Notes under the pieces: model-generated
What the model saw: only the letters and a program-made list of their open reading frames with translations
Told to the model about the DNA's origin: nothing
Databases searched by the model: none
Made by a program: the position numbers and the translations under genes
Source of the DNA: Pseudomonadota bacterium
GTDB lineage: Bacteria; Pseudomonadota; Gammaproteobacteria; Pseudomonadales; Moraxellaceae
Length of the DNA: 64,000 nucleotides
Direction: 5' to 3'
Assembly (NCBI GenBank): GCA_021833365.1
Contig: JAKBFV010000003.1
Coordinates: 1-64,000, forward strand
In this document: piece after piece, positions 1 through 64,000 of the stretch
Layout of the letters: every line of letters starts with the position of its first letter
Numbering within the stretch: the first letter of the stretch is position 1

Positions 1-540
1 CTCGCCCGCCGGCCTGACGTCGCCCGCGCCCGTCACCTGCTGCAGGTCGCCGAGGCGCAGATCGGCCTCGCCCGCACCGCTTATTTCCCGCGCTTCCAGC
101 TCAGCGCTGGCGCTGGTTTCGAGAGCGCCGGCCCGCAGGATCTCTTCGATGTGCCGAGCGAGCTGTGGTCGCTCGGTGCCAGCTCCCTGGTCACCCTCTT
201 CGACGCTGGTCAGCGTAAAGCTCTGAATGCACAGGCACGCGCCGCTTACGAGGAGAGTGTGGCGCGCTATCGGCAAAGCGCCCTGAATGCCCTGCGCGAG
301 GCCGAGGATGCGCGTCGTCGCCTCGCCTCCAGCCTCACCCGCCGCGATCTGCAGACACACCGCAGCGCGCTCGCCGATGAGCAGGCGACGCAGGTGGATG
401 GCGCCGTCCAGGCGGGCATGTCCAGTGATCTCGATCTTTTGCAGGCGCGCCTGCAGGCCCGGCAGAGCCACATCGACCTGATTCAGTTGCAGAGCCTCAG
501 CCTCAGCGATGACATCGCCTGGCTGGTCGCCATCGACTGA
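1..540 (+). CDS. Outer membrane efflux protein (TolC/NodT family), C-terminal part
   Basis: The frame is open from the first base to a TGA at 538-540, so the gene starts upstream of the window and only about 179 C-terminal residues are present. The visible start (RRPDVARARHLLQVAEAQIG, then YFPRF) is the typical motif at the second repeat of NodT-type outer-membrane channel proteins: an Arg-Arg-Pro-Asp block, an Ala-rich helix and an A-x-x-x-YFP turn. The remainder is long amphipathic helix rich in Ala, Arg, Gln and Leu, as expected for the periplasmic barrel. Such proteins close tripartite export pumps. Its pump partners are outside the window. It converges on moaB, with stop codons back to back. 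Confidence 0.85.
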   Translation, partial: LARRPDVARARHLLQVAEAQIGLARTAYFPRFQLSAGAGFESAGPQDLFDVPSELWSLGASSLVTLFDAGQRKALNAQARAAYEESVARYRQSALNALREAEDARRRLASSLTRRDLQTHRSALADEQATQVDGAVQAGMSSDLDLLQARLQARQSHIDLIQLQSLSLSDDIAWLVAID

Positions 541-1044
541 TCAGATCGCTGGCCGCAGGCGCTCCAGCCAACGGCCGAGGCTGCAGCCGGAGGCGTCCTG
601 GCTCATCTGCGGAGCGATGAGATCATCCCAGGCGAGACGACAGGCCTGGGGGGATCCGGGCAAGGCAAAGATCGGTTTGCCATTGGCGAGACCGAGCAGC
701 GCATCCGAGAGCATGCCGGCCTGCCCGACATCCTGCCATGACAGGTGACGAAAGCGCTCACCGAAGCCGGGCAGTTCCTTGTCCAGCAGCGGGCGCAAAG
801 CGGCGCTCGTACGGTCGTCGGCGGTCGGCCCGGTGCCGCCGGTCGCGACGATGAAATGTACGGCTGCGTCGTCGATCCATAAGGAAAGCGCCGCCCGGAT
901 CGCATAGATGGAGTCGGGGACGTGCACATGCTCGACCAGGTGATAACCCGCCGCCGCTGCCCTCTCGCTGAGTAGGGCACCGGAGAGATCTTCCTGTCCG
1001 CGCCGACTCGTCGATACCGTCAACAAGGCCATGTTCAAGGACAT
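541..1044 (-). CDS. moaB: Molybdenum cofactor biosynthesis protein MoaB
   Basis: The protein has 167 residues and matches the MoaB/MogA fold: LLTVSTSR at the N-terminus, IVATGGTGPTADDRT in the middle (the MPT-binding GGTG loop) and FALPGSP near the C-terminus. MoaB family proteins act in late molybdopterin synthesis, either adenylylating molybdopterin or in a MogA-like role. I chose the ATG at 1042-1044, which overlaps the end of the ppiC gene by 10 bases. Longer in-frame starts would only add sequence antisense to ppiC that resembles no protein. It is the last gene of the nitrate reductase operon, which fits because NarG needs a molybdenum bis-MGD cofactor. Confidence 0.88.
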   Translation of the reverse strand: MSLNMALLTVSTSRRGQEDLSGALLSERAAAAGYHLVEHVHVPDSIYAIRAALSLWIDDAAVHFIVATGGTGPTADDRTSAALRPLLDKELPGFGERFRHLSWQDVGQAGMLSDALLGLANGKPIFALPGSPQACRLAWDDLIAPQMSQDASGCSLGRWLERLRPAI

Positions 1045-1709
1045 AGGCGTTCTCCTGTCGCCAGCAGGACCGGTGCTGGCACGCCATGTACATCGGCTTC
1101 CATCCATAAGCTCTGCAACCTCTCCTCGACGGCAGCGACCCAGCGCCGACGGCGCAGATGATCGCGCACCGCCTCTCTCGCCGCGGTCGGGCTGAGCGCG
1201 GCTCCAGGGCACCGTTGCAAGACTTCGACGAGATGTACGCCGTAGCGACTGCTGATCGGTGCCGCGAGCAGTCCGAGCGCTGCCGACCGGATGGGTGTAT
1301 GCCACTCCGGCACCATCTGAGCGGCTTCGACCCAGCCCAGATAGCCACCTTGCGCCGCCGAAGGGCAGTCCGAACGGCGCCGCGCCAAGTCGGCAAAGTC
1401 CTGGCGCCCAGCGCGTAGATCGTCGAGATGGGTGAGCGCCTGCTGCATCAGCAGCGAACGTTGTTCCGTGTCGGCACTCGGCAGCAGGAACAGAATATGG
1501 CGCACTTCGAACTGATCGGCTCGCCGCCCCGGCGCACCATGGCGGGCATAGAAAGCTTCACAGCTGGCGTCATCGACATCAGCGATGCTGATCTGCGCCA
1601 GCCAGTCCTCGATCGCCCGCTCCCGGCTGACACTGTCGCCCTGCGGGCATAGGATCTGTCCGAGGGTGTCGGCGATCGTGGTGAGATCCTGCGGCCTGGA
1701 TATCGTCAT
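1035..1709 (-). CDS. PpiC-type (parvulin/NifM-like) peptidyl-prolyl isomerase of the nar operon
   Basis: The 224-residue protein carries a parvulin domain in its C-terminal half: VRHILFLL opens it, then the DFADLARRRSDCPSAAQGGYLG block, MVPEW, and SSRYGVHLVEV closes it. There is no clear signal peptide, so it is probably cytoplasmic. Parvulin genes of this kind sit directly after narI in Pseudomonas-type nar operons and may help fold or assemble the nitrate reductase complex (inference). I prefer the ATG at 1707-1709 because AGGAG lies 7 bases upstream. An in-frame ATG at 1722-1724 overlapping the narI stop is possible but has a poor ribosome site. Confidence 0.85.
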   Translation of the reverse strand: MTISRPQDLTTIADTLGQILCPQGDSVSRERAIEDWLAQISIADVDDASCEAFYARHGAPGRRADQFEVRHILFLLPSADTEQRSLLMQQALTHLDDLRAGRQDFADLARRRSDCPSAAQGGYLGWVEAAQMVPEWHTPIRSAALGLLAAPISSRYGVHLVEVLQRCPGAALSPTAAREAVRDHLRRRRWVAAVEERLQSLWMEADVHGVPAPVLLATGERLCP

Positions 1710-1723
1710 CGATGATCTCCTCA

Positions 1724-2407
1724 TCAGGCACGCCGCCGCACGATCTGGTAGGGGCGGCGCAGATAGCCGATCGGTACGCTCCAGATGTGGACGAGACGGG
1801 TAAAGGGAAAGACCAGCAGGAGGGTCAGGCCAAGAAAAAGATGCCATTTAAAGATGACCGCCACGCCTTGCAGGGAGTCGCTGGCATGCCCGCGCAAGGT
1901 GACGATACGCTGCGTCCAGTCCGCCAACTTGAGCATTTCGCTGCCGTCGAGGTGCTCGGCAGAGACAGGAATGGTGGCCAGGCCGAGCAACAGCTGCAGC
2001 AAGAGCAGGACGAGGATGGCGATGTCCCGCCACTGACTCTGCCGCCGCACACGCGCATCGCAGAGCCTTCGTTGCAGCAGCAACAGCAAACCCACCAGGC
2101 AGACGCTGCCGAGGCTGCCTCCGCTGATCATGGCCAGCAGCTGCTTGCTGTGCGGCGTCAGGCCGAGATAGGGATACAGAGCGTGTGGCATGAGCAGACC
2201 AACGGCGTGTCCGAGCAGGAGCAGGATGATGCCGACATGAAAAAGATTGCTGCCATAACGAAAAGCCCGACCACCGCGCAACAGCTGGCTGGAAGAGCTG
2301 CGCCAGGAATACTGGCTGAACTCAAAGCGCAGCAGGCTGCCGAGCAGGAAGACAGTGATGGCGAAATAGGGATAGAGATCGAAGAGCAGATGATCGAGAT
2401 AGTTCAC
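1724..2407 (-). CDS. narI: Respiratory nitrate reductase, cytochrome b (gamma) subunit
   Basis: The 227-residue protein has five predicted membrane helices and is the quinol-oxidising b-type cytochrome that anchors NarGH to the inner membrane. The four haem-ligand histidines are present: H57 and H67 in the second helix (FHVGIILLLLGHAVG) and H189 and H207 near the C-terminus (FKWHLFLG, TRLVHIWSVP). These match the pairs known in Escherichia coli NarI. Length is standard for the family. The ATG overlaps the narJ stop by 4 bases, indicating translational coupling. Confidence 0.97.
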   Translation of the reverse strand: MNYLDHLLFDLYPYFAITVFLLGSLLRFEFSQYSWRSSSSQLLRGGRAFRYGSNLFHVGIILLLLGHAVGLLMPHALYPYLGLTPHSKQLLAMISGGSLGSVCLVGLLLLLQRRLCDARVRRQSQWRDIAILVLLLLQLLLGLATIPVSAEHLDGSEMLKLADWTQRIVTLRGHASDSLQGVAVIFKWHLFLGLTLLLVFPFTRLVHIWSVPIGYLRRPYQIVRRRA

Positions 2408-3081
2408 GACGGGGATCCTCCGGATGCGCGCAACGCTGATACCGCCGGCTGGCCGGCAGCGGCCTGGTGGCAGGCCTCCCAGGCTGTCGAAGAGAAGTCG
2501 ACCGGCACTTCCGCCCAGGCCTGATCGATGGCGGCAGCGTCATCGTCGCGCGCCAGATCTTCTCCGCCTAGGACCTCACGCGCATCGGCGAGGCGGAGCA
2601 AGGCCTGCACGACGATGCCAAACGGGCTCTGCCGACGCTGCAGACCCTGCTGCAGCAGGCGCAGAACATCGATGATCTCCACCAAGGCGGCCTGCCCCTG
2701 CGCTAGCGGCAGGAGAGCGCAGTACTCGAGATAGCAGGGTAAATAATCGGGCAATTCGACGCCGAGGCGCTGCAGGCCGCCAGCGCGATAGCGCTCCTCG
2801 AGATCGACCATCGCCGGGCCGCGCTCACGCGAGTCACCATAGCGGTGTTCATAGAGATACAGGGCGCACTGCCGTCCGCGCTCGAAGCTGCTGCCATAGA
2901 GCGCCTGCAGATCGAGCCTGTCCGCATTTCCCCAGAACAGGAGAAAATCCTGCAGCGGCGCCTGCAGATCGCCCAGGCCTGCCGCCTGCGCCAGAATAGC
3001 CGCCATCTCGTCGACCACCCCGGCTTCGATCGTCTGCGGGTAATCGAGAAGACAGGACAGAACCTTGAGAGTCTGTTGCAT
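2404..3081 (-). CDS. narJ: Nitrate reductase molybdenum cofactor assembly chaperone NarJ
   Basis: NarJ is a cytoplasmic chaperone that holds apo-NarG until the molybdenum cofactor and the FS0 cluster are inserted; it is not part of the final enzyme. The 225-residue protein shows the TorD/NarJ-type helical pattern, with LKVLSCLLDYP at the start and the family segment RYRAGGLQRLGVELPDYLPCYLEY in the middle. I took the ATG at 3079-3081, one base after the narH stop, with AGGA upstream. An upstream in-frame ATG would run through narH. The gene lies between narH and narI in the canonical GHJI order. Confidence 0.95.
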   Translation of the reverse strand: MQQTLKVLSCLLDYPQTIEAGVVDEMAAILAQAAGLGDLQAPLQDFLLFWGNADRLDLQALYGSSFERGRQCALYLYEHRYGDSRERGPAMVDLEERYRAGGLQRLGVELPDYLPCYLEYCALLPLAQGQAALVEIIDVLRLLQQGLQRRQSPFGIVVQALLRLADAREVLGGEDLARDDDAAAIDQAWAEVPVDFSSTAWEACHQAAAGQPAVSALRASGGSPS

Positions 3082-3082
3082 A

Positions 3083-4615
3083 TCAGTCCTCCTGAATGCT
3101 CTGGATACGCCGCCGTCTTGGGTCGGCGGCCGCGAAGACCGACGTGACACTGAGACCTGAGCTGTGACAGCCATCACCGAAGCTGAAGCCGCAACCGCCA
3201 CGCTCCGCATAAGGGTCCGGCATCAGCTCGCGATGCGCCGTCGGCACGACGAAACGATCCTCGTAATTGGCGATGGCGAGAGTCTGATACATCGCCTCCA
3301 CCGCCGCCGGCGTCAGGCCACACTGCGCGAGCAGATGCTCATCCTCGATGCCATCGACGCGCTGTCGGCGTTTGAAGACACGCATGGACAACAGGCGCTC
3401 GAGCGCCTTCTGCACCGGCTCGACACGACCGCCGGTGAGCATGTTGGCGAGATATCTGAGCGGAATGCGCAGCGACCCGACATCTGGAATCAAGCCCTCC
3501 ATGCCGAGATGGCCGGCGGCGGCCGCCGACTGAATCGGCGACAGCGGCGGCACATACCAAACCATGGGTAAAGTTCTGTACTCCGGGTGCAGGGGGAACG
3601 CGATGCGCCAGTCCATCGCCATCTTGTACACCGGCGAGCGTTGCGCGGCGCTCAACCAGGAGTCCTGGACACCGTCGCGCCGCGCCTGTTCGATCACCTT
3701 GGGATCGTGCGGATCGAGAAAGATCTCGAGCTGCGCCGCATAGAGATCGGCGCTGTCCGGCAGACTCGCCAGATCGGCGATGCGATCGGCATCATAGAGG
3801 AGCACACCGAGATAGCGGATGCGCCCGACGCAGGTCTCCGAACAGACCGTCGGCATCCCTGACTCGATACGCGGGTAACAAAACGTGCACTTCTCCGACT
3901 TGCCGGACTGCCAGTTGTAGTAGATCTTCTTGTACGGACAGGCGCCGACACACATGCGCCAGCCGCGGCATTTGTCCTGATCGATGAGGACGATACCGTC
4001 CTCCTCGCGCTTGTAGATGGCGCCGCTCGGACAGGAGGCGACACAGGCTGGATTCAGGCAATGTTCGCACAGGCGCGGCAGGTACATGAGAAAGGTATGC
4101 TCAAACTGGCCATAGATGTCCTTTTGCACCTCAGCGAAATTGTAATCCTGCGAACGCTTGGCGAACTCGCTGCCGAGAATCTCCTCCCAGTTCGGACCAC
4201 CTTCGATCTTTTCCATCACCGCACCGGTGAGCGCCGAAAAGGGGCGCGCCGTCGGCTGTGCATGACCGGCCGGCGCCGTGTGCAAGGCTGCGTAATCGAA
4301 ATTGAAGGGTTCATAGTAATCGTCGATCGCTGGCAGATGCGGGTTGGCGAACAGCTGCGTCAGCAGGCGCCAGCGTCCGCCGATGCGCGGGCGCAAACGT
4401 CCCGATGCGGACACTTCCCAGCCGCCCTGCCAGCGCTCCTGGTTCTCCCAGTCCTTGGGATAACCGACGCCGGGCTTGCTCTCGACGTTGTTGAACCAGG
4501 CGTACTCGACGCCTTCCCGCGAGGTCCAGACGTTTTTACAGGTGATCGAGCAGGTGTGGCAGCCTATGCATTTATCGAGATTGAGGACCATGCCGATCTG
4601 TGCACGAATCTTCAT
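3083..4615 (-). CDS. narH: Respiratory nitrate reductase, iron-sulfur (beta) subunit
   Basis: NarH passes electrons from NarI haem to NarG through one 3Fe-4S and three 4Fe-4S clusters. The 510-residue length matches E. coli NarH (512). Four cysteine groups are visible: C16-x2-C-x2-C-x3-C at the N-terminus, CEHCLNPACVASC, CRGWRMCVGAC (the Trp-substituted group that holds the 3Fe-4S cluster) and CTFCYPR...CSETCVGR. The ATG at 4613-4615 overlaps the narG stop by 4 bases and gives the expected MKIRAQIGMVLNLDKC start. It is the second gene of the reductase unit. Confidence 0.98.
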   Translation of the reverse strand: MKIRAQIGMVLNLDKCIGCHTCSITCKNVWTSREGVEYAWFNNVESKPGVGYPKDWENQERWQGGWEVSASGRLRPRIGGRWRLLTQLFANPHLPAIDDYYEPFNFDYAALHTAPAGHAQPTARPFSALTGAVMEKIEGGPNWEEILGSEFAKRSQDYNFAEVQKDIYGQFEHTFLMYLPRLCEHCLNPACVASCPSGAIYKREEDGIVLIDQDKCRGWRMCVGACPYKKIYYNWQSGKSEKCTFCYPRIESGMPTVCSETCVGRIRYLGVLLYDADRIADLASLPDSADLYAAQLEIFLDPHDPKVIEQARRDGVQDSWLSAAQRSPVYKMAMDWRIAFPLHPEYRTLPMVWYVPPLSPIQSAAAAGHLGMEGLIPDVGSLRIPLRYLANMLTGGRVEPVQKALERLLSMRVFKRRQRVDGIEDEHLLAQCGLTPAAVEAMYQTLAIANYEDRFVVPTAHRELMPDPYAERGGCGFSFGDGCHSSGLSVTSVFAAADPRRRRIQSIQED

Positions 4616-7600
4616 GAGCGCGTCTCCTGCGTGTCGGCGTCTTTCTGCAACCAATCGACCTGACTCATCTTGCGCAGGACGATGAACTCATCGCGATTGG
4701 AACCGACGGTGCCGTAATAATTGAAACCATAACTCTGATGCGCGTAGCCGCCGATCATATGGGTCGGTTTGAGCACCGTGCGCGTCACCGAATTGTGGAT
4801 GCCGCCGCGTCGTCCGGTGATCTCACTGGCCGGCATGTTCACCTGACGTTCCTGAGCGTGATACATCATCGCCATGCCTGTCTTGATGCGCTGCGACACC
4901 ACTGCCCGCGCCGCCAAAGCACCATTGACGTTGAACACCTCGATCCAGTCATTGTCGGCGATACCGGCGCGCGCCGCGTCGATCTCCGAGATCCAGACGA
5001 TGGGACCGCCGCGCGACAGGGTGAGCATGAGCAGGTTATCGCTATAGGTGCTATGGATACCCCATTTCTGGTGCGGGGTGATCCAGTTGAGCACGATCTC
5101 GGCATGACCATTGCTGCGCTTGCCGAGCAGCTCGCGCCAGGATTTGGTGTCGATAGGTGGACGATAGGCGCACAAGGCCTCACCGAAGGCACGCATCCAT
5201 GGATGGTCCTGGTACAACTGCTGTCGCCCGGTGAGAGTGCGCCAGGGAATGAGTTCATGCACATTGATCCAGCCGGCGTTGTAGCAGACGTGCTCTGATT
5301 CGATGCCCGACCAGGTCGGCGAGGTGATGATCTTGCGCGGCTGAGCCTGCAGATCACGAAAGCGAATCTTTTCTTCGGCCTTGTTCTCGGCCAGATGCAC
5401 ATGCCGTCGCCCAGTCACCTTCTCCATGGCTGCCCAGGCTTTGACCGCCACCTCGCCATTGGTTTCCGGTGCCAGGGACAGGATGACCTCGGCGGCGTCG
5501 ATAGCGCTGTCGATACGAGGCCGACCGACACTGGCAGCGGCATCCTGGCGCCCATTGAGACTGGCGAGGAAGTCGACCTCATGTTCGGTGTTCCAGGTGA
5601 TGCCTTTGCCACCATTGCCGAGGCGATCGAGCAGCGGCCCGAGTGCGGTAAAGCGCTCATAAGTCTGGGCATAGTGGCGTTCAACGACGCTGATCTGCGG
5701 CATGGTCACACCCGGCTGGGGCTGACATTCGCCCCGCCACCAATCCTGCACCGCTACTGCCTGCGCCAGTTCAGCCGGGGTATCATGCTGCAAGGGCGAT
5801 AGCACGACGTCTTCTTCGACGCCGAGGTGCCCGGGACACAGCTGAGAAAAGCGCTTCGCGATGCCTTTGAAGATCTCCCAGTCGCTACGCGACTCCCAGG
5901 CTGGATTGACAGCCTCGGAGAGGGGGTGGATGAAAGGATGCATGTCCGAGGTGTTCATGTCGTCCTTCTCGTACCAGGTCGCCGTCGGCAGGACGACGTC
6001 GGAGTAAAGACAGGTGGTCGACATGCGAAAATCGAGGGTGACGAGGAGATCCAGCTTGCCCTCGGGCGCCTGCTCGTGCCAGGTCACCTCCTCGGGGCGC
6101 AGGGCGGCACCAGGGTCGCCGAGGTCCTTGCCCTGTACACCATGACGGGTGCCGAGCAGGTGTTTGAGAAAATACTCATGCCCCTTACCCGAAGACCCGA
6201 GCAGGTTGGATCGCCAGATGAACATATTACGTGGGAAGTTCTCCGGCGCATCCGGATCGGTGCAGGCGAGCTTCAGCGTCTTCTGCTGCAAGCCGCTGAC
6301 GACATAGTCGACCGGACTCTGACCTGCCGCTGCCGCTTGTCGGCATAGATGCAGGGGGTTGACCGACAACTGTGGCGCCGACGGCAGCCAGCCCATGCGC
6401 TCGGCACGCACATTGAAGTCGATCATGCTGCCACGCCAGTCCTGGCGCTGTGCAAGTGGCGAGAGGATCTCCTCGACGCCGACCTTCTCATAGCGCCACT
6501 GATCGGTATGGGCATAGAAAAAGGAGGTGCCATTCATCTGTCGCGGCGGCCGATTCCAGTCGAGAGCGAAGGCCAGAGGCTGCCAGCCGGTCTGCGGCCG
6601 CAGCTTCTCCTGGCCGACGTAGTGTGACCAACCGCCACCCGACTGGCCGACGCACCCGCACAACACCAGCATGTTGATGATGCCACGATAGTTCATGTCC
6701 ATGTGGTACCAGTGATTGAGCCCGGCACCGACGATGATCATGGAACGGCCGCGCGTCTTCTCGGCGTTGTCAGCGAACTCGCGCGCCACCTGGATGACCT
6801 GGGCTCGCGGTACGCCGGTGATGGCCTCCTGCCAGGCCGGTGTATACGGCAGATCTTCATCATAGCTGCGTGCACAGGCGGCATCTTCGAGGCCACGCTC
6901 GACACCGTAGTGGGCGAGCAGAAGATCATAGACCGAGGCCACCCAGACCTGGCTGCCATCGCCCAGGATGACCTGCCGCACCGGCACCCGGCGACGCAGG
7001 ATGGCGGCGTGTTCGGTGTGCTGAAAGTGCTCGTGGCGCACGCCGCCGAAATAGGGGAAACAGACCTCGAGCGCCGCATCACGGCCGTTCATCTGACTCA
7101 GAGCCAACTGCACCGCTGTGCCCGTCAGCCCTTCCTTGTCCTCGAGATTCCAGCGCTGCGATCCATCCCAGCGGAAACCGGCGCTGCCCTGCGGCAGCAC
7201 CAGACGTCCTGACTCGTCCCAGGCCAAGGTCTTCCACTCGGCTTTGGTCGTCTGCGCCATGGCACCGGTGAGATCGCTGGCGCGCAAAAACCGCCCGGGC
7301 GCCCAGGCCTGCTCATGCGGCTCGAGCATGACCAGCATCGGCATGTCGGTGTAGCGCCGCAAATAGTCGACGAAATAAGGGCGCGGCCTATCGACATGAA
7401 ACTCTTTCAGGATGACATGCCCCATCGCCATGGCGAGGGCGGCATCGGTGCCTTGTTGTGGCGACAGCCAAAGATCGGCGAACTTGGTATTTTCGGCATA
7501 GTCCGGCGAGACGACGACGACTTTGCTGCCCTTGTAGCGCGCCTCGGTCATGAAATGGGCGTCGGGGGTACGCGTCTGTGGCACATTCGAGCCCCACATC

Positions 7601-8352
7601 ATGATGAAATCGGCGTTGTACCAGTCCGCCGATTCAGGAACGTCGGTCTGCTCGCCCCAGGTCATCGGCGAACTCGGCGGCAGATCGCAGTACCAGTCAT
7701 AAAAACTCAAACCGACACCGCCGATCAGCGACAGATAACGGCTGCCCGCCGCGTAGGACACCATGGACATCGCCGGGATCGGCGAAAAGCCGATGACACG
7801 GTCGGGCCCATGACGCTCGATGGTATGGACATTGGCGGCGGCGATGATCTCCTCGACCTCCGCCCAGGAAGCACGCACCAGACCACCCTGACCGCGCAGC
7901 TGTTTGTATTCGGCACAGGCGACATGATCCTCCATGAGCGCCGCCCAGGCGCGCACCGGGTCCTGATAGCGTTCGCGCACCTGCCGCCAGGCGCGCAGCA
8001 GAGCTGCTCGTACCAAGGGGTATTTCAGACGATTGGCGCTGTAGAGATACCAGGAATAGGAGGCGCCGCGCGGACAACCGCGCGGTTCATGATTGGGCAG
8101 ATCCGGGCGTGTGCGGGGATAGTCGGTCTGCTGAGTCTCCCAGGTGACCAGACCATCCTTGACATAGATCTTCCAGCTGCACGAGCCGGTACAATTGACG
8201 CCATGCGTCGAACGCACCACCTTGTCATGCTGCCAGCGGCGCCGGTAAGCCTGCTCCCAGCGCCGGTCCTCTTGCGTCGTCTGGCCGTGCCCCTGTGCGA
8301 ACTCGCCATCGACTTTGTTGAAAAACCGCCATCTATCGAGAAAATGACTCAT
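4612..8352 (-). CDS. narG: Respiratory nitrate reductase, catalytic (alpha) subunit
   Basis: NarG reduces nitrate to nitrite at a Mo-bis-MGD centre on the cytoplasmic side of the membrane. The 1246-residue protein is almost exactly the length of E. coli NarG (1247). The FS0 cluster ligands are visible as H50, C54, C58 (STHGVNCTGSC) and C93 (RGCPRG), and the molybdenum ligand is D223 in YCDLPPSSPMTWGEQTD. A strong ribosome site (GGGAGGTGA) precedes the ATG at 8350-8352. It follows narK by 27 bases, so both are probably transcribed from the FNR-dependent promoter upstream of narK. Confidence 0.98.
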   Translation of the reverse strand: MSHFLDRWRFFNKVDGEFAQGHGQTTQEDRRWEQAYRRRWQHDKVVRSTHGVNCTGSCSWKIYVKDGLVTWETQQTDYPRTRPDLPNHEPRGCPRGASYSWYLYSANRLKYPLVRAALLRAWRQVRERYQDPVRAWAALMEDHVACAEYKQLRGQGGLVRASWAEVEEIIAAANVHTIERHGPDRVIGFSPIPAMSMVSYAAGSRYLSLIGGVGLSFYDWYCDLPPSSPMTWGEQTDVPESADWYNADFIMMWGSNVPQTRTPDAHFMTEARYKGSKVVVVSPDYAENTKFADLWLSPQQGTDAALAMAMGHVILKEFHVDRPRPYFVDYLRRYTDMPMLVMLEPHEQAWAPGRFLRASDLTGAMAQTTKAEWKTLAWDESGRLVLPQGSAGFRWDGSQRWNLEDKEGLTGTAVQLALSQMNGRDAALEVCFPYFGGVRHEHFQHTEHAAILRRRVPVRQVILGDGSQVWVASVYDLLLAHYGVERGLEDAACARSYDEDLPYTPAWQEAITGVPRAQVIQVAREFADNAEKTRGRSMIIVGAGLNHWYHMDMNYRGIINMLVLCGCVGQSGGGWSHYVGQEKLRPQTGWQPLAFALDWNRPPRQMNGTSFFYAHTDQWRYEKVGVEEILSPLAQRQDWRGSMIDFNVRAERMGWLPSAPQLSVNPLHLCRQAAAAGQSPVDYVVSGLQQKTLKLACTDPDAPENFPRNMFIWRSNLLGSSGKGHEYFLKHLLGTRHGVQGKDLGDPGAALRPEEVTWHEQAPEGKLDLLVTLDFRMSTTCLYSDVVLPTATWYEKDDMNTSDMHPFIHPLSEAVNPAWESRSDWEIFKGIAKRFSQLCPGHLGVEEDVVLSPLQHDTPAELAQAVAVQDWWRGECQPQPGVTMPQISVVERHYAQTYERFTALGPLLDRLGNGGKGITWNTEHEVDFLASLNGRQDAAASVGRPRIDSAIDAAEVILSLAPETNGEVAVKAWAAMEKVTGRRHVHLAENKAEEKIRFRDLQAQPRKIITSPTWSGIESEHVCYNAGWINVHELIPWRTLTGRQQLYQDHPWMRAFGEALCAYRPPIDTKSWRELLGKRSNGHAEIVLNWITPHQKWGIHSTYSDNLLMLTLSRGGPIVWISEIDAARAGIADNDWIEVFNVNGALAARAVVSQRIKTGMAMMYHAQERQVNMPASEITGRRGGIHNSVTRTVLKPTHMIGGYAHQSYGFNYYGTVGSNRDEFIVLRKMSQVDWLQKDADTQETRS

Positions 8353-8379
8353 GATCGTCTCACCTCCCTGACTCTGTCA

Positions 8380-9792
8380 TCAGCAATGAATTTCGGCCTG
8401 CGCGCGCTGGTAGAACCACCAGGTGAGCAGGATGCAGCTGAGGTAATAGGTCGAGAAGACGAACAGCGCCGCGGCCACACCACCGGTCAACGACAACGAC
8501 AAGCCAAAAGCGCGCGGGATGAAAAATGCACCGTAGGCGGCCACCGCTGAGCTGAAGCCGAGAGCAGCGGCCGACTCTTTGCCGGCAGCGAGCAGGGCCG
8601 CCTGCAGGGCGTCACTACCGGCGCCGGCGGCACGACGTTCATGCTCACTGCGGAAGATGACGGGAATCATGCGAAAGGTCGATCCATTGCCGATACCGGT
8701 GGAGATGAAGAGCAGCATGAAGACCAGGAAAAAGCCCAGGAAGGAACCGCCCTGACCGGCATGCGGCAGAAACAGCAGAAGAGAGAGTGTCGCCAGCACC
8801 ATGACGATGAAGTTCCAGAAGGTCAGCTTGGCACCGCCGATGTGATCGGCCAGCCAGCCGCCGAAGGGGCGCGCCAGGGCCCCGACCATGGGCCCCAAAA
8901 AGGCATAGTGCAGCGGATCGATGCCGCTGAACTGCGATTTGATGAGCAAAGGGAACCCCGCTGAAAAACCGATGAAGCTGCCAAAGGTGGCGGTATAGAG
9001 CCAGCTCATGATCCATTGGTGCTTGCGTTTGAAGATGACCATCTGATCGCGGAAAGAAGCGCGGGCGCTGGCGAGATCATTCATGCCGAACCAGGCCAGC
9101 AGGGTGACCACGATGATGGGCAGCACCCAGACGTCGGCGGCGTTTTGCAGGTAGATGTGCTGACCGGAGGCTGTCTTTTGCGCTCCCCCTGCCCAAGGAC
9201 CGAGGACTCCTACCGTGATCACCAGCGGCGCCAGAAACTGCATCACCGAGACGCCGAGATTGCCGAGCCCGGCATTCAGGCCGAGCGCCGAACCTTGCTG
9301 CGACTTGGGGAAGAAAAAGCTGATGTTGGCCATGCTCGAGGCAAAATTGCCGCCGCCCAGACCACAGAGCAGGGCGATCAGCACAAAAACACCGTAAGGC
9401 GTCTGCGGGTCCTGTACCGCCACGCCGAGCCACAGAGTCGGCAGCAGCAGGGACGCGGTGCTGATCACCGTCCAGCGGCGACCACCGACCACCGGCACCA
9501 TGAATGCGTAGGAGATGCGTGCGGTCGCCCCCGACAGACCCGGCAGAGCGGTCAGCCAGAAGAGCTGATCGGTGCTGAACTTGAAGCCCAGGCTATCGAG
9601 GCGCACCGCCACCACGCTCCAGATCATCCATACCGCGAAAGCGAGCAGAAGGGCGGGAATGGAGATCCAGAGATTGCGCCGTGCGATGGCTTGTCCTTGC
9701 CGTCGCCAGAACTCGCGGTCTTCCGGCCACCATTCGAGGAGGGTCGAGCGCGCCGTACGCGGCGGCGATGTATCGAGGGCTGGATGCGGCAT
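8380..9792 (-). CDS. narK: Nitrate/nitrite transporter NarK (MFS)
   Basis: The 470-residue protein belongs to the nitrate-nitrite porter branch of the major facilitator superfamily. It has about 12 membrane helices, the first nitrate signature GLGGGNFASSMANISFFFP and the second, GSFIGFSAGFPLL plus RPFGGWLADHIGG. Such carriers import nitrate or exchange it for nitrite across the inner membrane. I start at the ATG 9790-9792, which has AGGAG 8 bases upstream; an in-frame ATG 33 bases earlier lacks a ribosome site and lies in the leader hairpin. It is the first gene of the narKGHJI-ppiC-moaB operon. Confidence 0.95.
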   Translation of the reverse strand: MPHPALDTSPPRTARSTLLEWWPEDREFWRRQGQAIARRNLWISIPALLLAFAVWMIWSVVAVRLDSLGFKFSTDQLFWLTALPGLSGATARISYAFMVPVVGGRRWTVISTASLLLPTLWLGVAVQDPQTPYGVFVLIALLCGLGGGNFASSMANISFFFPKSQQGSALGLNAGLGNLGVSVMQFLAPLVITVGVLGPWAGGAQKTASGQHIYLQNAADVWVLPIIVVTLLAWFGMNDLASARASFRDQMVIFKRKHQWIMSWLYTATFGSFIGFSAGFPLLIKSQFSGIDPLHYAFLGPMVGALARPFGGWLADHIGGAKLTFWNFIVMVLATLSLLLFLPHAGQGGSFLGFFLVFMLLFISTGIGNGSTFRMIPVIFRSEHERRAAGAGSDALQAALLAAGKESAAALGFSSAVAAYGAFFIPRAFGLSLSLTGGVAAALFVFSTYYLSCILLTWWFYQRAQAEIHC

Positions 9793-9823
9793 GATGCAGA
9801 CTCCTGAGGTCGTCAAAATCGGC

Positions 9824-9841
9824 ATGGGCGCTCACGCCCAT
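9824..9841. repeat. Perfect inverted repeat in the narK leader
   Basis: ATGGGCG - CTCA - CGCCCAT forms a perfect 7-4-7 inverted repeat located about 15-32 bases downstream of the predicted narK transcription start and before the narK ribosome site. It could fold as a leader hairpin or act as an operator. The heptamers do not match the NarL consensus TACYYMT in the usual 7-2-7 orientation. Confidence 0.6.
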
Positions 9842-9862
9842 AATATAAATTCAATATGCATA

Positions 9863-9903
9863 TTTATATCCAGGAGCGCTCGCGACGACTTGATCTGGAG
9901 CAA
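9863..9903 (-). promoter_or_regulatory. FNR/ANR-activated class II promoter of narK-narGHJI
   Basis: A FNR-type box, TTGAT-CTGG-AGCAA (plus-strand reading, 9890-9903), matches TTGAT-N4-ATCAA in nine of ten positions. On the minus strand a -10 hexamer TATAAA lies at 9868-9863, predicting a start near 9855-9856. The centre of the box is then 41.5 bases upstream of the start, exactly the spacing of class II FNR promoters. This fits anaerobic activation of nitrate respiration. The regulator gene itself is not in the window. Confidence 0.75.
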
Positions 9904-9914
9904 AAAGAAGGCGC

Positions 9915-9943
9915 TTGGGGCTTGATGACATTTATGTTAGATT
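9915..9943 (+). promoter_or_regulatory. Candidate sigma-70 promoter for the cobalamin riboswitch-btuB transcript
   Basis: TTGGGG (9915-9920), a 17-base spacer, and an extended -10 (TG-T-TAGATT, hexamer 9938-9943) predict a start near 9950. That is just upstream of the first riboswitch helix, as expected if the transcript begins with the aptamer. Confidence 0.5.
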
Positions 9944-9956
9944 GCGCGCCTTCGCC

Positions 9957-10130
9957 TCGTGGTGCCGATGCCTGCATCGGTTAAACGGGAAGTCTTGGCC
10001 GCAAGGCACAAGCGCTGCCCCCGCAACGGTCGACGCGTCAACCTGACATAGCCCACTGGATCGTAAGGGTCTGGGAAGGGGTCAGGCCGGATGAATCCAT
10101 CCACGCGTCCAGCCCGGATACCGGCCATGA
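9957..10130 (+). promoter_or_regulatory. Cobalamin (AdoCbl) riboswitch aptamer
   Basis: The stretch carries the conserved blocks of the B12 aptamer in order: TGGTGCC at the 5' side, GGGAAG, the internal GCTGCCCCCGCAACGGT segment, and the B12 box AGCCCGGATACCGGCC at 10111-10126. It lies directly upstream of btuB and an adenosyltransferase gene, so corrinoid binding should reduce expression of vitamin B12 uptake. The expression platform is discussed in the next entry. Confidence 0.93.
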
Positions 10131-10203
10131 GCGTCAAACACAGTGTTGCGGTGGGCGGCACGGGTGTGGGCGCATCGTTTGCGGTGCGCTTCGCGCACGT
10201 TCG

Positions 10204-10226
10204 CCTCAAGCCCGATCGACTTGAGG
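10204..10226 (+). promoter_or_regulatory. Hairpin that masks the btuB ribosome binding site
   Basis: CCTCAAG (10204-10210) and CTTGAGG (10220-10226) form a perfect 7-base-pair stem with a 9-base loop. The right arm contains GAGG, the start of the btuB Shine-Dalgarno sequence GAGGA, 7 bases before the ATG at 10235. No T-tract follows, so this is a translational sequestrator rather than a terminator. It is the probable OFF-state platform of the riboswitch. Confidence 0.7.
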
Positions 10227-10234
10227 ACTCAAAC

Positions 10235-12031
10235 ATGAAATCGACCCTTCCCTGGATCCTGATGACGGCGCTCGCCGCTCAGGCCGACGACACCCTGGTG
10301 GTCACCCCCGGCCGCACCGCCGAAAGCAGCACCACTGCCCTCGCCGATGTACAGGTCATCACCCAGGCGCAGATCGCCGCCGCGCCCGAGCTCGATCTCG
10401 GTGGCCTGCTGCAGAACTACGCCGGCCTCGACGTCGTGCGTTCCGGTGGCCCCGGCCAGCAGACCTCGGTGTTCATGCGCGGCGCCAACTCCGACCAGAC
10501 CCTGGTGATGATCGACGGCGTGCCGGTGAACAACGGCAGCGCCGACCTCGCCAGCCTGGCTTATCTGGTCGATCCGCTCAACATCGATCATATCGAGATC
10601 GTGCGCGGCCCCCTGTCCAGCCTGTGGGGCGCCAATGCCATCGGCGGGGTCATCAACATCATCACCCATAAGGCCTCGGGAACCAGTACTGACGTGCTCT
10701 TTCAGGGCGGACCGGAGCAGACACGGCAGAGTGAAGTGCGTCAAGACGTGCAGCTCGGTCACTTCACCGGCTCCCTGTCGGCCGGCAACAACAACACCGC
10801 AGGCTACGCTCTGCTGATGCCGAGCTCAGCCACCAATCCCAATGTCGACAGCGGCAATTTCATGCACCACGGCGCCGCCTCGATGGTCTGGTCGGCGGAT
10901 CAATGGAAGCTGCAAAGCTCCTTCGCCCAGCAGGACGGCCGCAACCAGTACATCAATAGCAACTCGCCGGTCGAGCAGAACGCCCTCGCCCGCCAGGGAC
11001 GCGTGCAGCTCAACGTGCAGGCGAGCAGTCTGTGGCAGACCCAGCTCATCGTCGCGCGCAACATCGATCATCAGGATCAACGCTATTCGAGTGACTACGC
11101 CCATACCGACCAGAACGAAGTCGACTGGCAGAACACCCTGCAACTCAGTCCCAATCAGCAAGTCATCGCCGGCGGCACCAGCACTCACCAGCGCGTCGCC
11201 GCCAGCATCTATGGCAGCGTCTATGACGTCATGCTCAACGATGCCGCCGCCTACGCCGAAGATCGCTGGCATCACGGCGCTTTCAGCTCGGAGCTGGCCG
11301 GGCGTTATGACGGCAGCAACACTTATGGTCACCACCTCACCGGTTCGGCGACCTTAGGCTACGCTCTCGACGCCGATCACCACCTCTACGCTTCGCACGC
11401 CACCGCCTTCAAGACACCGAGCGGCAACGATCTCTACGGCTATGGCGGCAACCCGGCGCTGCAGCCGGAGACCTCGACCAATGAAGAGATCGGCAGCAAG
11501 AACCATTACGGCGACTGGGAAGTCGATGCCGCCATCTACCGCGATCGCGTGCACGATCTGATCAACTATGTGCTCATCGATCCGGCCAACTATTTCTATC
11601 AGACGCAGAACGTCGATCGCGCCCTGCTGCGTGGCGTCGAGACCCAGGTCGACTGGAAGCAGGGCCCCTGGTCCGTGCACTCGCGCCTCGACCTCGAACG
11701 CGCCAGCGATCTCGTCGCCTACACCGATCTGCCGCGTCGCCCGCGCGCGCGCTGGAACAGCAATCTCGCCTATGACGGCCAGCGCTGGGGCGTACAGGGC
11801 AGCCTGCTCAGCGCCAATGACGCGCCGAACAGCGCCTATGACACCATCACCCTGCCCGGCTATGCCATCGTCAACGTCGAGGCGCACTGGCAGGTCTGTC
11901 CGGGATTCCGCCTGCTCGCCAGCGTCGATAATCTCGGCAACAAGTTCCAGATCGTAGCGGCCAACAGCACCAGCTCGTATTATCGTGGGCAGCCCCGTCT
12001 CGTTCAGGTCGGGTTCGACGCACACTTTTAA
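10235..12031 (+). CDS. btuB: TonB-dependent vitamin B12 receptor BtuB
   Basis: The 598-residue outer-membrane protein begins with a short signal peptide ending in Ala-Gln-Ala, followed at once by the TonB box DDTLVVTPGR. The plug domain is clear (DLGGLLQNYAGLDVVRSGG, VFMRGANSDQTLVMIDGVPVN, VRGPLSSLWGANAIGGVINI), and the protein ends with the aromatic residue of the last barrel strand (VGFDAHF). E. coli BtuB has 614 residues. It imports cobalamin using TonB energy. The start fits the GAGGA site inside the hairpin; longer in-frame starts would lie in the riboswitch. The adenosyltransferase gene follows 13 bases later. Confidence 0.93.
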   Translation: MKSTLPWILMTALAAQADDTLVVTPGRTAESSTTALADVQVITQAQIAAAPELDLGGLLQNYAGLDVVRSGGPGQQTSVFMRGANSDQTLVMIDGVPVNNGSADLASLAYLVDPLNIDHIEIVRGPLSSLWGANAIGGVINIITHKASGTSTDVLFQGGPEQTRQSEVRQDVQLGHFTGSLSAGNNNTAGYALLMPSSATNPNVDSGNFMHHGAASMVWSADQWKLQSSFAQQDGRNQYINSNSPVEQNALARQGRVQLNVQASSLWQTQLIVARNIDHQDQRYSSDYAHTDQNEVDWQNTLQLSPNQQVIAGGTSTHQRVAASIYGSVYDVMLNDAAAYAEDRWHHGAFSSELAGRYDGSNTYGHHLTGSATLGYALDADHHLYASHATAFKTPSGNDLYGYGGNPALQPETSTNEEIGSKNHYGDWEVDAAIYRDRVHDLINYVLIDPANYFYQTQNVDRALLRGVETQVDWKQGPWSVHSRLDLERASDLVAYTDLPRRPRARWNSNLAYDGQRWGVQGSLLSANDAPNSAYDTITLPGYAIVNVEAHWQVCPGFRLLASVDNLGNKFQIVAANSTSSYYRGQPRLVQVGFDAHF

Positions 12032-12044
12032 GAGGAGCAAGCGC

Positions 12045-12596
12045 ATGGGGCATCGCCTGAGCAAGATCTATACGCGCACCGGCGATGGTGGTGAGACCGG
12101 TCTCGGCGATGGCCGGCGCCTGAGCAAAGACCATCCGCGCCTGCACGTGCTCGGTGATCTCGATGAGCTGAGCTCGGTGCTCGGTCTCGTGCGCTGCGAA
12201 CTGCCCGCCGCTCACGCCAGTGCCGCCGCCCTGCGTCAGGTGCAGCAGGAGCTACTCGATCTCGGCGGTGAAATGGCCTGCCCCGGCCTGCAGCTGCTCG
12301 ATAGCGCCGCCATCACCCGCCTCGAGCAGGAGATGGATGCCCTGAACGCAGAGCTCGGCCCCCTGCAGGAGTTCATCCTGCCTGGCGGCACACGCGCCGC
12401 CGCCAGCGCCCATCTGGCGCGCGCCACCGCGCGTCGGCTGGAACGCCAGCTGGTCGCGCTCGCCCAGGAGGAGGCTTTGCCGGACCTCGCTCTGGCTTAC
12501 ATCAACCGTCTGTCCGACTGGCTCTTCGTCATGGCCCGACAGCTGGGTCGGGAAGAGGGCGATACCGAGATCCTCTGGCGCCATGAACGCCGATGA
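12045..12596 (+). CDS. ATP:cob(I)alamin adenosyltransferase, PduO type
   Basis: The 183-residue protein converts cob(I)alamin to adenosylcobalamin. The N-terminal ATP-binding motif KIYTRTGDGGETGLGDGRR and the later blocks DLDELSSVLGLVR, EFILPGG, and RxxER...INRLSDWLFVMAR are diagnostic of the PduO family. GAGGAG lies 6 bases before the ATG. The gene probably shares the riboswitch-controlled transcript with btuB, so imported corrinoid would be adenosylated by a co-expressed enzyme. No corrin ring synthesis genes are present here, which is consistent with salvage. Confidence 0.95.
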   Translation: MGHRLSKIYTRTGDGGETGLGDGRRLSKDHPRLHVLGDLDELSSVLGLVRCELPAAHASAAALRQVQQELLDLGGEMACPGLQLLDSAAITRLEQEMDALNAELGPLQEFILPGGTRAAASAHLARATARRLERQLVALAQEEALPDLALAYINRLSDWLFVMARQLGREEGDTEILWRHERR

Positions 12597-12688
12597 ACAT
12601 GTCGTCGTAGCGGATGCTTGGAAGAGGCGATCGCTGCGCCGTTCATGCTATGCTACATGGACATATGACGGCGTTGAGAAGGATCATG

Positions 12689-13168
12689 ATGCGCATAAGA
12701 AGCATGGCGCTACCCCTGGTGGTGCTCGCACTCTGCCATATTGCCACCGCTGATGGCATCTATAAGTGGGTCGACGCGCAAGGTCAGGCGCATTTTTCCG
12801 ACACGCCGCCGACAGCGCAGCCAGACGTGCAGCGTCTCGATGTGCAGGCGGCACCCTCTTCCGACGCCGGCAGCGAGATCAAGGCTCTCGACGCCGCTCG
12901 TGAAAGCGACGCCAGCAGCGAGGCCGATGCGCAAAAAGCTGCAGCCAAGGCGCAGGCCGCCAAGGACGCCGCCGCCCTCGCCGCCAAAAACAATGACTAC
13001 GCTGGCCGCTGCAAGAAGCTCCTCGCCAACAAGGCCGCCTTGCAAGACCACGGCCGCGTGCGCGTCAAGGACGAGAAGACCGGTCAGTACCGTATCCTGT
13101 CGTCGGAAGAGAAGGCCGCCGCCGAAATCGACAACGAAAAGCAGATCAAGGCCTTCTGCTCGCCTTGA
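12689..13168 (+). CDS. DUF4124 domain secreted protein
   Basis: The protein has 159 residues. A signal peptide (residues 1 to about 20, LPLVVLALCHIATA) precedes a DUF4124 domain, recognisable from GIYKWVDAQGQAHFSDTPP. The middle (about 60-115) is an Ala/Lys/Asp-rich, probably helical linker, and the C-terminus contains a cysteine pair (GRCKKLL ... KAFCSP) that may form a disulfide in the periplasm. DUF4124 proteins are common in proteobacteria; their function is unknown. AAGGA lies 5 bases before the ATG at 12689; the ATG at 12686 is also possible. It converges on clpB. Confidence 0.8.
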   Translation: MRIRSMALPLVVLALCHIATADGIYKWVDAQGQAHFSDTPPTAQPDVQRLDVQAAPSSDAGSEIKALDAARESDASSEADAQKAAAKAQAAKDAAALAAKNNDYAGRCKKLLANKAALQDHGRVRVKDEKTGQYRILSSEEKAAAEIDNEKQIKAFCSP

Positions 13169-13183
13169 GCGGCGGCACTCATC

Positions 13184-15787
<2,604 letters not shown>

Positions 15788-15817
15788 GGGACACCTCGAT
15801 CATATTCTCTGCGCTTT

Positions 15818-15846
15818 AGATCGGGATGGCTGCGTCACATTTCAAG
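15818..15846 (-). promoter_or_regulatory. Heat-shock (sigma-32) promoter of clpB
   Basis: On the minus strand CTTGAAA (15846-15840) is followed after 14 bases by CCCGATCT (15825-15818). The sigma-32 consensus is CTTGAAA, 11-16 bases, CCCCATNT, so only one consensus position differs. It starts 31 bases upstream of the clpB ATG, allowing independent heat-shock expression of clpB inside a longer minus-strand cluster. Confidence 0.8.
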
Positions 15847-15860
15847 CGCCGCTGCGACGC

Positions 15861-17147
15861 TCACTGGCGCGTACAGGCAAAATGCTGCTCGCCATAGCGG
15901 ATGACCAGTTTGTCGGCGCTGATTTCCTCGATGTAGCCATCGAGACGTCGGCCCGGCACCTGAAAACTGATGCGACCATCCTGCCTATGGTAGGCCACCA
16001 GACCACGTCGTGACCCGACCTGCATCAAGAGATGGCCATTGGCAGCAAAGTTCATGTCCCAGCTCTGCCCACCGACAGGATCGAAGCAGGACCAGGCGCC
16101 GAGCAGTTTTTCATCGCTGCCCAGGGTCAAGGCGCCGACCGAGCCGAGACCCGCATCACGCTCCTGCATACCGGTGATGAGATCGGCGGCGACGGCAAAA
16201 TTGATGTTCGAGGCCTGAGCCAAGCGGTAGGTGGTGATGCCGATCAGGCGGCCCTGTGTATCGAACAGACCGCCACCACTGGAACCTGGGGAGATCGCCG
16301 CAGTGGTCTGGATGACCCGGCCATCGCCTGGCGCGTGACGCAGGGCGGAGATGACACCGGCGCTCCAGCTCAGCGCCAGGCCACTGGGGGCGCCGAGGGC
16401 ATAGACCGTCTCCCCGACGCGCAGATCATCGCTGGCGCGTATCGGCACCGCTGGACCGGCGTCTTCGGACACCTGTAAACGGCAAAGATCATCGCGGTCA
16501 TCGGCGGTTTCGAGATGCGCCGGGAAGTCGCCTGCCAGCGTCTGGACGCTGAGGCTGGCACCGGATTTGGCGACATGACAGTTGCTGATGATGCGGCCAG
16601 GCGCCACGATGACACCGCTGCCCGAGCCCAGACTGTTGCCATGCGCATCGAGGATGGTGACGACAGCGACGCTCGGCGTCAGGCGACCATAGAGCTCTTC
16701 GGGTGACAGATGCAGCGGCGCCGATGGCACCGGTAGCGCTGCCGGCAGCGGCGCCGGCAACACAGGCGCTGGCGCACTCAACCCCTTCATCGCGACGACA
16801 CCAGCGCGCTGGTGGTAGCCAGCGGCCCACCAGGCCAGAAGTACCAAGGGCAGCAGCCATAGCCAAGTCAGCGAACGCTGGCCACGGCGCTGCGCCGGCA
16901 TGCCACGCCCCGCTGCTTTCGCCTTGCAAGCCGCGTCATAGGCGCGCCGCCGTTGCGGATCACGCAGGCAATTGTAAGCTTCCTGCAGGACCACCTGACG
17001 ATTGCGGTCAAAGTCGACGGCGTCATGCATGGCGGCGCACGCCGCCACATAAGCCGCTTCGATGGCCGCCGGCGAGGCGTCGACAGTGACACCCAGGATC
17101 TGATAGAGGGTCTGCTTGGATGTCTCGACGACAGGATCGCCCATCAT
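15861..17147 (-). CDS. Membrane-anchored trypsin-like serine protease with an N-terminal J-like domain
   Basis: The 428-residue protein joins three parts. Residues about 13-75 resemble a J domain (YQILGVTVDASPAAIEAAY ... LQEAYNCLRDPQRRRAYD), but the HPD motif needed to stimulate DnaK reads H41-D-A. A single membrane helix follows (about 92-110) and then a Pro/Ala-rich linker. Residues about 150-330 form a trypsin/HtrA-type protease with H191 (SNCHV), D220 (DDRDDLCRL) and S290 in SPGSSGGG, so the catalytic triad looks intact. No PDZ domain is evident; about 100 C-terminal residues are unassigned. Topology would put the J-like part in the cytoplasm and the protease in the periplasm. The gene lies between the flavodoxin-like gene and clpB. 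Confidence 0.8.
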   Translation of the reverse strand: MMGDPVVETSKQTLYQILGVTVDASPAAIEAAYVAACAAMHDAVDFDRNRQVVLQEAYNCLRDPQRRRAYDAACKAKAAGRGMPAQRRGQRSLTWLWLLPLVLLAWWAAGYHQRAGVVAMKGLSAPAPVLPAPLPAALPVPSAPLHLSPEELYGRLTPSVAVVTILDAHGNSLGSGSGVIVAPGRIISNCHVAKSGASLSVQTLAGDFPAHLETADDRDDLCRLQVSEDAGPAVPIRASDDLRVGETVYALGAPSGLALSWSAGVISALRHAPGDGRVIQTTAAISPGSSGGGLFDTQGRLIGITTYRLAQASNINFAVAADLITGMQERDAGLGSVGALTLGSDEKLLGAWSCFDPVGGQSWDMNFAANGHLLMQVGSRRGLVAYHRQDGRISFQVPGRRLDGYIEEISADKLVIRYGEQHFACTRQ

Positions 17148-17155
17148 CGACGCGC

Positions 17156-17707
17156 TCAGGATGGCATCCAGCGCAGCGCCATCTGCGCCATCCGCTCGCC
17201 GAGCTGGAAGGCCGTCTGGTGATCGCCAGAAGGCGGCGTCTGCGCCGCCGGAGCATTGTCGGACTGCGCCATCACGCCGAGATGCGAGCCGAGACGATTG
17301 ACCGCCGCTTCATGCGTAGCGCGCCCAGGTTCAGCCTGGCCGATCCAGATCATGGCGTGCTGCGCTGCAAAAATGACGAACTGGATGAGAACATTGAGCT
17401 TGTCACCGCTGAGTCCGTAGGAATTGGTGAACCCCGCCGCCAGCTTATCGCGCCAGCTCTGCTGCAGCCAGCGGCCGGAACTGGCGTCCATGAATTGTTT
17501 GAACTCGGCTGAAGCGCTGCCCATATAGGTGGGGGCGCCGAAGATCAGACCGGCGCAGCGATCGAGGCGCGCCCAGTCGATGGCCGCGACGCTACAGAGA
17601 TAGACGCTGACACCAGCGACGCTGGTGACGCCGGCTGCGACGGAATGCGCCAAGGCAGCCGTATGGCCATGGCGACTGTGATAGACGATGGCGATCTCGA
17701 TGCTCAC
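17156..17707 (-). CDS. Flavodoxin-like NAD(P)H:quinone oxidoreductase / flavodoxin family protein
   Basis: The 183-residue protein starts with a flavodoxin-like FMN phosphate loop (IAIVYHSRHGHTAALAHSVAAG) and continues with LIFGAPTYMGSASAEFKQFMD, the second FMN-contact loop of WrbA-type proteins, and GFTNSYGLSGDKLNVLIQF. Members reduce quinones with NAD(P)H and protect against oxidative stress. It is cytoplasmic. Its ATG overlaps the pgeF stop by 4 bases, and the protease gene starts 8 bases later, so the three genes are probably cotranscribed. The precise substrate cannot be read from sequence. Confidence 0.85.
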   Translation of the reverse strand: MSIEIAIVYHSRHGHTAALAHSVAAGVTSVAGVSVYLCSVAAIDWARLDRCAGLIFGAPTYMGSASAEFKQFMDASSGRWLQQSWRDKLAAGFTNSYGLSGDKLNVLIQFVIFAAQHAMIWIGQAEPGRATHEAAVNRLGSHLGVMAQSDNAPAAQTPPSGDHQTAFQLGERMAQMALRWMPS

Positions 17708-18432
17708 GCGGCGATCCAGATGAGGCTGGCCTGACGGCCGGTGCGGGGTTCGCGGCGGAAGGAAAAATAGTCAGCGCTTTGCCGATAGGTGCACTCGCCG
17801 CCACCTGCGACCTCCTGCACGCCACAGGCATGCAGGCGCAGGCACGCCAGATGATAGAGGTCGGCGTGATAGTATCCCGGCCGTTGTGGCTGAAAAGCCG
17901 CCGCTGCGGCAGCATCATGATGCAAAAAAGTCTGCCTGACCTCTTCACCGACGACAAAGGCGGTCGGCCCTATCGCCGCCCCCAGCCACACCTGCAAAGC
18001 GTCACCGGGGCAGGCAAAACGCCGCACCGCAGCCTCGATGACGCCATCGGCGAGACCGCGCCAACCGGCGTGCACGGCCGCCACCGCGCCACCATCGCGG
18101 CGCGCCAGGAGCAGGGGCAGGCAATCAGCGGTCAACACCGCACAGACCTCGCCAGGGGTTTCGCTGTAGACCGCATCTGCCTGACAATCGCGCGCACAGG
18201 CCGCGTCGACCACGGCGATGCCGTGCACTTGTTGCGGCCAGGCGATGGGATGCGGCAGGGCGAGGAGACGCTCCAGGCGCTGGCGATTGGCGGCGACGGC
18301 GACTGGATCATCGTCGACGTGCAACGCGAGGTTGAAGTCATCGAAAGGCGCCCGACTGGCGCCGCCGGCATACCGACGCGTCGTCGCCGCCTGTACACGC
18401 GACGACACCGCCCAGTGCGGCCGCACGATCAT
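17704..18432 (-). CDS. pgeF: Peptidoglycan editing factor / multicopper-type laccase-domain protein PgeF
   Basis: The 242-residue protein has the family motifs QQVHGIAVVD, ADAVYS, VLTADCLPLLL and AAVHAGWRGL, which supply the His/Cys/His zinc site, plus the C-terminal GGGECTYRQSADYFSFRRE block. The E. coli homologue YfiH removes wrongly incorporated L-Ser from peptidoglycan precursors. Older annotations call it polyphenol oxidase or laccase. In many gammaproteobacteria the order is rluD-pgeF-clpB; here a PhaC-like gene lies before it and two extra genes after it. It overlaps both neighbours by 4 bases. Confidence 0.93.
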   Translation of the reverse strand: MIVRPHWAVSSRVQAATTRRYAGGASRAPFDDFNLALHVDDDPVAVAANRQRLERLLALPHPIAWPQQVHGIAVVDAACARDCQADAVYSETPGEVCAVLTADCLPLLLARRDGGAVAAVHAGWRGLADGVIEAAVRRFACPGDALQVWLGAAIGPTAFVVGEEVRQTFLHHDAAAAAAFQPQRPGYYHADLYHLACLRLHACGVQEVAGGGECTYRQSADYFSFRREPRTGRQASLIWIAA

Positions 18433-19589
18433 GCCGACGCCTCCGGCTGCAGAGCGCCGCTACGCTCGGCCAGCCATTCGGCGCTGATCGCCCAGGTCGT
18501 ATGCACAGCGCTGGCACCGGCGAAGACTCCAGCGTGGCCACCGGGCACGAGATGAAAGCGTTTATCGCGCGAGGCGACGAGATCCATGATGCGATAAGCG
18601 GCGGCCATCGGCACGATGGCATCGGAACTACCGGCGAAAGCCAGCAGGTCACAGTCGATACGCTGAAAGTCGACCTCGCGCTGACCGATGCGCAGACTGC
18701 CACGCGCCAGCTGATTGGCCAGACCGAGCTTCTGCAGCATCTCCTGCACCGTGCCGCCGGGGTAGTCAGCCATGTTGTCGAACCAGGCATTCATCGACAT
18801 ATAGCGGACGATGTATTCACGATCAGCGAGATTGCGCACCATGGACAGATAGCTGGTGAAGGGACTCAAGGGACTGGTCATCTTGAAGGCGCGCGACACC
18901 CATTTGCCCGGCACATGAAAGCGCTCGGCGTCGATCTGATCGAGACGGAAGCGCGTATGCGCGCGTATCCAGGCGCTGGGCGCAGCGATGGCCTGGCTGA
19001 GGCGTCCAGCTACGCCCATGCGGCGGGCATCGAGGGGACTGGCGATGGTGACCAGGGCGGTGACGTCACGGTCATCGCCACAGCCGAGATAAAGCAGGGC
19101 GAGCAGCCCACCCATGCAATAGCCCATGAGATTGAGCTGACGCTGACCGCTGTGTGCCCGAATCGCCTGCATCGCTGCCGGGAACCAGCGCACGACATAG
19201 TCCTCCAGGGTCAGTCCCTGATAAGGCGGGTCTTTCGGGTTGCCCCAGTCGATGAGATAGACCTCATAGCCCTGGGCGAGGAGATAGCGCACCAGGGAAC
19301 GCTCGATCATCAGGTCGAAGATCCAGGCGAAGACGCCGAGCGGCGGCACCAGGACGAGGGGGCGCGTGTAGCGCTGCTGACGCACCACCAGAGTCTCACC
19401 TTCGATGTAGAGATGATCGACGGCGAGCGGCCGGTAATAGCGCACAGCCATGATGCCGTCGCGATGAATCTCTTCATAGGGCGTGCTGTCCTTCTGGATG
19501 AAGCGTTCCGGATAGCGGCGCCGCTGATAGGCATTCTTGACGAAATCCCTGACCTTGCGCCAAGGCCCGGGAGCAAAGCGACGGCTCAT
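18429..19589 (-). CDS. PHA synthase-like alpha/beta hydrolase (class III PhaC size)
   Basis: The 386-residue protein has the PhaC-type nucleophile box G-Y-C-M-G-G (LMGYCMGGLLALLY), a Cys replacing the lipase Ser, followed by an Asp (GSSDAIVP) and a His (PGGHAGVFAG) in triad order. The early block PLVLVPPLGVFAWIFDL and YEVYLIDWGNP is typical of PhaC. Its length is close to class III PhaC (about 355-360 residues), which normally needs PhaE, but no phaE, phaA, phaB or phasin gene is seen nearby. It may be a genuine polyhydroxyalkanoate synthase subunit or a related acyltransferase. Its stop overlaps the pgeF start by 4 bases. Confidence 0.75.
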   Translation of the reverse strand: MSRRFAPGPWRKVRDFVKNAYQRRRYPERFIQKDSTPYEEIHRDGIMAVRYYRPLAVDHLYIEGETLVVRQQRYTRPLVLVPPLGVFAWIFDLMIERSLVRYLLAQGYEVYLIDWGNPKDPPYQGLTLEDYVVRWFPAAMQAIRAHSGQRQLNLMGYCMGGLLALLYLGCGDDRDVTALVTIASPLDARRMGVAGRLSQAIAAPSAWIRAHTRFRLDQIDAERFHVPGKWVSRAFKMTSPLSPFTSYLSMVRNLADREYIVRYMSMNAWFDNMADYPGGTVQEMLQKLGLANQLARGSLRIGQREVDFQRIDCDLLAFAGSSDAIVPMAAAYRIMDLVASRDKRFHLVPGGHAGVFAGASAVHTTWAISAEWLAERSGALQPEASA

Positions 19590-19631
19590 GCCGACCCCCT
19601 TCCATGTCGCATCCTTCTAGGTCGCATCATT

Positions 19632-20603
19632 CTAGGCCCCGGTGATCTTTTTTGCATCGGCATCTGCGCACAGGGCCGCCTGTAATTTGAGCAAATCGTC
19701 GGGCAAGGGCGAGTGCCAGGTGAGCTGCGCGCGCGTGCGCGGATGTTGCAGGCCGAGCTCACAGGCGTGCAGGGCCTGGCGACGAAAGATGCTGAGGTAG
19801 GCGCTGAGAGCCGCACCAGCCTGGCGCAGACAGGCCGCCCCCGGACGATAGACCGGATCACCGAGCAGGGGATGGCCGAGATGGCTCATATGAACGCGGA
19901 TCTGGTGCGTGCGCCCCGTCGCCAAGCGCAACTCGAGGTGACTGAACGCCCCATAGGTCGCCAGGCGCCGATAGGTCGTGCGCGCTTCCTTACCATCGGC
20001 ACGCACCGCCATACGCAGGCGGTCCTGGGCGTGCCGGCCGATGGCGGCGTCGACTTCGCCCTGCGCCGCCGGAATGCCGCAGACCCAGGCCTGGTAGATG
20101 CGACGCAGGCTGCGCGCCTTGAGCTGGGCGATGAGATCGGCCTGTGCCGCCGGTTGCCGCGCCACCACGAGCAGACCGGAGGTCTCCTTGTCGAGACGGT
20201 GCACGATGCCAGCACGCGGCAAAGCGGCGAGTTCAGGGGCATGGTGCAGCAGGGCATTCATCAAGGTCCCGTGCGTATTGCCGGCACCGGGATGGACGAC
20301 CAGCCCTGCGGGTTTGTCGATGACCAGGATGTCCTCGTCCTCATAGACCCGCTGCAGAGGAATATCCTCCGCCTCGGCCTCGGTACGCGCCGCCAGCTCG
20401 ACCTCGAGACTGAGGCTGGCACCCTCCGCGACACGCAGACTCGGCCTGACCTGCCGCCCCTGATAGAGCAGGGCGCCACTGGCGATCCAGTCCTGGATCT
20501 GGGCACGCGAAAACTCCTCGAGCAGCTGCGCCGCCGCCTGATCGAGACGCATACCGGCGAGACTCGCGTCGACCCGCATCTGTCGTTGTAAGGTTTCTGC
20601 CAT
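19632..20603 (-). CDS. rluD: 23S rRNA pseudouridine(1911/1915/1917) synthase RluD
   Basis: The 323-residue protein has an N-terminal S4-like RNA-binding domain (about 15-75, MRLDQAAAQLLEEFSRAQIQDWI) and the pseudouridine synthase core with the catalytic Asp in HRLDKETSGLLVVA. The late TGRTHQIRVHMSHLGHPLLGD block is characteristic of RluA/RluD enzymes. It modifies helix 69 of 23S rRNA. Divergent bamD and downstream pgeF-clpB match the conserved gammaproteobacterial neighbourhood and support RluD over RluC. The start fits the usual length (E. coli 326). Confidence 0.94.
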   Translation of the reverse strand: MAETLQRQMRVDASLAGMRLDQAAAQLLEEFSRAQIQDWIASGALLYQGRQVRPSLRVAEGASLSLEVELAARTEAEAEDIPLQRVYEDEDILVIDKPAGLVVHPGAGNTHGTLMNALLHHAPELAALPRAGIVHRLDKETSGLLVVARQPAAQADLIAQLKARSLRRIYQAWVCGIPAAQGEVDAAIGRHAQDRLRMAVRADGKEARTTYRRLATYGAFSHLELRLATGRTHQIRVHMSHLGHPLLGDPVYRPGAACLRQAGAALSAYLSIFRRQALHACELGLQHPRTRAQLTWHSPLPDDLLKLQAALCADADAKKITGA

Positions 20604-20633
20604 AGTCTCCGGCGACAGCCTGTGTTTAAATAG

Positions 20634-20651
20634 CCATTTTACCCGAAATGG
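20634..20651. repeat. Short inverted repeat between rluD and bamD
   Basis: CCATTT-TACCCG-AAATGG is a perfect 6-6-6 inverted repeat in the divergent rluD/bamD intergenic region, 15 bases before the bamD ATG. It may be a regulatory site for bamD; the evidence is only symmetry and position. Confidence 0.4.
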
Positions 20652-20665
20652 TCCGAGCGTCCTGC

Positions 20666-21529
20666 ATGAATCGTCTAACTCGCCTGGGGGCGCTCGCCCT
20701 CGCCTGCCTGCTGAGTGCCTGCGCCGGCCATCACCTCGGCAGCAAGAAGAAAACTGAGCTGACCGATCAGCAATACTTTGACCAGGGTGTCGAGGCGCTG
20801 AAGGACCACAGCTATCTCACCGCCATCCATAAGTTTGAAGATCTCGACTCCCACTATCCGGTGGGCATCTACGCCGAACAAGGGCAGCTCGAGCTCATGT
20901 ACGCGCACTTCATGAACCTCGACTACGCCTCCGCCGGTGCCACCGCCGAACACTTCATCAAGCTCTACCCGTCGAGTCGACAGCTCGACTATGCTTACTA
21001 TGTGCGCGGCCTCAGCGACTTTCATGCCGATGAAGGCTTTTTCGACGGCATCCTGCCCATCCGCAGCGCCTGGCGCGACATCGGCAGCCGCGAGACCGCC
21101 TACAAGGACTTCAAAGCCCTGCTCGATCGTTTTCCCGACAGTCCCTTCGCCGCCGACGCCCGCCAGCGCATGATCTTCGTGCGCAATCAGATGTCTGAAC
21201 ACGAACTGCACGTCGCCATCTACTACGCCCGCCGTGGCGCCTACCTCGCCGCCGCCAACCGGGCGCGCAATATCGTCGAAGGCTATCCGACGACACCGAG
21301 CGTACCGCAAGCCCTCGCCGTGCTCAGCTATAGCTACGAGCATCTCGGTTTGCCGCAATTGGCGACAGGTGCGCGCAGTGCCCTGACCCTAAACTATCCC
21401 GGCACCCCCTACATCGATGCGCACGGACAGATCAAACTCGATCTCGGCGCCCGCAACGACCGCCGTTCGATGTGGAATATCCTCAGCTTTGGCCTGTTCG
21501 GCAGCAGCGACAGCCCCGACCTCGATTGA
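20666..21529 (+). CDS. bamD: Outer membrane protein assembly factor BamD
   Basis: BamD is the essential lipoprotein of the BAM complex that inserts beta-barrel proteins into the outer membrane. The 287-residue precursor has a signal peptide ending in the lipobox LLSAC at about residue 19, then tetratricopeptide-like helices (YFDQGVEALKDHSYLTAIHKFEDLDSHYP as the first repeat, RQLDYAYYVRGL, YKDFKALLDRFPDSPFAADARQR). The ATG at 20666 puts the signal peptide at the N-terminus; an in-frame ATG 18 bases earlier is less likely. It is divergent from rluD as in Pseudomonas and E. coli. Confidence 0.95.
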   Translation: MNRLTRLGALALACLLSACAGHHLGSKKKTELTDQQYFDQGVEALKDHSYLTAIHKFEDLDSHYPVGIYAEQGQLELMYAHFMNLDYASAGATAEHFIKLYPSSRQLDYAYYVRGLSDFHADEGFFDGILPIRSAWRDIGSRETAYKDFKALLDRFPDSPFAADARQRMIFVRNQMSEHELHVAIYYARRGAYLAAANRARNIVEGYPTTPSVPQALAVLSYSYEHLGLPQLATGARSALTLNYPGTPYIDAHGQIKLDLGARNDRRSMWNILSFGLFGSSDSPDLD

Positions 21530-21545
21530 TCAGGGCTGGCCGGCG

Positions 21546-21575
21546 CGGTGAACGATGCGAGGCGCATCGACACCG
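21546..21575. terminator. Strong hairpin between convergent bamD and the fatty acyl reductase gene
   Basis: CGGTG-aa-CGATGCG-AGG-CGCATCG-a-CACCG forms a 12-base-pair stem with a small internal loop and a 3-base loop. It sits 16 bases after the bamD stop and 9 bases before the stop of the converging gene, so it could protect or terminate transcripts from both sides. There is no T-tract, so intrinsic termination is uncertain. Confidence 0.45.
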
Positions 21576-21584
21576 CTGGCCGTA

Positions 21585-23576
21585 CTACCAGTGGATGCCC
21601 TTCATGAGATAGGCGAAAGCCATCTGCTCGGTGGTCGGCGCCGCCACCTCACTGCCTCCAGCCTGCTCGTTGCGTGCCGCTGAGGAGTCCGGGAACATCT
21701 TGAAGCCGGTGTTCATGATGATCTCGGTGACCTTGGGCATGACGAAGTGCATGACCTGGGCAAAGACCCCCAGCCGCGTGGCGATGCGCTTGTGCTTGTG
21801 GATCATGGCGTCACAGATCATGTCGGCGGCTTCTTCCGGAGCGATCGCCGGGACATGATCGTAGATCTTCGTCGGCGCGATCATCGGCGTACGCACCAGC
21901 GGCATGTTGATGGTGGTGAAGTGGATGTTGATATCGGAGAACTCCGAGGCGGCGCAACGCGAGAAAGCATCGAGAGCCGCCTTTGAAGCGACATAGGCGG
22001 AAAAACGCGGCGCGTTGGTCAGAACACCGATCGACGAGATGTTGATGATCTGGCCGCTGCGCTGCTTCTCGAAGTGCGGCAGCAGACGCATGATCAGGCG
22101 CAGGGCGCCGAAATAGTTGAGCTGCATGGTGCGCTCATAGTCGTGAAAGCGGTCATAGGCGGCGGAGATGCCGCGCCGGATGGAACGCCCGGCATTGTTG
22201 ACCAGAATATCGACCTGACCGTGATCCTGCAGCACCTGATCGACGAGGCGATCACACTCTTCCATCAACGAGACGTCGGCCGAATAGGTCCAGGCGCGAC
22301 CACCGATGGCTTCGATCTCGGCCCGCGTCGCCTGCAGCTTTTCCGGATCGCGCGCCACCAGCATGATGCGCGCGCGCGTCTCGGCGAGGCGCAGGGCGAG
22401 AGCCTTGCCGATGCCGGAAGACGCGCCGGTGATGAGGATGACCTTGTCCTCGACGTTGCCGGCCAGGGTATGATCGACGAACAGATCGGTGTCGAGATGA
22501 CGCAGCCAGTAATCCCAGAGGACGCCGACGTAGGAAGCCAGCGGCGGACACTCGATGCCGCTGCCCTTGAGCTCGCGCAGGGTGTCACGGCAGTCAAACT
22601 TGGTCGGATACGTCAAAAAGCCGAGCGCCTCCTCGGGAATCTGCAGATCCTTAAGAAATTGCCGGCGCATGCGCGCCACCGGTGGCAGCTTACCCAGCGG
22701 ACCGGTCACCGACTTGGGAATGAAGGCGGCCATGCGCGCATCGATGCGCATGGTGAACTGCGGCGCGGCGGCAGCGCCGGCGACCAGGTTCATCACCTCC
22801 CCCACCTTATGCGGTTTCGGATCGGTGAGATGGAAGACGCGGCCGTTCAGACCTTCTTTATGCGCCAGATGATCCATGGCGTCGACCACATAGTCGACCG
22901 GCACGATGTTCAGACGACCACCTTCGACGCCGAGCATGGGCACCCAGGGCGGCAGGGTCTGACGCATCTTCTTGATCAGACGGAAGAAGAAATAAGGACC
23001 ATCGACCTTGTCCATCTCGCCGCTGCGCGAATGCCCGACGACCATGCCGGGACGATAGATGCGAAACGGACAAGTGGCCGTCGTGCGCACCAGTTTTTCT
23101 GCCTCATGCTTGGTGCGCAGATAGGGATTGATCAGCTTCTCCGCCTCATCGAACATGTCTTCACGCCAGGTGCCGCTATACAGACCGGCGACAGCGATGG
23201 AGCTGGCATAGTGCAGACAGCCGACGGCGAGCGACTCAGCCGCCTGCAGCACGTGTCGGGTGCCCTGCACGTTGGCGAGAATCTGCGCCTCTTCGCTGGC
23301 GCCGATGTCATAGATGGCGGCGAGATGGAACATATGCGCGATCTGTCCACGCAGGGCCGCCACTTGGCCGGCGTCGAGGCCGAGACCGGGCTGCGCGAGA
23401 TCGCCGCGCACGGCGTGCAGCTGCCCGGCGTGATGCGGATAGCGCTCGCACAGGGCGGTGAACTTGGCTTCACTGCCGGGACGCACGAGGACGTGCACCT
23501 GGGCGCCGCGGGCGAGCAGTTTGGCGACGAGAAACTTGCCGATGAAACCGGTGGCACCGGTGACGAAGTAATGCAT
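21585..23576 (-). CDS. Two-domain fatty acyl-CoA/aldehyde reductase (wax-ester type)
   Basis: The 663-residue protein is a tandem of two reductase domains. Residues 1 to about 370 are an extended, male-sterility type domain with TGATGFIG (6-13) and the YxxxK pair Y152/K156. Residues about 375-640 are a classical short-chain dehydrogenase with TGASSGIG (383-390), NNAG (460-463), and Y528/K532. Length, start and many blocks (RSIRRGISAAYDRFHDYERT; VLTNAPRFSAYVASK; ATRLGVFAQVMH) resemble, as I recall it, the Marinobacter aquaeolei reductase that turns fatty acyl-CoA into fatty alcohol for wax esters. AAGGAG lies 7 bases before the ATG. No wax ester synthase gene is in the window. Confidence 0.82.
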   Translation of the reverse strand: MHYFVTGATGFIGKFLVAKLLARGAQVHVLVRPGSEAKFTALCERYPHHAGQLHAVRGDLAQPGLGLDAGQVAALRGQIAHMFHLAAIYDIGASEEAQILANVQGTRHVLQAAESLAVGCLHYASSIAVAGLYSGTWREDMFDEAEKLINPYLRTKHEAEKLVRTTATCPFRIYRPGMVVGHSRSGEMDKVDGPYFFFRLIKKMRQTLPPWVPMLGVEGGRLNIVPVDYVVDAMDHLAHKEGLNGRVFHLTDPKPHKVGEVMNLVAGAAAAPQFTMRIDARMAAFIPKSVTGPLGKLPPVARMRRQFLKDLQIPEEALGFLTYPTKFDCRDTLRELKGSGIECPPLASYVGVLWDYWLRHLDTDLFVDHTLAGNVEDKVILITGASSGIGKALALRLAETRARIMLVARDPEKLQATRAEIEAIGGRAWTYSADVSLMEECDRLVDQVLQDHGQVDILVNNAGRSIRRGISAAYDRFHDYERTMQLNYFGALRLIMRLLPHFEKQRSGQIINISSIGVLTNAPRFSAYVASKAALDAFSRCAASEFSDINIHFTTINMPLVRTPMIAPTKIYDHVPAIAPEEAADMICDAMIHKHKRIATRLGVFAQVMHFVMPKVTEIIMNTGFKMFPDSSAARNEQAGGSEVAAPTTEQMAFAYLMKGIHW

Positions 23577-23702
23577 GAGTAGACTCCTTCTCTCTTTATA
23601 AATCCGGACCCTCATCCGGTCTGCCTTGCAGTGTACATGGTGACCGCCGATTGGCCAGTCACCCGTCACCTGTTTTTTGATAATTTTTGTTATAAATCAT
23701 GC

Positions 23703-23738
23703 GTTTAGAGCAAATACTCAAGAGCATTTACTCTAAAC
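23703..23738. repeat. 36-base near-perfect palindrome upstream of the fatty acyl reductase gene
   Basis: Outer arms GTTTAGAG and CTCTAAAC are perfect; inner AAAT/ATTT and CTC/GAG pairs continue the symmetry with two mismatched base pairs. It lies 127-162 bases upstream of the reductase ATG and 31-66 bases after the nadE stop. AT-rich arms with no T-tract argue for an operator, not a terminator. An AT-rich stretch with TTATAA-type sequences follows toward the reductase gene. Confidence 0.65.
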
Positions 23739-23768
23739 AGCAGCGTCTTTCCCGACCTTGCAGCCGCC

Positions 23769-25376
23769 TCACTCACCCGGTCGCCAGGCCTGGGTGATCG
23801 GATAACGGCGATCCTTGCCCAGACCACGTTCACTCAGTCGCGGCCCGATGGCCGCCTGCCGACGCTTGTATTCATTGCGGTCGACCTTGCGCAGGACCTC
23901 ATAGACGCAGGCGCGCTCGAAGCCGGCGGCGATGATGGCCTCGGCACTGGCATCTTCTTCGATATAGAGGCGCAGGATCTCGTCGAGGATCTCATACGGC
24001 GGCAGACTGTCCTCATCCTTCTGGTCGGGAGCCAGTTCAGCGGAAGGCGGACGATCGATGACGCGCTGCGGGATGACCGGGCTACTTTGATTGCGGTAAC
24101 GCGCCAGCGCGAAGACGAGCGTCTTGGGCACGTCCTTGAGCACGTCGAAGCCCCCCGCCATATCGCCGTAGAGCGTGGCATAGCCGACCGACATCTCGGA
24201 CTTGTTGCCGGTGGTCAGCACCAGGGCGCCATGCTGATTGGACAGCGCCATGAGCAGCGTACCGCGCGCCCGTGCCTGCAGATTTTCCAGGGTCGCCCCC
24301 GAAGGTCCCGGTGACTCCGCCTGTAGCACCCGATGCAAAGCCTGCACCACTTCGATGATCGGGTAACAATGATAGGTCACACCCAAGGTTCGCGCCTGTT
24401 GCTCGGCGTCCTCGCAGCTCATCGCGGCGGTATAATGATAAGGCATCATCACCGCGCGCACGCGTTGCGCACCGAGGGCATCGACGGCGATGGCCAGGGT
24501 CAAGGCGGAATCGATACCGCCCGAAAGGCCGAGGACGACACCGGGAAAAGCATTCTTGTCGACGTAGTCGCGCACCGCCAGCACCAAAGCGGCGTAGACT
24601 TCGGCGAGGGGATCGAGCTGCTCGGCACAGGCGGCCGCCTGTGGCTGATCACCGCGCAGATCGACGAGCAGCAGTTGTTCGCGAAACGGGGTGGCGCGCG
24701 CAACGAGGCGTGCATCGGTGTCGATGACGCAGGACGCGCCGTCGAAGACCAGTTCATCCTGACCACCGACCAGGTTGACATAAACCAGGGAACAGCCGGT
24801 TTCCTGGCTGCGCTGCCGCAGCAGGTGCTCGCGTTGTACCTGTTTACCGCGGTGATAGGGCGAAGCATTGAGGCAGACCAGCATCTGGGCGCCGGCGGCG
24901 ACGCTCGCCTGCACCGGCTGCGCATGCCAGACGTCTTCACAGATGAGCAGGCCGAGACGCTGACCGCGATGCTCGATGACGCAAGGCGCGCTGCCCGCGC
25001 TGAAGTAGCGCTGCTCATCGAAGACCTGATAATTGGGTAGACAGACCTTGCGGTACTCAGCAAGGCAGCGGCCCGCCTCCCAGACCCCGGCGAGATTGTA
25101 CAGCCGGCCATCGCGGCGCCCCGGATAGCCGAGGATCAACTTGATCGGCGCCGCCGCCAGGGTCACCAGAGCGGCCTGGATGCGCCCCTCCAGACTTGGG
25201 CGCAGCAGCAGATCCTCGGGCGGATAGCCGATCAGCGCCAGTTCAGGAAAGACCGCGAGGTCGGCACCGGCGGCAGCGGCCTCGCGACTGAGAGCGAGAA
25301 TCTTTGCCGCATTACCTTCGATGTCGCCGACGAGTGCATTCATCTGCACCAGAGCCATGCTCCACGACTGTGACAT
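23769..25376 (-). CDS. nadE: Glutamine-dependent NAD+ synthetase
   Basis: The 535-residue protein makes NAD+ from deamido-NAD+, ATP and glutamine. The N-terminal amidase domain (1 to about 250) shows the nitrilase triad: Glu in FPELALIGYP, Lys in YRKVCLPNY and Cys in LLICEDVW. The C-terminal synthetase (about 265-535) has the PP-loop GLSGGIDSAL and GNKSEMSVGYATLYGDMAGG. Ammonia from the first domain feeds the second. GGAGAGG lies 4 bases before the ATG. In Pseudomonas bamD is followed quickly by pilS; here the reductase and nadE lie between. nadA is 4.3 kb away. Confidence 0.96.
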   Translation of the reverse strand: MSQSWSMALVQMNALVGDIEGNAAKILALSREAAAAGADLAVFPELALIGYPPEDLLLRPSLEGRIQAALVTLAAAPIKLILGYPGRRDGRLYNLAGVWEAGRCLAEYRKVCLPNYQVFDEQRYFSAGSAPCVIEHRGQRLGLLICEDVWHAQPVQASVAAGAQMLVCLNASPYHRGKQVQREHLLRQRSQETGCSLVYVNLVGGQDELVFDGASCVIDTDARLVARATPFREQLLLVDLRGDQPQAAACAEQLDPLAEVYAALVLAVRDYVDKNAFPGVVLGLSGGIDSALTLAIAVDALGAQRVRAVMMPYHYTAAMSCEDAEQQARTLGVTYHCYPIIEVVQALHRVLQAESPGPSGATLENLQARARGTLLMALSNQHGALVLTTGNKSEMSVGYATLYGDMAGGFDVLKDVPKTLVFALARYRNQSSPVIPQRVIDRPPSAELAPDQKDEDSLPPYEILDEILRLYIEEDASAEAIIAAGFERACVYEVLRKVDRNEYKRRQAAIGPRLSERGLGKDRRYPITQAWRPGE

Positions 25377-25455
25377 AAAACCTCTCCCACGGCGCGTGTC
25401 GTCAGCGCCAAGATGCTTTAAACTGCGGACCTACAACGATCGGATGGGAGGCAGC

Positions 25456-25692
25456 ATGGGGCGCCTGATCATCGAGGGCATCACCCTCTGGATTATATTC
25501 CAAGTCCTGCGTGGCGTCTTTCGCGGCCACCGACGGAGTTTCGAAGCGCCGACGTCTTCCCTTGCGGGCACCAGCCAGATGATGGTGCAGTGTCATCACT
25601 GCCAGGACTACATCCCTGCCGATCGCGCCATCCACGCACGCGGCCACACTTACTGCAGCGAAGAACATCGCCGCGCCGACGGCAGCGCATGA
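25456..25692 (+). CDS. PP0621 family small membrane/zinc-ribbon-like protein
   Basis: The 78-residue protein has a short hydrophobic N-terminus (LIIEGITLWIIFQVLRGVF), a linker, and a C-terminal cysteine module (VQCHHCQDYIPADRA, HTYCSEEH) that looks like a zinc ribbon. This matches the PP0621 family, usually found just upstream of pilS. The function is unknown. I use the ATG at 25456 because GGGAGG lies 4 bases upstream. Its stop overlaps the pilS ATG by 4 bases (ATGA), so the two are translationally coupled. Confidence 0.8.
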   Translation: MGRLIIEGITLWIIFQVLRGVFRGHRRSFEAPTSSLAGTSQMMVQCHHCQDYIPADRAIHARGHTYCSEEHRRADGSA

Positions 25693-27281
25693 AGGCCGGC
25701 ACCACCGCCGAGCATCGCCTGCTCTCCATCTATGCCTGGTATCGGCTGACCCTGTCCGCCCTGCTCCTGCTCCTCTTTTTTGCACATTTTCAAAAACCCC
25801 TGCTCGGCCGTGAGGACCCTGGCGCCTACCTGCACTTGGCCATCCTCTATTTCGTTTTCAACAGCCTGTGCATCTTCCTCAACCAGGATCGCATCGCGCG
25901 TACGTCCAGACGCGCCCTCGTCTTCGTCCTGACCGACATCCTCGCCCTGACCCTGTTCATCCATCTGAGCGGCGGTGTGACCAGCAATCTGCCCTTGCTG
26001 CTGGCGGTCAGCGTCGCCGCCGGCAACATCCTGCTGCGCCCTCGCCTCGGCCTGTTCGTCTCGGCCATCGCCACCTTGACCCTGCTCTATGAGCAGATCT
26101 ACTACATCTACGAATACAGCAGCTCCTGGCAAGGTATCGAGACCTCGGCTTTTCTCGGCCTGGGCTTTTTCACCATCGCCCTACTCTCGCAGCAACTGGC
26201 CGACCGCCTGCGCCAGGGGGAGGAACTGGCGCTGACCCAGGAACGGCGTCTGCGCGAGATGCACACCCTGAGCCGCCAGATCCTGCGCCGCATGCGCACC
26301 GGCATCCTGGTCATCGATGAGCAGGGTTGCATCACCATGTCCAATCAGGCCGCCTCGACCCTGCTCGACGTCGCGCTCGCTGACGGCGAGACGCGCCTGA
26401 GCGATGCTGCACCACGTCTGGCCGAGGCGATGCGCGCCTGGCAACAGCGACCGGCACAGCGCACACCGCCTTTTCAGAATCACGCCGGCGCCGCTAATGT
26501 CAGCGCCAGCTTCACCGTGCTCGATGGCGAGGCGCATGACGTACCGTGGTCGACGCTCATCTTCCTCGAAGACCATACGCAGCTGACGCAGCAGGCGCAA
26601 CAGCTCAAACTCGCTTCCCTCGGCCGCTTTTCCGCGAGCATCGCGCATGAGATCCGCAATCCCATGGGAGCGATCAGCCACGCCGCACAACTGCTCGCCG
26701 AATCGCCGGTCATCCAGGCCGAGGATGCACGCCTGCTGCAGATCATCCAGCAGCACTGCCTGCGCATGAATGACATCGTCGAAAATGTCTTGCAACTGTC
26801 GCGTCGCGAAAATAGCCGGTACGAGTTGTTCGACCTCACCGCCTGGCTGGAAAGTTTCATCGATGAGCTGCTGCCCTCGCTGCCGGCACCGACGTGCATC
26901 CAGCGGCAGGACATGCAGACGCCCCTGATCGTGCGCTTCGACCCCAATCACCTCTATCAGGTCCTGCAGAACCTGGTCAGCAATGGTCTGCGTTACAGCG
27001 GCAAGCACGGCGACGCTGGCGTCCTCCTGCGCACCGGCCAGCTGGCGCAGGCGCAGCCCTATCTCGACGTCCTCGACCATGGCCCCGGCGTAGAGGCGGC
27101 GCTGCGGCAACACTTGTTCGAGCCGTTTTTCACCACCGAAGCGCGCGGCACTGGTCTTGGTCTCTACCTGGCGCGCGAATTGTGTGAAGCCAGTCAAGCC
27201 CGCCTCGACTACATCGATGGCCCGCAGACCTGTTTTCGGATAACCTTTGCCCATCCTGATCGTTCGCTGCAACTGCCATGA
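25689..27281 (+). CDS. pilS: Sensor histidine kinase PilS
   Basis: The 530-residue kinase has six predicted membrane helices in residues about 12-170, as in Pseudomonas PilS, then a PAS-like sensor region (GILVIDEQGCITMSNQAA), the dimerisation and phosphorylation domain with H320 in SIAHEIRNPMG, and a catalytic ATPase domain with NLVSNGLRYS (N box) and DHGPGVE (G1 box). In Pseudomonas PilS senses PilA in the membrane and phosphorylates PilR. It overlaps its upstream neighbour and pilR by 4 bases each. No pilin genes are in the window. Confidence 0.92.
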   Translation: MKAGTTAEHRLLSIYAWYRLTLSALLLLLFFAHFQKPLLGREDPGAYLHLAILYFVFNSLCIFLNQDRIARTSRRALVFVLTDILALTLFIHLSGGVTSNLPLLLAVSVAAGNILLRPRLGLFVSAIATLTLLYEQIYYIYEYSSSWQGIETSAFLGLGFFTIALLSQQLADRLRQGEELALTQERRLREMHTLSRQILRRMRTGILVIDEQGCITMSNQAASTLLDVALADGETRLSDAAPRLAEAMRAWQQRPAQRTPPFQNHAGAANVSASFTVLDGEAHDVPWSTLIFLEDHTQLTQQAQQLKLASLGRFSASIAHEIRNPMGAISHAAQLLAESPVIQAEDARLLQIIQQHCLRMNDIVENVLQLSRRENSRYELFDLTAWLESFIDELLPSLPAPTCIQRQDMQTPLIVRFDPNHLYQVLQNLVSNGLRYSGKHGDAGVLLRTGQLAQAQPYLDVLDHGPGVEAALRQHLFEPFFTTEARGTGLGLYLARELCEASQARLDYIDGPQTCFRITFAHPDRSLQLP

Positions 27282-28645
27282 GCCTGGCCCTGATCGTCGA
27301 TGACGAGCCCGACATAAGAGAACTGCTGGCCATCACCCTCACGCGCATGGGGGTGACGACGGCCTGCGCCGAAGACCTCGCCTGCGCCCGTCAGACCCTG
27401 GCCGGACGGCGCTTCGACCTCGTGCTCACCGACATGCATCTGCCCGACGGCAGTGGCCTCGAGCTGATCGCTGATATCCAACGCGACTGGCCGCAGACAC
27501 CGGTGGCGGTGATCACCGCTTATGGCAGCATGGAAACCGCCATCACCGCCCTCAAGGCCGGTGCCTATGACTTCATCTGCAAACCCATCGATCTCGCTCG
27601 CTTGCGCGAACTCGTCAGCGCCGCCCTGAGCCTGGCACAACGCCCGCCTGTGGAAGACGCCGACGACCCCCTGCTCGGCAGTTCCGAGGCCATGCAAAGC
27701 TTACGCCGCACCTTGCATAAGCTGGCGCGTAGCCAGGCGCCGGTCTTCATTCATGGCGAATCGGGGAGCGGCAAGGAGCTGGTGGCGCATCGTATCCATG
27801 ATCTTGGAACACGCGCTGACCAGCCCTTCATTCCAGTCAACTGCGGCGCCATTCCGATCGAACTCATGGAGACCGAGTTTTTCGGTCACAAGAAAGGCAG
27901 CTTCACCGGTGCCCAGGAGGACAAGATCGGCCTGTTCCAGGCCGCTGCTGGCGGTACCCTCTTTCTCGATGAGGTCGCCGATCTGCCGCTGAGCATGCAG
28001 GTCAAGCTGCTACGAGCCATCCAGGAGAAGAGCGTGCGTCCCATCGGAGCGACGCGCGAGATCGCCATCGATGTACGCATCATCTCAGCGACGCACAAAG
28101 ACCTGACAGCGGAAGTCGAGGCAGGGCGCTTTCGTCAGGATCTCTTCTATCGCCTGCACGTCATTCCTCTACGCGTCCCCGCCCTGCGCGAAAGACGCGA
28201 AGACATCGCGCTGTTGAGCGACGCCTTCCTGACGCGTATGGCTGCGGACTGGGGCATCGCCACACCGCGCTTGCACACACAGGCGCGCCAACGCCTGCAG
28301 AGCTACCCCTTTCCCGGCAATGTGCGCGAACTGCAGAACATCCTCGAACGCGCGGTCACCTTGAGCGATGGCCAGCTCATCCTCGCCGAACACCTGCAGA
28401 TCGAGTCGCCCAGCCCAGCCCCTCCACCTTCGCCAGCACAGGACTTGCCCGCCGGTGCCGCCCTCGAGGAATACCTGCAGGACATCGAGCGCCGCGCCAT
28501 CTTGCAGGCCCTCGAAGAGACGCGCTGGAACCGCACCCTGGCGGCGAAAAAGCTCGGCATGAGCTTTCGTTCCCTGCGCTACCGCCTGAAAAAGATGGGC
28601 CTCGATCAGGACGATGGCGACGACGCCGGATCCGGCCAGGCATAA
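27278..28645 (+). CDS. pilR: Sigma-54-dependent response regulator PilR
   Basis: The 455-residue NtrC-type regulator has a receiver domain with phosphoacceptor D52 (VLTDMHLPDG) and K102, an AAA+ domain with Walker A GESGSGKE (160-167) and the sigma-54 contact loop GSFTGA (207-212, a GAFTGA variant), and a C-terminal Fis-type helix-turn-helix (TLAAKKLGMSFRSLRYRLKK). It activates sigma-54 promoters such as pilA. Assignment to PilR rests on the adjacent pilS and PP0621 and the downstream thiO, the same order as in Pseudomonas. Its last 40 bases overlap the convergent thiO gene. Confidence 0.92.
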   Translation: MSLALIVDDEPDIRELLAITLTRMGVTTACAEDLACARQTLAGRRFDLVLTDMHLPDGSGLELIADIQRDWPQTPVAVITAYGSMETAITALKAGAYDFICKPIDLARLRELVSAALSLAQRPPVEDADDPLLGSSEAMQSLRRTLHKLARSQAPVFIHGESGSGKELVAHRIHDLGTRADQPFIPVNCGAIPIELMETEFFGHKKGSFTGAQEDKIGLFQAAAGGTLFLDEVADLPLSMQVKLLRAIQEKSVRPIGATREIAIDVRIISATHKDLTAEVEAGRFRQDLFYRLHVIPLRVPALRERREDIALLSDAFLTRMAADWGIATPRLHTQARQRLQSYPFPGNVRELQNILERAVTLSDGQLILAEHLQIESPSPAPPPSPAQDLPAGAALEEYLQDIERRAILQALEETRWNRTLAAKKLGMSFRSLRYRLKKMGLDQDDGDDAGSGQA

Positions 28646-29706
28646 GGCTGCGGCGGCAACGAGCAGGCTTGCCCGAGCAACTGTTCGACGAGCAGGCGGG
28701 TCGAGGCCGGCGCCAGAATCAGACCATTGCGAAAATGTCCGGCGTGCACCCACAGGCCGCGCACCGGGCTTTCGGCAACGATGGGAATGCCCTGCGCCGA
28801 ACCGGGCCGCAGACCCGCCCAATGCCAAGCCGGTGACTGTCCGGCCAGAGCAGGCCAAAGCTGACCGGCGATCTGCATCAACTGCTGTCGCGCCGCCGTC
28901 GTCGTCGACTTGTCGAAGTCGCGCAGTGCGACGGTGGAACCGACGAGCAGATGACCATCGCGGCGCGGAATGAGATAGTGGGCATCGTGCATGAGGATGC
29001 TGGCTGGCGCTGGCGCCGTACCCGGTGCATAACAGAGCATCTCGCCATGCACCGGGTGAATGGCGATATTCTGCTGCGCCCGGGCGAGCAGCCGCCCGGT
29101 CCAGGCGCCGGCACAGGCGACGACCGTCTCGACACTCAGATGGCGACCGTCAGCGAGGAGCAGAGCCTGCACCCGCCCCTGTGACTGCTGAAAATCGACG
29201 ACTTCACTGGCTTCTTCGATGACGACGGCGAGGCGACGCAGATCGGCGGCAAGAGCCGCGAGCAGGCGTGGATTGCGCACATGCGCCAGCCCCGGCATGA
29301 ACAGTGCCGCCGCCGCATGCGGCCCTGCCGGCAGGCGCTGCTGCAGTTCCTCGGCCGAAAGAAGCTGTAGTTCGACATCAACCCGCTGCGCCCAATCCTG
29401 CGCCGCCGCCACATCGTCGACCGCGAACATGAACATGCCACCCGGCTGCCACTCTGGATCGATACCGGTGCTCGCCAGCAGCGACTGCACCAGCCCTGGA
29501 TACAGATCCTGCGATTGTCGTGCCATGACGTCGACCGCTGACGGATGGCGCCAGGGATAGAGCGGTGACATGATGCCACCACCGGCCCAGGACGCCTCGG
29601 CGGCGAGATGCGTGCGCTCGAGCAGCACCACCTCAACCCCGGCCAGGGCAAGAGCGCGCGCCGTCATCATGCCGATGACGCCACCACCGATGATGTGGAC
29701 GCGCAT
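28606..29706 (-). CDS. thiO: Glycine oxidase ThiO (FAD-dependent amino acid oxidase)
   Basis: The 366-residue flavoprotein starts with the dinucleotide-binding motif HIIGGGVIGMMTARALALAG and has the ThiO-type block ASWAGGGIMSPLYPW and the C-terminal VHAGHFRNGLILAP that contacts FAD and substrate. ThiO oxidises glycine to iminoglycine for the thiazole part of thiamine in organisms that lack ThiH. No other thiamine genes are nearby. The gene starts 11 bases after nadA on the same strand, so both are likely on one transcript. It overlaps pilR tail-to-tail by 40 bases. Confidence 0.88.
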   Translation of the reverse strand: MRVHIIGGGVIGMMTARALALAGVEVVLLERTHLAAEASWAGGGIMSPLYPWRHPSAVDVMARQSQDLYPGLVQSLLASTGIDPEWQPGGMFMFAVDDVAAAQDWAQRVDVELQLLSAEELQQRLPAGPHAAAALFMPGLAHVRNPRLLAALAADLRRLAVVIEEASEVVDFQQSQGRVQALLLADGRHLSVETVVACAGAWTGRLLARAQQNIAIHPVHGEMLCYAPGTAPAPASILMHDAHYLIPRRDGHLLVGSTVALRDFDKSTTTAARQQLMQIAGQLWPALAGQSPAWHWAGLRPGSAQGIPIVAESPVRGLWVHAGHFRNGLILAPASTRLLVEQLLGQACSLPPQPYAWPDPASSPSS

Positions 29707-29717
29707 GCGCCTCTCCT

Positions 29718-30719
29718 TCAGGCCGGTTGCAGGGTGCGGGCAAAGCTCAACATACGCTGCAAGGGCAGAACGGCACGCTCGACCAGGGCCGGGTCGACCA
29801 GCACTTCCTGGTCACCCTGGCGCAGGACGGCGGCAAGATTGTCGAGCGTGTTCATCGCCATCCAGGGGCAGTGTGCACAGCTGCGGCAAGTCGCCCCCTG
29901 CCCGGCCGTCGGCGCCTCGATGAACTCCTTGTCCGGCGCCGCCTGCCGCATCTTGTAGAAGATCGCCTTGTCGGTGGCGACGATGAAGCGTCGGTGCGGC
30001 AAGGTGCGTGCCGCCGCGATCAGCTGTGAAGTCGAACCGACAGCGTCAGCCAGGGCGATGACCGCCTCCGGCGACTCCGGATGGACGAGAATGCCAGCCT
30101 CCGGGTAGACACGTTTGAGATCGGCGAGCACGCTAGCCTTGAACTCCTCGTGCACGATGCAGGAGCCCTGCCAGAGCAGCATGTCGGCGCCCGTCTGTTT
30201 TTGCACATAAGCACCGAGGTATTTGTCCGGCGCCCAGATCACACGTTCGCCGGCGTCATGGAGATGCTCGACGAGATCGACGGCGATACTCGACGTCACC
30301 ACCCAGTCGGCACGCGCTTTGACCGCCGCCGAGGTGTTGGCATAGACCACCACCGTACGCTCGGGATGGGCGGCGCAAAAGGCACTGAATTCATCGACCG
30401 GACAACCGATGTCCAAAGAGCAGGTCGCCTCCAGGGTCGGCATCAGCACGCGCTTGTGCGGGCTCAGGATCTTCGCCGTCTCGCCCATGAAGCGCACACC
30501 GGCGACGACCAGGGTGCTGGCAGCATGATCGCGACCAAAGCGCGCCATCTCAAGCGAATCGGCGACACAACCTCCGGTCGCCTCCGCCAGGGCCTGCAGA
30601 CGTGGATCGGTGTAGTAGTGCGCCACCAGGACAGCATCCTCGGCGGCGAGGAGATGACGCCAGCGCTGCACGTCGGCAGCAGAGAGGGCGGCATCCTGAA
30701 CAGGACTCGATGTGCTCAT
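29718..30719 (-). CDS. nadA: Quinolinate synthase
   Basis: The 333-residue enzyme condenses iminoaspartate with dihydroxyacetone phosphate to make quinolinate, the second step of NAD synthesis. It carries the three cysteines of its 4Fe-4S cluster: within ATCSLDIGC, within QGSCIVHEE, and in the C-terminal [13 protein letters not shown]. The N-terminal [18 protein letters not shown] and [13 protein letters not shown] blocks are typical. GGAGGA lies 9 bases upstream of the ATG. The thiO gene follows at 11 bases. No L-aspartate oxidase gene (nadB) is in the window. Confidence 0.96.
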
Positions 30720-31591
30720 AAAGAGGGTTCCTCCGGCAGAACCACCATTCTACAACGACCGGTCCGACACTGACAGGATGCATCACATCGACCGCTGAGC
30801 TCAGGGCACAGGAGCCTGTGCATCGTCATCTTGCCCGGGGACACGATCGGCAGACAGACGGGAAGATATCTTCGATCCGTGCGCCCGTGCAGAGCGCGAC
30901 CTACGGCCATGGAGAGCAAAAATGCGGCATTGCCTTATAGATGCGTCAGTCCGGCCCGCAAAATATAGATGTCAAATTTCTCTGCACATTTTGCTATCTC
31001 AAGAAAAACCTCGACCAGCCACGAAGACTTACTAGCCATGAAATGAGTCCGATCCAGATGTTCCCACATCTCCTCCGGACAATCATGCATTAGTCTTTAA
31101 GAATCGCGGTCGTCGCCATCGAAAGATAATTCGACCTTCAGCCACCGGCGACCTGCCCTTCAACCTTACCGCCGATGCGCCCACTGCGCAGCAGAGTGAC
31201 ACCGTTTTCATACTCGGGGGCGTCGGCCTGCCTTCATGGCAGTTAAGCTTGGACCGCCTGCTTTTACATTACAGAGGTAATTATCTGGGCTTGAAGAGGA
31301 TGAGATGATAGGCCGCATTAGAACAGGGGGTTGAAAATCGTGCCGTTTCGGCCCGCTGGGCAACTGACGAGATGGAAGTCGGCACAGATTAAATTCACCG
31401 GCAAAGCATCTTGACTGATGGGGCCACTTTACTCCGCCGTGAGCGATAAAATATGTCGCCCCTGATATAGCCCCCCAAAAAAACCGACAAGATTGGCCGC
31501 GCATGCGCTGAGCCGCTCCTGCCGCCATCACTGGCAGGGTGAAGCGGAGATGATTAGACTGACAGCGAGGGGCGAGGCGCTGGAGGTTCAC
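30720..31591. other. Gene-poor, AT-richer intergenic stretch
   Basis: This 872-base gap is by far the largest in the window. Its first 200 bases resemble the surrounding composition and should hold the nadA promoter. From about 30930 to 31500 it becomes visibly AT-richer, with stop codons in all frames, and contains the decayed minus-strand frame described separately. No insertion-sequence ends, tRNA or attachment site could be recognised. The end carries the ribosome site of putA. Confidence 0.7.
30935..31233 (-). pseudogene. Decayed reading frame, unknown family
   Basis: Reading the minus strand, three protein-like pieces follow each other. The first (31233-31141) reads APEYENGVTLLRSGRIGGKV. 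The second, one base out of frame, reads RRWLKVELSFDGDDRDS and ends at TAA 31099-31097. After that stop the same frame continues with MHDCPEEMWEHLDRTHFMAS and on to IYILRAGLTHL, ending at TAA 30937-30935. One frameshift and one stop would join about 99 codons. The last piece alone is a 51-codon ORF from ATG 31090-31088 without a ribosome site. I do not recognise the family; the composition suggests foreign origin. Confidence 0.35.
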
Positions 31592-34500
31592 ATGCTGAAC
31601 GATGGCGATCCATCCGCCAGCTTGGCGGATCTTTATCTGGCACCGGAAGACGTCTGCCTGGCGCAGATACAGGCACAGCTGAGCATGGCACCGGGCGAGG
31701 CCGAGGCCGTACATGCGCGGGCACGCGACTGGATCGCGCAGGTACGCCTGCAGCCGCCACCGCTTTTGGCGCGACTGCTGCAGGACTATCAGCTCAGCAC
31801 TCAGGAGGGCTGGGCCTTGATGTGTCTGGCGGAGTGTCTGTGGCGCATTCCCGATCGCGCCAGCGCCTATGACTTCGCCGGCCAGATGCTGGCGGAAGGT
31901 CGCTGGCAGGGTGGCGGTGATGCTCTGACGCGCATCAGTTCATGGTTATTGCGGCGCGGTCGCGATTATGCCAGCAGCGCCTCGCAGGGTTGGCATCAGC
32001 TCCTGCATCGCTTCGGTGATGAGGTTTTCCTGCACATCCTGCAAGCGACGCTGCAGGCCATGGCGCAGCGCTTCGTCTTCGCCGAGGACATCAGCACCGC
32101 CCTCGCCCATCGCCATCCCGATCTGCTCTACACCTTCGACATGCTCGGTGAGTCGGCGGTCAGCGACAGTGAGGCCGAGCGCCATCTCAACGATTATGCA
32201 CTGGCGATCAGCGCCCTCAGCGCGTCGCGCCGTTCGCCTTGCGATGGGGTCTCGATCAAGATCTCCGCCCTCTATCCGCGCTGTGAGCCGGGACAGGCGC
32301 AGCGCGCCCTGCCCGAGCTTGAAAAGCGTTGCCTGTGGCTGGCGGAACAGGCCGCCGCCGCTGATCTTCCCCTGACCCTAGACGCCGAGGAGAGCGCCAG
32401 CCTCGAGCTCAGTCTGCGCTTGCTCGCACGCCTGCGCCAGCACCCGCACCTGCAAGGCTGGGACGGCCTCGGCATCGCCGTGCAGGCTTATCAGCGGCGC
32501 GCCAGTGCCGTCATCGGGCATCTGCAGCAGCTGGCCGAACGCAGCGCCCAACCGCTCAAGGTACGCCTGGTCAAAGGCGCTTACTGGGACCGCGAGATTC
32601 AGCTGGCGCAGCAGCTCGGCCTGGCCAGCTATCCAGTGTTCACGGTCAAACGCCACAGTGACCTGAGCTACCTCGCCTGCGCCCGCCAGCTCCTCGCCAG
32701 CCCTTATCTGCAGGCCCAGTTCGCCACCCACAACGCCCATACCCTGGCCTGTCTAAGCGTCTGGGCTGCGGGACGCCCGATCGAGTTGCAGCGTCTGCAC
32801 GGCATGGGTGAAGCCCTGCACACCCTGGTGGCGCAGGAGACCGGCCTGCCGGTGCGCGTCTATGCGCCGATCGGCCGCTTTCGCGAGCTGCTCCCCTACC
32901 TCATCCGCCGTATGCTGGAAAATGGCAGCCATCAGTCCTTCGTCGCCCGCCTGTATGATGAAAGCTGCAGCGACGACGACATCCTCGGTGACCCGCTGCT
33001 GCCCGCCAGCACAGCGGCGGTGACACTGCCCGAGCCGCGCGCGCTCTGGCCGGGACGGCCGGCGGCGGCCGGCTTTTCCCTCGCGGACAAGCTCTGGCTG
33101 CAGCGTCTGCGCCTGTCCTGGTCAACGGCGGACGACGTTGCGGCGACGCCGCTGCCCCCTCATCTCGCGGCGGGACCTGCGGTGACCGTCTTCTCGCGCG
33201 CCTGCCCGGAAGTGGCGATCGGCAACATCCGCTGCCTCGATGACGCAGGCCTGGCGGCGGCGACCGACCTTGCTGCCGCTGCCGCCCGCGACTGGGGACT
33301 GCGGCCGGTACACGAACGTGCCGCCTGTCTGCGCCGCATGGCGCAACGCCTGGAAGACGCCGCCGACGACTATCTGCGCCTGCTCCTGCACGAAGGCGGC
33401 AAGGTCCTGATGGATGCACAGGCGGAGCTGCGCGAAGCCATCGATCTGTGCCGTTACTATGCCGATCAGGGCGAGCAGCTCATGCAGGCACGGTCGCTCG
33501 ACCATATCACCGGCGAGGCCAACACTCTGCACTGGCGCGCGCGCGGCCTGGTCCTGTGCATCAGTCCATGGAATTTTCCTTTGGCGATTTTCCTCGGTCA
33601 GGTCGCCGCCGCTCTCGTCACCGGCAACAGCGTCATCGCCAAACCCGCCAGCGCTACACCGCTGCTCGCCTATCGCGCCTGCCTGGACCTGCACGCCGCC
33701 GGCGTCCCGGAAGCGGTCCTCATCCATGCCCCCTGCCCGGCCGCTGCCCTCACCACGGTTCTGGCACATCCCGACCTGGCGGCGGTCGCCTTCACCGGCA
33801 GCACCAGCGTCGCGCAGAGCCTGCACCGGCAGCTGGCCGAGCAACACCGCGCCATCCTGCCCTTGATCGCCGAGACCGGCGGACTCAACGCCCTGATCGC
33901 GGACAGCACCGCCCTGCCTGAGCAGGTGGTGCGCGACCTTCTCGTTGCCGCCTTCAACAGCAATGGCCAGCGCTGCTCTTCCTGCCGCATCCTCTTCGTG
34001 CAGGACAGCATCGCCGAGCGCGTCGAGACCCTGCTCGCCGGCGCCCTGCAACATTGGATCATCGACTCGCCGCTCGCCCTGAGCAGCGACGCCGGCCCGC
34101 TCATCGACGCGGTGGCGCAGGCCAACCTGCTCGCCTACGAGAGTGATCTGGCCAAGCGCTGCGCCTGCATCGGCCGCGCCGCCGCCCCCAGCCATGGCTG
34201 CTATATGGGCGCGGTGGCCTATGCTTGTCGCTTCGAGGACTTGCCGACGGAAGAAGTCTTCGGCCCCATCCTGCACTGTGTGCGTTTTCAGCGCGATGAC
34301 TGGCCACGTCTGATCGCCTGGCTGCGCCAGAGCGGCTATGGCCTGACCCTCGGCCTGCACACGCGCCAGCCGGGACGCGCCGCCGAGCTGGCGGCACAGC
34401 TCCCGATCGGCAATGTCTACGTCAACCGCCCACAGATCGGCGCCGCCGTGGCCCAGCAGCCCTTTGGCGGACGCGGCCTGTCCGGTACCGGCTTCAAGGC

Positions 34501-34609
34501 TGGCGGCCCCCACTACCTCATGCGTTTTGCCGTCGAGCAGGTGGTCTGTGACAACCTCGCGGCGCTCGGCATCGATCCCGAGCTGGTGCAATTCGGAGCT
34601 GCATCATGA
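31592..34609 (+). CDS. putA: Bifunctional proline dehydrogenase / pyrroline-5-carboxylate dehydrogenase
   Basis: PutA oxidises proline to glutamate in two steps with substrate channelling. The 1005-residue protein has the FAD-dependent proline dehydrogenase barrel (about 120-430; TLDAEESASLELSL, VRLVKGAYWDREIQ, FATHNAHT) and an aldehyde dehydrogenase domain (about 520-1000) with catalytic C795 in GQRCSSCRI and E761 in AETGGLNAL. It lacks the N-terminal ribbon-helix-helix DNA-binding domain of E. coli PutA, so it is the short form without autoregulation. I chose ATG 31592 because GGAGG lies 5 bases upstream; ATG 31550 has GGAG directly against it. Confidence 0.93.
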   Translation: MLNDGDPSASLADLYLAPEDVCLAQIQAQLSMAPGEAEAVHARARDWIAQVRLQPPPLLARLLQDYQLSTQEGWALMCLAECLWRIPDRASAYDFAGQMLAEGRWQGGGDALTRISSWLLRRGRDYASSASQGWHQLLHRFGDEVFLHILQATLQAMAQRFVFAEDISTALAHRHPDLLYTFDMLGESAVSDSEAERHLNDYALAISALSASRRSPCDGVSIKISALYPRCEPGQAQRALPELEKRCLWLAEQAAAADLPLTLDAEESASLELSLRLLARLRQHPHLQGWDGLGIAVQAYQRRASAVIGHLQQLAERSAQPLKVRLVKGAYWDREIQLAQQLGLASYPVFTVKRHSDLSYLACARQLLASPYLQAQFATHNAHTLACLSVWAAGRPIELQRLHGMGEALHTLVAQETGLPVRVYAPIGRFRELLPYLIRRMLENGSHQSFVARLYDESCSDDDILGDPLLPASTAAVTLPEPRALWPGRPAAAGFSLADKLWLQRLRLSWSTADDVAATPLPPHLAAGPAVTVFSRACPEVAIGNIRCLDDAGLAAATDLAAAAARDWGLRPVHERAACLRRMAQRLEDAADDYLRLLLHEGGKVLMDAQAELREAIDLCRYYADQGEQLMQARSLDHITGEANTLHWRARGLVLCISPWNFPLAIFLGQVAAALVTGNSVIAKPASATPLLAYRACLDLHAAGVPEAVLIHAPCPAAALTTVLAHPDLAAVAFTGSTSVAQSLHRQLAEQHRAILPLIAETGGLNALIADSTALPEQVVRDLLVAAFNSNGQRCSSCRILFVQDSIAERVETLLAGALQHWIIDSPLALSSDAGPLIDAVAQANLLAYESDLAKRCACIGRAAAPSHGCYMGAVAYACRFEDLPTEEVFGPILHCVRFQRDDWPRLIAWLRQSGYGLTLGLHTRQPGRAAELAAQLPIGNVYVNRPQIGAAVAQQPFGGRGLSGTGFKAGGPHYLMRFAVEQVVCDNLAALGIDPELVQFGAAS

Positions 34610-34613
34610 TGGC

Positions 34614-34642
34614 TTGCGAACATACCCTACGGGGTATACAAT
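34614..34642 (+). promoter_or_regulatory. Promoter with CsoR/CstR-like operator in its spacer
   Basis: TTGCGA (34614-34619) and TACAAT (34637-34642), 17 bases apart, form a sigma-70 promoter. Between them lies ATACCC-TACG-GGGTAT (34622-34637), a perfect 6-4-6 palindrome overlapping the first base of the -10 element. Its form, ATACCC then GGGTAT, resembles operators of CsoR-family copper or persulfide (CstR-type) repressors as I remember them. A bound repressor would block RNA polymerase. It controls the DUF2892-RND operon. No CsoR-family gene was seen in the window. Confidence 0.65.
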
Positions 34643-34675
34643 GATTTCATCATCCCTGACCGCGAGGAGTCGACC

Positions 34676-34872
<197 letters not shown>

Positions 34873-34876
<4 letters not shown>

Positions 34877-35883
34877 AGCTCCTGCACGCTCTCGCCCTGC
34901 TCGTCAGCCTGCCGGTCGCCGGCGTGGGTGCGGCGCCGCTGGCCACGGCGATGGTCGGGTATCGCAACGTCGAGCGTACTTATGACACCGTCGCCACCAT
35001 CGAGGCCGAGCATCAGTCGACGGTCAGCGCCGAGACCAGTGGCCGCATCACCGCCATCAACTTCCGCGCCGGCGATAGCGTGCATCAAGGGCAGGTGATC
35101 ATGCGCATCGACACTTCGGTCGCCGATCAGCAGATGGCTGCCGCTTCGGCGCACCTGCACGAAGCACAGGTGCAGGAACAAAATGCGCGCGATCAGTTCC
35201 AGCGCATCGCCCATCTGCTCGGACAACACTTCGTCGCGCAGGCGCAGTACGATCAGGCGCAGGCTGATCTGCGCAGTGCCCAGGCGCGCGTGCGGTCCTT
35301 GCAGGCCAGCCTTGCCGCCACCAGCACGACGCGCGGTTTCGCCACCATCGTCGCGCCCTACAGCGGCGTGATGTCGCAACTGCTCGTCGAGGTCGGTGAC
35401 ATGGCGGCGCCCGGCACCCCCCTCGCCGTCGGCTTCGATCCCCAGCAGCTGCGCGCCACCAGCCAATTACCGCAGTCGCGTGTCGCTCTGGTGCGCAGCG
35501 CCGGCAAGGCCTATATCGAGATTGACGGCACGACACGCTGGCTACCCTGCGATGGCATGACTTTGCTGCCCGCCGCCGACCCCAAGAGCCACACCACGGA
35601 AGTGCGTCTGCATCTCGCCCACCCCGCAGGTCTGTTGCCCGGACAACTGGTCAACGCTCACTTCGTCATCGGCTCGCAGCGACGCCTGGTCATCCCGCGC
35701 CAGAGCGCCCTGCAGCGTTCGGAGCTGACCGCGGTCTACGTCGTCGACGGCCAGGGACACGCCGAGCTGCGTCAGGTACGCCTCGGTCAGGTGCTCGCCG
35801 ATGGCCTGGTCGAAGTCCTCTCCGGCCTGCAACCCGGAGAGAAGGTCGCCCTCGACCCTATCGCCGCCGGTCAGCGGGGTTGA
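34873..35883 (+). CDS. RND efflux periplasmic adaptor (membrane fusion protein)
   Basis: The 336-residue protein has a cleavable N-terminal signal (about 1-21, ending VGAAP). The halves of the lipoyl-like domain (TVSAETSGRITAINFRAGDSVHQGQVIMRID and GFATIVAPYSGVMSQLLVEVGDMAAPGTPLA) flank a coiled-coil hairpin (about 80-150). A beta-barrel and membrane-proximal domain follow (TTEVRLHLAHPAGLLPGQLVNAHF). It connects the permease encoded next to an outer-membrane channel. No lipobox is present. The ATG overlaps the DUF2892 stop. The substrate is not deducible; promoter and neighbour suggest a sulfur- or metal-related signal. Confidence 0.9.
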
Positions 35884-35887
35884 TGGC

Positions 35888-38800
35888 ATGAATATGGGTA
35901 TCGCCGGGCGCCTCGCCCAACGCTTCATCGACACGCCGATCACCGCCTTGCTCGCCCTTCTCGCCCTGCTGCTCGGTGGCTTCGCGCTGCTGGTCACGCC
36001 CAAGGAGGAGGAGCCACAGATCGATGTGACCATGGCCCAGGTCATGATCCCCTTTCCCGGCGCCAGCGCACGCGATGTCGCGACCCTGGTCGCAGGTCCG
36101 GCGGAACAGGTCCTGGCGAGCATGCGTGGCCTCGACCACGTCTATTCCGTGTCGATGCCAGGCATGGCTGAACTGACCGTGCAGTTCAAGGTCGGCGTCG
36201 CACGCAATACCGCGCTGGTCCGCCTCTATGACACCCTGAAGAGTCATCGCGACCTGCTGCGCCCGCAGCTCGGCGTCGGCGAACCGCTGATCAAGGCCAA
36301 GGGCATCAACGACGTGCCGGTGGTCACTCTCACCTTATCGACCGCCGATGGCGAACGTGGCGCCTTCGACATGGCGCGCATCGCCGAGAGCATGGAGATG
36401 GCGCTGAAGCGGGTGGCTGGGACGCGTGACGTCAACCTCGTCGGCGATCCTGGCCAGGTCCTCAAAGTCGACCTTCATCCTGACGCACTGCGCGCGCATG
36501 GCATCAGCGCACTGAGCATTGTGCAGGCTCTGCAGTCCGCCAATATCAGCCAGACTAACGGCGCCATCGTCCACGATGATCATCAAAGCGAGGTGGTGAG
36601 CAACGATTTCCTGCGTACGCCGGCGGACGTCGCCGCCCTCGTCGTCGGCCATGAAAACGGCAAACCCCTGTATTTGTCGGACCTCGCCAGCATCCATCTG
36701 GGTCCCCCCCAGGCACAGCACTACGTCTGGCTGGGGCGGCCACGACAGGCGGAAGAACCTGCCGTCACCCTGGCGGTGACCAAGATCGCTGGCGCCAACG
36801 CTGTCACCGTCGCCGATGCCGTTCTGCAGCGCGTCACCGCTCTGCACAACACCCTGCTGCCGCCCAACGTCCATCTGACCGTCACCCGCAACTATGGCTT
36901 GACCGCCAAAGCCAAAGCCAACAAGCTCATCGAAAAACTGATCTTCGCCACCACCTCGGTCATCGTTCTGGTCTTCTTCGCCCTCGGCAAGCGTGAGGCG
37001 ATGATCGTCGGCACGGCGGTTCTGCTCACCCTCGCCGTCACTTTGTTCGCCTCCTGGGCGATCGGCTTCACCCTCAACCGCGTCTCCCTGTTCGCGTTGA
37101 TCTTCTCGATCGGCATCCTGGTCGACGATGCCATCGTCGTCGTCGAGAACATCCATCGCCACCGCCATCTGCACGATGGCCCCCTGCTCACCATCATCCC
37201 CAAAGCCGTCGATGAGGTCGGCGGTCCGACCATCCTCGCCACCTTGACGGTGATCGCCGCGCTCATGCCCATGGCCTTCGTCTCCGGCCTGATGGGTCCT
37301 TACATGAGCCCGATCCCGATCAATGCTTCGATGGGCATGATGCTATCCCTGCTGATCGCCTTCAGCATCACCCCTTATCTGGCGCGGCGCTGGCTGCGCG
37401 ACGACCACAGCCAGGCCGATCACATCGTCCATCCGCCCATCTTCCGTCGCCTGCTGGCGCCCTTTCTCGAGCGCGAACAGGGGCGGCGACGCCGTCATCG
37501 CCTGTACGCGGCCATGCTCACCCTCATCCTGCTCTCCTGTGCTCTCGTCGGCGTACGCTGGGTCATCCTCAAGATGCTGCCCTTCGACAACAAGTCGGAA
37601 TTCGACGTCGTCATCGACATGCCGCACGACAGTCCGGTGGAGCGCACCGCCGAAGCCCTGCACGCTCTGGCACAGGTGGTCCAGCGCGTGCCGGAAGTGG
37701 ACAACTACGAGGCCTACGCCGGCACCGCCTCACCGATCAACTTCAATGGTCTGGTGCGTCAATACGATCTGCGCCAGTTCCCCTGGCAGGGTGATCTACA
37801 GGTCAATCTCGTCGACCTGCACCATCGCCGGCGCAGCAGCCACGCCATCGCCACGGCGCTGCAGGCGCCCCTGGCGCAGGTAGCGGCGCGTTATGGCGCG
37901 CGTCTGCAAGTCGTCGAAGTGCCGCCGGGGCCACCCGTCGCCTCGCCGCTGGTGGCCGAGGTCTACGGTCCGGATGAGGCCGGCCGCCGCGCTCTGGCGC
38001 AGCAGATCCATCAGCTCTTCGCGCACACACCGGGCGTCGTCGGCATCACCGACACCCTGCCTGCCGATCCTGCACGCCTCGTCGCGCACATCGATCAGGC
38101 GCGTGCCGCCATCCTCGGCGTCAGCCGTCAGAACGCTGTGCAGACCCTGACCCTGGGCTTGCAGGGCCTGGACGCTTCAGCCCTCTACCAGGAGGATACG
38201 CGCCGCGGCATCCCCATCCGCATCGGCCTGCCCGCCGCCACGCGCGCATCGCTCGACACCGCCCTCGATCTCACCGTCCCTGCCAGCGATGGTTCGACAC
38301 CGCTGCTCTCCGATCTCGTCCAGGTGCAGCACGATCATGCTGACGCCTGGATCTATCACAAGGATCTGCTGCCCTTGAGCGAGGTCATGGGGGATGTCAG
38401 CGGCGGCACCGACTCGCCGCTCTACGGCATGTTCGCCATGCGTGCCGGCCTGCATCGCCTGCAGGCGCCGCACGGTCTGCCCCTGGCTGAATACTTCACC
38501 CATGCGCCCAGCGACCGTTATGGCCACTATGCCGTGAAATGGGATGGTGAGTGGCAGATCACCTATGAGACCTTCCGCGACATGGGCATCGCCTACGCCG
38601 TCGGCATGGTCCTCATCTATCTGCTGGTGGTGGCGCAGTTCAGTTCCTACCTGGTGCCGGTGATCATCATGGCGCCGATTCCTCTCACCCTCATCGGCAT
38701 CATGCCCGGCCACGCCCTGCTCGGCGCGCAGTTCACCGCCACCTCGATGATCGGCATGATCGCCCTCGCTGGCATCATCGTGCGCAACTCCATCCTGCTC

Positions 38801-39055
38801 GTCGACTTCATCGAACTCAAGCTCGCCGAGGGCATGCCCCTCGATGAGGCGGTCATCGATGCCGCCGCGACGCGCGCACGGCCGATCATCCTGACCGCGC
38901 TGGCGGCGATGATGGGTGCTTTCTTCATTCTCGATGACCCGATCTTCAACGGCCTGGCCGTGTCATTGATCTTCGGCATCCTGGTCTCCACCCTGCTCAC
39001 CCTGCTGGTCATCCCGGTGTTGTTTTACGCCCACAAGCGCCGCCAGGGATTTTGA
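35888..39055 (+). CDS. RND efflux permease (AcrB/MexB-like superfamily)
   Basis: The 1055-residue inner-membrane proton antiporter has the RND layout: one helix at the N-terminus, a large periplasmic loop, helices 2-6, a second loop and helices 8-12. The proton relay in helix 4 is GILVDDAIVVVENIHR (Asp-Asp near residue 411), of the HAE/organic type rather than the DFG...VD form of heavy-metal pumps. The start KEEEPQIDVTMAQVMIPFPG resembles uncharacterised RND proteins that occur beside DUF2892. The ATG at 35888 lies 4 bases after the adaptor stop. No outer-membrane channel gene follows. Confidence 0.92.
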   Translation: MNMGIAGRLAQRFIDTPITALLALLALLLGGFALLVTPKEEEPQIDVTMAQVMIPFPGASARDVATLVAGPAEQVLASMRGLDHVYSVSMPGMAELTVQFKVGVARNTALVRLYDTLKSHRDLLRPQLGVGEPLIKAKGINDVPVVTLTLSTADGERGAFDMARIAESMEMALKRVAGTRDVNLVGDPGQVLKVDLHPDALRAHGISALSIVQALQSANISQTNGAIVHDDHQSEVVSNDFLRTPADVAALVVGHENGKPLYLSDLASIHLGPPQAQHYVWLGRPRQAEEPAVTLAVTKIAGANAVTVADAVLQRVTALHNTLLPPNVHLTVTRNYGLTAKAKANKLIEKLIFATTSVIVLVFFALGKREAMIVGTAVLLTLAVTLFASWAIGFTLNRVSLFALIFSIGILVDDAIVVVENIHRHRHLHDGPLLTIIPKAVDEVGGPTILATLTVIAALMPMAFVSGLMGPYMSPIPINASMGMMLSLLIAFSITPYLARRWLRDDHSQADHIVHPPIFRRLLAPFLEREQGRRRRHRLYAAMLTLILLSCALVGVRWVILKMLPFDNKSEFDVVIDMPHDSPVERTAEALHALAQVVQRVPEVDNYEAYAGTASPINFNGLVRQYDLRQFPWQGDLQVNLVDLHHRRRSSHAIATALQAPLAQVAARYGARLQVVEVPPGPPVASPLVAEVYGPDEAGRRALAQQIHQLFAHTPGVVGITDTLPADPARLVAHIDQARAAILGVSRQNAVQTLTLGLQGLDASALYQEDTRRGIPIRIGLPAATRASLDTALDLTVPASDGSTPLLSDLVQVQHDHADAWIYHKDLLPLSEVMGDVSGGTDSPLYGMFAMRAGLHRLQAPHGLPLAEYFTHAPSDRYGHYAVKWDGEWQITYETFRDMGIAYAVGMVLIYLLVVAQFSSYLVPVIIMAPIPLTLIGIMPGHALLGAQFTATSMIGMIALAGIIVRNSILLVDFIELKLAEGMPLDEAVIDAAATRARPIILTALAAMMGAFFILDDPIFNGLAVSLIFGILVSTLLTLLVIPVLFYAHKRRQGF

Positions 39056-39063
39056 TCCGTCAT

Positions 39064-39105
39064 CCTGCCATCGGTGGGATGATAAATCCCGCCATCACGG
39101 GCAGG
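39064..39105. repeat. Two-tier hairpin after the RND operon
   Basis: GGTGGGAT-gataa-ATCCCGCC forms an 8-base-pair stem with one G-T wobble, enclosed by a second pair, CCTGCC (39064-39069) with GGCAGG (39100-39105). It begins 8 bases after the permease stop. No T-tract follows, so it may stabilise the mRNA end or terminate weakly. Confidence 0.5.
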
Positions 39106-39145
39106 CAGCGTCTACACTGGGAGGAGATAGAAGCAGGAGATGAGT

Positions 39146-39910
39146 ATGGCTTGGGGTCCGATCGTCGCGGTGGTGATCGCCTGTTCTTTGATCCTCGCCG
39201 GCCTGTGGGCGATCAGCCGCAACATCGAGGCCGCGCGTGAGCGCAAGCGCCAGCGCCTGCACGCCCTGCAACGGCGCATATCCTCCTTCCTCGACCTCGT
39301 CGAGAGCATCCCCTTCACTTATCTCGGTAGCGGATTACGCCAGTTTGCCCTCGAGCAGGTGCAGCAGAGTGCCCAGGAGATCCTGCGCCTCGATCCGACC
39401 GACCAGCGCGCCAGCAAGATGCTCGCGGACGTCGCCGGCCAGCTCGCGACACCGACCAGCGAAGCGCCACCCTTTCGCCTCAGCACCCAGGTGGAGGCCA
39501 GCAACATCCGCCGCAGCCTGATCGAAGCGGCGCGCTTTCTGCAACTGCAGCACCAGCAAGGCCTGCTCGCCGCCCAGGAGACCCGGCAACTTCTCAATGC
39601 GGTCAAGGCCAGCGCCACGCGGGTGCAGATCGATGCCATGCTGCTCAAGGCGGTTGAAGCGCGTCAGCAGGACAAGGCGCCGACGGCGCTACTGCTCTAT
39701 CAGCGCGCTCTCGACGAGATACGCAAACACCCGACCTATCCGAAAAAAGAGGAGACCATCGCGCGCCTGCTGAGCACCCTCGAGGAGCTCGGCAAGACGA
39801 GTTCGGCTTTTGACAAGCCAGCAGCGGTGGCGCAAGGACCGAGCGCCCTGACACGGGCGCTCGAGGCCGATATGGCCGAGGAGGAACAGTGGAAAAAGAA
39901 GCGCTTCTGA
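39146..39910 (+). CDS. Hypothetical membrane-anchored helical protein
   Basis: I do not recognise a family. The 254-residue protein has one N-terminal membrane helix (about 3-22, GPIVAVVIACSLILAGLWAI), then a basic segment (ERKRQRLHALQRR) and a largely helical, Gln/Ala/Leu-rich cytoplasmic part without Cys. Residues about 150-215 (MLLKAVEARQQDKAPTALLLYQRALDEIRKHP) look like a tetratricopeptide-like helical pair. The C-terminus is charged (EEEQWKKKRF). AGGAG is directly against an ATG at 39140 but correctly spaced (6 bases) from the ATG at 39146, which I use. It converges on the PF10118 gene. Confidence 0.75.
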   Translation: MAWGPIVAVVIACSLILAGLWAISRNIEAARERKRQRLHALQRRISSFLDLVESIPFTYLGSGLRQFALEQVQQSAQEILRLDPTDQRASKMLADVAGQLATPTSEAPPFRLSTQVEASNIRRSLIEAARFLQLQHQQGLLAAQETRQLLNAVKASATRVQIDAMLLKAVEARQQDKAPTALLLYQRALDEIRKHPTYPKKEETIARLLSTLEELGKTSSAFDKPAAVAQGPSALTRALEADMAEEEQWKKKRF

Positions 39911-39917
39911 GCGCCGC

Positions 39918-40805
39918 TCACGCCGCCTGTGCAGTGCGCGTTTTCACCATCTTCACCTGATCGCGCAGCAGACCTTGCTCGCCGAACAAGCGTTCCCGCC
40001 AGATCTTCACCAAAATATCCGTCTCATGCTGACGCGGATGGAAGCCGGGCTTGAAGTAATCGAGGAATTTGCCCGACAGACCGATGAACAGACCGCGCGG
40101 ACCGAACAGGTAGTTGAGACCACGCAGACTCTGTCGCACCTTGCCGAGCTGACCGTCGGCCTTCAGCATGCGCACCTGGGTATAAGCGGTGAACGCGACA
40201 AAGATGACCGTGGTCAGGGCCATGGTGCTGACACGCAAGGCATAGCCACCACCCGTCTGCTCGTAAACATCATAAGCGACGGTTTTGTGCTCGGTCTCCT
40301 CGAGTGCGTGCCACAACCACAAAGGCAGCATCTTGGCGTCACCCATGTGCTGATGGCGCTCATCGCGCAGCAGCTGCTCGCCCATGAGGGCGGTGTAGTG
40401 TTCGAGAGCACAGGTGGCAGCCAGACGCAGGCGCGGCGAGGTCAGGCGCGTCACCAGGGTGAGCAGCTTGTGCAGTTGCGCATCGATCTCGGCAGCCGGC
40501 AGATGCTGCTGATTGAGCATGGCGTTGAGCGCCTCATGCTCACGCGAGTGCATCGCCTCTTGGCCGATGAACCCGGCGATATCAGCGAGGAGCTTGGGAT
40601 CCTCAATCTGATCGCGGTAATGACGCACGGCGTCGACAAAGAAGCGCTCGCCTTCAGGAAAGAGCAGGGACAAGCTACCCCAGAACAAAGTCAGAAAAGG
40701 GTCCTTGCCATACCAATAGCGTTCCATCTCCTGCGCATCGAAGCGCATATCCAAACGTCGTGGTGGAATGCCGAGGGCGCTGGCGGTGTTATCTGTCGTG
40801 CTCAT
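39918..40805 (-). CDS. Metal-dependent hydrolase-like protein (PF10118), diiron type
   Basis: The 295-residue protein belongs to the PF10118 family. It has Glu/His groups typical of ferritin-like diiron proteins: GQEAMHSREHE, ALEHYTALMGE and HALEETEHKTVAYDVYE. Two hydrophobic segments follow (about 195-215 and 240-260), so it may attach to the membrane. The biochemical function of the family is not established. AGGAG lies 5 bases before the ATG at 40805. It is divergent from an AraC-type regulator, the arrangement commonly seen for this family, suggesting that the regulator controls it. Confidence 0.8.
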   Translation of the reverse strand: MSTTDNTASALGIPPRRLDMRFDAQEMERYWYGKDPFLTLFWGSLSLLFPEGERFFVDAVRHYRDQIEDPKLLADIAGFIGQEAMHSREHEALNAMLNQQHLPAAEIDAQLHKLLTLVTRLTSPRLRLAATCALEHYTALMGEQLLRDERHQHMGDAKMLPLWLWHALEETEHKTVAYDVYEQTGGGYALRVSTMALTTVIFVAFTAYTQVRMLKADGQLGKVRQSLRGLNYLFGPRGLFIGLSGKFLDYFKPGFHPRQHETDILVKIWRERLFGEQGLLRDQVKMVKTRTAQAA

Positions 40806-40845
40806 GGTGGCTCCTGTGAACGAGATCAACAGCTCCACTTTGCCT

Positions 40846-40874
40846 TTGACCCTCTCCCGGTGACAGAGTATTTT
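40846..40874 (+). promoter_or_regulatory. Sigma-70 promoter of the AraC-type regulator gene
   Basis: TTGACC (40846-40851), a 17-base spacer and TATTTT (40869-40874) predict a start near 40881, leaving a leader of about 26 bases before the ATG. It lies in the 101-base divergent region shared with the PF10118 gene. Confidence 0.5.
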
Positions 40875-40906
40875 GTGCCAAGTTTTTATCCAGAGAGTCC
40901 CGCGCG

Positions 40907-41932
40907 ATGGGTCTAGTCAGCAGCAGTGATCGCTTTCTTCCCGCCGGCTACGTCCTGCTCATCATCGACAGCATGCGTGCGCTCGGCTTACCGGAAAGCG
41001 AGCGCGCCAGCATGCTCGTCGACATCGGCATCAGCGAAGAACAGCTGCACGATCCCGTGGCGCGGGTCGGACTGGAGGAAGTCAATCAGCTGCTGATCAT
41101 GGCTTTGGCGCACGTCGACGCCTATCGCCTCATCGAGACGGTCGGCGCCAATATGAAACTGTCCTCGCACGGCGACACCGGCTTTGCGGTGATGACGGCA
41201 CGCAATGTGCGCGAGGCCCTGGACATCGCCCAGCGCTTCATCTCGCTACGCGTCAATTTCGTCAGCCTGCGCCTCGAGGTGAGCGACGATACCGCCCACC
41301 TCTTCGTCGACGACACCCTGCATCTGCATCCTCTGCGCGAAGCCCTGCTCCTGATCCTGGCGCACGGCTTCTACACCATGGGGCGCATGGCGACGGGACA
41401 AAAACTCTTCGCCCGCGTCGATCTCAACATCCACCAGCCGCCGGGCTTCGAGTCCCTGGCTTCGGTCGGCGCCGGCCTGATCCGTTTCGATCAACCCTTC
41501 AACCGCATGTCTTTCTCGAGCACCTATCTCGACTATCCCCTGCTCATGGCCGATCCCGTCGCCATGCGCATGACCCTGGAGCGCTGCGAGCAGGAACTCG
41601 CCATGCTCGGCCGTGAACGCAGCTTTCTCGGCCGGGTCCGCCTCCTTCTGGAAAACTCGGGGCCCTATTTCCCTGACGCCGAAAGCCTGGCGGCGCAGCT
41701 GAATCTCTCCAGCCGCACGCTCAAGCGCCAGCTCGCTCAGCACCATACCAGCTACAGCGAGCTGCTCGAGGAGACCCTGCGCCGCCGCGCCGTCATGCTC
41801 CTCGAGGACCATCGCCTCAGCCTCGAGGCGATCAGCGAGAAGCTCGGCTACTCCGACCCCGGCAACTTCACCCGCGCCTTCAAGCGCTGGACCGGCATGA
41901 GCCCGCGCGCTTATCGCCAGAACCGCACCTGA
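40907..41932 (+). CDS. AraC family transcriptional regulator (OruR/ArgR-like)
   Basis: The 341-residue regulator has the Arabinose_bd-type ligand domain in residues about 20-210 (LGLPESERASMLVDIGISEEQL; FDQPFNRMSFSSTYLDYPL) and a C-terminal AraC DNA-binding domain with two helix-turn-helix units (LAAQLNLSSRTLKRQL; ISEKLGYSDPGNFTRAFKRWTGMSPRAYR). Related proteins control catabolic or lipid-linked genes. It is divergent from the PF10118 gene, its probable target. It ends one base before the converging gpx gene. The ligand is unknown. Confidence 0.9.
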   Translation: MGLVSSSDRFLPAGYVLLIIDSMRALGLPESERASMLVDIGISEEQLHDPVARVGLEEVNQLLIMALAHVDAYRLIETVGANMKLSSHGDTGFAVMTARNVREALDIAQRFISLRVNFVSLRLEVSDDTAHLFVDDTLHLHPLREALLLILAHGFYTMGRMATGQKLFARVDLNIHQPPGFESLASVGAGLIRFDQPFNRMSFSSTYLDYPLLMADPVAMRMTLERCEQELAMLGRERSFLGRVRLLLENSGPYFPDAESLAAQLNLSSRTLKRQLAQHHTSYSELLEETLRRRAVMLLEDHRLSLEAISEKLGYSDPGNFTRAFKRWTGMSPRAYRQNRT

Positions 41933-41933
41933 A

Positions 41934-42413
41934 TCAGAGCAGGGCTTCGATGTCGCTGGCGATCTGTGACGGCTCAGTGGTCGGCGCATAACGACGCAGG
42001 ACCTGGCCCTGACGATCGACGAGGAATTTCGTGAAATTCCATTTGATCGCTTTGCTGCCGAGCAGACCAGGGGCCTCGCTGGCCAGGTATTTGAACAGCG
42101 GATGTGCCGCCTCACCATTGACGTCGATCTTGGCGAACATGGGAAAGGTGACGCCGTAGTTCATCTCGCAGAAACTGCTGATTTCCGCGTCACTGCCCGG
42201 ATCCTGATGCATGAACTGGTTGCAGGGAAAGCCGAGAACGCTGAAACCACGCTCCTTGTAGCTGGCATAGAGCGCCTCGAGCCCCTTGAATTGTGGAGTG
42301 AAACCGCATTTGCTGGCGGTATTGACGACCAGCGTCACCTGGCCGCGGTAAGCCGTCAGGGACACTTCCGTACCATCGATGGCCTTGGCGGTGAAATCAT
42401 AGAGACTCGTCAT
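41934..42413 (-). CDS. Glutathione peroxidase family protein (Cys type)
   Basis: The 159-residue thiol peroxidase has Cys instead of selenocysteine in VNTASKCGFTPQ, with the partner residues Gln (FPCNQFMHQDPG) and Trp (KWNFTKFLVD). Bacterial members of this size often use thioredoxin as reductant. A further Cys (SSFCEMNYG) may be the resolving residue. GAGGAACG precedes two tandem ATGs; I use the second, 42413, better spaced from GAGG. The gene is coupled to msrB through overlapping start and stop codons, forming an oxidative-damage repair pair. Confidence 0.92.
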   Translation of the reverse strand: MTSLYDFTAKAIDGTEVSLTAYRGQVTLVVNTASKCGFTPQFKGLEALYASYKERGFSVLGFPCNQFMHQDPGSDAEISSFCEMNYGVTFPMFAKIDVNGEAAHPLFKYLASEAPGLLGSKAIKWNFTKFLVDRQGQVLRRYAPTTEPSQIASDIEALL

Positions 42414-42808
42414 CATCGTTCCTCGTGGGTGTGGCGTCCTGCGAACTGCAGAGACAGGGAGTTGACACAAAAGCGACGGCGCGTCGCCGTGCCGCCATCT
42501 TCAAACACGTGCCCGAGATGCGAGCGACAGCCAGCACAGAGGATCTCCTGGCGCAGCATGCCATGACTGCGATCCTCCTGTTCTGCGACGGCACCGCAGG
42601 CACGATCGAAGGATGGCCAACCCGTGCCCGAATCATATTTGGCGGTGCTGTCGAACAAGGGCGCCTGACAGGCGGCGCAGTGGTAGACGCCATCCTCATG
42701 ATGATCCCAATAGGCGCCACTGAAAGGCGCTTCGGTGGCCGCGCAGCGGCACACGGCATAGCGCTCTTCACCGAGTTTTTGTCGCCACAGGGCGTCAGTG
42801 AGCTGCAT
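42413..42808 (-). CDS. msrB: Peptide-methionine (R)-S-oxide reductase MsrB
   Basis: The 131-residue enzyme repairs methionine-R-sulfoxide in proteins. It has the zinc-binding cysteine pairs (CAACQAPLF and CAGCRSHLGHVF), the catalytic Cys in RRFCVNSLSLQF near the C-terminus, and SGTGWPSF. No signal peptide is seen, so it is cytoplasmic. The ribosome binding site is unusually strong (separate entry). It leads the msrB-gpx pair and is divergent from alaA. Confidence 0.96.
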   Translation of the reverse strand: MQLTDALWRQKLGEERYAVCRCAATEAPFSGAYWDHHEDGVYHCAACQAPLFDSTAKYDSGTGWPSFDRACGAVAEQEDRSHGMLRQEILCAGCRSHLGHVFEDGGTATRRRFCVNSLSLQFAGRHTHEER

Positions 42809-42809
42809 G

Positions 42810-42820
42810 GATCACCTCCT
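42810..42820 (-). promoter_or_regulatory. Exceptionally long Shine-Dalgarno sequence of msrB
   Basis: On the minus strand AGGAGGTGATC, one base before the ATG, is complementary over 11 bases to the usual 3' end of proteobacterial 16S rRNA (ending GATCACCTCCTTA). The AGGAGG core is 6 bases from the ATG, so initiation should be very efficient. Confidence 0.8.
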
Positions 42821-42830
42821 CTTTGTGAAC

Positions 42831-42858
42831 AATATATCGCATGCGACATAAAATGCAA
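42831..42858 (-). promoter_or_regulatory. Candidate promoter of msrB-gpx with a palindromic spacer
   Basis: On the minus strand TTGCAT (42858-42853) and TATATT (42836-42831) are separated by 16 bases. The spacer contains the perfect palindrome TCGCATGCGA (42837-42846) next to the -10 element, a possible repressor site. Confidence 0.5.
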
Positions 42859-42876
42859 GGGCTGTGCTGACAACGG

Positions 42877-42905
42877 TTTAACAGCTTGCAACTTTTGAGT
42901 ATGAT
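42877..42905 (+). promoter_or_regulatory. Candidate sigma-70 promoter of alaA
   Basis: TTTAAC (42877-42882) and TATGAT (42900-42905) with a 17-base spacer predict a start near 42912, about 25 bases before the alaA ATG. It is back to back with the msrB promoter. Confidence 0.5.
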
Positions 42906-42936
42906 GCGATCTTTCCCTCTGCGTGACCGACCCGCC

Positions 42937-44157
42937 ATGGATCTGCAAAAATCTTCCAAGCTCGACAACGTCTGCTACGACATCCGCGGCCCCATCCTCA
43001 AGGCCGCCAATGCCATGGAAGAGCAGGGTCACCGCATCATCAAGCTGAACATCGGCAACCCTGCACCGTTCGGCTTCGAGGCGCCACAGGAGATCCTCCA
43101 GGACCTCATCCTCAACCTGCCCAACGCCGTCGGCTACAGCGATTCGCGTGGCCTGTTCTCGGCGCGCAAGGCCGTGGTTCAGTACTACCAGCAGAAGGGT
43201 CTGTTCGGTGTCGACGTCAACGACGTCTACATCGGCAATGGCGTCTCCGAACTCATCGTCATGGCCATGCAGGCCCTGCTCAACAGCGGTGACGAAGTGC
43301 TCATCCCGGCACCCGACTATCCCCTCTGGACGGCGGCGGCCAGCCTGGCGGGCGGGACACCGGTACACTATATCTGCGATGAGCAGGCCGGCTGGTATCC
43401 CGATCTCGCCGACATGGAAAGCCGTATCAGCGCTCGTACGCGCGCCATCGTCCTGATCAACCCGAACAATCCGACCGGCGCCTGTTATCCCGAACCTTTG
43501 CTACAGGGTATCATCGAGATCGCCCGCCGCCATCAACTGATCATCTTCGCCGATGAGATCTATGACAAGATCCTCTACGGTGAAGCCCGCCACACCTCCA
43601 TCGCCAGTCTCGCCGACGACGTCTTCTTCATCACCATGGGCGGACTCTCGAAGAGCTATCGTATCGCTGGTTTTCGCACCGGCTGGTTGGTGGTCAGCGG
43701 ACAAAAGCGCGCCGCGCGCGACTATATCGAGGGCCTCGACATGCTCGCCTCGATGCGCCTGTGCGCCAATGTGCCGGCGCAGCACGTCGTGCAGACCGCC
43801 CTCGGTGGTTATCAGAGCATCCAGGATCTCATCCTGCCCGGTGGCCGACTCCTCGAACAGCGCAACCTCGCCCACAGCATGCTCAATGACATCCCCGGTG
43901 TCAGCTGTGTCAAACCGGAAGGCGCTCTCTATCTATTTCCGCGCCTCGACCCGAAGATCTACCCGATCAACGACGACCAGCAATTCATCCTCGAACTGCT
44001 ACAGACCGAGAAGGTGTTGCTCGTCCAGGGCACCGGCTTCAACTGGCCGGCGCATGATCACTTCCGCGTCGTCTTCCTGCCGCATCGCGATCAGCTCAGC
44101 GAAGCCCTGCAACGGCTCGCCCGCTTCCTCGATGGCTACCGCCGGCGCAGCAGCTGA
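42937..44157 (+). CDS. alaA: Alanine-synthesising aminotransferase AlaA-like
   Basis: The 406-residue class I aminotransferase converts pyruvate to alanine using glutamate. The PLP lysine lies in GGLSKSYRIAGFRTGW, and the blocks SSKLDNVCYDIRGPILKAA, KLNIGNPAPFGFEAP, GNGVSELIVMAMQALLNSGDEVL and GLDMLASMRLCANVPAQH are nearly those of E. coli AlaA (405 residues). I start at ATG 42937, giving MDLQKSSKL, which aligns with the E. coli start (MSPIEKSSKL). Earlier in-frame ATGs lie within the predicted promoter. It is a single gene, divergent from msrB. Confidence 0.93.
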   Translation: MDLQKSSKLDNVCYDIRGPILKAANAMEEQGHRIIKLNIGNPAPFGFEAPQEILQDLILNLPNAVGYSDSRGLFSARKAVVQYYQQKGLFGVDVNDVYIGNGVSELIVMAMQALLNSGDEVLIPAPDYPLWTAAASLAGGTPVHYICDEQAGWYPDLADMESRISARTRAIVLINPNNPTGACYPEPLLQGIIEIARRHQLIIFADEIYDKILYGEARHTSIASLADDVFFITMGGLSKSYRIAGFRTGWLVVSGQKRAARDYIEGLDMLASMRLCANVPAQHVVQTALGGYQSIQDLILPGGRLLEQRNLAHSMLNDIPGVSCVKPEGALYLFPRLDPKIYPINDDQQFILELLQTEKVLLVQGTGFNWPAHDHFRVVFLPHRDQLSEALQRLARFLDGYRRRSS

Positions 44158-44193
44158 ACGGCGGCCAGCGCTACAAAAGACAACCGTTTCTGG

Positions 44194-44222
44194 CTTGAAA
44201 ATGTCGCTCACGACCTTAAGAC
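44194..44222 (+). promoter_or_regulatory. Possible heat-shock promoter of htpX
   Basis: CTTGAAA (44194-44200) is a perfect sigma-32 -35 element, as at clpB. The -10 region about 14 bases downstream (CTTAAGAC) matches CCCCATNT poorly. htpX is known to be heat-inducible in other bacteria, which makes the site plausible. Confidence 0.35.
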
Positions 44223-44259
44223 TGAGGATAGGTGAGCGACTACCCTCGAGGAGGCCGTG

Positions 44260-45165
44260 ATGCTGCGTATCGTCCTGTTCCTGGCGACCAACCTCGCCGT
44301 CATGCTGATGGCCGGCCTGATCATCAATCTGTTCGGCCTCGGTCACGTCTTCCAGCATGGCCAGATGCAACTGTCATCGCTGTTCTGGGTCTGCCTGATC
44401 TGGGGCTCGCTCGGCGCGCTGATCTCGCTGCTGCTGTCAAAGTGGATCGCCCGCACCAGCACCGGCGCTGAGATCATCGAACAGGCGCACAACGAGGGCG
44501 AGCGCTGGCTGCTCAACACCGTCGCCGAGCTCGCCGAGCGCGTCGGCATCAACATGCCCGAGGTCGCCATCTTCGACAGTGCGCAGGCAAACGCCTTCGC
44601 CACCGGCTGGAACCGCAATGACGCCATGGTCGCCGTCTCCACCGGCCTGCTGCAGCGCATGAGCCGTGACGAGGTGCGCGCCGTCCTCGGCCATGAGATC
44701 GGCCACGTCGCCAACGGCGATATGGTGACCCTGGCGCTGATCCAGGGGGTGCTCAATGCCTTCGTCATGTTCTTCGCGCGCATCATCGGCAACTTCGTCG
44801 ACCGCAACCTGCTCAACAATGAGAGCGACGCCCCGGGACTGGCCTACTATGTGACCTCCTTCATCGGCGATCTCGTCCTCGGCCTGCTCGCCAACATCAT
44901 CCTCATGGCCTTTTCGCGCTACCGCGAGTTCCGTGCCGATGCCGCCGGTGCACAGCTGGCCGGCCCCGCAGCGATGATCGCGGCCTTGCAACGCCTGCAG
45001 CAGGAACAGTCGCTGCCCGACCCCATGCCGCAGGATCTGCATGCCCTGTGCATCACCGAAGGTGCACGCAGCACGGGCATCCATCTCGCCGCCCTGCTCG
45101 CCTCGCACCCGCCTCTGGAGGCACGCATAGAGGCGCTGCGCGCACTAGCGATGCACGGAAGCTGA
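44260..45165 (+). CDS. htpX: Membrane-bound zinc metalloprotease HtpX
   Basis: The 301-residue M48 protease has two N-terminal helices (VLFLATNLAVMLMAGLII; SLFWVCLIWGSLGALISLLL), the zinc motif HEIGH in AVLGHEIGHVANGD, two more helices (about 155-215), and the third ligand region FSRYREFRADAAGAQLAG. It degrades misfolded membrane proteins on the cytoplasmic side, together with FtsH. AGGAGG lies 5 bases before the ATG at 44260; a GTG directly before it is in frame but less well placed. The downstream PH-like and slipin genes suggest a membrane quality-control group. Confidence 0.96.
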   Translation: MLRIVLFLATNLAVMLMAGLIINLFGLGHVFQHGQMQLSSLFWVCLIWGSLGALISLLLSKWIARTSTGAEIIEQAHNEGERWLLNTVAELAERVGINMPEVAIFDSAQANAFATGWNRNDAMVAVSTGLLQRMSRDEVRAVLGHEIGHVANGDMVTLALIQGVLNAFVMFFARIIGNFVDRNLLNNESDAPGLAYYVTSFIGDLVLGLLANIILMAFSRYREFRADAAGAQLAGPAAMIAALQRLQQEQSLPDPMPQDLHALCITEGARSTGIHLAALLASHPPLEARIEALRALAMHGS

Positions 45166-45241
45166 TGCGACTGGCGCTTGCCAAGGACGCAACGGCGCGG
45201 CATGATCGGGATCGAGCCTGGATGCAATGAGGAGCCGATCC

Positions 45242-45724
45242 ATGACCGCGAAACGGATTTCACTGCGACCTCGCCCCTGGCTCGGCCTGCTGCCGCTATG
45301 TCTCGCCCTGGCTGTGTTCGGTTTCGTCGCCGTGCATCCGCCCGGACCAGGCCGCCACCCGGCGCCACCCATCGTCCTGCTTCTGCCCTTTTTTGCCATG
45401 CTGCTGATCGCCTGGTTCATGCACCGTTTTTTTTCCGGCCTCGCCCGGGAAGTCTGGGATGACGGTGACAGCCTGAAGATCATCTTTGCCCACCGTGAAC
45501 TGCGTCTGCCCTTGCGCGACATCAGCAACCTCAGCTACAACGGCCTGAGCAATCCGCCACGCGCCACGCTCAGCCTGCGTCACGATACCGTCTGCGGGCG
45601 CGAGATCAGCTTTCTTGTGCAACGCCCCTGGTCGCTCGACCCCTTCCGCCGCAATCCCATCATCGATGATCTGATCCGGCGCATCGATCAGCAACGATCT
45701 TCTTCCACCTGGAGCCCGTCATGA
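45242..45724 (+). CDS. Two-helix membrane protein with PH-like domain
   Basis: The 160-residue protein has two membrane helices (about 14-31 and 42-64) followed by a compact beta-rich domain (about 70-155; WDDGDSLKIIFAHRELRLPL, DISNLSYNG, PPRATLSLRHDT, GREISFLV) resembling bacterial PH-like domains. The function is not known. GAGGAG lies 7 bases before the ATG at 45242, which decides the start over an in-frame ATG 15 bases earlier. Its stop overlaps the slipin ATG by 4 bases, so the two are coupled and may work together at the membrane. Confidence 0.75.
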   Translation: MTAKRISLRPRPWLGLLPLCLALAVFGFVAVHPPGPGRHPAPPIVLLLPFFAMLLIAWFMHRFFSGLAREVWDDGDSLKIIFAHRELRLPLRDISNLSYNGLSNPPRATLSLRHDTVCGREISFLVQRPWSLDPFRRNPIIDDLIRRIDQQRSSSTWSPS

Positions 45725-46485
45725 GTCTCATCTTTGTGATCGCCGTCGTCGCCATCCTGCTGTTCTTCGCCGGGTTGCGCGTCAGCAATCAATACCAGCG
45801 TGCCGTCGTCTTTCGTCTCGGTCGCCTGCAACGCCTCGCCGGCCCCGGCCTGTACTGGATCATTCCGGGAATGGAGTGGCAGACCCTGGTCGATCTACGC
45901 ATCATCACTGCCTCGGTCGATCAGCAGGAGACCATCACCCGCGACAATGTGCCAGTCAAGATCACCGTCGTCATCTGGTATGCCATCACCGATCCCATCA
46001 AGTCGGTGATCGAGGTGCGCGATGTCGATGCCGCGGTCATCCAGATCGCGCTCACCACCTTGCGTAACATCATCGGTCGCCACAGCCTCGACGACGTCCT
46101 CAAAGAGCAGGAACAACTCGGCCTCGACATGCGTCAGGCCATCGACAAGGCGACCGAGCCCTGGGGGGTGAAAGTGACGCGCGTGGAGATGCGCAACGTC
46201 GAGATCCCGGAATCCATGCAGCGCGCCATGGCTCAGGAGGCCGAGGCCCTGCGCGAGAAACGCGCCCGCCTGATCAAGGCCGAGGCCGAACTCGAGGCGT
46301 CGATGAAGCTCAAGGAAGCTGCTGGCCTGATCATGGAAAACCCAGCCGGACTGGAACTGCGTCGCATGCAGATGATCACCGAGGTCGGCGCTGAGCAGAA
46401 CACCACCACCATCATCATGATGCCGAGCGAGTTCGTCTCGGCAGCGGCGGCGGTGGCACGCTGGGGCGGCCACCACCAGAGCTGA
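45721..46485 (+). CDS. Slipin/stomatin-like SPFH-domain protein
   Basis: The 254-residue protein has an N-terminal membrane segment (about 3-18) and an SPFH domain: YQRAVVFRLGRLQRLAGPGLYWIIP, DLRIITASVDQQETITRDNVPVKI, ALTTLRNIIGRHSLDDVL and WGVKVTRVEMRNVEIPESMQRAMAQEAEA. A helical tail (about 175-215) mediates oligomers in the family. Slipins organise membrane microdomains, often with a partner NfeD protease; here the partner gene is instead a PH-like protein. It is translationally coupled to that gene and converges on the DUF4337 gene. Confidence 0.93.
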   Translation: MSLIFVIAVVAILLFFAGLRVSNQYQRAVVFRLGRLQRLAGPGLYWIIPGMEWQTLVDLRIITASVDQQETITRDNVPVKITVVIWYAITDPIKSVIEVRDVDAAVIQIALTTLRNIIGRHSLDDVLKEQEQLGLDMRQAIDKATEPWGVKVTRVEMRNVEIPESMQRAMAQEAEALREKRARLIKAEAELEASMKLKEAAGLIMENPAGLELRRMQMITEVGAEQNTTTIIMMPSEFVSAAAAVARWGGHHQS

Positions 46486-46493
46486 AGCTCAGC

Positions 46494-47033
46494 TCAGCTG
46501 AGAAACAGGAAGAAGCCGTCGAGGAAGAAAAACACCCCGATCAGGCCCACCGGCAGCGCCGTCCACCAGACCTTGCGGATGTCGAGCAGTCCGGCGATGG
46601 AATTGAGCAAGATGGCGACCTGCAAAAAGATGACGGCACGACCGAAGGGTTTGCCGTGCTGCTTGGCTTCATCACGTTGCAGCTCAAGCCGGTGCGCCTG
46701 CTCCTTGACCTCGGCCTTTTCCTTTTGGTACTTCTTCAGCTTGGCCTGCAGCAGGGTGATGTGCTGCGCATAGGTCTGCGCGGCATTGCTGTGCGCCGGC
46801 AAGGACAGGGCCTGCAGCTGCAGCTGCTCGAGCTGCAATTCCTGCAGATGCTGCTTGAGGCTCTTGGCCTGATAAAAGGACCATTGATCTGAAGCCTGCG
46901 TCTGACTGATCAGGGCGAGCGTCGAATAACCGCCGCCTTTGAAGGTCGAAAAGGTCGCACACACGGCGAGAAGAACGGTGGCCAAGGCCATGTCGTTCTT
47001 CCATGACGGCTTATCACTTTTTTCTGCAGCCAC
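46494..47033 (-). CDS. DUF4337 membrane protein
   Basis: The 179-residue protein shows the DUF4337 layout: an N-terminal helix (MALATVLLAVCATFSTFKGGG), the conserved segment SQTQASDQWSFYQAKSLKQHLQE, a long coiled coil (about 60-125) and two C-terminal helices (about 130-177). The function is unknown. The start codon is GTG (47033-47031), supported by AAGGAG 6 bases upstream. It converges on the slipin gene with only 8 bases between stops and lies behind the histidine phosphatase gene, 32 bases away. Confidence 0.85.
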   Translation of the reverse strand: MAAEKSDKPSWKNDMALATVLLAVCATFSTFKGGGYSTLALISQTQASDQWSFYQAKSLKQHLQELQLEQLQLQALSLPAHSNAAQTYAQHITLLQAKLKKYQKEKAEVKEQAHRLELQRDEAKQHGKPFGRAVIFLQVAILLNSIAGLLDIRKVWWTALPVGLIGVFFFLDGFFLFLS

Positions 47034-47065
47034 AACGCTCTCCTTCTTTCTTTTTCCTTACCATC

Positions 47066-47677
47066 TCAATGTACAGCTGCTTGGGCGGTCAAGCCGGGAC
47101 ACGTCGTCGGCAGATCCTGCAGACCTTCCTGCTCGTGGCTGAAGACGACATGGTGACCGGGGCCGATGCGCAGGACATAGAGACTGTCATAGTCCTGGTC
47201 CTGCCAGACCGGCACCTGTTGCGGATCGGCGCCCAGACGTACCAGCAGAAGACGCGCCAGCGCTTCGCCCCAGTGATGTTCCCAGGCCAGCACCTGCACG
47301 GCGGCAGGCGCTGCCAGCAGGCGATCGGCGAGTGGCTCGATCTGCGTCATGCCAGCATCGATATGCACCGGCAGACCGGCGGCGATGGCCAGGGGCTCGA
47401 CCGTCGCCAGCGGCCGGATATAAGCATAGACGTGGCCATGATCGCGCTTACCGATGGCCGGATTGGGCGCATAGATCGCCTGCGGAGCGCCATAGCGCGA
47501 CCACAACACCGGCACCAGGGCGAGCGAACGGTTGAGCCCCTGACAATCGAGTTGGCCAAGGCCGAGAGCCGGTTTTTCGGCGTGCCGCATGATGACGATG
47601 ACGCGGTCGGCGGCGGCGGTCATCGTCAAGCCGAGCAGCGCCGACAGCAGCAGGGCGCCCCACATGGTTCTGATCAT
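47066..47677 (-). CDS. Secreted histidine phosphatase superfamily protein
   Basis: The 203-residue protein has a signal peptide (about 1-23, ALLLSALLGLTMTAAA) and the phosphohistidine motif RHAEKP directly after it (VIVIMRHAEKPAL). A second His pair (WEHHWGEAL) supplies the other active-site His. The third region resembles broad-specificity phosphatases. The protein is probably periplasmic. I use ATG 47677; a GTG 9 bases upstream (47686) is also possible. The substrate cannot be predicted. Confidence 0.8.
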   Translation of the reverse strand: MIRTMWGALLLSALLGLTMTAAADRVIVIMRHAEKPALGLGQLDCQGLNRSLALVPVLWSRYGAPQAIYAPNPAIGKRDHGHVYAYIRPLATVEPLAIAAGLPVHIDAGMTQIEPLADRLLAAPAAVQVLAWEHHWGEALARLLLVRLGADPQQVPVWQDQDYDSLYVLRIGPGHHVVFSHEQEGLQDLPTTCPGLTAQAAVH

Positions 47678-47817
47678 GTCCTTCACTTCCTGATCGAGGC
47701 ACCCCTAGCATACGCATCTACAGGCCTTTCGACCACCGCATGATCAGCGTCTGTAAGCGATCGGTAAGGCTCTTCCGTTAAAATGACGGCCTCCGATCCT
47801 TCCTCGTAGCAGGCACC

Positions 47818-48984
47818 ATGCTCTCTTGCCATCTTCGCCTCATCGTCGTTCTTGCCATCGCCAGCAGCATCACTGCCTGTCATTTCGGTGCGGCAGCGAA
47901 GGCGAGCAGCGGCGCCGACCTCCCTGCCGTGACAGCGACGGGCGTGACCTTGAGCGCGGCTCAGGCGGCGACCCTGGGCTTCGCCACGGCGACACAGCGC
48001 AAGCTGCAGGACTGGCTGGAAGTGCCGGCGCAGATCGACGCCGACGGCGATCATAGCCTGCCCATCTTCAGCCCTTATAATGGCCGCATCGTCGCCTGCT
48101 ATGTCCATCCTGGTGACCACGTCGAACGCGGCACCCCCTTGTTCAGTTTCAGCAGCCCCGACCTCATTCAGGCCGAGAATGCTTACCTGAGCGCGCGCGC
48201 CAACCTGGCCCTGACACAAGCCGCCCTGCACCGTGCACACCCCTTGCAGGCGGCACAGGAGATCGCGCTCAAGGACCTCGAACAAGCGACCGCTGACTTC
48301 AACACGGCACAAGCGGCCGAGCGTGCCGCCCGACAGACCCTGCTGAGCATGGGCCTGCCCGCGACCGCCTTGCGCCGTTTGCAGGATCAGGGTGAGATCA
48401 CGGCCACCTTGACCGTGTACAGTCCGATGGCGGGGCTGATCAGCGATCGCCAGGCCCAGGTCGGTCTCTTCGTGCAAGCCGGCAATACCCCCGCCCCCTA
48501 TACCCTGAGCGGTCAGGGGCAGCTCTGGCTCGATGCCGCCCTGCCGGAAGGCAGCGGCGCCGGACAGGTCGGCACACCGTTCCATGCGAACACCCTGGCA
48601 GATCCCGAACACACACTGCAAGGCCGCATCGTCTACCGCGCCTTCGCCGAGGACCCCGTCACCCACACCTTGCTGGCGCGCGCCGTCCTCGACGCTCCGA
48701 CACCCGAGCTGCATCCCGGCATGTTCGTCAGCATGAGCGTGCAAAATGGTCCGTCACACCTGGGCGTGACGGTGCCTGATGACGCCGTGGTGCGCGAGCC
48801 CGACGGCACGACCAGCCTGTGGACGAGCAGCGATCGTCGCCACTTTGTCGTACATACGGTGCACGTTGGCCTGGAAGAGGATGGCTGGACCGAGATCATC
48901 GACGGCATCACCGCCGGCACCCAGGTGGTGACTCTGGGCGCCATCAATCTGAGCAACATTCTACACGCCAGCGGGGATGATTGA
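47818..48984 (+). CDS. Heavy-metal RND periplasmic adaptor lipoprotein (CzcB/CusB-like)
   Basis: The 388-residue protein has a lipoprotein signal (lipobox ITAC at about residue 21), a barrel-sandwich domain split as FSPYNGRIVACYVHPGDHVERGTPLFSFSS and VYSPMAGLISDRQAQVGLFV, a helical hairpin (about 120-185), and a membrane-proximal C-terminal domain. Adaptors of this type link an HME-RND pump to its outer-membrane channel. No extra His/Met-rich metal-binding segment is evident, so the metal is uncertain. The permease ATG follows 3 bases after the stop. Confidence 0.9.
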   Translation: MLSCHLRLIVVLAIASSITACHFGAAAKASSGADLPAVTATGVTLSAAQAATLGFATATQRKLQDWLEVPAQIDADGDHSLPIFSPYNGRIVACYVHPGDHVERGTPLFSFSSPDLIQAENAYLSARANLALTQAALHRAHPLQAAQEIALKDLEQATADFNTAQAAERAARQTLLSMGLPATALRRLQDQGEITATLTVYSPMAGLISDRQAQVGLFVQAGNTPAPYTLSGQGQLWLDAALPEGSGAGQVGTPFHANTLADPEHTLQGRIVYRAFAEDPVTHTLLARAVLDAPTPELHPGMFVSMSVQNGPSHLGVTVPDDAVVREPDGTTSLWTSSDRRHFVVHTVHVGLEEDGWTEIIDGITAGTQVVTLGAINLSNILHASGDD

Positions 48985-48987
48985 GGC

Positions 48988-51900
48988 ATGCTCAAGTCCC
49001 TGTTGATTCTGACGCTGTCGCGCAGCAACCTCGTCCTCGGCATCCTCCTGGTCTTTTTGGCCATGGGGCTCGATGCCGTCCATCATCTCAACGTCGAAGC
49101 CTATCCCGATCCGGCGCCGGTCATCCTCGAGATCACCGCGCAGGCGCCAGGGCTCTCGGCCGAGGAGATGGAGCGCTACTACACCACGCCCATGGAGATC
49201 GGCCTCTACTCGACCCCGGGCATCGCCAACATCCGTTCCACCTCGTTTTATGGCCTCAGCTTCGTGCGCGTGACCTTTCGCTATGGTATCGACTACTACT
49301 TCGCCTATACGCAAGCGGCCCTGGCCCTACAGCAAAACGTCAGCCTGCCCAACAATCAGGTGGCCCAGATCCAGCAGTCCAGCCTGACCGGCGAGATCTA
49401 TCGCTATCAGGTCGTCGGACCGCCGCACTTTGGTCTGAGCAATCTGCGCACGGTGCAGGACTGGGTCATCGCGCGCCGGCTCAGCACCATCCCGGGCATC
49501 GCTCAGATCAACAGCTGGGGCGGTACGACCAAGACCTTCGACGTGGCCGTCGACCTGCATCGCCTGCAGGCCTGGCATCTGAGCATTCCGCAGGTCATCA
49601 CCGCCCTCGGCAATGCCAATGTCAATGTCGGTGGGCGCGAGATCACCCTCGGCCAGCAGTCGGTGAACATCCGCGGCATCGGGTTGATCGATGATGGCGG
49701 CGATGATGATCTGACGCACGGCACTCGCCTCGACGATATCGAAAACATCGTCATCAGCCAAAACCATGGCATCCCCATCCTGATCAAGGATGTCGCGCGC
49801 GTCCAGGTCGGCTACTTGCCCCGTCTCGGCATCGCCGGCCGCGACCGCCAGGATGACATCGTCGCTGCCATCGTCGTCATGAGCCGCACCCAGCACACCA
49901 ATGCCATGATCGCCAAGATCAAGGCATTGGTGCAGACCATGAACCACGACGGCAGCCTTCCTGCCGGTGTGCACATCGTCCCCTACTACGATCGCAGCCA
50001 GCTGGTGGCGGTGACCACCGACACCGTCCTGCACAATCTTTTGTTCGGCTGTCTGCTCGTCTTCATCATCCAGTGGCTCTTTCTCGGCGATCTGCGTTCC
50101 GCCTTGATCGTCGGCTTCAACATCCCCATCGCGCTGCTGTGCAGCACCCTGATGCTGTACTGGCGCGGCGAGGACGCCAATCTGCTCTCGATCGGCGCCG
50201 TCGACTTCGGCATCATCGTCGACTCGGCGGTCATCCTGGTCGAGAATGTCTTTCGCAACCTGCAAAAACCGATCGCTGCCCAGGAAGACCTGCTGCATAC
50301 CGATCAGGCTGAAGATGGGGTCATCGGTCGCCCGAAAAGCCCATGGAGCCTGCGCCGATCCATCATCATGATCTCCGGCCACCAGGTCGGTCGCGCGGTG
50401 TTCTTCTCGACCCTGATCACCGTCGCTGCCTTCATGCCGCTGTTCACCATGCAGGGGGTGGAGGGGCAGATCTTTGGGCCGATGGCGCGCACTTACGCCT
50501 ATGCCCTGATCGGTGCCCTCATCTCGACCTTCACCTTTACGCCCGTCCTCTCCGCCTGGTTGATGCCAGCGCAGATCACCGAGGTGGAGACCTGCCTGGT
50601 ACGCCACCTGCGTCACGTCTACGATCTCATCCTCGATCGGGCTCTGCGCCACCGCCTTGCGGTTCTCGCGCTGGGCACTCTTTTCCTGCTCATCTGCGCT
50701 GCGCTGGCACCGCGCCTCGGTTCGGAGTTCCTGCCCAGCCTGGAGGAAGGCAATTTCTGGATCCGTGCCTCCATGCCGCCGACGCTGGCCCTCGCCGATG
50801 GCACCCGCGCCACCCGCACCATGCGTGAGATCCTGCTGCGCCACCCCGAGATCATCACCGTCGTCTCGCAACATGGCCGTCCGGACAATGGCAGCGATGC
50901 GTCTCCACTGTCCAATGTCGAGCTTTTCGTGCCGCTCAAACCGCAGGCACAGTGGCCGCATGGCGAGACCAAGGCCGAGCTCACCGAGACGATACAACAC
51001 GAATTCAAACAGGCACTGCCCGGCATCAACTTCAATTTCTCGCAGTACATCCAGGACAATATCGAGGAAGCCCTGTCCGGCGTCAAAGGCGCCAACTCGG
51101 TGAAGATCATCGGCCCCAACCTGAGCGAACTCGAGCATCTCGCCAATGCGGTGCAGAGCGAGATGCAGGGGGTGACTGGCATCACCGACCTCGGCATCTT
51201 CCACCTCCTCGGCCAGACCAATCTCAATATCCACATCGATCGCGCCAGGGCAGCGCGTTACGGCCTCAACAGCGGTGACGTCAACAATGTCATCCAGGCT
51301 GCCCTCGGCGGTGCCAATGCCACCACGGTGCTGGAAGGTGACCGGCAGTTCGGCCTCCTCGTACGCATCCGCAGCGATGAGCGCGATAGCCTTGCTAAGA
51401 TCCGCAATCTGCCGGTGGCCTGGACCGACGCCAATGGCACGGTTCGCTATATCCCGCTGAGCAGCATCGCCGATATCCGTCTCGATGAGGGTGCCGCCTA
51501 CATTTACCATGAAGGGACGCAGCGCTACATTCCGGTCAAGTTCAGTGTGCGCGGCCGTGATCTCGGCAGTACGGTCAGCGAGGCGCAGCAGCGCATCGCC
51601 GAGCATGTCCATCTGCCCGCCGGTTACCGCATCGTCTGGGCGGGGGAATTCGAGGATCTGCAAAAGGCGCGACAACGCCTGGAGATCATGGTGCCGATCA
51701 GCCTCGGCCTCATCCTCGCCCTGCTCTACGCCATGTTCAATTCGGTGCGCGACAGCCTGCTGGCGCTGGCCGGCATCCCGCTGGCGGCCGCTGGCGGCAT
51801 CCTCGCCCTCTACGCGACACATCTCCCGTTCAGCATCTCGGCGGCGATCGGCTTCATCTCCCTGTCCGGGGTCTCGGTGATGAATGGCATCCTCGTGCTC

Positions 51901-52191
51901 TCTTATTACAAGCAACTGCATGGCGATGGCATGGAAGCGCGTGCCGCCTTGCGTCAGGCGGCCAGCCAGCGCATGCGCCCCATGCTGATGACGGCGCTCT
52001 CCGCCTGCATCGGCCTGGCGCCGGCTGCCGTTTCGCACGGCATCGGCAGTCAGGTGCAGCGGCCGCTGGCGACGGTGGTGGTCGGCGGCCTGGCGCTCGG
52101 CGCCCTGCTCATGCTGGTCGTCCTGCCCGCCCTGTTGTCGCTGATCCATCCCTCCACCGCGCATACTCAGGATACGGGAGAGACGCCATGA
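48988..52191 (+). CDS. Heavy-metal efflux RND permease (CzcA/CusA family)
   Basis: The 1067-residue inner-membrane pump has the RND layout. Near residue 406 helix 4 reads VDFGIIVDSAVILVENVF, the HME signature with the D...D...E proton relay found in CzcA and CusA, which identifies the heavy-metal branch. The start LTLSRSNLVLGILLVFLAMGL and the late SGVSVMNGILVLSYYKQL are family-typical. The metal cannot be read safely from sequence. It is flanked by its adaptor and outer-membrane factor with almost no spacing, giving a complete tripartite operon. Confidence 0.94.
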   Translation: MLKSLLILTLSRSNLVLGILLVFLAMGLDAVHHLNVEAYPDPAPVILEITAQAPGLSAEEMERYYTTPMEIGLYSTPGIANIRSTSFYGLSFVRVTFRYGIDYYFAYTQAALALQQNVSLPNNQVAQIQQSSLTGEIYRYQVVGPPHFGLSNLRTVQDWVIARRLSTIPGIAQINSWGGTTKTFDVAVDLHRLQAWHLSIPQVITALGNANVNVGGREITLGQQSVNIRGIGLIDDGGDDDLTHGTRLDDIENIVISQNHGIPILIKDVARVQVGYLPRLGIAGRDRQDDIVAAIVVMSRTQHTNAMIAKIKALVQTMNHDGSLPAGVHIVPYYDRSQLVAVTTDTVLHNLLFGCLLVFIIQWLFLGDLRSALIVGFNIPIALLCSTLMLYWRGEDANLLSIGAVDFGIIVDSAVILVENVFRNLQKPIAAQEDLLHTDQAEDGVIGRPKSPWSLRRSIIMISGHQVGRAVFFSTLITVAAFMPLFTMQGVEGQIFGPMARTYAYALIGALISTFTFTPVLSAWLMPAQITEVETCLVRHLRHVYDLILDRALRHRLAVLALGTLFLLICAALAPRLGSEFLPSLEEGNFWIRASMPPTLALADGTRATRTMREILLRHPEIITVVSQHGRPDNGSDASPLSNVELFVPLKPQAQWPHGETKAELTETIQHEFKQALPGINFNFSQYIQDNIEEALSGVKGANSVKIIGPNLSELEHLANAVQSEMQGVTGITDLGIFHLLGQTNLNIHIDRARAARYGLNSGDVNNVIQAALGGANATTVLEGDRQFGLLVRIRSDERDSLAKIRNLPVAWTDANGTVRYIPLSSIADIRLDEGAAYIYHEGTQRYIPVKFSVRGRDLGSTVSEAQQRIAEHVHLPAGYRIVWAGEFEDLQKARQRLEIMVPISLGLILALLYAMFNSVRDSLLALAGIPLAAAGGILALYATHLPFSISAAIGFISLSGVSVMNGILVLSYYKQLHGDGMEARAALRQAASQRMRPMLMTALSACIGLAPAAVSHGIGSQVQRPLATVVVGGLALGALLMLVVLPALLSLIHPSTAHTQDTGETP

Positions 52192-53603
52192 CCGTGCGCC
52201 AGCGCAAGCTCGCCCTCCTGTTGAGCACTCTGCTCGGCGGCTGCAGCCTCAACCAGCCAGCCAGGCCGCCGGCCATGCCCCTGCCGCAGCAGTTTGGCCG
52301 TGATGACGCCAGCATGGCGCAAGCTTTGGGGCGCGCTGAAACGAATACGCCCCTGTGGCAGAACGCCAGCCTGCAGGGCTGGCTGCGCGCCGGCCTGCAC
52401 CACAACCCTTCACTGCAGAGCAGCTTGTCCAGTCTGCGCGCGGCGCATGAGCAGACCCTGGCGCAAAAGGCCAGTCTGCTGCCCGCCTTCACCGCCAGCT
52501 ATACGCCGCAGCGCGCCACCACCTCAGCCATCCTCGCCTCGCCCCTGCAGTCGCCGGCCAATCCCTATACCCTGCAGACGGCACAGGTGGCAGTGAGCTA
52601 CAACATCGACGTCTTTGGTCTCAATCATGATCTGCTCTACAGCGTCGAGGCGCAGGAAAAGCTCGCACAAGCGCAGTTGCAGGCCGCCCGTCTGACCTTG
52701 ATCGGCAGCATCGCCAGCAGCGCCGTGCAATTAGCAGCGGCGACGGATGGCCGGCAGCGCAGCCTGTCCCTGCTGCGCGATGAGCATGAGCTGACGCAGA
52801 TCCTGCAACAGGGTCTCGCCCAGGGCTTCAATACGCGCCTCGATGTGCTGCAGCAGGAGCAGCAGGAGCAACAAGTCGCTGCCAGCCTCGGCACCTTCCA
52901 AAAACAGCTGGAACAGAGCCGCGATGCCCTCGCCGTCCTCACCGGCCAGCCACCTGCTGATTTCAGCGCCGCTGACTTGCATCTGGCCGATCTGCAGGCG
53001 CCTGGAGCGCCACCGACGCAGGTGCCAGCGGCCTGGGTGCGGCGCCGTCCGGACATCGCCGCTGCCGATGCGCAGGTCAAGACCGCCGCCGCCGATCTCG
53101 GCGTCGCCGCCGCCAGTCGCTGGCCACAACTGGCGGTGCTGGCGGCCTGGGGAGGCAACGCTTCGACGCTCGCGCAGACCTTGCAGCCAGCCAATCGCTT
53201 CTGGAGTCTCGGCGCCAGCGTCACGCAACCGCTGTTCGACTTTGGTGTACTCAAGCATCGTCAGCGTGCGGCGCAGGCCAACCTCGACGCCGCTGAACAG
53301 CAGTACCGCATGACCGTGCTGCAGGCCCTGCAGAACGTCGCCGATTCGCTCTATGCCCTCGCCGCCGACGATCAGTCCCTGCATCAGACGCAGCAACAGA
53401 CGCAGGACGCCGCTACGCTGATGCATATGAGTCAGCAGCGCCAGGAGCTCGGTTTCAGCCCCGGCCTCGAGGTTTTACAGAATCGCATCCTCTGGGAACA
53501 GGCCGAACTGACGCGTTTACAGGCCGAGGCCAGCCGCATCCTCGATCGCGTCGCCCTCGATCTCGCTCTCGGCTCGCCTGGGACGGTGACTGCGAAGCCC
53601 TGA
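52188..53603 (+). CDS. Outer membrane efflux lipoprotein (NodT family)
   Basis: The 471-residue protein has a lipobox (LLGGC, Cys at about residue 19) and two repeats of the outer-membrane efflux domain. The second carries the NodT hallmark VRRRPDIAAADAQVKTAAADLGVAAASRWPQL. It forms the outer-membrane channel for the preceding RND pump. Its ATG overlaps the permease stop by 4 bases. It is distinct from the partial channel protein at the left edge. Confidence 0.94.
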   Translation: MTVRQRKLALLLSTLLGGCSLNQPARPPAMPLPQQFGRDDASMAQALGRAETNTPLWQNASLQGWLRAGLHHNPSLQSSLSSLRAAHEQTLAQKASLLPAFTASYTPQRATTSAILASPLQSPANPYTLQTAQVAVSYNIDVFGLNHDLLYSVEAQEKLAQAQLQAARLTLIGSIASSAVQLAAATDGRQRSLSLLRDEHELTQILQQGLAQGFNTRLDVLQQEQQEQQVAASLGTFQKQLEQSRDALAVLTGQPPADFSAADLHLADLQAPGAPPTQVPAAWVRRRPDIAAADAQVKTAAADLGVAAASRWPQLAVLAAWGGNASTLAQTLQPANRFWSLGASVTQPLFDFGVLKHRQRAAQANLDAAEQQYRMTVLQALQNVADSLYALAADDQSLHQTQQQTQDAATLMHMSQQRQELGFSPGLEVLQNRILWEQAELTRLQAEASRILDRVALDLALGSPGTVTAKP

Positions 53604-53640
53604 AGCGGGGCTTTGCCTCCGTCGCACACCTGGTGATCAT

Positions 53641-53675
53641 GCCCGTTCGCAAACATCGCTGATCGCCGAACGGGC
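53641..53675. repeat. Inverted repeat after the heavy-metal efflux operon
   Basis: GCCCGTTCG (53641-53649) and CGAACGGGC (53667-53675) are perfect 9-base arms with a 17-base loop, 37 bases after the stop of the channel gene. There is no T-tract. It may act as a transcript end structure. The rest of the 244-base gap up to the next gene shows nothing recognisable apart from an AT-rich patch near 53770. Confidence 0.5.
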
Positions 53676-53847
53676 GAACCATGCTGGGCGCTGCGCTCGA
53701 TCGTGAGACCTCACCTTTCCAACAACATGAGCGGCCTCATCAAACAGCTCTTTGATTCAGCAATCCATTGACAAATAAAAATGATCATTTGACCTTAGCG
53801 TTAAAACCTCGGCCATCGTGCCTATGACTCCCCGGAGACGCTGAGAC

Positions 53848-54489
53848 ATGCAAGATGAAGGGCAGCATTTTCTCGCCACGACGGATCCCGAGCTGGCGCG
53901 CTGGATGCGGCATATCGGCTCACTCGCTCTGCCGACGACCAGTACTGACAGCCCCTATGCTGCTCTGCTGCGCGCCATCGCCCATCAGCAGTTGCATGCA
54001 CGCGCGGCCCAGAGCCTGCTCGCGCGCTTGGCCGAGCTGGCCGCCACGTCCTGCCCTGATCCGCAGCAGCTGTTGCGCTACAGCGATGCCGAGCTGCGCG
54101 CCTGCGGCTTCTCAGCCGGCAAGGTGGCGGCCTTGCGCGACCTCGCCCAACATACCCTGGCCGGTCTCGTCCCCGATCGTCAGCGCGCCTTGACCCTGTC
54201 GGATGCCGAACTCATCGCCAGCCTGACACAGATACGCGGCATCGGACGCTGGACGGTCGAAATGATGCTGATACAGACCCTCGGTCGCCGCGATGTGCTG
54301 CCCGTCGATGACCTCGGCATCCGCCGCGGCTATGGCATCCTGCATCGTCTCGAACAAGCTCCGACACCACGGCAGCTGGCCTTGGCTGGCAGTCGCTACG
54401 CCCCCTGGCGCAGTCTCGCCAGCCTCTACCTCTGGCGCATCAGCGATGCCCGCAGCGCACCGCCGGATCTCGACCAAGCCGGCGGATAG
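53848..54489 (+). CDS. AlkA-type DNA-3-methyladenine glycosylase II family protein
   Basis: The 213-residue protein is a helix-hairpin-helix DNA glycosylase. It has the family segment PYAALLRAIAHQQLHARAAQSL, the hairpin IRGIGRWTVEMMLIQTL and the catalytic Asp region DVLPVDDLGIRRGYG. It lacks the extra N-terminal domain of E. coli AlkA, so it is the short bacterial type. It removes alkylated purines to start base excision repair. GGAGACGCTGAG lies upstream. It appears to be transcribed alone or with the following MFS gene 99 bases later. Confidence 0.9.
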   Translation: MQDEGQHFLATTDPELARWMRHIGSLALPTTSTDSPYAALLRAIAHQQLHARAAQSLLARLAELAATSCPDPQQLLRYSDAELRACGFSAGKVAALRDLAQHTLAGLVPDRQRALTLSDAELIASLTQIRGIGRWTVEMMLIQTLGRRDVLPVDDLGIRRGYGILHRLEQAPTPRQLALAGSRYAPWRSLASLYLWRISDARSAPPDLDQAGG

Positions 54490-54588
54490 GCCGCCTTCGT
54501 GCGATGGCGGCGACAAGCGACCGGATGAGGAGGAGCGATGCACGGATGATGCAAATCGTTTATCATGCCGCCCTTGCAGGAGTGATGG

Positions 54589-55761
54589 ATGCCGTCTGAA
54601 ACCCGTCTACCACGTTTGGTCTATATTCTCGGCTGGATCAGCCTGTTCATGGATCTGTCGACGGAGGCCATGCATAGCATCCTGCCCGCCTTCATGGTCG
54701 GTGTGCTCGGCCTCAGTGCCAGCGAGATGGGCCTGGTGCAGGGTCTCGGCGAACTCACCGCCACCCTCCTGCAGCGCCTCAGCGGCCAGCTCAGCGATCG
54801 CTGGAAAAATCGCCGCGACCTCATCCTTCTCGGCTACAGCCTGTCGGCTTTGAGCAAGCCTCTGTTCGCCTGTGCCACTGGACTCGGCGGTCTGCTCTTT
54901 GCGCAGATGAGCGACCGCACCGGCAAGGGTCTGCGTGGTGCGCCGCGCAATGCCATGCTCGCCGCTCACGTTCCAGCGGCACAGCGCGGCGCCGCCTTTG
55001 GTCTGCGCCAGGGCATGGACACCGTCGGCGCCCTGCTCGGCCCAGTGCTGATGATGCTGATGCTGACACAGCATCTCAGTGTGCGTCTGGCCCTCGGTCT
55101 GTGCGTCATCCCGGCTTTGCTCTGCGTCCTGCTCATCCGCGTCGCCCTACCCGCCGATCCCCGGCCATCGCCAACGGTGGCGCCAGCGCGACCGGCTGCG
55201 GTCGCCAGTTCGCCGGCTTTTCGCCGGCTGTTGCTGATCACCGCCGGCCTCTCCCTGGCGCGCTTCAGCGAGAGCTTTCTCATCCTCGATCTGCATGACC
55301 AGGGGCTCGCGCTCGCGCATCTACCCTGGTTGATGGTGGTGATGAACGGGGTCTACGCACTCCTCGCCCTGCCGGCAGGACGTTTATCCGATCGCTGGCC
55401 TCGCCAGCGCGTGCTCGCCGCATCGGTACTCGTCCTGCTGTGTACCGAGCTGTTGCTGGCGACCTCTTCCAGCCGTGCAGTTCTGTGGCTGGCTGCGGCG
55501 CTGTGGGGAGTGCATCTCGCCCTCAGCCAGGGGGTTCTGCAGGCACTCATCGCCGATCATAGTCCGGCCGGGCAGCAGGGGCGCGCCTTCGGCCGCTATG
55601 CCCTGGTGCAAGGCGGCGCACTTCTGCTCGGCAACCTTGCGCTCGGCGAGCTCATCGATCATGCCGGCTGGTCGCTCGCCATGTTCTCGGCGGCCTTGTG
55701 GGCGGCGCTCACCCTGCTGCTGATCCAGCGTTCCAGCCACCTCATGCAGGCGCCGACATGA
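54589..55761 (+). CDS. MFS transporter
   Basis: The 390-residue protein has 12 predicted membrane helices in two halves. The loop after helix 2 (QLSDRWKNRRDLILLGY) and the central DRTGKGLRGAPRNAMLA motif are typical of a bacterial MFS group often annotated as export or multidrug-type permeases. The substrate is unknown. AGGAG lies 7 bases before the ATG. Its stop overlaps the dusA ATG by 4 bases, so the two are coupled, which is unusual for functionally unrelated proteins. Confidence 0.88.
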   Translation: MPSETRLPRLVYILGWISLFMDLSTEAMHSILPAFMVGVLGLSASEMGLVQGLGELTATLLQRLSGQLSDRWKNRRDLILLGYSLSALSKPLFACATGLGGLLFAQMSDRTGKGLRGAPRNAMLAAHVPAAQRGAAFGLRQGMDTVGALLGPVLMMLMLTQHLSVRLALGLCVIPALLCVLLIRVALPADPRPSPTVAPARPAAVASSPAFRRLLLITAGLSLARFSESFLILDLHDQGLALAHLPWLMVVMNGVYALLALPAGRLSDRWPRQRVLAASVLVLLCTELLLATSSSRAVLWLAAALWGVHLALSQGVLQALIADHSPAGQQGRAFGRYALVQGGALLLGNLALGELIDHAGWSLAMFSAALWAALTLLLIQRSSHLMQAPT

Positions 55762-56735
55762 AGCAGGCGCGACCACGCTTTGCCGTCGCGCCGATGCTCG
55801 ACTGGACCGACCGTCACGATCGCTACCTGCTGCGCCTGTTCAGTCCGCATGTGCAGCTCTATACCGAGATGATCACCACACACGCGCTCCTGCATGGACC
55901 GCGTCAGCGCCTGCTGCGTTACGATGTCAGCGAGCACCCCGTGGTGCTGCAGCTCGGCGGCAGCGACCCTGTCGATCTGGCGCGCTGCGCGCGCATCGCC
56001 AGCGAACATGGCTACGATGAGATCAACCTCAATCTCGGTTGCCCTTCCGATCGCGTCCAGCAAGGACGTTTCGGCGCCTGCCTGATGGCCGAGCCTGCCC
56101 TTGTCGCCGACTGCTTCGCCGCCATGCAAGCCGCGAGTTCGGTGCCGGTCAGCGTCAAACACCGCCTCGGCATCGATGGCCATGACAGCCTCGAAGAGCT
56201 GTACCACTTCGTCGACAGCCTGCGCCAGGCGGGTTGCCGTCATTTCGTCGTCCATGCCCGCATCGCCATCCTCAAGGGCCTGAGCCCGAAAGAGAACCGC
56301 GACATTCCACCGCTGCGCTACGCCGACGTGCATGCCCTGAAGCGCCACTATCCCGATCTGTGGATCGCGCTCAACGGCGGCTTGCGCGACGTCGATACCT
56401 GTCTCGAGCAGCTGCAGCACGTCGACGCGGTGATGATCGGGCGCGAGGCCTATCACAACCCCTACCTCCTCGCCCATCTCGAACATCGCCTGCACGCCAC
56501 CGCCTTACCGGCGCGTGGCGACATTCTGCGGCGCTATCTCGACTTCGTCGATGCTGAACTCGCCGCTGGCTGCCCTCTCACCCAGATGAGCCGACATCTG
56601 CTCGGCCTCTTCCAGGGACTGCCCGGAGCACGCCGCTGGCGCCAGTATCTGAGCGAGCACGCCCATCAACGTGGCGCTGGCCGACGCATCATTGAAGATG
56701 CCTGGGCCCTGGTCGATCAGGCCGAGAGCACATGA
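55758..56735 (+). CDS. dusA: tRNA-dihydrouridine(20/20a) synthase DusA
   Basis: The 325-residue flavoenzyme reduces uridine to dihydrouridine in the tRNA D-loop. The start FAVAPMLDWTDRHDRYLLRLFS, the catalytic Cys in NLNLGCPSDRVQQGRFGACLM, HARIAILKGLSPKENRDIPPL and ALNGGLRD are DusA-specific blocks that separate it from DusB and DusC. The ATG overlaps the MFS stop. The C-terminus overlaps the convergent hemerythrin-like gene by 19 bases. Confidence 0.95.
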   Translation: MKQARPRFAVAPMLDWTDRHDRYLLRLFSPHVQLYTEMITTHALLHGPRQRLLRYDVSEHPVVLQLGGSDPVDLARCARIASEHGYDEINLNLGCPSDRVQQGRFGACLMAEPALVADCFAAMQAASSVPVSVKHRLGIDGHDSLEELYHFVDSLRQAGCRHFVVHARIAILKGLSPKENRDIPPLRYADVHALKRHYPDLWIALNGGLRDVDTCLEQLQHVDAVMIGREAYHNPYLLAHLEHRLHATALPARGDILRRYLDFVDAELAAGCPLTQMSRHLLGLFQGLPGARRWRQYLSEHAHQRGAGRRIIEDAWALVDQAEST

Positions 56736-57124
56736 TGCTGCTCGGGCGCGCGCCCGATCTCGAGAAAGAGCTGGCGGTCGAGATGGGCGACGTGCGACTC
56801 GATCCACCAGGACTGCACGCTCACCACCTGTGACGGCAGGGTCGACATATCGACGGCACGCAGCCAGTTCTGAAAATAGCGATGCTGACGCAAGTGCCGT
56901 GCGCGCAAGCCGGGCTTGTGATAGCAGTGCCCCTCCATGAGCATTTCCTGATCACTCATCAGCCAGGACAGCTGATCCTGCAGATGCCGGCGCAGACGCC
57001 GCACCACCCATTCCCGCTCGTGCACCAAAGCATCCGCCAGCTCATCGAGACGATGCATCACATCGCGCTCGAGTCTATCCCAGTGAATCTGACCGCTGGC
57101 CCAATGAATATGCTTGTCCTGCAT
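56717..57124 (-). CDS. Hemerythrin-like protein with incomplete diiron site
   Basis: The 135-residue protein follows the bacteriohemerythrin pattern: DVMHRLDELADAL (H24), EMLMEGHCYHKPGLRARHLRQHRYF (H77, H81) and WWIESHVAHLDRQL (H111, D116). In canonical hemerythrin a His-Phe-x-x-Glu-Glu block precedes the Met; here the same place reads LMSDQE, so the second-iron His is L55 and the bridging Glu is Q59. Five of seven ligands remain, the three-His iron site being complete. GAGG lies 6 bases before the ATG at 57124; a tandem ATG at 57127 is possible. Function could be O2, NO or metal sensing, or structural. Confidence 0.7.
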   Translation of the reverse strand: MQDKHIHWASGQIHWDRLERDVMHRLDELADALVHEREWVVRRLRRHLQDQLSWLMSDQEMLMEGHCYHKPGLRARHLRQHRYFQNWLRAVDMSTLPSQVVSVQSWWIESHVAHLDRQLFLEIGRAPEQHHVLSA

Positions 57125-57511
57125 CATACACCTCGCATGGCAGTTCGTTTTTGACGCTCCGATATCGCATTCAGCGTTCGATGTCGCTGGCCACGCCGTG
57201 GCCACGAACAACGGTATACAACGGACCTTCATCTCCTTCTTGAAATCTATTTTTAGTGAGGAGCATCAGCACAAGATCTTTTCATGCCAGCGCTACAAAA
57301 AATGCACCCAAACTCAGCACAACATCACCGCCGCGAGCACAGGCAGGCACCTTTTTTGCGCACAAAATCAAGTTTTGCGGCCTCCTGTGGTAATAATGCA
57401 AAAAGTGCGCCAGCTTGCACTGGCGAATGGGCGCATCGCCGCCAAGAGCGTCGATGAATTTTTGATCATGCGCCGTAGGAATGCGCTTTGCAGGCGGCGC
57501 GCCAGCAGTGC
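57125..57511. other. Intergenic region between the hemerythrin-like and PgaB-like genes
   Basis: This 387-base stretch contains the promoter region of the hemerythrin-like gene (no box could be assigned with confidence), an AT-richer centre (about 57225-57400), a repeated TGGCCACG octamer at 57188-57207, and the terminator of the upstream minus-strand operon. A 142-codon plus-strand frame crosses it but starts inside the hemerythrin-like gene and lacks protein-like composition, so I do not call it. Confidence 0.6.
57400..57425 (-). terminator. Rho-independent terminator of the leuA...pgaB-like operon
   Basis: On the minus strand CGCCAG-tgcaag-CTGGCG forms a perfect 6-base-pair stem, followed by CAC and a run of five T. 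It lies 86 bases after the stop of the PgaB-like gene and is oriented to end that transcript. Confidence 0.6.
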
Positions 57512-59437
57512 TCAGGGCTGGCTGTGCGCCTCGGTGCAGTGATGCTCCAGCGCCGGGCGCAGGATGTCGAGATCAGGACTGTTCTTGAAAGGATCATCCG
57601 GGATATAGCCGACGTTGATCACCCCCCAATCAAACAGCATGCAGATGGTGTCGGCGAGCAGGGAGCTCGGCAGAGGAGCCCCCCCCTGACGCCAGTCTTT
57701 GGCCTGCAACTCAAAGATGGTCTTCTGCAATCCATGCGGCAAGGCCCGCACATGATCGAAGAGCTCGCGATAGAAGCCGGCGTGATAGGCGGCTTTTTCC
57801 ATGAAGGGCATGGCCTCGATCGCGGTTTCATCAAAATTGGCGATCGACGACTCGAGGGATTGCGCATACCAGGTCTCTGCGACCTTGTGCAGCACCACCT
57901 GCGCATACATATTGCGCGCCGTCAGCAGACCGGGGTGATCGCGCGCCACCACCGCCGCCATATGCAGGGCGAGATGATCGAGATAGCGCGTCTTGAGAAA
58001 GGACCAGCGCTGCATCGCCGCCGGATCGGCGCGGATCTGCTGCACCTGCGCCGGCAGTCCCCAGCGCCGATAGACCTTCTGAGCGAAGCGACTATCATCT
58101 TCATAATCCGACAAGGTCATGTCGTCATGAAACAGCACACCATCGATGTGGGCATGACGGCTGAGATCTTCGAACATGTCCTGGATCACCGCCACCGCCC
58201 GTGCCGAGAAGGGCGACAGGCGCGGATAAGCGTTGGAGACGAAATCCGGTCGTGAGGGCAGGGTCACCACCTGATCCTGTGCCGCTGCGTCGCGTGCCGG
58301 CAATTGCCAGGCCAGCAGCGGCATCCAGGCGAAGACATGGCGTACCTGGGTATGGGCGTGCAGTGCCGCGACGACGTGATTAAAGAGGTCCTGACGCATG
58401 CGTAGATGGCGGTTGGGAAAGTACACGGCGTCAGCCGCGCCATTGCCATCGGGGTCGGCGAAAGCCTGCAGATAGACGGTATTGACGTCACTGGCGCGCA
58501 CTCTGGCCAGCAGGTGTTCGAGATTGCTCGCCTCCTGCCGCGGATCGCGATCATAGACATAGTCGAGATTGACATGCATCAGGCGTACCGGCTGTGCCAC
58601 TTCAGGCTGCGCCAAGTTACGACCGAGGTCCCAGGGCGCCTGTGCCGCCGTCACCCAGGTCTGGGCCAGGACATGACTGCCCGGCACCGCCGATAGCGCC
58701 GTGCTACCGATGCTCCAGGCGACGCCTGCACGATGCGCCGCCGTAAGAACGATATCGTTGTAGGCGCCGCCCGGCCAGAGCATGGCCGCTACCGGATGGC
58801 GCAGGGACTGCTGCAGGTGTTGTATCGACATCGCCACGGCACGGATGGCCCGTTGCCGATATGCCACTTCCCGTTCGTAACGCCCAAGCTTCGGCAGCCA
58901 GGCGCGTGTCGTCGCCGCCCATTGCGGATCGCCCTGCGGATCGCCGGCGACACGCCGGTTCAGCCCATCGCCTTCACTCGCCAGGGTGATGTCCGGATCG
59001 GCAAAAAACCTTCGTTGCCGAGCTTGCTGCATGGCATCCTGCGACAGCGCTGCGCTGCTCAGGCCCACCAGCGCCGGCGCCCTGACGACGTGCAGGATGG
59101 ACAGCAGGGGAGACATGATCTGCGTCGCCGGTTCATCGAAGCAGAGCAGCACGGCGTGTGCCGGCAGAGCACGCCACTGTCCTTGAGCGGCGCGCACCTG
59201 TTGCAGGCTGATGAAGTGGTAGTCATGATCGCGCAACCAGAGCAACTGGCGCAGCAGATTGATCAAGGTGACAGCGTGGCCATCATGCACCGCCTGGCCA
59301 TCACCATGGATGATCTCGGCATAGCGCAGTACCAGCGGTGCGGCGGAAGCTGACGCACCATAGGCCTGCACCGCCGGCATGATCGCCGATAAGAAGAGCA
59401 TGACAAGCCGCCACCACTTCGTCTGACCTTGCGCCAT
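57512..59437 (-). CDS. PgaB-like two-domain polysaccharide protein with degenerate deacetylase domain
   Basis: The 641-residue protein has a signal peptide and the two domains of PgaB: an N-terminal polysaccharide deacetylase (about 35-280) and a C-terminal GHL13-type glycoside hydrolase (about 290-620; VRLMHVNLDYVYDRDPRQEASN, HIDGVLFHDDMTLSDYEDD). In active PgaB the deacetylase needs an FDD motif and two His in SHxxxxH. Here these read F-D101-E102 and S-E155-G-D-G-L-N160, and the early YH reads YA. The flanking sequence (GDPQGDPQWAATTRAWLPKLGRYE) is well conserved, so the alignment is firm. Deacetylation is probably lost. No pgaA, pgaC or pgaD is nearby. Confidence 0.85.
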   Translation of the reverse strand: MAQGQTKWWRLVMLFLSAIMPAVQAYGASASAAPLVLRYAEIIHGDGQAVHDGHAVTLINLLRQLLWLRDHDYHFISLQQVRAAQGQWRALPAHAVLLCFDEPATQIMSPLLSILHVVRAPALVGLSSAALSQDAMQQARQRRFFADPDITLASEGDGLNRRVAGDPQGDPQWAATTRAWLPKLGRYEREVAYRQRAIRAVAMSIQHLQQSLRHPVAAMLWPGGAYNDIVLTAAHRAGVAWSIGSTALSAVPGSHVLAQTWVTAAQAPWDLGRNLAQPEVAQPVRLMHVNLDYVYDRDPRQEASNLEHLLARVRASDVNTVYLQAFADPDGNGAADAVYFPNRHLRMRQDLFNHVVAALHAHTQVRHVFAWMPLLAWQLPARDAAAQDQVVTLPSRPDFVSNAYPRLSPFSARAVAVIQDMFEDLSRHAHIDGVLFHDDMTLSDYEDDSRFAQKVYRRWGLPAQVQQIRADPAAMQRWSFLKTRYLDHLALHMAAVVARDHPGLLTARNMYAQVVLHKVAETWYAQSLESSIANFDETAIEAMPFMEKAAYHAGFYRELFDHVRALPHGLQKTIFELQAKDWRQGGAPLPSSLLADTICMLFDWGVINVGYIPDDPFKNSPDLDILRPALEHHCTEAHSQP

Positions 59438-59438
59438 G

Positions 59439-59804
59439 CTAGACCTTGCTACGACGATGCGGGCGTTGTCGCCGGCGCTTTTTGCTGACCGGCGGTGGCG
59501 TCACCGGTGCGGGATGTCGTTGCCGATACCAGACCTGTAGCGTGTAGGCGTAAAAGACAATCAACTGCAGCACGACCAGAGCCACGGCCCAGGCCCAACC
59601 CGCTTGCAGAGCCTCACGCGTCAAACCGCGCCCATAAGCCGAAACCGGCGCCCATTGGTAAGCGGCAAAGACGACCAGGGCTGCGGCCAGAGCGGCCAGC
59701 CCCAGCGCCAGGGAGCGCCGCCATCCCGGCATACGCACATCCGCGGCCAGACGCTGCAAGGCCAGATACAAGAGCAGATTGCTCGCCCACACATAACCGA
59801 TCAT
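59439..59804 (-). CDS. Small three-helix membrane protein
   Basis: The 121-residue protein has three hydrophobic segments (about 3-17, 31-48 and 68-90) and a basic, Pro/Arg/Lys-rich C-terminal tail (KKRRRQRPHRRSKV). I do not recognise a family. Its position one base before the PgaB-like gene recalls PgaD, but the length, helix number and lack of PgaD motifs do not support that. Translational coupling (TAG-C-ATG) suggests it works with the PgaB-like protein. GGAGG lies upstream of the ATG. Confidence 0.7.
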   Translation of the reverse strand: MIGYVWASNLLLYLALQRLAADVRMPGWRRSLALGLAALAAALVVFAAYQWAPVSAYGRGLTREALQAGWAWAVALVVLQLIVFYAYTLQVWYRQRHPAPVTPPPVSKKRRRQRPHRRSKV

Positions 59805-59832
59805 CGCCCTCGCCTCCTTCTCATCCTGAGTC

Positions 59833-60639
59833 TCACTCGCCGCCCCCCATCAGCGGCAGGCGCAAGACGCGCCGTGTCGTCTGCTCGGCCTGTCCTGCCA
59901 CCCAGTCTGTCGAACGGTCGAGGGTCTGCGCCAGCGCTGCGATAGTGTACGCCAGAAAAGCAGGTTCATTGCGACGCTGGCCGGCACGGTAGACAGGATG
60001 TGGCAGCATGTCCGGAGCATCGCTCTCGACCACCCAGGACTGCGCCGGTAGACGCCGCAGAATATCACGCAGGCGCACGGCGCTGGGCTGCGTAACGACA
60101 CCACCGATCCCAAGGACGAGGCCGAGGTCGAGCAAGGCATAAGCATGCTCGATGCGGCCATTGAAAGCATGCACGATGCCGGCGCCCGGCGGATGACGGC
60201 GCAATAGGGCGATGAGCTCGGCGTAGGCGCTACGCGCGTGCAGGATGACCGGCAGATCATGGGCCTGCGCCAGCTGCAACTGCGCTGCCAGCACATCCTG
60301 CTGCCAGCGCCAGAGGTCGGGATGACGCAAGGCCTCACTATGGCGATCGAGACCGATCTCGCCGACAGCGACGACACCCGGCGTCGCCAGCCAGCGCTGA
60401 AGAGCTGACAAGTGCTCACGCGTATGCTCGCCACTGTAACAAGGATGCAGACCATAGGCCGGCCACAAAGGCAAGGCCGATACGCCATCGCAACAGGCAC
60501 GCAGGCGCGCAAAGCAGTGCTCGCGATAAGACGGTACGACGATACCCACCACTCCCGCCGCCTGTGCACGCGCGATGACGGCATCGCGATCCGGCGCAAA
60601 GGCGTCATCATCGAGATGACAGTGGCTATCGATGACCAT
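59833..60639 (-). CDS. TatD family metal-dependent hydrolase
   Basis: The 268-residue TIM-barrel hydrolase has the metal ligands in order: DSHCHLD at the start, GEIGLDRH in the middle, HAR and VHAFNG, and ESDAPDM near the C-terminus. TatD proteins are 3'-5' exonuclease-like hydrolases linked to DNA repair or quality control. The ATG at 60639 is 2 bases after the prfC stop; longer frames would run into prfC. In E. coli a TatD paralogue (YjjV) also lies near prfC. Confidence 0.9.
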   Translation of the reverse strand: MVIDSHCHLDDDAFAPDRDAVIARAQAAGVVGIVVPSYREHCFARLRACCDGVSALPLWPAYGLHPCYSGEHTREHLSALQRWLATPGVVAVGEIGLDRHSEALRHPDLWRWQQDVLAAQLQLAQAHDLPVILHARSAYAELIALLRRHPPGAGIVHAFNGRIEHAYALLDLGLVLGIGGVVTQPSAVRLRDILRRLPAQSWVVESDAPDMLPHPVYRAGQRRNEPAFLAYTIAALAQTLDRSTDWVAGQAEQTTRRVLRLPLMGGGE

Positions 60640-60641
60640 CG

Positions 60642-62222
60642 TCAGTGTTCGCGGCTCGGGCTGAAAACGATGTCCGGCCAACGCTCCTGCATGAGCTGCA
60701 GATTGACCCGGCTCGGTGCCAGATAGCTCAGATAGCCGCCGCCATCGACACTCAACTGATCATGTGCCTTTTTGCGAAACTCGGCGAGTTTGCGCTCGTC
60801 GTCGCAATGAATCCAGCGCACCGTCGAAACCGTCACCGGCTCATAGACGCACTCGACCTTGTACTCGTCCTGCAGACGAAAAGCGACGACATCGAACTGC
60901 AGCACGCCGACGGCGCCGAGGATCATGTCGTTGTTGTGCAAGGGCATGAAGACCTGCGTCGCGCCCTCCTCGGACAGCTCTTTGAGCCCCTTCTGCAGTT
61001 GCTTGCTCTTCAGCGGATCGCGCAGACGCACGCGCCGAAACAGCTCGGGGGCGAAGTGCGGGATACCGAGAAACTGCAAGGTCTCGCCTTCACTGAAGGT
61101 GTCACCGATCTGAATGGTGCCATGGTTGTGCAGGCCGATGATGTCGCCTGACCACGCTTCATCGAGATGTTCGCGTTCGCCGGCGAGAAAGGTCAAAGCA
61201 TCGGCCACCCGCACTTCCTTGCCGGTGCGCACGTGAAAGAGCTTCATGCCGCGTTGATAGCGCCCCGAACACAGACGCATGAAGGCGATGCGGTCACGAT
61301 GTTTGGGATCCATATTGGCTTGGATCTTGAACACAAAACCACTGAGTGCCTCTTCATCGGCCGCCACCTGCCGTTGTACCGCCGATCGTGCGAGCGGCGC
61401 TGGCGCATAAGCGACGAGAGCATCGAGCACATGGTTGACGCCGAAGTTGCCGAGGGCGGTCCCAAAGAACACCGGCGTCAGCTCACCGCGCAAAAAAGCC
61501 GCCTCATCAAAGGCGTGGCTGGCGCCTTGCACCAGTTCCAGGGTCTCGCGCACCGCCGCTGCCTGATCACCGAGGGCAGCGCTCGCCGCCGCCGAGTGCA
61601 GGCCATCGATGATCTGGTCAGCGACGATCTCATGGCCATGCCCGGGCTGATAGAGATAGAGCTGGTCGGTGAGTAAGTGATAGACGCCGCGGAAATCGCG
61701 CCCGGCACCGATCGGCCAGGTGAGCGGTGCGCAGCGGATGCCGAGCACGGATTCGATCTCATCGAGCAGTTCCACAGGCTCTCGGATTTCACGATCGAGC
61801 TTGTTGACGAAGGTGATGATGGGCGTGGCGCGCATGCGACAGACTTCCATCAGTTTGACCGTGCGATCTTCGACGCCCTTGGCGGCGTCGATGACCATGA
61901 GCGCCGAATCGACCGCCGTCAGGGTGCGATAGGTATCCTCAGAAAAGTCCTCGTGACCGGGCGTATCGAGCAGATTAACGATATGTCCGGCGTAGGGAAA
62001 CTGCATGACCGAGGTGGTGATGGAGATGCCGCGCTGCTTTTCCATCTCCATCCAGTCGGACGTCGCATGACGATCCGACTTACGTCCCTTGACGGTGCCA
62101 GCCACCTGGATCGCCTGCCCCCAGAGCAGCAGTTTTTCGGTGATGGTCGTCTTGCCGGCATCAGGATGCGAGATGATGGCAAAAGTGCGCCGCTGTTCTA
62201 CCTGTTGTTGTATCGATGACAT
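60642..62222 (-). CDS. prfC: Peptide chain release factor 3
   Basis: RF3 is a translational GTPase that recycles RF1 and RF2 and takes part in post-peptidyl-transfer quality control. The 526-residue protein has G1 SHPDAGKTT, the switch segment [21 protein letters not shown]3 [16 protein letters not shown] and G4 NKLDRE, then domain II and the C-terminal RF3-specific domain. E. coli RF3 has 529 residues. AGGTGA lies upstream of the ATG. It is separated from rimI by 11 bases and is followed directly by tatD. Confidence 0.97.
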
Positions 62223-62233
62223 AGTTCACCTGA

Positions 62234-62695
62234 TCAGAGGCGCATGGTGTCGGATGCAAGCGTGAGCGCCATGAGCATGGCATCCTCGTAACCGCCACCA
62301 CGACGCGGATAATAGCGCGGCCGGCGCGCATATTCATTGAAACCCATGCTCTCATAGAGGGCGATGGCAGCATGATTGGAGGGACGCACCTCGAGGTGGA
62401 TGACGCTGACCCCGGCGTCGACTTCAGCGATCAGTCGTTCGAGCAGCCAGCGGCCATGACCGCGCCGGCGCGCCGTTGCGGCGATCACCATATTGAGCAA
62501 GGTGGCCTCGTCGAGGACCTCCTGTAAAATAGCGAAACCGACCAGCACTTGATCTTCATAGAGCAGGCGGGCGCGATGATGACGACTGAGGCAGGAGGCC
62601 ATGACCCCCTCGCTCCAGGGAAAATCATGGCCGGCACGTTCCAGGGCCATCACCTCTGGCAGATCCTCCATACGCATACCCGTCAACTGCAGCAT
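62234..62695 (-). CDS. rimI: Ribosomal protein S18-alanine N-acetyltransferase RimI
   Basis: The 153-residue GNAT enzyme acetylates the N-terminus of ribosomal protein S18. It has the acetyl-CoA motif ATARRRGHGRWLLERLI and the C-terminal block LEVRPSNHAAIALYESMGFNEYARRPRYY, diagnostic for RimI. I use ATG 62695, which has AAGAG 8 bases upstream; a GTG 18 bases earlier is in frame. The start overlaps the end of the HolD-like gene by 13 bases, as the two genes are coupled in enterobacteria. Confidence 0.93.
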   Translation of the reverse strand: MLQLTGMRMEDLPEVMALERAGHDFPWSEGVMASCLSRHHRARLLYEDQVLVGFAILQEVLDEATLLNMVIAATARRRGHGRWLLERLIAEVDAGVSVIHLEVRPSNHAAIALYESMGFNEYARRPRYYPRRGGGYEDAMLMALTLASDTMRL

Positions 62696-63351
62696 GCTTG
62701 CATCTCTTGCCACAGACGGCGCTTGGCGGGGGCATCGCCGAGCAGACGGGTGAGCTCAGGCGCGACACCGGCTTTCTCCCGCCACGCTGCAGGTAACCAG
62801 GGCAGCAGTGCCTCCCCGAACACCAGAAGCTGGCAGGCCGCGACGGAGTGACGCAGGAAGAGGCCGGCCATGGCGTCCTCGGCAGCGCGCCGGTCCGATT
62901 GCCAAAGACGATTACCCGGTGGCGGAAAACTGAACAAGGGGCCGGGCTCGGCCTCAGCATGGCCAAGGGCACGCAGGATATTGCGCAGGAGCTGATGTTC
63001 GGCAGCGCCGAGATCACGCTCGGGCGCAAGATGTACGAGCAACAGCCAGTCACCGGCGACGACGAAACGTAAAGAGAAGCGCGCCGCCACCTCATCATGC
63101 CCGGTCTGGCCCGCCATCGGCGCCGCCTGACGGGGCTCCGGCAGCAGGGGGGCAGGCTCGGGAAACGGTACTGGTGCCGGCGCGTCGGCAACCGCCACCG
63201 CCGCTACCTGGCGATGTGGCATGCGCACGGGGGCCTGCCATGCCGCTAGCGGGGCCGCTCCAGGCAAATCGATACGCCGACTGTAAACCGGCAGACCGAG
63301 AGCGTGCAGGCAGATCTGCTGGCGCTGACTGAGAGGCCGCTCAGATACCAT
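62683..63351 (-). CDS. holD: Putative DNA polymerase III psi subunit (HolD-like)
   Basis: The 222-residue protein is poorly conserved. Residues about 6-30 (LSQRQQICLHALGLPVYSRR) resemble the start of E. coli HolD, residues about 98-130 (DWLLLVHLAPERDLGAAEHQ, then LLRNILRALG) its central helix, and the last 25 (APELTRLLGDAPAKRRLWQE) its C-terminus. A Pro/Ala-rich insert (about 50-85) makes it longer than E. coli HolD (137). The neighbourhood with rimI and prfC is the same as in E. coli. HolD links the clamp loader to SSB through HolC. The ATG overlaps the leuA stop by 11 bases, with GGGAG upstream. Confidence 0.65.
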   Translation of the reverse strand: MVSERPLSQRQQICLHALGLPVYSRRIDLPGAAPLAAWQAPVRMPHRQVAAVAVADAPAPVPFPEPAPLLPEPRQAAPMAGQTGHDEVAARFSLRFVVAGDWLLLVHLAPERDLGAAEHQLLRNILRALGHAEAEPGPLFSFPPPGNRLWQSDRRAAEDAMAGLFLRHSVAACQLLVFGEALLPWLPAAWREKAGVAPELTRLLGDAPAKRRLWQEMQACCS

Positions 63352-64000
63352 CGTTCTCCCGTTGCGGATGCGCCCGCAGAGCCGCACTGGTGAGCAGATT
63401 GAGGGCATCGAGATAAGCTTTGACCGATGCCACCAGAATGTCGGTATCGGCGCCCTGGCCGTTGACGATGCGCCCCTGCTCGTTCAGACGCACCTGCACC
63501 TCACCTTGCGAGTCGGTGCCGCTGGTGATGGCATTGACCGAATAAAGCTCGAGATGGGTGCCGCTGGCGACGATGTTCTCGATCGCCTTGAAGGCGGCAT
63601 CGACCGGCCCCGAGCCCTGCGCCACGCTCGTTTGCAATTCGCCATGCACACGCAGACGCAACTCGGCGCGCGGCGCCAGACCTGTCTCGCTCAGCACGCG
63701 CAGATGATCGAGCTCATAGACGGCGGCGACTTCGCTGGCTTCACTGACCAGGGCCTGTAGATCCTCATCATAGATCTCATGCTTTTTATCAGCGAGATCC
63801 TTGAAGCGTGCGAACAGCCGGTTGATCTGCGCATCGGAGCCGGTGTCGATGCCGAGTTCTTCGAGGCGTGCACGAAAAGCAGCACGTCCGGAATGCTTGC
63901 CGAGGACCATGCGATTGGCATTCCAGCCGACGTCTTCGGCACGCATGATCTCATAGGTTTCGCGATGCTTGAGCACGCCATCCTGATGGATGCCCGACTC
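63341..64000 (-). CDS. leuA: 2-isopropylmalate synthase, C-terminal part
   Basis: The frame is open to the right edge of the window; about 219 residues are present and the N-terminal catalytic barrel lies beyond the edge. The visible part has ESGIHQDGVLKHRETYEIM (the end of the barrel with its metal-linked region), VLGKHSGRAAF, and the leucine-binding regulatory domain (ELRLRVHGELQTSVAQGSGPVDAAFKAIENI, TDSQGEVQVRL, GQGADTDILVASVKAYLDALN). LeuA condenses acetyl-CoA with 2-oxoisovalerate in leucine synthesis and is inhibited by leucine. It overlaps the holD-like gene by 11 bases, heading the minus-strand block. Confidence 0.96.
   Translation of the reverse strand, partial: ESGIHQDGVLKHRETYEIMRAEDVGWNANRMVLGKHSGRAAFRARLEELGIDTGSDAQINRLFARFKDLADKKHEIYDEDLQALVSEASEVAAVYELDHLRVLSETGLAPRAELRLRVHGELQTSVAQGSGPVDAAFKAIENIVASGTHLELYSVNAITSGTDSQGEVQVRLNEQGRIVNGQGADTDILVASVKAYLDALNLLTSAALRAHPQRENDGI

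Follow-up and report, generated by a model that had tools for sequence, protein, structure and literature searches.

A J-like fold without HPD joined to a membrane-anchored S1C protease domain, encoded beside clpB and in scattered relatives

The locus and its clpB neighbour

The stretch of DNA we analysed, called the window below, is 64,000 nucleotides long. On its minus strand the genes run in the order rluD, a PhaC-like hydrolase gene, pgeF, a flavodoxin-like gene, the J-protease gene that is our subject and clpB. From rluD to the J-protease gene they overlap or are parted by short gaps; 73 bases then separate the J-protease gene from clpB. The features are these.

17156..17707, minus strand: flavodoxin-like gene, 8 bases upstream of the J-protease gene (Pfam FMN_red/Flavodoxin)
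15861..17147, minus strand: the whole J-protease gene, 428 amino acids, with pseudo-J domain, membrane helix, S1C protease domain and C-terminal beta domain (open reading frame, Pfam, ortholog in the same place in the congener G002)
16914..17117, minus strand: J-like domain, residues 11-78, with HDA instead of HPD (Pfam DnaJ above cut-off, four-helix AlphaFold2 model, J-domain matches in the PDB)
16818..16874, minus strand: single membrane helix, residues 92-110 (hydropathy; helix 95-114 in the AlphaFold2 model)
16707..16817, minus strand: Pro/Ala-rich linker, predicted periplasmic, residues 111-147 (low-confidence coil in the AlphaFold2 model; the least conserved part)
16149..16706, minus strand: HtrA-type S1C protease domain, residues 148-333, with H191, D220 and S290 and the conserved C190 and C222 (Pfam, NCBIfam matches below cut-off, fold Z about 25 to HtrA1, alignments)
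15864..16103, minus strand: C-terminal beta domain, residues 349-428, with a GxWxC...C pattern (nine AlphaFold2 strands, homology in L025-L028)
15818..15846, minus strand: sigma-32-like site CTTGAAA-N14-CCCGATCT (exact match; by placement it serves clpB)
13184..15787, minus strand: clpB, the downstream neighbour, separate from the J-protease gene (open reading frame)

The flavodoxin-like and J-protease genes likely share one transcript. Further upstream, the PhaC-like alpha/beta hydrolase gene (18429..19589, minus strand) separates rluD from pgeF and has a 4-base overlap; in families elsewhere in the order, rluD directly precedes pgeF.

An earlier, sequence-only reading of this DNA had taken the position next to clpB as the sign of a stress protease acting across the membrane, in effect a heat-shock protease co-regulated with clpB. 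We now find that idea scarcely credible. It draws on an exact sigma-32-like site between the two genes, the only exact match in the window, which is present in three congeners (G000, G001 and G002). But the site lies 3' of the J-protease gene and 5' of clpB; none stands upstream of the J-protease gene, where a heat-shock gene would have it, and that gene starts within the pgeF operon. Two genomes of the window's family, G003 and G005, have the flavodoxin-like gene and clpB directly adjacent with the J-protease gene missing, and other families show the order rluD-pgeF-clpB. It follows that the J-protease gene arrived by insertion ahead of a clpB unit that was already there; its loss from the other genomes would explain the same pattern less simply. 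Conserved neighbourhoods with chaperone genes, which the heat-shock idea had led one to expect, were looked for and not recovered outside the window's genus: among the neighbours examined, members elsewhere adjoin bufferin-type genes, a glycerophosphodiesterase gene or unrelated genes. Even within the genus the gene can decay, being a relic in G001, the window's sister species, disrupted by deletions and an IS200-type insertion, with a partly duplicated J start, an internal deletion and the protease core lost. That the gene stands beside clpB is a positional accident at the level of the genus.

Some features of these neighbourhoods deserve recording for their own sake. Around the G001 relic (L021:1-500 and the right end of L022; C26/C32), one contig end holds a fragment of an IS200-type (Y1_Tnp) transposase and the other a weak TnpB-like fragment. 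The bufferin-type cluster that adjoins the J-protease gene at L145:4792-8040 and L026:2053-5366 (also in L027 and L028) encodes an MbnB/TglH/ChrH-family enzyme, DUF2063 and small DUF2282 or Cys-containing proteins; it is divergent from the J-protease gene in one lineage and convergent with it in the other. A few genes away from the Aquabacterium homologue lies one for a Tle1-like phospholipase (L026:5497-7299, minus strand), which belongs to a family of type VI secretion effectors.

A J-like fold, a membrane helix and an S1C protease

The sequence-only reading had described a J-like fold without a functional HPD, one membrane helix and an intact His-Asp-Ser set in this 428-residue protein, and all of it is confirmed by Pfam, structural modelling, hydropathy and a check of the codons. 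A whole-protein AlphaFold2 model built on a five-sequence alignment shows four J helices, a membrane-type helix, the S1C domain and, at the C-terminus, a domain of nine strands, at a mean pLDDT of only 66.6 and with disordered linkers.

Pfam DnaJ (PF00226) matches residues 14-71 with an E-value of 8e-8 and 32.7 bits, above the gathering cut-off of 27.8. Modelled alone, the J region forms four helices (14-18, 26-42, 48-62 and 64-80) with a core pLDDT of about 80-90, and its PDB matches are nearly all J domains: the best reaches Z 11.4 over 80 residues, the J domain of dnj-12 gives Z 11.1 (rmsd 1.4 A over 64 residues) and CbpA also gives Z 11.1. A chance match to DnaJ was considered and is ruled out by several independent homologues together with the structure. 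Where HPD is expected, the window protein reads H41-D42-A43. The motif is missing from the G002 ortholog too, and in the Aquabacterium proteins a shortened connection between helices II and III has removed it entirely. Across the family as a whole HPD is found in none of 18 proteins, and in 17 of 17 other readable J domains from the six genomes that hold, or once held, family members (a count that leaves out one further domain, L087).

The surface that would meet Hsp70 has changed as well. In DnaJ, the residues contacting DnaK are R22, K26, R27, K48 and K51 (PMC8215388); in an alignment made by eye they correspond to E30, V34, A35, V52 and Q55 of the window protein, which keeps none of the five basic residues, while the Aquabacterium forms keep three. 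Set beside canonical J co-chaperones (classes A-C), the protein has the fold of about 60-70 residues but neither HPD nor the basic DnaK contacts. By its sequence it belongs with the type IV, or pseudo-J, proteins, which are defined by a recognisable J domain whose HPD is non-conservatively replaced (PMC13254874). A further mark of that class is that Hsp70 ATPase is not stimulated, which would be predicted here as well. One such protein suggests a role: Pam16, which has no HPD, binds and inhibits Pam18 (PMC13254874). By analogy, the J-like part could bind a true J protein (DnaJ or CbpA) or DnaK, damping or recruiting it at the membrane and linking Hsp70 to the protease. The three basic contacts kept in Aquabacterium would suit such a modulator; their complete absence from the window form, and the lack of nearby chaperone genes outside the window's genus, make it quite unlikely in our view.

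Loss of the motif has not meant loss of constraint. The J part has a dN/dS of 0.14-0.31, near that of the protease (0.15-0.23) and below that of helix and linker (0.37-0.78), values that are rough since synonymous sites are close to saturation in several pairs. On this measure purifying selection evidently acts on the J part.

Hydropathy places one membrane helix at residues 92-110, and by the same crude measure the hydrophobic stretch is single in 17 of the 18 family proteins; L143_7 has a second, weak one. The earlier claim that the J part and the protease lie on opposite sides of the inner membrane fares well in some respects and less well in others. No signal peptide is apparent in the sequence, and the window protein has six Lys and Arg residues before the helix and two after it. 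Conserved cysteines occur only beyond the helix, in parts predicted to be periplasmic (C190 and C222, plus C354 and C425 in proteins that have the C-terminal domain), and this points to disulfides outside the cytosol. In several homologues, however, the positive-inside charge contrast is weak or runs the other way. The topology we infer, with a cytosolic J part and a periplasmic protease, is consistent with these data.

The protease half is easier to recognise. Trypsin_2 (PF13365) matches residues 176-304 with an E-value of 4e-26. A codon-by-codon check puts H191 at 16577-16575, D220 at 16490-16488 and S290 at 16280-16278, and the three are invariant among five aligned full-length proteins. 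Throughout the family, C190 and C222 are kept beside the catalytic His and Asp, and the triad is intact in all members except two tandem partner paralogs. The S1C domain is presumably proteolytic. Its fold matches HtrA1 at a Z of about 25 over 188 residues, and HtrA1, DegS, DegQ and DegP together at Z 23-25. HtrA-type NCBIfam models also match, far below their equivalog cut-offs (the DegS model TIGR02038 gives 80.7 bits against a cut-off of 422.95), and Pfam finds no PDZ domain in the protein.

Beyond the protease is a domain that the sequence-only reading had missed, at about residues 349-428 and with two conserved cysteines. Homologous domains occur in L025-L028, and L135 and L136 have a similar GxWxC...C end. 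Pfam has no match to it in the window protein; the only one obtained, a weak match to META, is in L042. Another match extends into this region: the S1C-NTF2 structure of Clostridium thermocellum RsgI9 (7sjy), at Z 23.4 over 233 residues. The RsgI9 S1C domain is reported to autocleave and to bind polysaccharide (PMC12203970), so one might picture a sensor that passes a signal inward once its S1C ectodomain has bound a ligand or cleaved itself. We hold this to be very unlikely. HtrA chains score as well as RsgI9 or better, the triad is kept outside the two partner paralogs, and the cytosolic part has DnaJ as its sole Pfam match, with no anti-sigma domain found.

A patchy family and its descent

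Homologues with the same order of J-like fold, helix and protease had been the natural thing to seek, and 17 other proteins were recovered: the G002 ortholog from the genus, proteins from three Aquabacterium-group species and from 10 more Burkholderiales genomes, and three tandem paralogs. A scan of a genome collection with a two-sequence alignment gave the G002 ortholog, three end-to-end matches in the Aquabacterium group and relatives in Nitrotoga that share the protease only; whole-genome sampling then gave G705 and, from 389 genomes of the order that holds Aquabacterium, nine more, and the tandem paralogs come from beside L131, L132 and L134. L042 is a possible nineteenth member, which starts at a contig edge with its N-terminus out of view. 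We rejected the idea that L131, L132 and L134 are broken J-proteases with stops inside, as the stops are the ends of upstream genes.

The distribution is patchy, with members in 3 of 42 Aquabacterium-group species and in about 10 of those 389 genomes. From the window's own order 294 genomes were sampled with a C-terminal query, and from its phylum 388; outside the window's genus these samples gave only J-less relatives. Genome G1837, whose match coordinates equal those of G451 in the family sampled around Aquabacterium, is labelled as the same class as the window and a different order; the window's genus therefore has the family in an order other than the one in which it otherwise occurs. A plausible inference is horizontal transfer. 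As for other origins, phage and plasmid collections gave only ordinary S1C domains and no full-length match, and a mobile, phage or plasmid origin was set aside; so was a defence system, the only match being a generic S1 one to RT-Protease_XI.

In a tree of the protease domain, all the J-bearing proteins and the truncated L042 split from 35 J-less relatives with branch support of 98/94. The tree is rooted on the very distant L039, the sole other row on the J-bearing side, and its bootstrap is not fully settled; it fits a single origin of the J/protease fusion. It also bears on a concern of the sequence-only reading, that homologues with the protease alone and unrelated N-termini would undo the fusion. 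Such relatives do exist, but they are confined to a separate clade and therefore leave the fusion standing.

Those relatives invite a plainer explanation of the J part, namely that it is a degenerate remnant standing where a periplasmic S1C protease once had its signal peptide, so that only anchoring matters and there is no specific partner. The closest relatives without a J part are indeed secreted S1C proteins that carry signal peptides and various C-terminal modules, TPR among them. G001 has lost or broken the gene, and the Pfam DnaJ score drops to 16.4 bits in L043. Yet the J core is kept in all 18 members, including two partners with a damaged catalytic site; the J part has a dN/dS close to that of the protease; and a fold of 65 residues is superfluous for a plain anchor. 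We regard the remnant explanation as unlikely. (In Nitrotoga and relatives, fusion of the secreted NCHV/DLC S1C family to TPR repeats is common, as in L029-L038, L040, L072, L073 and L138.)

Three genomes carry tandem pairs of J-like S1C genes only 3-5 bases apart (L143:7000-9018, L144:7087-9336 and L146:6144-8185). One partner, L146_5, has lost the catalytic Ser (GANGG) and another, L144_6, the catalytic Asp (DLNLC), each keeping J part and helix; the third, L143_7, keeps both catalytic residues. Judged from these residues, L146_5 and L144_6 form protease/pseudoprotease arrangements with their tandem partners.

A possible docking module, and known systems

The reading we prefer, and consider probable, is of a periplasmic protease, anchored in the membrane, with a pseudo-J domain in the cytosol that serves as an Hsp70-independent docking or assembly module. 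The protein would be a bitopic inner-membrane serine protease whose S1C and C-terminal beta domains face the periplasm and there cut or bind a substrate. Its N-terminal J fold would remain in the cytosol and would no longer drive Hsp70, because HPD is lost and so, for the window protein, is every one of the five basic DnaK contacts. Like the J-like domains of Tim16/Pam16 and CJD1/ARC6, it may act as a protein-docking or assembly module, by which a cytosolic partner, or the pairing of one J-like domain with another, would place or regulate the protease at the membrane. Binding to other J or J-like domains is known for J-like domains that lack HPD (PMC3196505, PMC13254874), and it is the analogy with these that points to a docking role and to the kind of partner. 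The best hint within the family is the tandem pairs: J part and helix kept despite damaged catalysis would fit assembly through the non-catalytic parts. Whatever the role, it is dispensable, since the family is patchy and the gene is lost in the sister species G001. A fuller proposal, which we put forward more tentatively, is that these are monophyletic trans-membrane proteases in which HPD was lost in the common ancestor, the J part became an Hsp70-independent assembly or docking element, and some lineages came to pair an active with a catalytically damaged partner through the J-like and membrane parts.

Each half of the protein has known counterparts, the type IV pseudo-J proteins for one and the S1C proteases for the other. 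A literature search turned up no account of a J domain fused to an S1C protease; its coverage was partial, and an earlier description is possible. The closest relatives of the protease domain, the secreted S1C proteins of Nitrotoga and Burkholderiales, share the same NCHV and DLC cysteines, and those of Nitrotoga are 40-47% identical to the window protein. They differ in having a signal peptide in place of the J fold and helix, in their TPR or other C-terminal modules, and in forming a separate clade. RsgI9 has a similar plan, with a cytosolic domain, one membrane helix, an S1C-type ectodomain and then a further domain (PMC12203970; 7sjy), but there the cytosolic domain is of the anti-sigma-I kind and the last domain is NTF2. 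DegS and the HtrA proteases (MEROPS S1C) share the S1C fold and the triad and, in DegS, a single N-terminal membrane anchor; the window protein differs from them by its cytosolic J fold, its C-terminal beta domain and the lack of a PDZ match, and so adds a membrane-anchored HtrA-type architecture without a PDZ domain.

The type IV proteins Pam16/Tim16, CJD1 and ARC6 offer the nearest likeness for the other half, a recognisable J fold with HPD replaced, and several proteins of this type are membrane proteins that use the J fold for protein binding (PMC13254874, PMC3196505). Neither paper describes a protease in Pam16/Tim16, CJD1 or ARC6, whereas the window protein has an S1C protease beyond its helix. 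A 2026 review (PMC13254874) calls it enigmatic whether J domains without HPD are accidents or have been selected. The present family, compact and bacterial, combines a fixed loss of HPD with purifying selection on the J core and with a protease attached as an assayable output, and the question of accident or selection therefore becomes testable.
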